Shown piece after piece: positions 1 to 8,150 of a stretch of DNA of 8,150 bases (positions are counted from its first letter, which is position 1; every line of letters begins with the position of its first letter). The notes beneath the pieces are model-generated. The model had not been told where the DNA came from. It saw nothing but the letters and a program-made list of their open reading frames with translations, and searched no databases. The position numbers and the translations under genes are program-made. Source of the DNA: a bacterium (GTDB lineage: Bacteria; UBP15; UBA6099; DSWB01); the NCBI GenBank assembly GCA_020061125.1, contig JAGUYV010000355.1, positions 1 to 8,150 of the forward strand. The letters run 5' to 3'.

Positions 1-1
1 A

Positions 2-1495
2 TCGCGCGCCATCGCGGCGCGGGCGCTGCGGCGCTGCCGTCATGCGGGCGTGCGCGACAAGGGATCCGCGGACCTGCTGCGCGGCATGGGAGTTCCAGAG
101 GCGATTGTACAGCAGACCGGAGATCTGGTGCTGCTGCGGGACAGAGGAGCCTCGGCTCCCGCGCGAAACAAGCCCGAAGGCGCGCGACTGGCCGTGGGGC
201 TGTCCCTTCGCCCCAGTCCCGATGTGGACCGGCTGTTCAATGTGCTGCTGGGCTGCCTGCTGCGGCTGAATGAACAGCGGCCCATCGAGTTGAGCCTGTT
301 CGCCATGAGCCGCGACGAGGATCTGCCGCTTCTGGATGATTTCGCCGCGCGAATTAAAGAACGGTGCTCCAACATGCCCGTGCGCATGATCGGCGGCCGG
401 GACGACACGGGACTTACTGTCGAGGATATGGAGAGCGCGGTTGCGGATCTGGACATCATGATCGGCATGCGCCTGCACTCGCTGGTGTTCGCCGCGGGCG
501 GCCGCGTGCCATTCGTGGGCTTGAGCTACGACCCCAAGGTGGCTGCATTCGCGGCCCGCTGCGGCCAGCCCGTGGTGGAAAGCCTGTCCCGCGCCGAACC
601 CCTCGAGATCATGCGCCGCATCGAGCAGGCGCTTGAAGGCGCGGATAAGAAGTCTGAAGCCATGGGACAGGCGCTCAAGGAATCGAGGGACGCTCTGCTC
701 GAGGATCTGGACCGGTTCTGTGTGCAGTTGTCCGAGGCCGGGCAGGGGCCATTGCCCATTCTCGGAGTGCCCGTTTCGCGGCTCTCGTTCAACCAGACCG
801 TGAGATACATCCTGTACGCCGCGGAGCGCGGGCGAAAGCTGCATGTTGTGACAGTAAATCCGGAAATGATATTGCGCGCGCGGCGGGATGCGGAATTCCG
901 GCGCCTGCTTTGCGCTTCCGGGCTGAACACCGCCGACGGAGTGGGGGCGCGCCTGGCGTATTTGCTCAAGTACGGAAAAAAGATTGAGCCAGTGGCCGGG
1001 GTCGAGATCCTGGACCGCATTCTTGCTGCGAGCGCGGAAAACAGCGCGCCCGTTTTCCTAATCGGGTCCAGGCCCGAAGTGATTCAGAAAGCGGTGGAGA
1101 GGGCCATGCGCCGCTCACCCAGGCCACTCATTGCGGGATCGCATCACGGGTACATCAGAGACACCGACCCCGAACAAATCACGCAGATGATAAACGACTC
1201 CGGCGCAAGCATTGTGTTTGCTGGCATGGGATCGCCCATGCAGGAGCATTGGATACGCGACAACATGGATGCCGTCAGCGCCAGTGTGTTCATCGGCGTG
1301 GGCGGCAGTTTCGATGTGCTGGCAGGAACCACGCGCCGCGCCCCGGCGTTTTTTCAGAAAACGGGCACCGAATGGCTGTATCGCGTGGTCACGGATCCAT
1401 CCCGTCTGGGCCGCATTGCCGGGTTCCCGTTTTTTGTGTTTCTGGTGGTATGGGAAGCCTTGCTGTACCGGCTTGGTCTGCGCCGCGATGTGTGA
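2..1495 (+). CDS. Polysaccharide pyruvyl transferase (CsaB-like, N-terminus missing) fused to WecG/TagA/CpsF-family glycosyltransferase
   Basis: The frame is open from base 2 and stops at TGA 1493-1495, so the gene continues upstream of the window; the GTG at 50 is internal. About 240 residues (to roughly base 740) match the C-terminal half of CsaB-type pyruvyl transferases: a VRDKGSADLL-GMGV segment near bases 50-97, then IGMRLHSLVFAA with the family's conserved His at 476-478, followed by VPFVGLSYDPKV. From about base 755 a complete TagA-type domain begins: ILGVPVSRLSF, VTVNPEM (Thr at 851), LNTADG with the likely catalytic Asp at 935-937, VAGVEILDRIL, FAGMGSPMQEHWI, GVGGSFDVLAG and TGTEWLYRVVTDPSR. 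CsaB enzymes add pyruvate ketals to ManNAc of secondary cell-wall polymers; TagA enzymes transfer ManNAc to a lipid-linked sugar. One chain could therefore perform consecutive steps, which is inference. The extreme C-terminus is hydrophobic and may contact the membrane. Family assignments are strong; the exact sugar substrate is not knowable here. Confidence 0.9.
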   Translation, partial: SRAIAARALRRCRHAGVRDKGSADLLRGMGVPEAIVQQTGDLVLLRDRGASAPARNKPEGARLAVGLSLRPSPDVDRLFNVLLGCLLRLNEQRPIELSLFAMSRDEDLPLLDDFAARIKERCSNMPVRMIGGRDDTGLTVEDMESAVADLDIMIGMRLHSLVFAAGGRVPFVGLSYDPKVAAFAARCGQPVVESLSRAEPLEIMRRIEQALEGADKKSEAMGQALKESRDALLEDLDRFCVQLSEAGQGPLPILGVPVSRLSFNQTVRYILYAAERGRKLHVVTVNPEMILRARRDAEFRRLLCASGLNTADGVGARLAYLLKYGKKIEPVAGVEILDRILAASAENSAPVFLIGSRPEVIQKAVERAMRRSPRPLIAGSHHGYIRDTDPEQITQMINDSGASIVFAGMGSPMQEHWIRDNMDAVSASVFIGVGGSFDVLAGTTRRAPAFFQKTGTEWLYRVVTDPSRLGRIAGFPFFVFLVVWEALLYRLGLRRDV

Positions 1496-1590
1496 CTTTT
1501 TCGCCGCGAATTGAGCGGTTTTCACGCATCTTTTTTCACACAGTCCCTTTGGCCTGTCTCCAGATTCCGCCGCACAGCGCATGTTCAATA

Positions 1591-1620
1591 CAAAAATCCC
1601 TGTAAAAAATGGGCTTTTTG
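1591..1620 (+). terminator. Candidate rho-independent terminator after the fusion-enzyme gene
   Basis: CAAAAATCCC (1591-1600) and GGGCTTTTTG (1611-1620) can pair at nine of ten positions with one internal mismatch, around a 10-nt loop, and the 3' arm ends in five T's. It sits 96 bp after the stop codon. The stem has few GC pairs and the T-run is part of the stem, so it is a weak call; it could also act on the opposite strand. Confidence 0.35.
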
Positions 1621-1660
1621 TGATTCGCTGTGAAAATGATGAATCCTCGTATTTTCAAGA

Positions 1661-1717
1661 TTGATATGGTACAGATTTTGATATATATGTTTCGCAAATG
1701 AATATTTTGAGTATAAT
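1661..1717 (+). promoter_or_regulatory. Candidate promoter region for the giant secreted-protein gene
   Basis: Two sigma-70-like readings are possible. TTGATA at 1661-1666 is followed after 17 bp by TATATG at 1684-1689. Further down, a perfect TATAAT lies at 1712-1717, about 32 bp before the ATG, but with no good -35 hexamer at 16-18 bp. TTGATA at 1678-1683 with AATATT at 1701-1706 is a third, weaker option. The region is AT-rich, so chance matches are expected; the sigma factor preference of this organism is unknown. Confidence 0.35.
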
Positions 1718-1749
1718 GTAATTTGTACGGTGACATTTTCGTTGTGTAA

Positions 1750-1860
1750 ATGATGCGTTTTATGACCAGAGCCAGACGCGCGACAATCCGGGTAATTCTT
1801 GTGTGCTTGTTCGCATGCGGTTTTTTTATTTTGTACCCCAATAAGCCCGTTCTGGCCGCA
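1750..1860 (+). other. Signal peptide of the giant protein
   Basis: Residues 1-14 are basic (Arg at 3, 7, 9, 10 and 14), residues 15-29 are hydrophobic, and VLA-AD follows. Cleavage is likely after Ala36 or Ala37. No lipobox Cys is placed for lipoprotein processing; Cys19 and Cys23 lie inside the hydrophobic core. This indicates Sec-dependent export. Confidence 0.85.
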
Positions 1861-4800
1861 GACAAAAAAATCAGCTCGAATCAGGGCGCGGGCCAGCCCC
1901 TGGCCCTTCCTCCGGTTCCTGACCACCGATCCGAGATCACGCTGCGAGCCACGGACGCCGGAACAGGCACCATCACCCGCGACATCAAAGGTCAGGGACA
2001 GGCCGAAGAAGACATTACGGCGGATACCATCACCCTCAACTGCGGCGGCAACATAGTCCGTACCACGCACGCGCAGATAACACCGGAAGCCGATCCCGAC
2101 ACGGGAATCATCAGTTTCGGCTACACTTCATTTAATTTCAACCAGGCCGACATCGCAGCCATCGTGCCGGCTATCAGTTCCAGCGCGATCTGGTGCACGC
2201 TCAATCTGCCACAGCCCTCGATCACCTGGACCTTCCCCAACGGGTTCCGGCTCGATGAAGTCATTCCCGATGTCATCACCCAGAGCAATCTCATAACATA
2301 TCCCATCGTTCCACTTTCCGGAGGCCGCGCGCGGGTTTCCTGGCTGTTCGGGGATCCCCAGACCCCGCCGGACCCGGACGGGGATGTGAGTTCCTGTTCC
2401 GACCACACCTGCAACCTGACCGACCAGCGGTTCCAGTACCAGTTCTACAGCAGGAAAAAGACCGAGGCCTACACGATTTCCATCACCGGCTCGGCCGGTC
2501 CCACAGAAACATCCTTCAGTGACGACGACGCTCTTTCAACCACCGACCGTTTCGGAAAGAGCGCGGATGCGGATCAATACTGTTACACCATGCGCGTGCA
2601 GGATACGGCCGGAAATTTCAGCGGCCGGGCCACGGGCATGGATGAAAAATGCTTTGTGCCCGACGGCAAAGCGCCCGTGTTCCAAAGCGTGCATTTCTAC
2701 AGGGACGCTGCCTTCACGCAGGCGTTTCCCAAGGATGTCGTAGGCAAGTACACGGTGACCTCCAACCCGTGCTATTTCGATCCCGCAACATGCGTGCGCG
2801 GCGTGGGAAATCCGCGCTACATCTATCTCAAGCTCATTTTCAGCGAACCGCTGTTCGGCCAGTTTGCGGGCGGTTACACGACAATGGCGGATGACGGCGT
2901 GGACAATGACACCGACGGGTTGAGCGACGAAGAGACCGGCGGTTTCAACGGCCTCGACGACGATGCCGACGGGTTTATTGACGAGGATGTGTCCATGACC
3001 GGCTGCGTGGTCTCGCCCGTGGTCGCCAACGACGCCGTTGACAACGACTGCGACGGGCATGTGGACGAAGAAGCCGCCAACGGGCTGGACGACGACGGCG
3101 ACGGGCAGATAGACGAAGATACCTGGACCGGCAAAGGCTGCGCGGCCAAGGAACTCTGGAACCACGCCCAGCAGGCGTGTGTGAAATCGCCGCGCCTCTC
3201 CATTTCCGGCCCGGATGTGGAAGGACAGGTGCCTTACGGCGCGGGCAACAACGGCAGCGATACTATTCTGTGGGAATGCACGGCCTGGTCCGGCAACACA
3301 AACGCCCTGTGCGACGGGTTCGCCACCGGAACCACCATCTACAGTTACCGCTGGGAAGTGTCCGGCGAATCCGTGTCTCCCGTGGGCCTGGCCGAAGGCG
3401 ATTACACAATTACTCTTTCGCAGGGTATTGACGGCGTCGGCAATGAGTTGTCCAGTTCCTCGCCGCAGCAGGGCGGCATGGTGCGCGTGGACAACGAGCC
3501 GCCCGAGGTTTCCCTCGGTTACTACAAAAATGTGACTCTCACAACGGGGTACGCCGCTTACGATCACGACAACAACGCCCTGACTCCCAGCATGCCCGTG
3601 GTGCCCGAAGCCAAGCTGTACATGAAAGTCACGCTGAACGAGTATTCCGGCGCCACGCCCACCATCTCGATTTACACCCCCAACGACACTACGCCCACTT
3701 ACACGGGCGTGCCACAGAACGCCAATCTTGTTGTGGTGCCCACATACACCACATGCGGACAGCCCACGAACTGCGATCCCTGCACAGGCAACAATTGCGT
3801 GCAATTCGACCCGGACACCAGTTCGCCGTGCATGGTCTTTATGGCATGCTATGAGGTGGCGAGCACCACGGTGTACAACGGCTACGCCGCCGTCTCCGTG
3901 TGGGCGCGGGACCGTCTCAACAACATGTCCTGGGATCCCACGAACGCGCACGCCCAGGCCAGCCAGTACGACGCAAACGGACTGTCCGACGACCTTAACG
4001 GCGACGGATATCCCACTTATACTCCCGCAAGCCAGGAGCCGGACGCACAGTTGTCCCTCGGCCAGTATTTCGCCATTGACATGATCCCGCCCGGCACTCC
4101 GTCCATGGGTCTGCCCATCACGCCCTGCGACGGTACCATCGCGCGCCAGGGCGTGACATGTTCCACCGCGGCAAACACTACGAACAGCCCCATCCTCACT
4201 TGGAAGCGCCTGTCAAACGGTCTCGATGACGACAACGACGGCAGCACGGATGAAGAAACATACGACTTCATTGACAATGACAGCGACGGCATGATTGACG
4301 AAGACGCCGTGGCCCCGTCAACCGGAACCATGTCCTGGGAAATCAGCACCTGGCGACTGCAGGTTTCCTCGGACATGAATTTCGCCACGCCCACGGAGTA
4401 TTTTTACGACAACAGCAATGTGACCGCGGCCAATGTCATGCTCACGGCCATTCCCGACAGGCCCGCGAGCGCACCGTATTACTGGCGCGTGGCCGCCTTC
4501 GACCTTGCCGGCAATCAAGGCCCCTGGTCGCCCCCGGATCCCAAGTCGTATTACACATTCGGCGTGGACACCACCAAGCCGCAGATCACGGTTACATATT
4601 TCAGCGACTCCGCGCGAACCACACAACTTGTAACAAACAAAAACGGCATTCCCGTAACCACGGACACTGCGTCCGCTGGGAAAAAAGTTTATGTGACCCT
4701 CACAAGCGATGAACCCGTGGCGGCCGCGCCCACATTCAAAGTCAGGCAAAATGCCGTGTTCGCCGTGCCACTCACCTCAACCGTCGCCAATCCCGCTAAT

Positions 4801-7800
4801 CCCATTTATTCATTTTTGGGCGAATTTGAGGTGGACGCCATCGGCGGCGGCGCGACATTCGTGAACGGGCTTGCCGATTTTCTCGTCACAGTGGCTGACC
4901 CGTACGGAAATGCGCACAGCGACGCGCTGCCCGCGACAGGGTCGAGGTTTTTCGTGGACACCGAAGTGCCGGTCATTAGCATCATTACAGGAGAGCCAAG
5001 CCCGGCGTCCGTGGACAACGACGGCGACGGAATTCCCGGCGAACTCGGCCCGGTCACAGGCGACCCGGCCACAAGCGGCGACGCCGTGACCATTACCGTA
5101 AGAGTCACCGAAGACCTGCGCGAACCGTTCCGCGTAAAAGTCAAGCAATTGAACTTCCCGCAGATTGCGACAATTGACGACGGCATAGACAATGATTGCG
5201 ACGGCCTCATTGACGAAGAATTACAGGACGGCGCGGACAACGATGCGGATGGCCTCATTGATGAGGACATCGGCAATTCGGGCATTCCCCAGCCCGGAAG
5301 CGGGTGTCTCATCACCATGACCCGCGATGCCTCCACCGAGGGACTGTACACTGGCTATTACAATGTTTTCGAAGGCTACGACGGCGCGGCCAGCATCATA
5401 GTGGGCGCTGCCTCGGCTTCAGACCCGGCATACGCCGCGGACTTCGCAGGAAACGCAGTGACCGGCACGGGCACCTTCACCGTTGACACCGTGCCGCCCG
5501 GCCGCCCCAATCTGGTCATGCCATCCCACGACCAGCGCATTGGCGTGAACACGCCAACCCTGGGATGGCAGGTCGCCAGCCGCGCTCCCGACCTCAAAAA
5601 GTATCACCTGCAGGTGGCCACAACAACCGGTTTTGTCGCGCCGCTGGTCGTGGATATCTATCAAAACGACGACGGCCAGTCCACATCATTCTTCTATACA
5701 ATCCCCACTGAATCACCACTGGCCGACGGCAAATATTACTGGCGCGTGTACGCCATTGACAACGCCAACAACACCAGCCAGCCCAGTTCCGTGTTCTCGT
5801 TCACCGTGGACACGCTGCCGCCGAACCCGCCCAAATTCGACTCCGTGCAGAACCCAACCGTACTCACCACATCTCCGCTGTCCGGCACAACAGAGGCCAA
5901 CGCTTCCGTGGACATTTATGTGAACGGCCTCAAGAAGGGAACCGTGACCGCGGGCGCCGACGGAAAATTCACCGTGGGCATTGACGACGACAAAGACGGG
6001 ACAAAGGACGAGGATCCCGTTGATGGCGTTGACAACGATCTGGACGGTCTCAAGGACGAGGATCCCCCGGGCGTGTTTCTGGCCGAAGGCGACAACAAAA
6101 TCGAAGGGCGCGTCACGGATGTGGCCGGCAATATCGGGACCAAAGGCTGCGACCCCACAACATCGTTCTACGACGCCGCGCAACAGGCGTGCATCATCGT
6201 CCGCGACTCCGGTGCTCCCGTGTTCCAGGTGGTGTATTATTCGGACACCGACCTCACCACGCCTCTGCCGTTCAACCAGACCGCGAACCGGTATGTCGCC
6301 AAAGAGGGAACGATCTATCTGAAAATCGTCGCCAGCGAGGATCTTCCGTCCGCGCCCACTTATTCCATCAACCAGCAGGGAGTCACCGACGACCTGAATA
6401 AAACCGCAACCTCCATCGCCGGCTCGACGCGCAATTTCAAAGGCACATATACGGTGAAAAAAGCCAACGGCGGCGGGTATCTGGACGGCGACGCGCTTGT
6501 GACCGCGGTGGGAACCGACGACCAGGGCAACACCACGCCCGACGGAACTCTCCCAACATCCGGCGCTTACTTCTTGATTGATACTTCGCCGTCCACATTC
6601 AAAATCACTTACTATCAGGATTCCGTGCTGCAGGAAGAACTGACCAGGGACGAAAATCTCAAGCCCAACGCCAAAGCGGGCAATGTTTACATGCTGATTA
6701 TCGCCAACGAGCCGCAATCGTCCGCCCCGCAAATCACAGTGGATCAGGCCGGTTCCAGCGACACGGTTAACGCCGCGTCCACGGCCAGGCAGATCAACGG
6801 CGCGACATCAACCCTGCAATTCACATACACCTATGAAGTGAATGAAGCGGACGGTTCGAACTATCAGGACGGCACGGCCAATGTGTCCGTGGCGGGCACC
6901 GACCTGGCCGGCAACAACAGCCTGGGCATCGTGCCCACGCAAGGCCCCCTGTTCATCATTGACACTACGGCCCCCGACCCGCCGGTCATCAACCTTTCGG
7001 CCACCACCACCATCTACACGCAGATGCAGATGACTGGCACGGCCGAGGCGTATTCCAAAGTGGAAATCTATGTGCGCGGCAACAAGCTCATGACCGCGGA
7101 CGACGGCATTGACAACGACGGAGACGGGCTTACCGACGAGGAACCCGCCAACGGCCGCGACGACGACAACGATATGTTCGCGGACGAGGACACCACGGCC
7201 AACACCTGCACCACCGGCAATTACTGGGATTCCATCGGCGGCGTGTGCATACCTTCACCCTCGCAGGAAAGACGGCCGGACGGAAGGGCAACCACGGATC
7301 CGGACGGAATCTTCTCCTCCATGGTGGGCGGCATCAACATCGGCAAGAATCTTGTCTACGGCCGCGCCACGGACTATGCGGGAAACATCAGCGATTTATC
7401 GTCTCCCCTGGATTTGCTGAATGAAGCGCCGCTGAATGTGGAGTTGTCCCACACTTTTGACGCCGGATGGCACATGGTGGGCATTCCCATGCAGCCGGTG
7501 GTGGGAAGCCCCAACACAGGCATGCATGTCAGCGATCCCATTTACCGGTTGCAGGACGGGGCGTACAAGACCGGTTCGCGGCTCGACCCCATGAAGCCCG
7601 GCTTGTGTTACTGGGTGTATTTCGGCGAGGAAACCACGGTCACGCTCACGGGCATCACCTCAACCACACGCACCGTGAATCTGGAAGAAGGCTGGAACAT
7701 GGTCTCCGTGCCGCACGAGCGCGAAACAGAATGGAACGATGACATCTTCGTGACCTTTGAAGGCGATTCCTACGATCTCGGCACCGCACAGGCCGAGGAA

Positions 7801-7950
7801 ATCGTGGATTCTACAATCTATTTCTACACCAGCGCCACGGGCGTGTATTCCGGCGGCACGGATGTGGACGACGCTTATATGATCCAGCCATGGACCGGAT
7901 TCGTTATCAAAGCGCACAAGGACTGCACCATCACTTTCCCCTATGAATGA
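1750..7950 (+). CDS. Giant secreted multidomain protein with Ig/FN3-like repeats, inserted DxDxDGxxDE metal-binding cassettes and C-terminal GW module
   Basis: This 2066-residue protein starts MMRFM, so ATG 1750, 1753 and 1762 are all possible starts; none has a clear Shine-Dalgarno sequence. Residues 1-37 are a signal peptide. Residues 38-307 are unrecognised beta-rich sequence with several Cys. Then come beta-sandwich domains: A1 308-583, A2 584-779, B1 (FN3-like) 780-942, A3 943-1072, A4 1073-1248, B2 (FN3-like) 1249-1356, C1 (bacterial Ig-like) 1357-1487, A5 1488-1612, A6 1613-1740, C2 1741-1892. Residues 1898-2066 are a tandem GW module. Most domains end in a VDTxPP-like linker. Twelve acidic loops of the MopE/thrombospondin-type-3 kind interrupt A1, B1, A4, C1 and C2. 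No enzyme motif, SLH domain, LPXTG signal or C-terminal membrane helix was seen. A structural or adhesive surface role, rigidified by Ca2+, is inference; another divalent metal is possible because the MopE motif family is described as putatively copper-binding. Confidence 0.9.
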   Translation: MMRFMTRARRATIRVILVCLFACGFFILYPNKPVLAADKKISSNQGAGQPLALPPVPDHRSEITLRATDAGTGTITRDIKGQGQAEEDITADTITLNCGGNIVRTTHAQITPEADPDTGIISFGYTSFNFNQADIAAIVPAISSSAIWCTLNLPQPSITWTFPNGFRLDEVIPDVITQSNLITYPIVPLSGGRARVSWLFGDPQTPPDPDGDVSSCSDHTCNLTDQRFQYQFYSRKKTEAYTISITGSAGPTETSFSDDDALSTTDRFGKSADADQYCYTMRVQDTAGNFSGRATGMDEKCFVPDGKAPVFQSVHFYRDAAFTQAFPKDVVGKYTVTSNPCYFDPATCVRGVGNPRYIYLKLIFSEPLFGQFAGGYTTMADDGVDNDTDGLSDEETGGFNGLDDDADGFIDEDVSMTGCVVSPVVANDAVDNDCDGHVDEEAANGLDDDGDGQIDEDTWTGKGCAAKELWNHAQQACVKSPRLSISGPDVEGQVPYGAGNNGSDTILWECTAWSGNTNALCDGFATGTTIYSYRWEVSGESVSPVGLAEGDYTITLSQGIDGVGNELSSSSPQQGGMVRVDNEPPEVSLGYYKNVTLTTGYAAYDHDNNALTPSMPVVPEAKLYMKVTLNEYSGATPTISIYTPNDTTPTYTGVPQNANLVVVPTYTTCGQPTNCDPCTGNNCVQFDPDTSSPCMVFMACYEVASTTVYNGYAAVSVWARDRLNNMSWDPTNAHAQASQYDANGLSDDLNGDGYPTYTPASQEPDAQLSLGQYFAIDMIPPGTPSMGLPITPCDGTIARQGVTCSTAANTTNSPILTWKRLSNGLDDDNDGSTDEETYDFIDNDSDGMIDEDAVAPSTGTMSWEISTWRLQVSSDMNFATPTEYFYDNSNVTAANVMLTAIPDRPASAPYYWRVAAFDLAGNQGPWSPPDPKSYYTFGVDTTKPQITVTYFSDSARTTQLVTNKNGIPVTTDTASAGKKVYVTLTSDEPVAAAPTFKVRQNAVFAVPLTSTVANPANPIYSFLGEFEVDAIGGGATFVNGLADFLVTVADPYGNAHSDALPATGSRFFVDTEVPVISIITGEPSPASVDNDGDGIPGELGPVTGDPATSGDAVTITVRVTEDLREPFRVKVKQLNFPQIATIDDGIDNDCDGLIDEELQDGADNDADGLIDEDIGNSGIPQPGSGCLITMTRDASTEGLYTGYYNVFEGYDGAASIIVGAASASDPAYAADFAGNAVTGTGTFTVDTVPPGRPNLVMPSHDQRIGVNTPTLGWQVASRAPDLKKYHLQVATTTGFVAPLVVDIYQNDDGQSTSFFYTIPTESPLADGKYYWRVYAIDNANNTSQPSSVFSFTVDTLPPNPPKFDSVQNPTVLTTSPLSGTTEANASVDIYVNGLKKGTVTAGADGKFTVGIDDDKDGTKDEDPVDGVDNDLDGLKDEDPPGVFLAEGDNKIEGRVTDVAGNIGTKGCDPTTSFYDAAQQACIIVRDSGAPVFQVVYYSDTDLTTPLPFNQTANRYVAKEGTIYLKIVASEDLPSAPTYSINQQGVTDDLNKTATSIAGSTRNFKGTYTVKKANGGGYLDGDALVTAVGTDDQGNTTPDGTLPTSGAYFLIDTSPSTFKITYYQDSVLQEELTRDENLKPNAKAGNVYMLIIANEPQSSAPQITVDQAGSSDTVNAASTARQINGATSTLQFTYTYEVNEADGSNYQDGTANVSVAGTDLAGNNSLGIVPTQGPLFIIDTTAPDPPVINLSATTTIYTQMQMTGTAEAYSKVEIYVRGNKLMTADDGIDNDGDGLTDEEPANGRDDDNDMFADEDTTANTCTTGNYWDSIGGVCIPSPSQERRPDGRATTDPDGIFSSMVGGINIGKNLVYGRATDYAGNISDLSSPLDLLNEAPLNVELSHTFDAGWHMVGIPMQPVVGSPNTGMHVSDPIYRLQDGAYKTGSRLDPMKPGLCYWVYFGEETTVTLTGITSTTRTVNLEEGWNMVSVPHERETEWNDDIFVTFEGDSYDLGTAQAEEIVDSTIYFYTSATGVYSGGTDVDDAYMIQPWTGFVIKAHKDCTITFPYE
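1861..2670 (+). other. Unrecognised N-terminal region of the giant protein (residues 38-307)
   Basis: I do not recognise this region. It is beta-rich in appearance, with Cys in TLNCGG, IWCTLN, SSCSDHTC, YCYTM and EKCF contexts, suggesting disulfides outside the cytoplasm. A DPDGD stretch near residues 208-212 resembles a weak acidic loop. The last third, with YTMRVQDTAGNFSG, looks like the end of an FN3-like domain. Confidence 0.5.
2890..3120 (+). repeat. Acidic metal-binding cluster 1 (four DxDxDGxxDE loops)
   Basis: Loops start at D385 (DNDTDGLSDEE), D403 (DDDADGFIDED), D431 (DNDCDGHVDEE) and D447 (DDDGDGQIDED). They form two pairs with spacings of 18 and 16 residues; the pairs are 28 residues apart. 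Asp at loop positions 1, 3, 5 and 9 with Gly at 6 fits Ca2+-loop chemistry as in TSP3/dockerin loops. The third loop has the DNDCDG form typical of the MopE putative metal-binding motif, and C419 lies upstream of it. Confidence 0.85.
3139..3180 (+). repeat. Two-cysteine loop, copy 1
   Basis: C464 and C477 are separated by 12 residues with an aromatic near the middle: CAAKELWNHAQQAC. It directly follows acidic cluster 1 and resembles copies 2 and 3; the AQQAC ending is shared with copy 2. A local disulfide is likely. Confidence 0.6.
3754..3849 (+). other. Six-cysteine insert in A2 (residues 669-700)
   Basis: Cys at 669, 675, 678, 683, 694 and 700 fall within 32 residues, including a CDPC (CxxC) at 675-678. 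The other A domains have no equivalent Cys here. Three disulfides or a metal site are possible; the sequence does not decide. Confidence 0.6.
3991..4008 (+). other. Single dockerin-like acidic loop (DLNGDG)
   Basis: Residues 748-753 read DLNGDG, preceded by GLSD and followed by YPTY. It has Asp/Asn/Asp at loop positions 1, 3 and 5 and Gly at 6 but lacks the DE at positions 9-10, so it is a divergent single loop, not a cassette pair. Confidence 0.45.
4087..4575 (+). repeat. B-type (FN3-like) domain 1, interrupted by an acidic pair
   Basis: SPILTWKR, then an insert, then TWRLQVSSDMNFATP, and later YYWRVAAFDLAGNQGPWS. This matches B2 (TPTLGWQ, KKYHLQVATTTGF, YYWRVYAIDNANNTSQPS). The insert sits between the first W-containing strand and the LQV strand, where B2 has only a short turn. 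Confidence 0.7.
4216..4305 (+). repeat. Acidic metal-binding cluster 2 (one pair)
   Basis: Loops at D826 (DDDNDGSTDEE) and D842 (DNDSDGMIDED) are exactly 16 residues apart. The pair lies inside FN3-like domain B1. Confidence 0.85.
4576..4965 (+). repeat. A-type domain 3, uninterrupted
   Basis: Residues 943-1072 run from KPQITVTYFSDSARTTQL to the FFVDTEVP linker with no acidic pair, making this a reference copy of about 130 residues. VYVTLTSDEPVAAAPTFKV marks the strand pair that is interrupted in A1. Confidence 0.7.
5014..5031 (+). other. Divergent single acidic loop (DNDGDG)
   Basis: Residues 1089-1094 read DNDGDG followed by IPGELG rather than xxDE. The first half fits the acidic loop consensus, but Gly replaces Asp at position 9. 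It may be a decayed loop or a TSP3-like variant. Confidence 0.5.
5176..5268 (+). repeat. Acidic metal-binding cluster 3 (one pair)
   Basis: Loops at D1147 (DNDCDGLIDEE) and D1163 (DNDADGLIDED) are 16 residues apart. The first has the canonical DNDCDG of the MopE motif; its Cys1150 could pair with Cys1186 just after the cluster. The pair follows the FRVKVKQLNF strand of A4. Confidence 0.85.
5494..5817 (+). repeat. B-type (FN3-like) domain 2, uninterrupted
   Basis: Residues 1249-1356 include TPTLGWQVA, KYHLQVATTTGF and YYWRVYAIDNANNTS, then SFTVDTLPP. At about 108 residues it is the compact reference for B1 and shows where B1 carries extra sequence. Confidence 0.7.
5977..6063 (+). repeat. Acidic metal-binding cluster 4 (one pair)
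   Basis: Loops at D1412 (DDDKDGTKDED) and D1428 (DNDLDGLKDED) are 16 residues apart. Both end DED, unlike the other five pairs, where the first ends DEE. Confidence 0.85.
6148..6192 (+). repeat. Two-cysteine loop, copy 2
   Basis: C1467 and C1481 are separated by 13 residues (CDPTTSFYDAAQQAC). It lies after the last strand of C1, about 29 residues past the acidic pair, and shares the KGC opening and AQQAC ending with copy 1. Confidence 0.6.
6211..6585 (+). repeat. A-type domain 5, uninterrupted
   Basis: Residues 1488-1612: GAPVFQVVYYSDTDLTTPL, IYLKIVASEDLPSAPTYSI, GTYTVKKANGGGYLDGDA, then FLIDTSP. It aligns by eye to A6 over its whole length. Confidence 0.75.
6586..6969 (+). repeat. A-type domain 6, uninterrupted
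   Basis: Residues 1613-1740: STFKITYYQDSVLQEELTR, VYMLIIANEPQSSAPQITV, YTYEVNEADGSNYQDGTA, VSVAGTDLAGN, then FIIDTTAP. With A3 and A5 it defines the intact A fold. Confidence 0.75.
7099..7191 (+). repeat. Acidic metal-binding cluster 5 (one pair)
   Basis: Loops at D1788 (DNDGDGLTDEE) and D1804 (DDDNDMFADED) are 16 residues apart. In the second, Met replaces the usual Gly at position 6, the only such change among the twelve loops. Confidence 0.85.
7207..7248 (+). repeat. Two-cysteine loop, copy 3
   Basis: C1820 and C1833 are separated by 12 residues (CTTGNYWDSIGGVC) and lie just after acidic cluster 5, as copy 1 does after cluster 1. Confidence 0.6.
7441..7947 (+). other. C-terminal tandem GW module of the giant protein
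   Basis: Residues 1898-2066 contain two related halves, each starting with a Gly-Trp strand: AGWHMVGIPMQPV at about 1905 and EGWNMVSVPHERE at about 1980. GLCYWVYF in the first half parallels PWTGFVIKAH in the second. Such GW-M-V-x-[IV]P modules recur at the C-termini of large secreted bacterial proteins. A surface-anchoring or secretion role is a guess; there is no hydrophobic C-terminal tail. Confidence 0.6.
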
Positions 7951-8057
7951 CATCCCGCCGCAAAGCTCCGCTCGAAAACGCAAATTCGCGCATTATGATA
8001 AATTCAACGCCCCGGCTCGCCCCGTGCGCGTTCACGCACTGAATGGATTTTTTTGAT
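7951..8057. other. Short intergenic spacer with possible promoter
   Basis: TCGAAA (7972-7977) and TATGAT (7994-7999), 16 bp apart, match four and five of six consensus positions of a sigma-70 promoter. A small inverted repeat GTGCG/CGCAC (8024-8028, 8035-8039) lies further down. No clear terminator for the giant gene is visible. Confidence 0.35.
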
Positions 8058-8150
8058 ATGAATAAAAAACTCTTTTTAGCGATGTTACTGTTTGTGGCCG
8101 TTTCCGTGTTGCCGCACTGTGCGGCGCACGCGCAGGCCGCAGCGCCGTCC
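8058..8150 (+). CDS. Exported protein of unknown function (3' end outside the window)
   Basis: Only the first 31 codons are present. They read MNKKLFLAMLLFVAVSVLPH and on to CAAHAQAAAPS: a basic start, a hydrophobic core and an AHA-QA site for signal peptidase I. The Cys is not in a lipobox (LPHC), so a lipoprotein is unlikely. An in-frame ATG at 8043 would add MDFFD, whose acidic residues fit a signal peptide poorly, so 8058 is preferred; a TGA at 8040-8042 closes the frame upstream. No strong Shine-Dalgarno sequence is seen. Function cannot be inferred from this fragment. Confidence 0.7.
   Translation, partial: MNKKLFLAMLLFVAVSVLPHCAAHAQAAAPS

Follow-up and report, generated by a model that had tools for sequence, protein, structure and literature searches.

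A 16-residue pair of acidic loops, probably a calcium-binding insert, recurs in bacterial surface proteins

Introduction

Calcium-binding loops of the form Dx[DN]xDG recur in many folds and, according to the passages of Rigden et al (2011; PMC3123361) that treat them, can be inserted between β-strands; a DxDxDG loop put between β-strands of rat CD2 created a Ca2+ site. Binuclear sites are described there for a few proteins, thrombospondin among them; the passages contain neither a twin of loops spaced 16 residues apart nor a rule linking the residue three before a loop (position −3) to loop residue 2 (position +2). TSP3 repeats and the C-rich domain of Teneurin-4 (PDB 1UX6 and 7PLP) share the letters D-x-x-D-[N/D]-D-x-D-G-x-x-D with the loops considered here. 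The latter differ in that most lack cysteines, in their arrangement as a 16-residue twin, and in being inserted in foreign domains. In Teneurin-4, the reported Ca2+ ligands include D840, the K842 carbonyl, D843, N844, D845, D847, the L849 carbonyl, and D851, as well as E835 and the A837 carbonyl, and two of the three ions match those of TSP3 repeats (PMC9058538).

The Pfam model PF11617 (Cu-binding_MopE) shares the single-loop core DGxDNDCDGxxDE but describes a lone loop, in which position 4 is often Cys, and no pair. The copper site of MopE itself is formed by two His and a kynurenine, and the protein is stabilised by calcium (PMC3423442). The NCBIfam model NF033662, an acidic double-disulfide repeat, weakly matched the loop core in two pair-bearing proteins from outside the order studied here, but it is named for disulfides, which the pair does not have. 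The core loop is therefore already known from TSP3, the MopE motif, and the Dx[DN]xDG loops; what appears to be new is the twin spacing and an Asp/Asn rule, for neither of which a description was found in the open literature (subscription papers lay outside the search).

Results and Discussion

Six loop pairs in one surface protein

The window, i.e., the whole stretch of 8,150 nucleotides that was analysed, comes from an uncultured bacterium of a candidate phylum (UBP15 type) and contains a single complete long gene within which all six loop pairs fall. A Pfam scan of its 2066-aa product recognised Ig_Rha78A_N and Big_6-like Ig repeats. The gene and its loops are as follows.

1750..7950, forward strand: open reading frame of 2066 aa, predicted exported multi-Ig-domain surface protein (hydrophobic N-terminal signal segment)
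2893..2988, forward strand: pair 1, residues 382-413, DGVDNDTDGLSDEE...NGLDDDADGFIDED, spacing 18 (profile match, E=5.8e-9)
3031..3120, forward strand: pair 2, residues 428-457, spacing 16 (loop scan and profile match; second loop degenerate in orthologues)
4216..4305, forward strand: pair 3, residues 823-852, spacing 16, within the first part of an Ig_Rha78A/Fn3-like domain
5014..5049, forward strand: unpaired single loop DNDGDGIPGELG, residues 1089-1100 (seen in the translation)
5179..5268, forward strand: pair 4, residues 1144-1173, spacing 16 (loop scan and profile match)
5974..6063, forward strand: pair 5, residues 1409-1438, DED/DED type, spacing 16 (loop scan and orthologue alignment)
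7102..7191, forward strand: pair 6, residues 1785-1814, spacing 16, second loop DDDNDMFADED (loop scan and orthologue alignment)

An earlier note on this DNA had counted twelve DxDxDGxxDE loops. Twelve are indeed present, but a direct scan found strict loops at 11 places only (starting at residues 385, 403, 431, 447, 826, 842, 1147, 1163, 1412, 1428, and 1788), the twelfth, at residue 1804, being degenerate with Met in place of Gly. The grouping into six pairs with spacings of 18, 16, 16, 16, 16, and 16 residues was reproduced, as were the endings of the first loops (DEE in five pairs, DED in pair 5) and of the second loops (DED in 6/6). The unpaired loop, which begins DNDGDGIPGE at residue 1089, was absent from that account. 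When the residues of the protein were shuffled 5000 times, 0.0008 strict loops arose on average and one at most, compared with the 11 observed; likewise, when 12 loops were placed uniformly in 20,000 trials, the same spacing value occurred at most three times, compared with five times here.

The comparison with the PF11617 and TSP3 profiles that had been suggested was carried out. PF11617 was the sole Pfam model touching a loop, and it stayed below its cut-off of 27 bits (16.3 bits for the whole protein and 23.9 bits at the best place). TSP3 models did not match the window protein in Pfam and NCBIfam scans (E≤1), NF033662 did not match it in the NCBIfam scan, and no Pfam or NCBIfam model spanned a pair in the proteins scanned. 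A copper-binding motif of the MopE type, after the name of the nearest Pfam model, is highly improbable in view of these scores and of the His- and kynurenine-based copper site in a protein stabilised by calcium. The loops also lack the marks of an EF-hand: at position 12, P, I, or W predominates among 60 pairs from outside the order (the external pairs, see below), no EF-hand profile scored above its cut-off, and helices are absent from the low-confidence structural models.

Pairs keep their places in orthologues

Five genomes of the same order contain relatives with 38-45% identity; the records that bear names are of uncultured bacteria (ADurb.Bin236, UBP15_UBA6099, and two more metagenome-assembled genomes). 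Alignment and loop table agree that the pairs occupy the same places and that the order DEE-then-DED is largely retained; pair 5 is DED/DED in every orthologue that covers this region, and a related single loop occurs at the position of the unpaired loop of the window. The pairs are also worn in places: the second loop of pair 2 is lost in orthologues, the relative L032 misses exactly 18 residues (one unit) of pair 6, and L035 has the first loop of pair 4 but not the second. The spacing of pair 6 is 18 in those orthologues that retain it.

A fixed spacing and two non-equivalent loops

A single-loop DNA pattern, blind to spacing, was run on 386 genomes and was present in 158. Outside the order, 150 places from 50 genomes were listed; of the 40 close neighbours among them, 25 were exactly 48 bp apart, and strict loops occurred as 101 singles, 23 doubles, and one triple. 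A loose partner stood at −16 in 30 of 148 loops and at +16 in 26 of 142, compared with 0-5 at any other offset. In a second search, which allowed tandem loops to be spaced by 12-21 residues, the spacing was exactly 16 in 60 of 67 cases outside the order, from 34 genomes and 21 families. By these counts, the fixed 16-residue pair is a real and widespread module. A spacing of 16 and a second loop ending in DED also characterise the window, where five of the six pairs are spaced by 16 and one by 18, and all second loops end in DED.

Because positions 1, 3, 5, 9, and 10 were set by the search pattern, they are uninformative; position 11, however, was left free. In loop 2 it was D in all 30 pairs scored (versus 35/99 single loops); in loop 1 it was E in 15 of them (versus 7/99 single loops). 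Ile or Val occupied position 8 more often in loop 2 (56/60) than in loop 1 (43/60). As loop 2 always ends in DED and is richer in Ile or Val at position 8, the two loops of a pair are, by composition, non-equivalent. Among the external pairs, the residue at loop 1 position 11 goes with the type of linker: E with Asn at position 14 (28/34) and D with Asp (23/26). An Ignavibacteriae variant (L090) has a stretched second loop, DNDKDWNPLSDDVGSDG.

The earlier note had taken the two-loop unit, and not the single loop, as the module. Fixed spacing and non-equivalent loops speak for the unit; the single loop, however, is still viable, as singles outnumber pairs and the orthologues L032 and L035 have lost one loop or unit, so that pairing appears favoured but not obligatory. 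The DEE/DED signature holds in so far as the order is retained in orthologues, but it marks a subtype, because loop 1 ends in DEE or DED about equally often and DED/DED accounts for ∼43-50% of pairs. Random spacing and an order not kept in homologues had been named as what would speak against the module; the spacing proved far from random, and orthologues retain the order.

The same counts bear on a simpler reading, namely that the loops are self-sufficient Ca2+ sites in tandem and that their 16-residue spacing is only the trace left when a 48-bp unit was duplicated by slippage or unequal crossing-over, without a two-loop structural unit. The excess of singles, the loss of exactly one unit in orthologues, and occasional runs of three or more loops at a spacing of 16-17 (L108, L111, and L089) are in its favour, and so is codon usage: identical amino acids share the same codon in 77% of cases inside pairs (permutation P = 0.002). 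Nevertheless, strict-loop runs mostly end at two (23 doubles versus one triple), the non-equivalent loops stand in fixed order, and the spacing is retained in 21 families despite diverged linker sequences, which renders this reading rather unlikely, although it is the strongest of the competitors. Over all copies, the same-codon rate is 60%, about what the codon usage of the reading frame predicts, in line with the previously claimed divergence at synonymous sites; recent DNA duplication as the origin of the copies was set aside because they differ at such sites.

Asp and Asn switch jointly at positions −3 and +2

At positions −3 and +2, one residue is Asp and the other Asn. In loop 2 of the 60 external pairs, the −3/+2 combinations were Asn/Asp in 29, Asp/Asn in 27, Asp/Asp in two, and Asn/Asn in none, with Pro at −3 in the remaining two (P = 3e-14). 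When the count was repeated on another phylum (14 genomes), it gave 31 Asn/Asp, 74 Asp/Asn, two Asp/Asp, and no Asn/Asn, so that 105 of 107 loops obeyed the rule (P = 7e-25); phylum-wide searches mostly yielded few genomes. Both P values are indicative only, because related loops were counted as independent. In the window protein, every scorable loop kept the rule. Six of the orthologous loops (residues 403, 826, 842, 1163, 1428, and 1804) show both positions switched jointly, without an intermediate being seen. The rule alone does not account for pairing, as single loops follow it as well (Asn/Asn 0, Asn/Asp 6, Asp/Asn 46, Asp/Asp 6); their exceptions are mostly of the MopE type with a Cys as residue 4. 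As a signature at the level of sequence, this reciprocity, which the earlier note did not contain, is stronger than the DEE/DED order.

The reciprocity might instead reflect descent from two ancestral cassettes, NGxDD and DGxDN, exchanged as blocks by gene conversion and without physical coupling. In favour of such descent are the distance of only five residues between the two positions, the fact that several bases next to the switched ones also differ between L032 and L033, and the way in which loop 1 position 11 goes with the type. Yet the residue in between varies freely, a single A/G transition suffices to change either residue, both types are present within one gene, and across phyla Asn/Asn was never seen and Asp/Asp rarely. 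As, in addition, both positions are Ca2+ ligands in 7PLP, we regard two-cassette descent as improbable, more so than independent loops in tandem.

Proposed calcium ligation

A profile search found no 16-spaced pair in solved structures, nor did phmmer return a match in the PDB for a synthetic two-loop query. The profile search did, however, weakly match (E 0.06-0.07) a single loop with the same letters in the C-rich domain of Teneurin-4 (7PLP). Linking the two rests on the loop letters and on the ligand list, which is not split by ion. On this basis, the ligands from D840 to D851 map to loop positions −3, −1, 1, 2, 3, 5, 7, and 9, and E835 and A837 to −8 and −6, which in a 16-spaced pair are residues 9 and 11 of loop 1. 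As D840 (−3) and N844 (+2) are both on the list, both swapping positions would be Ca2+ ligands. At positions −3, 1, 2, 3, 5, and 9, 11 of the 12 window loops match by letter, Asp/Asn swaps aside; the first loop of pair 5 has Val at −3.

We consider it probable that each pair is a Ca2+-binding insert of ∼30 residues, made of two TSP3-like loops and sitting in surface loops of extracellular domains, which in the window are several Ig-like repeats. The first Ca2+ of each loop would be held by D1, D3, D5, and D9 plus the residue 7 carbonyl, and a second one probably by the side chains at −3 and +2 together with the carbonyl of residue −1, so that the pairs of the window would bind about four Ca2+ each. 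If this second site requires one carboxylate and one carboxamide, −3 and +2 would have to swap Asp and Asn jointly; one Asp with one Asn would be a natural rule of charge for such a site. The 16-residue repeat would place residues 9, 11, and 14 of loop 1 at −8, −6, and −3 of loop 2; a contribution of ligands to loop 2 from the tail of loop 1 may thus be what fixes the spacing. The assignment of ligands to ions, the sharing of ligands between loops, and any stiffening of the protein are parts of the proposal that we infer. After export, Ca2+ would rigidify otherwise disordered acidic inserts and stiffen a long surface protein.

AlphaFold2 models of the pair-5 and pair-3 domains, each with four orthologues, were poor, with a mean pLDDT of 49 and 45 and the inserts below 50. 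Such low confidence, together with the high Asp content, would also suit disordered acidic spacers without a specific metal site; however, spacers would not be expected to show an exact spacing, conserved positions in the loops, or joint switches, and this reading has hardly any credit with us, no more than the copper-binding one.

The wider claim is more tentative than the calcium-binding insert itself and seems to us somewhat short of an even chance: that a widespread, unnamed bacterial insert exists, a twin Ca2+ loop with non-equivalent halves, the first of which lends ligands to the second, which has entered unrelated extracellular folds and whose second site follows a physical rule of one Asp and one Asn. 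If true, calcium sites could be predicted by this rule from sequence. The 16-residue spacing and the reciprocal Asp/Asn at −3 and +2 could be converted into a profile. With it, a large class of so far unassigned acidic inserts would be annotated in the surface proteins of numerous bacterial families, barrels of secretion systems and receptors among them. Swapping the two residues would be a direct test of the design logic of a two-ion calcium loop.

Host proteins and insertion sites

With the loops masked, the pair-bearing proteins, including that of the window, fell into ten groups without BLAST similarity to each other. Recognisable hosts are PorV/PorQ barrels, SprA of the type IX system, a TonB-dependent receptor, a lamin-tail protein, a CglD-like protein, and Ig proteins. 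In the window, two Ig-like domains are interrupted.

5806..6159, forward strand: Big_6 Ig-like domain, residues 1353-1470, interrupted by pair 5 (Big_6 profile)
6958..7407, forward strand: second Big_6-like domain, residues 1737-1886, interrupted by pair 6 at a different loop (Big_6 profile)

The pair-5 domain scores above the Big_6 cut-off even when intact (30.3 bits versus 27.6 required), the match ending at profile position 60; when the insert is removed, it scores 33.6 bits and reaches position 74. For the pair-6 domain, the match extends from profile position 13 to 46 only when intact (18.6 bits) and from 13 to 75 when the insert is removed (21.2 bits). Removal raises the scores modestly, and the extended coverage is the more telling indication. 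Because excision restores a continuous Big_6 match at two different places of the profile, the pair is, judged by profile coverage, an insert in surface loops and not part of the Ig fold.

In the TonB-dependent receptor, three loop pairs follow the plug (L163 and L165), probably within a barrel loop on the extracellular side. In SprA-like type IX secretion translocon proteins (L111 and L112), two or three loops follow one another at a spacing of 16.

Neighbourhood of the window gene

The gene upstream (1-1495, forward strand), the 5′ part of which is missing at the contig start, encodes a fusion of a CsaB-like polysaccharide pyruvyl transferase and a WecG/TagA glycosyltransferase according to Pfam/NCBIfam scans, and is a cell-envelope polysaccharide enzyme. 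The product of the window gene ends in a further module.

7429..7941, forward strand: C-terminal module, residues 1894-2064, common to many other proteins of these genomes

This module of ∼170 residues has two GWN-type repeats and closes many large proteins of the order, with further copies in G000:C305, C27, and C83; it may serve for sorting or anchoring. The orthologous gene in L032 (1198-4456, reverse strand) is followed by genes for a DUF6055-like protein and a dockerin-bearing protein; the neighbours in L033 and L034 are similar, judged by their start sequences. Two further proteins of the genome of the window carry related loops: one of 2803 aa (L041; G000:C124:4213-4305) has a DEE-16-DED pair next to fn3 and Ig domains, and one of 2073 aa (L040, 5472-11690; G000:C83) has 12 looser DxDxDGxxD loops that are not of the DE type.
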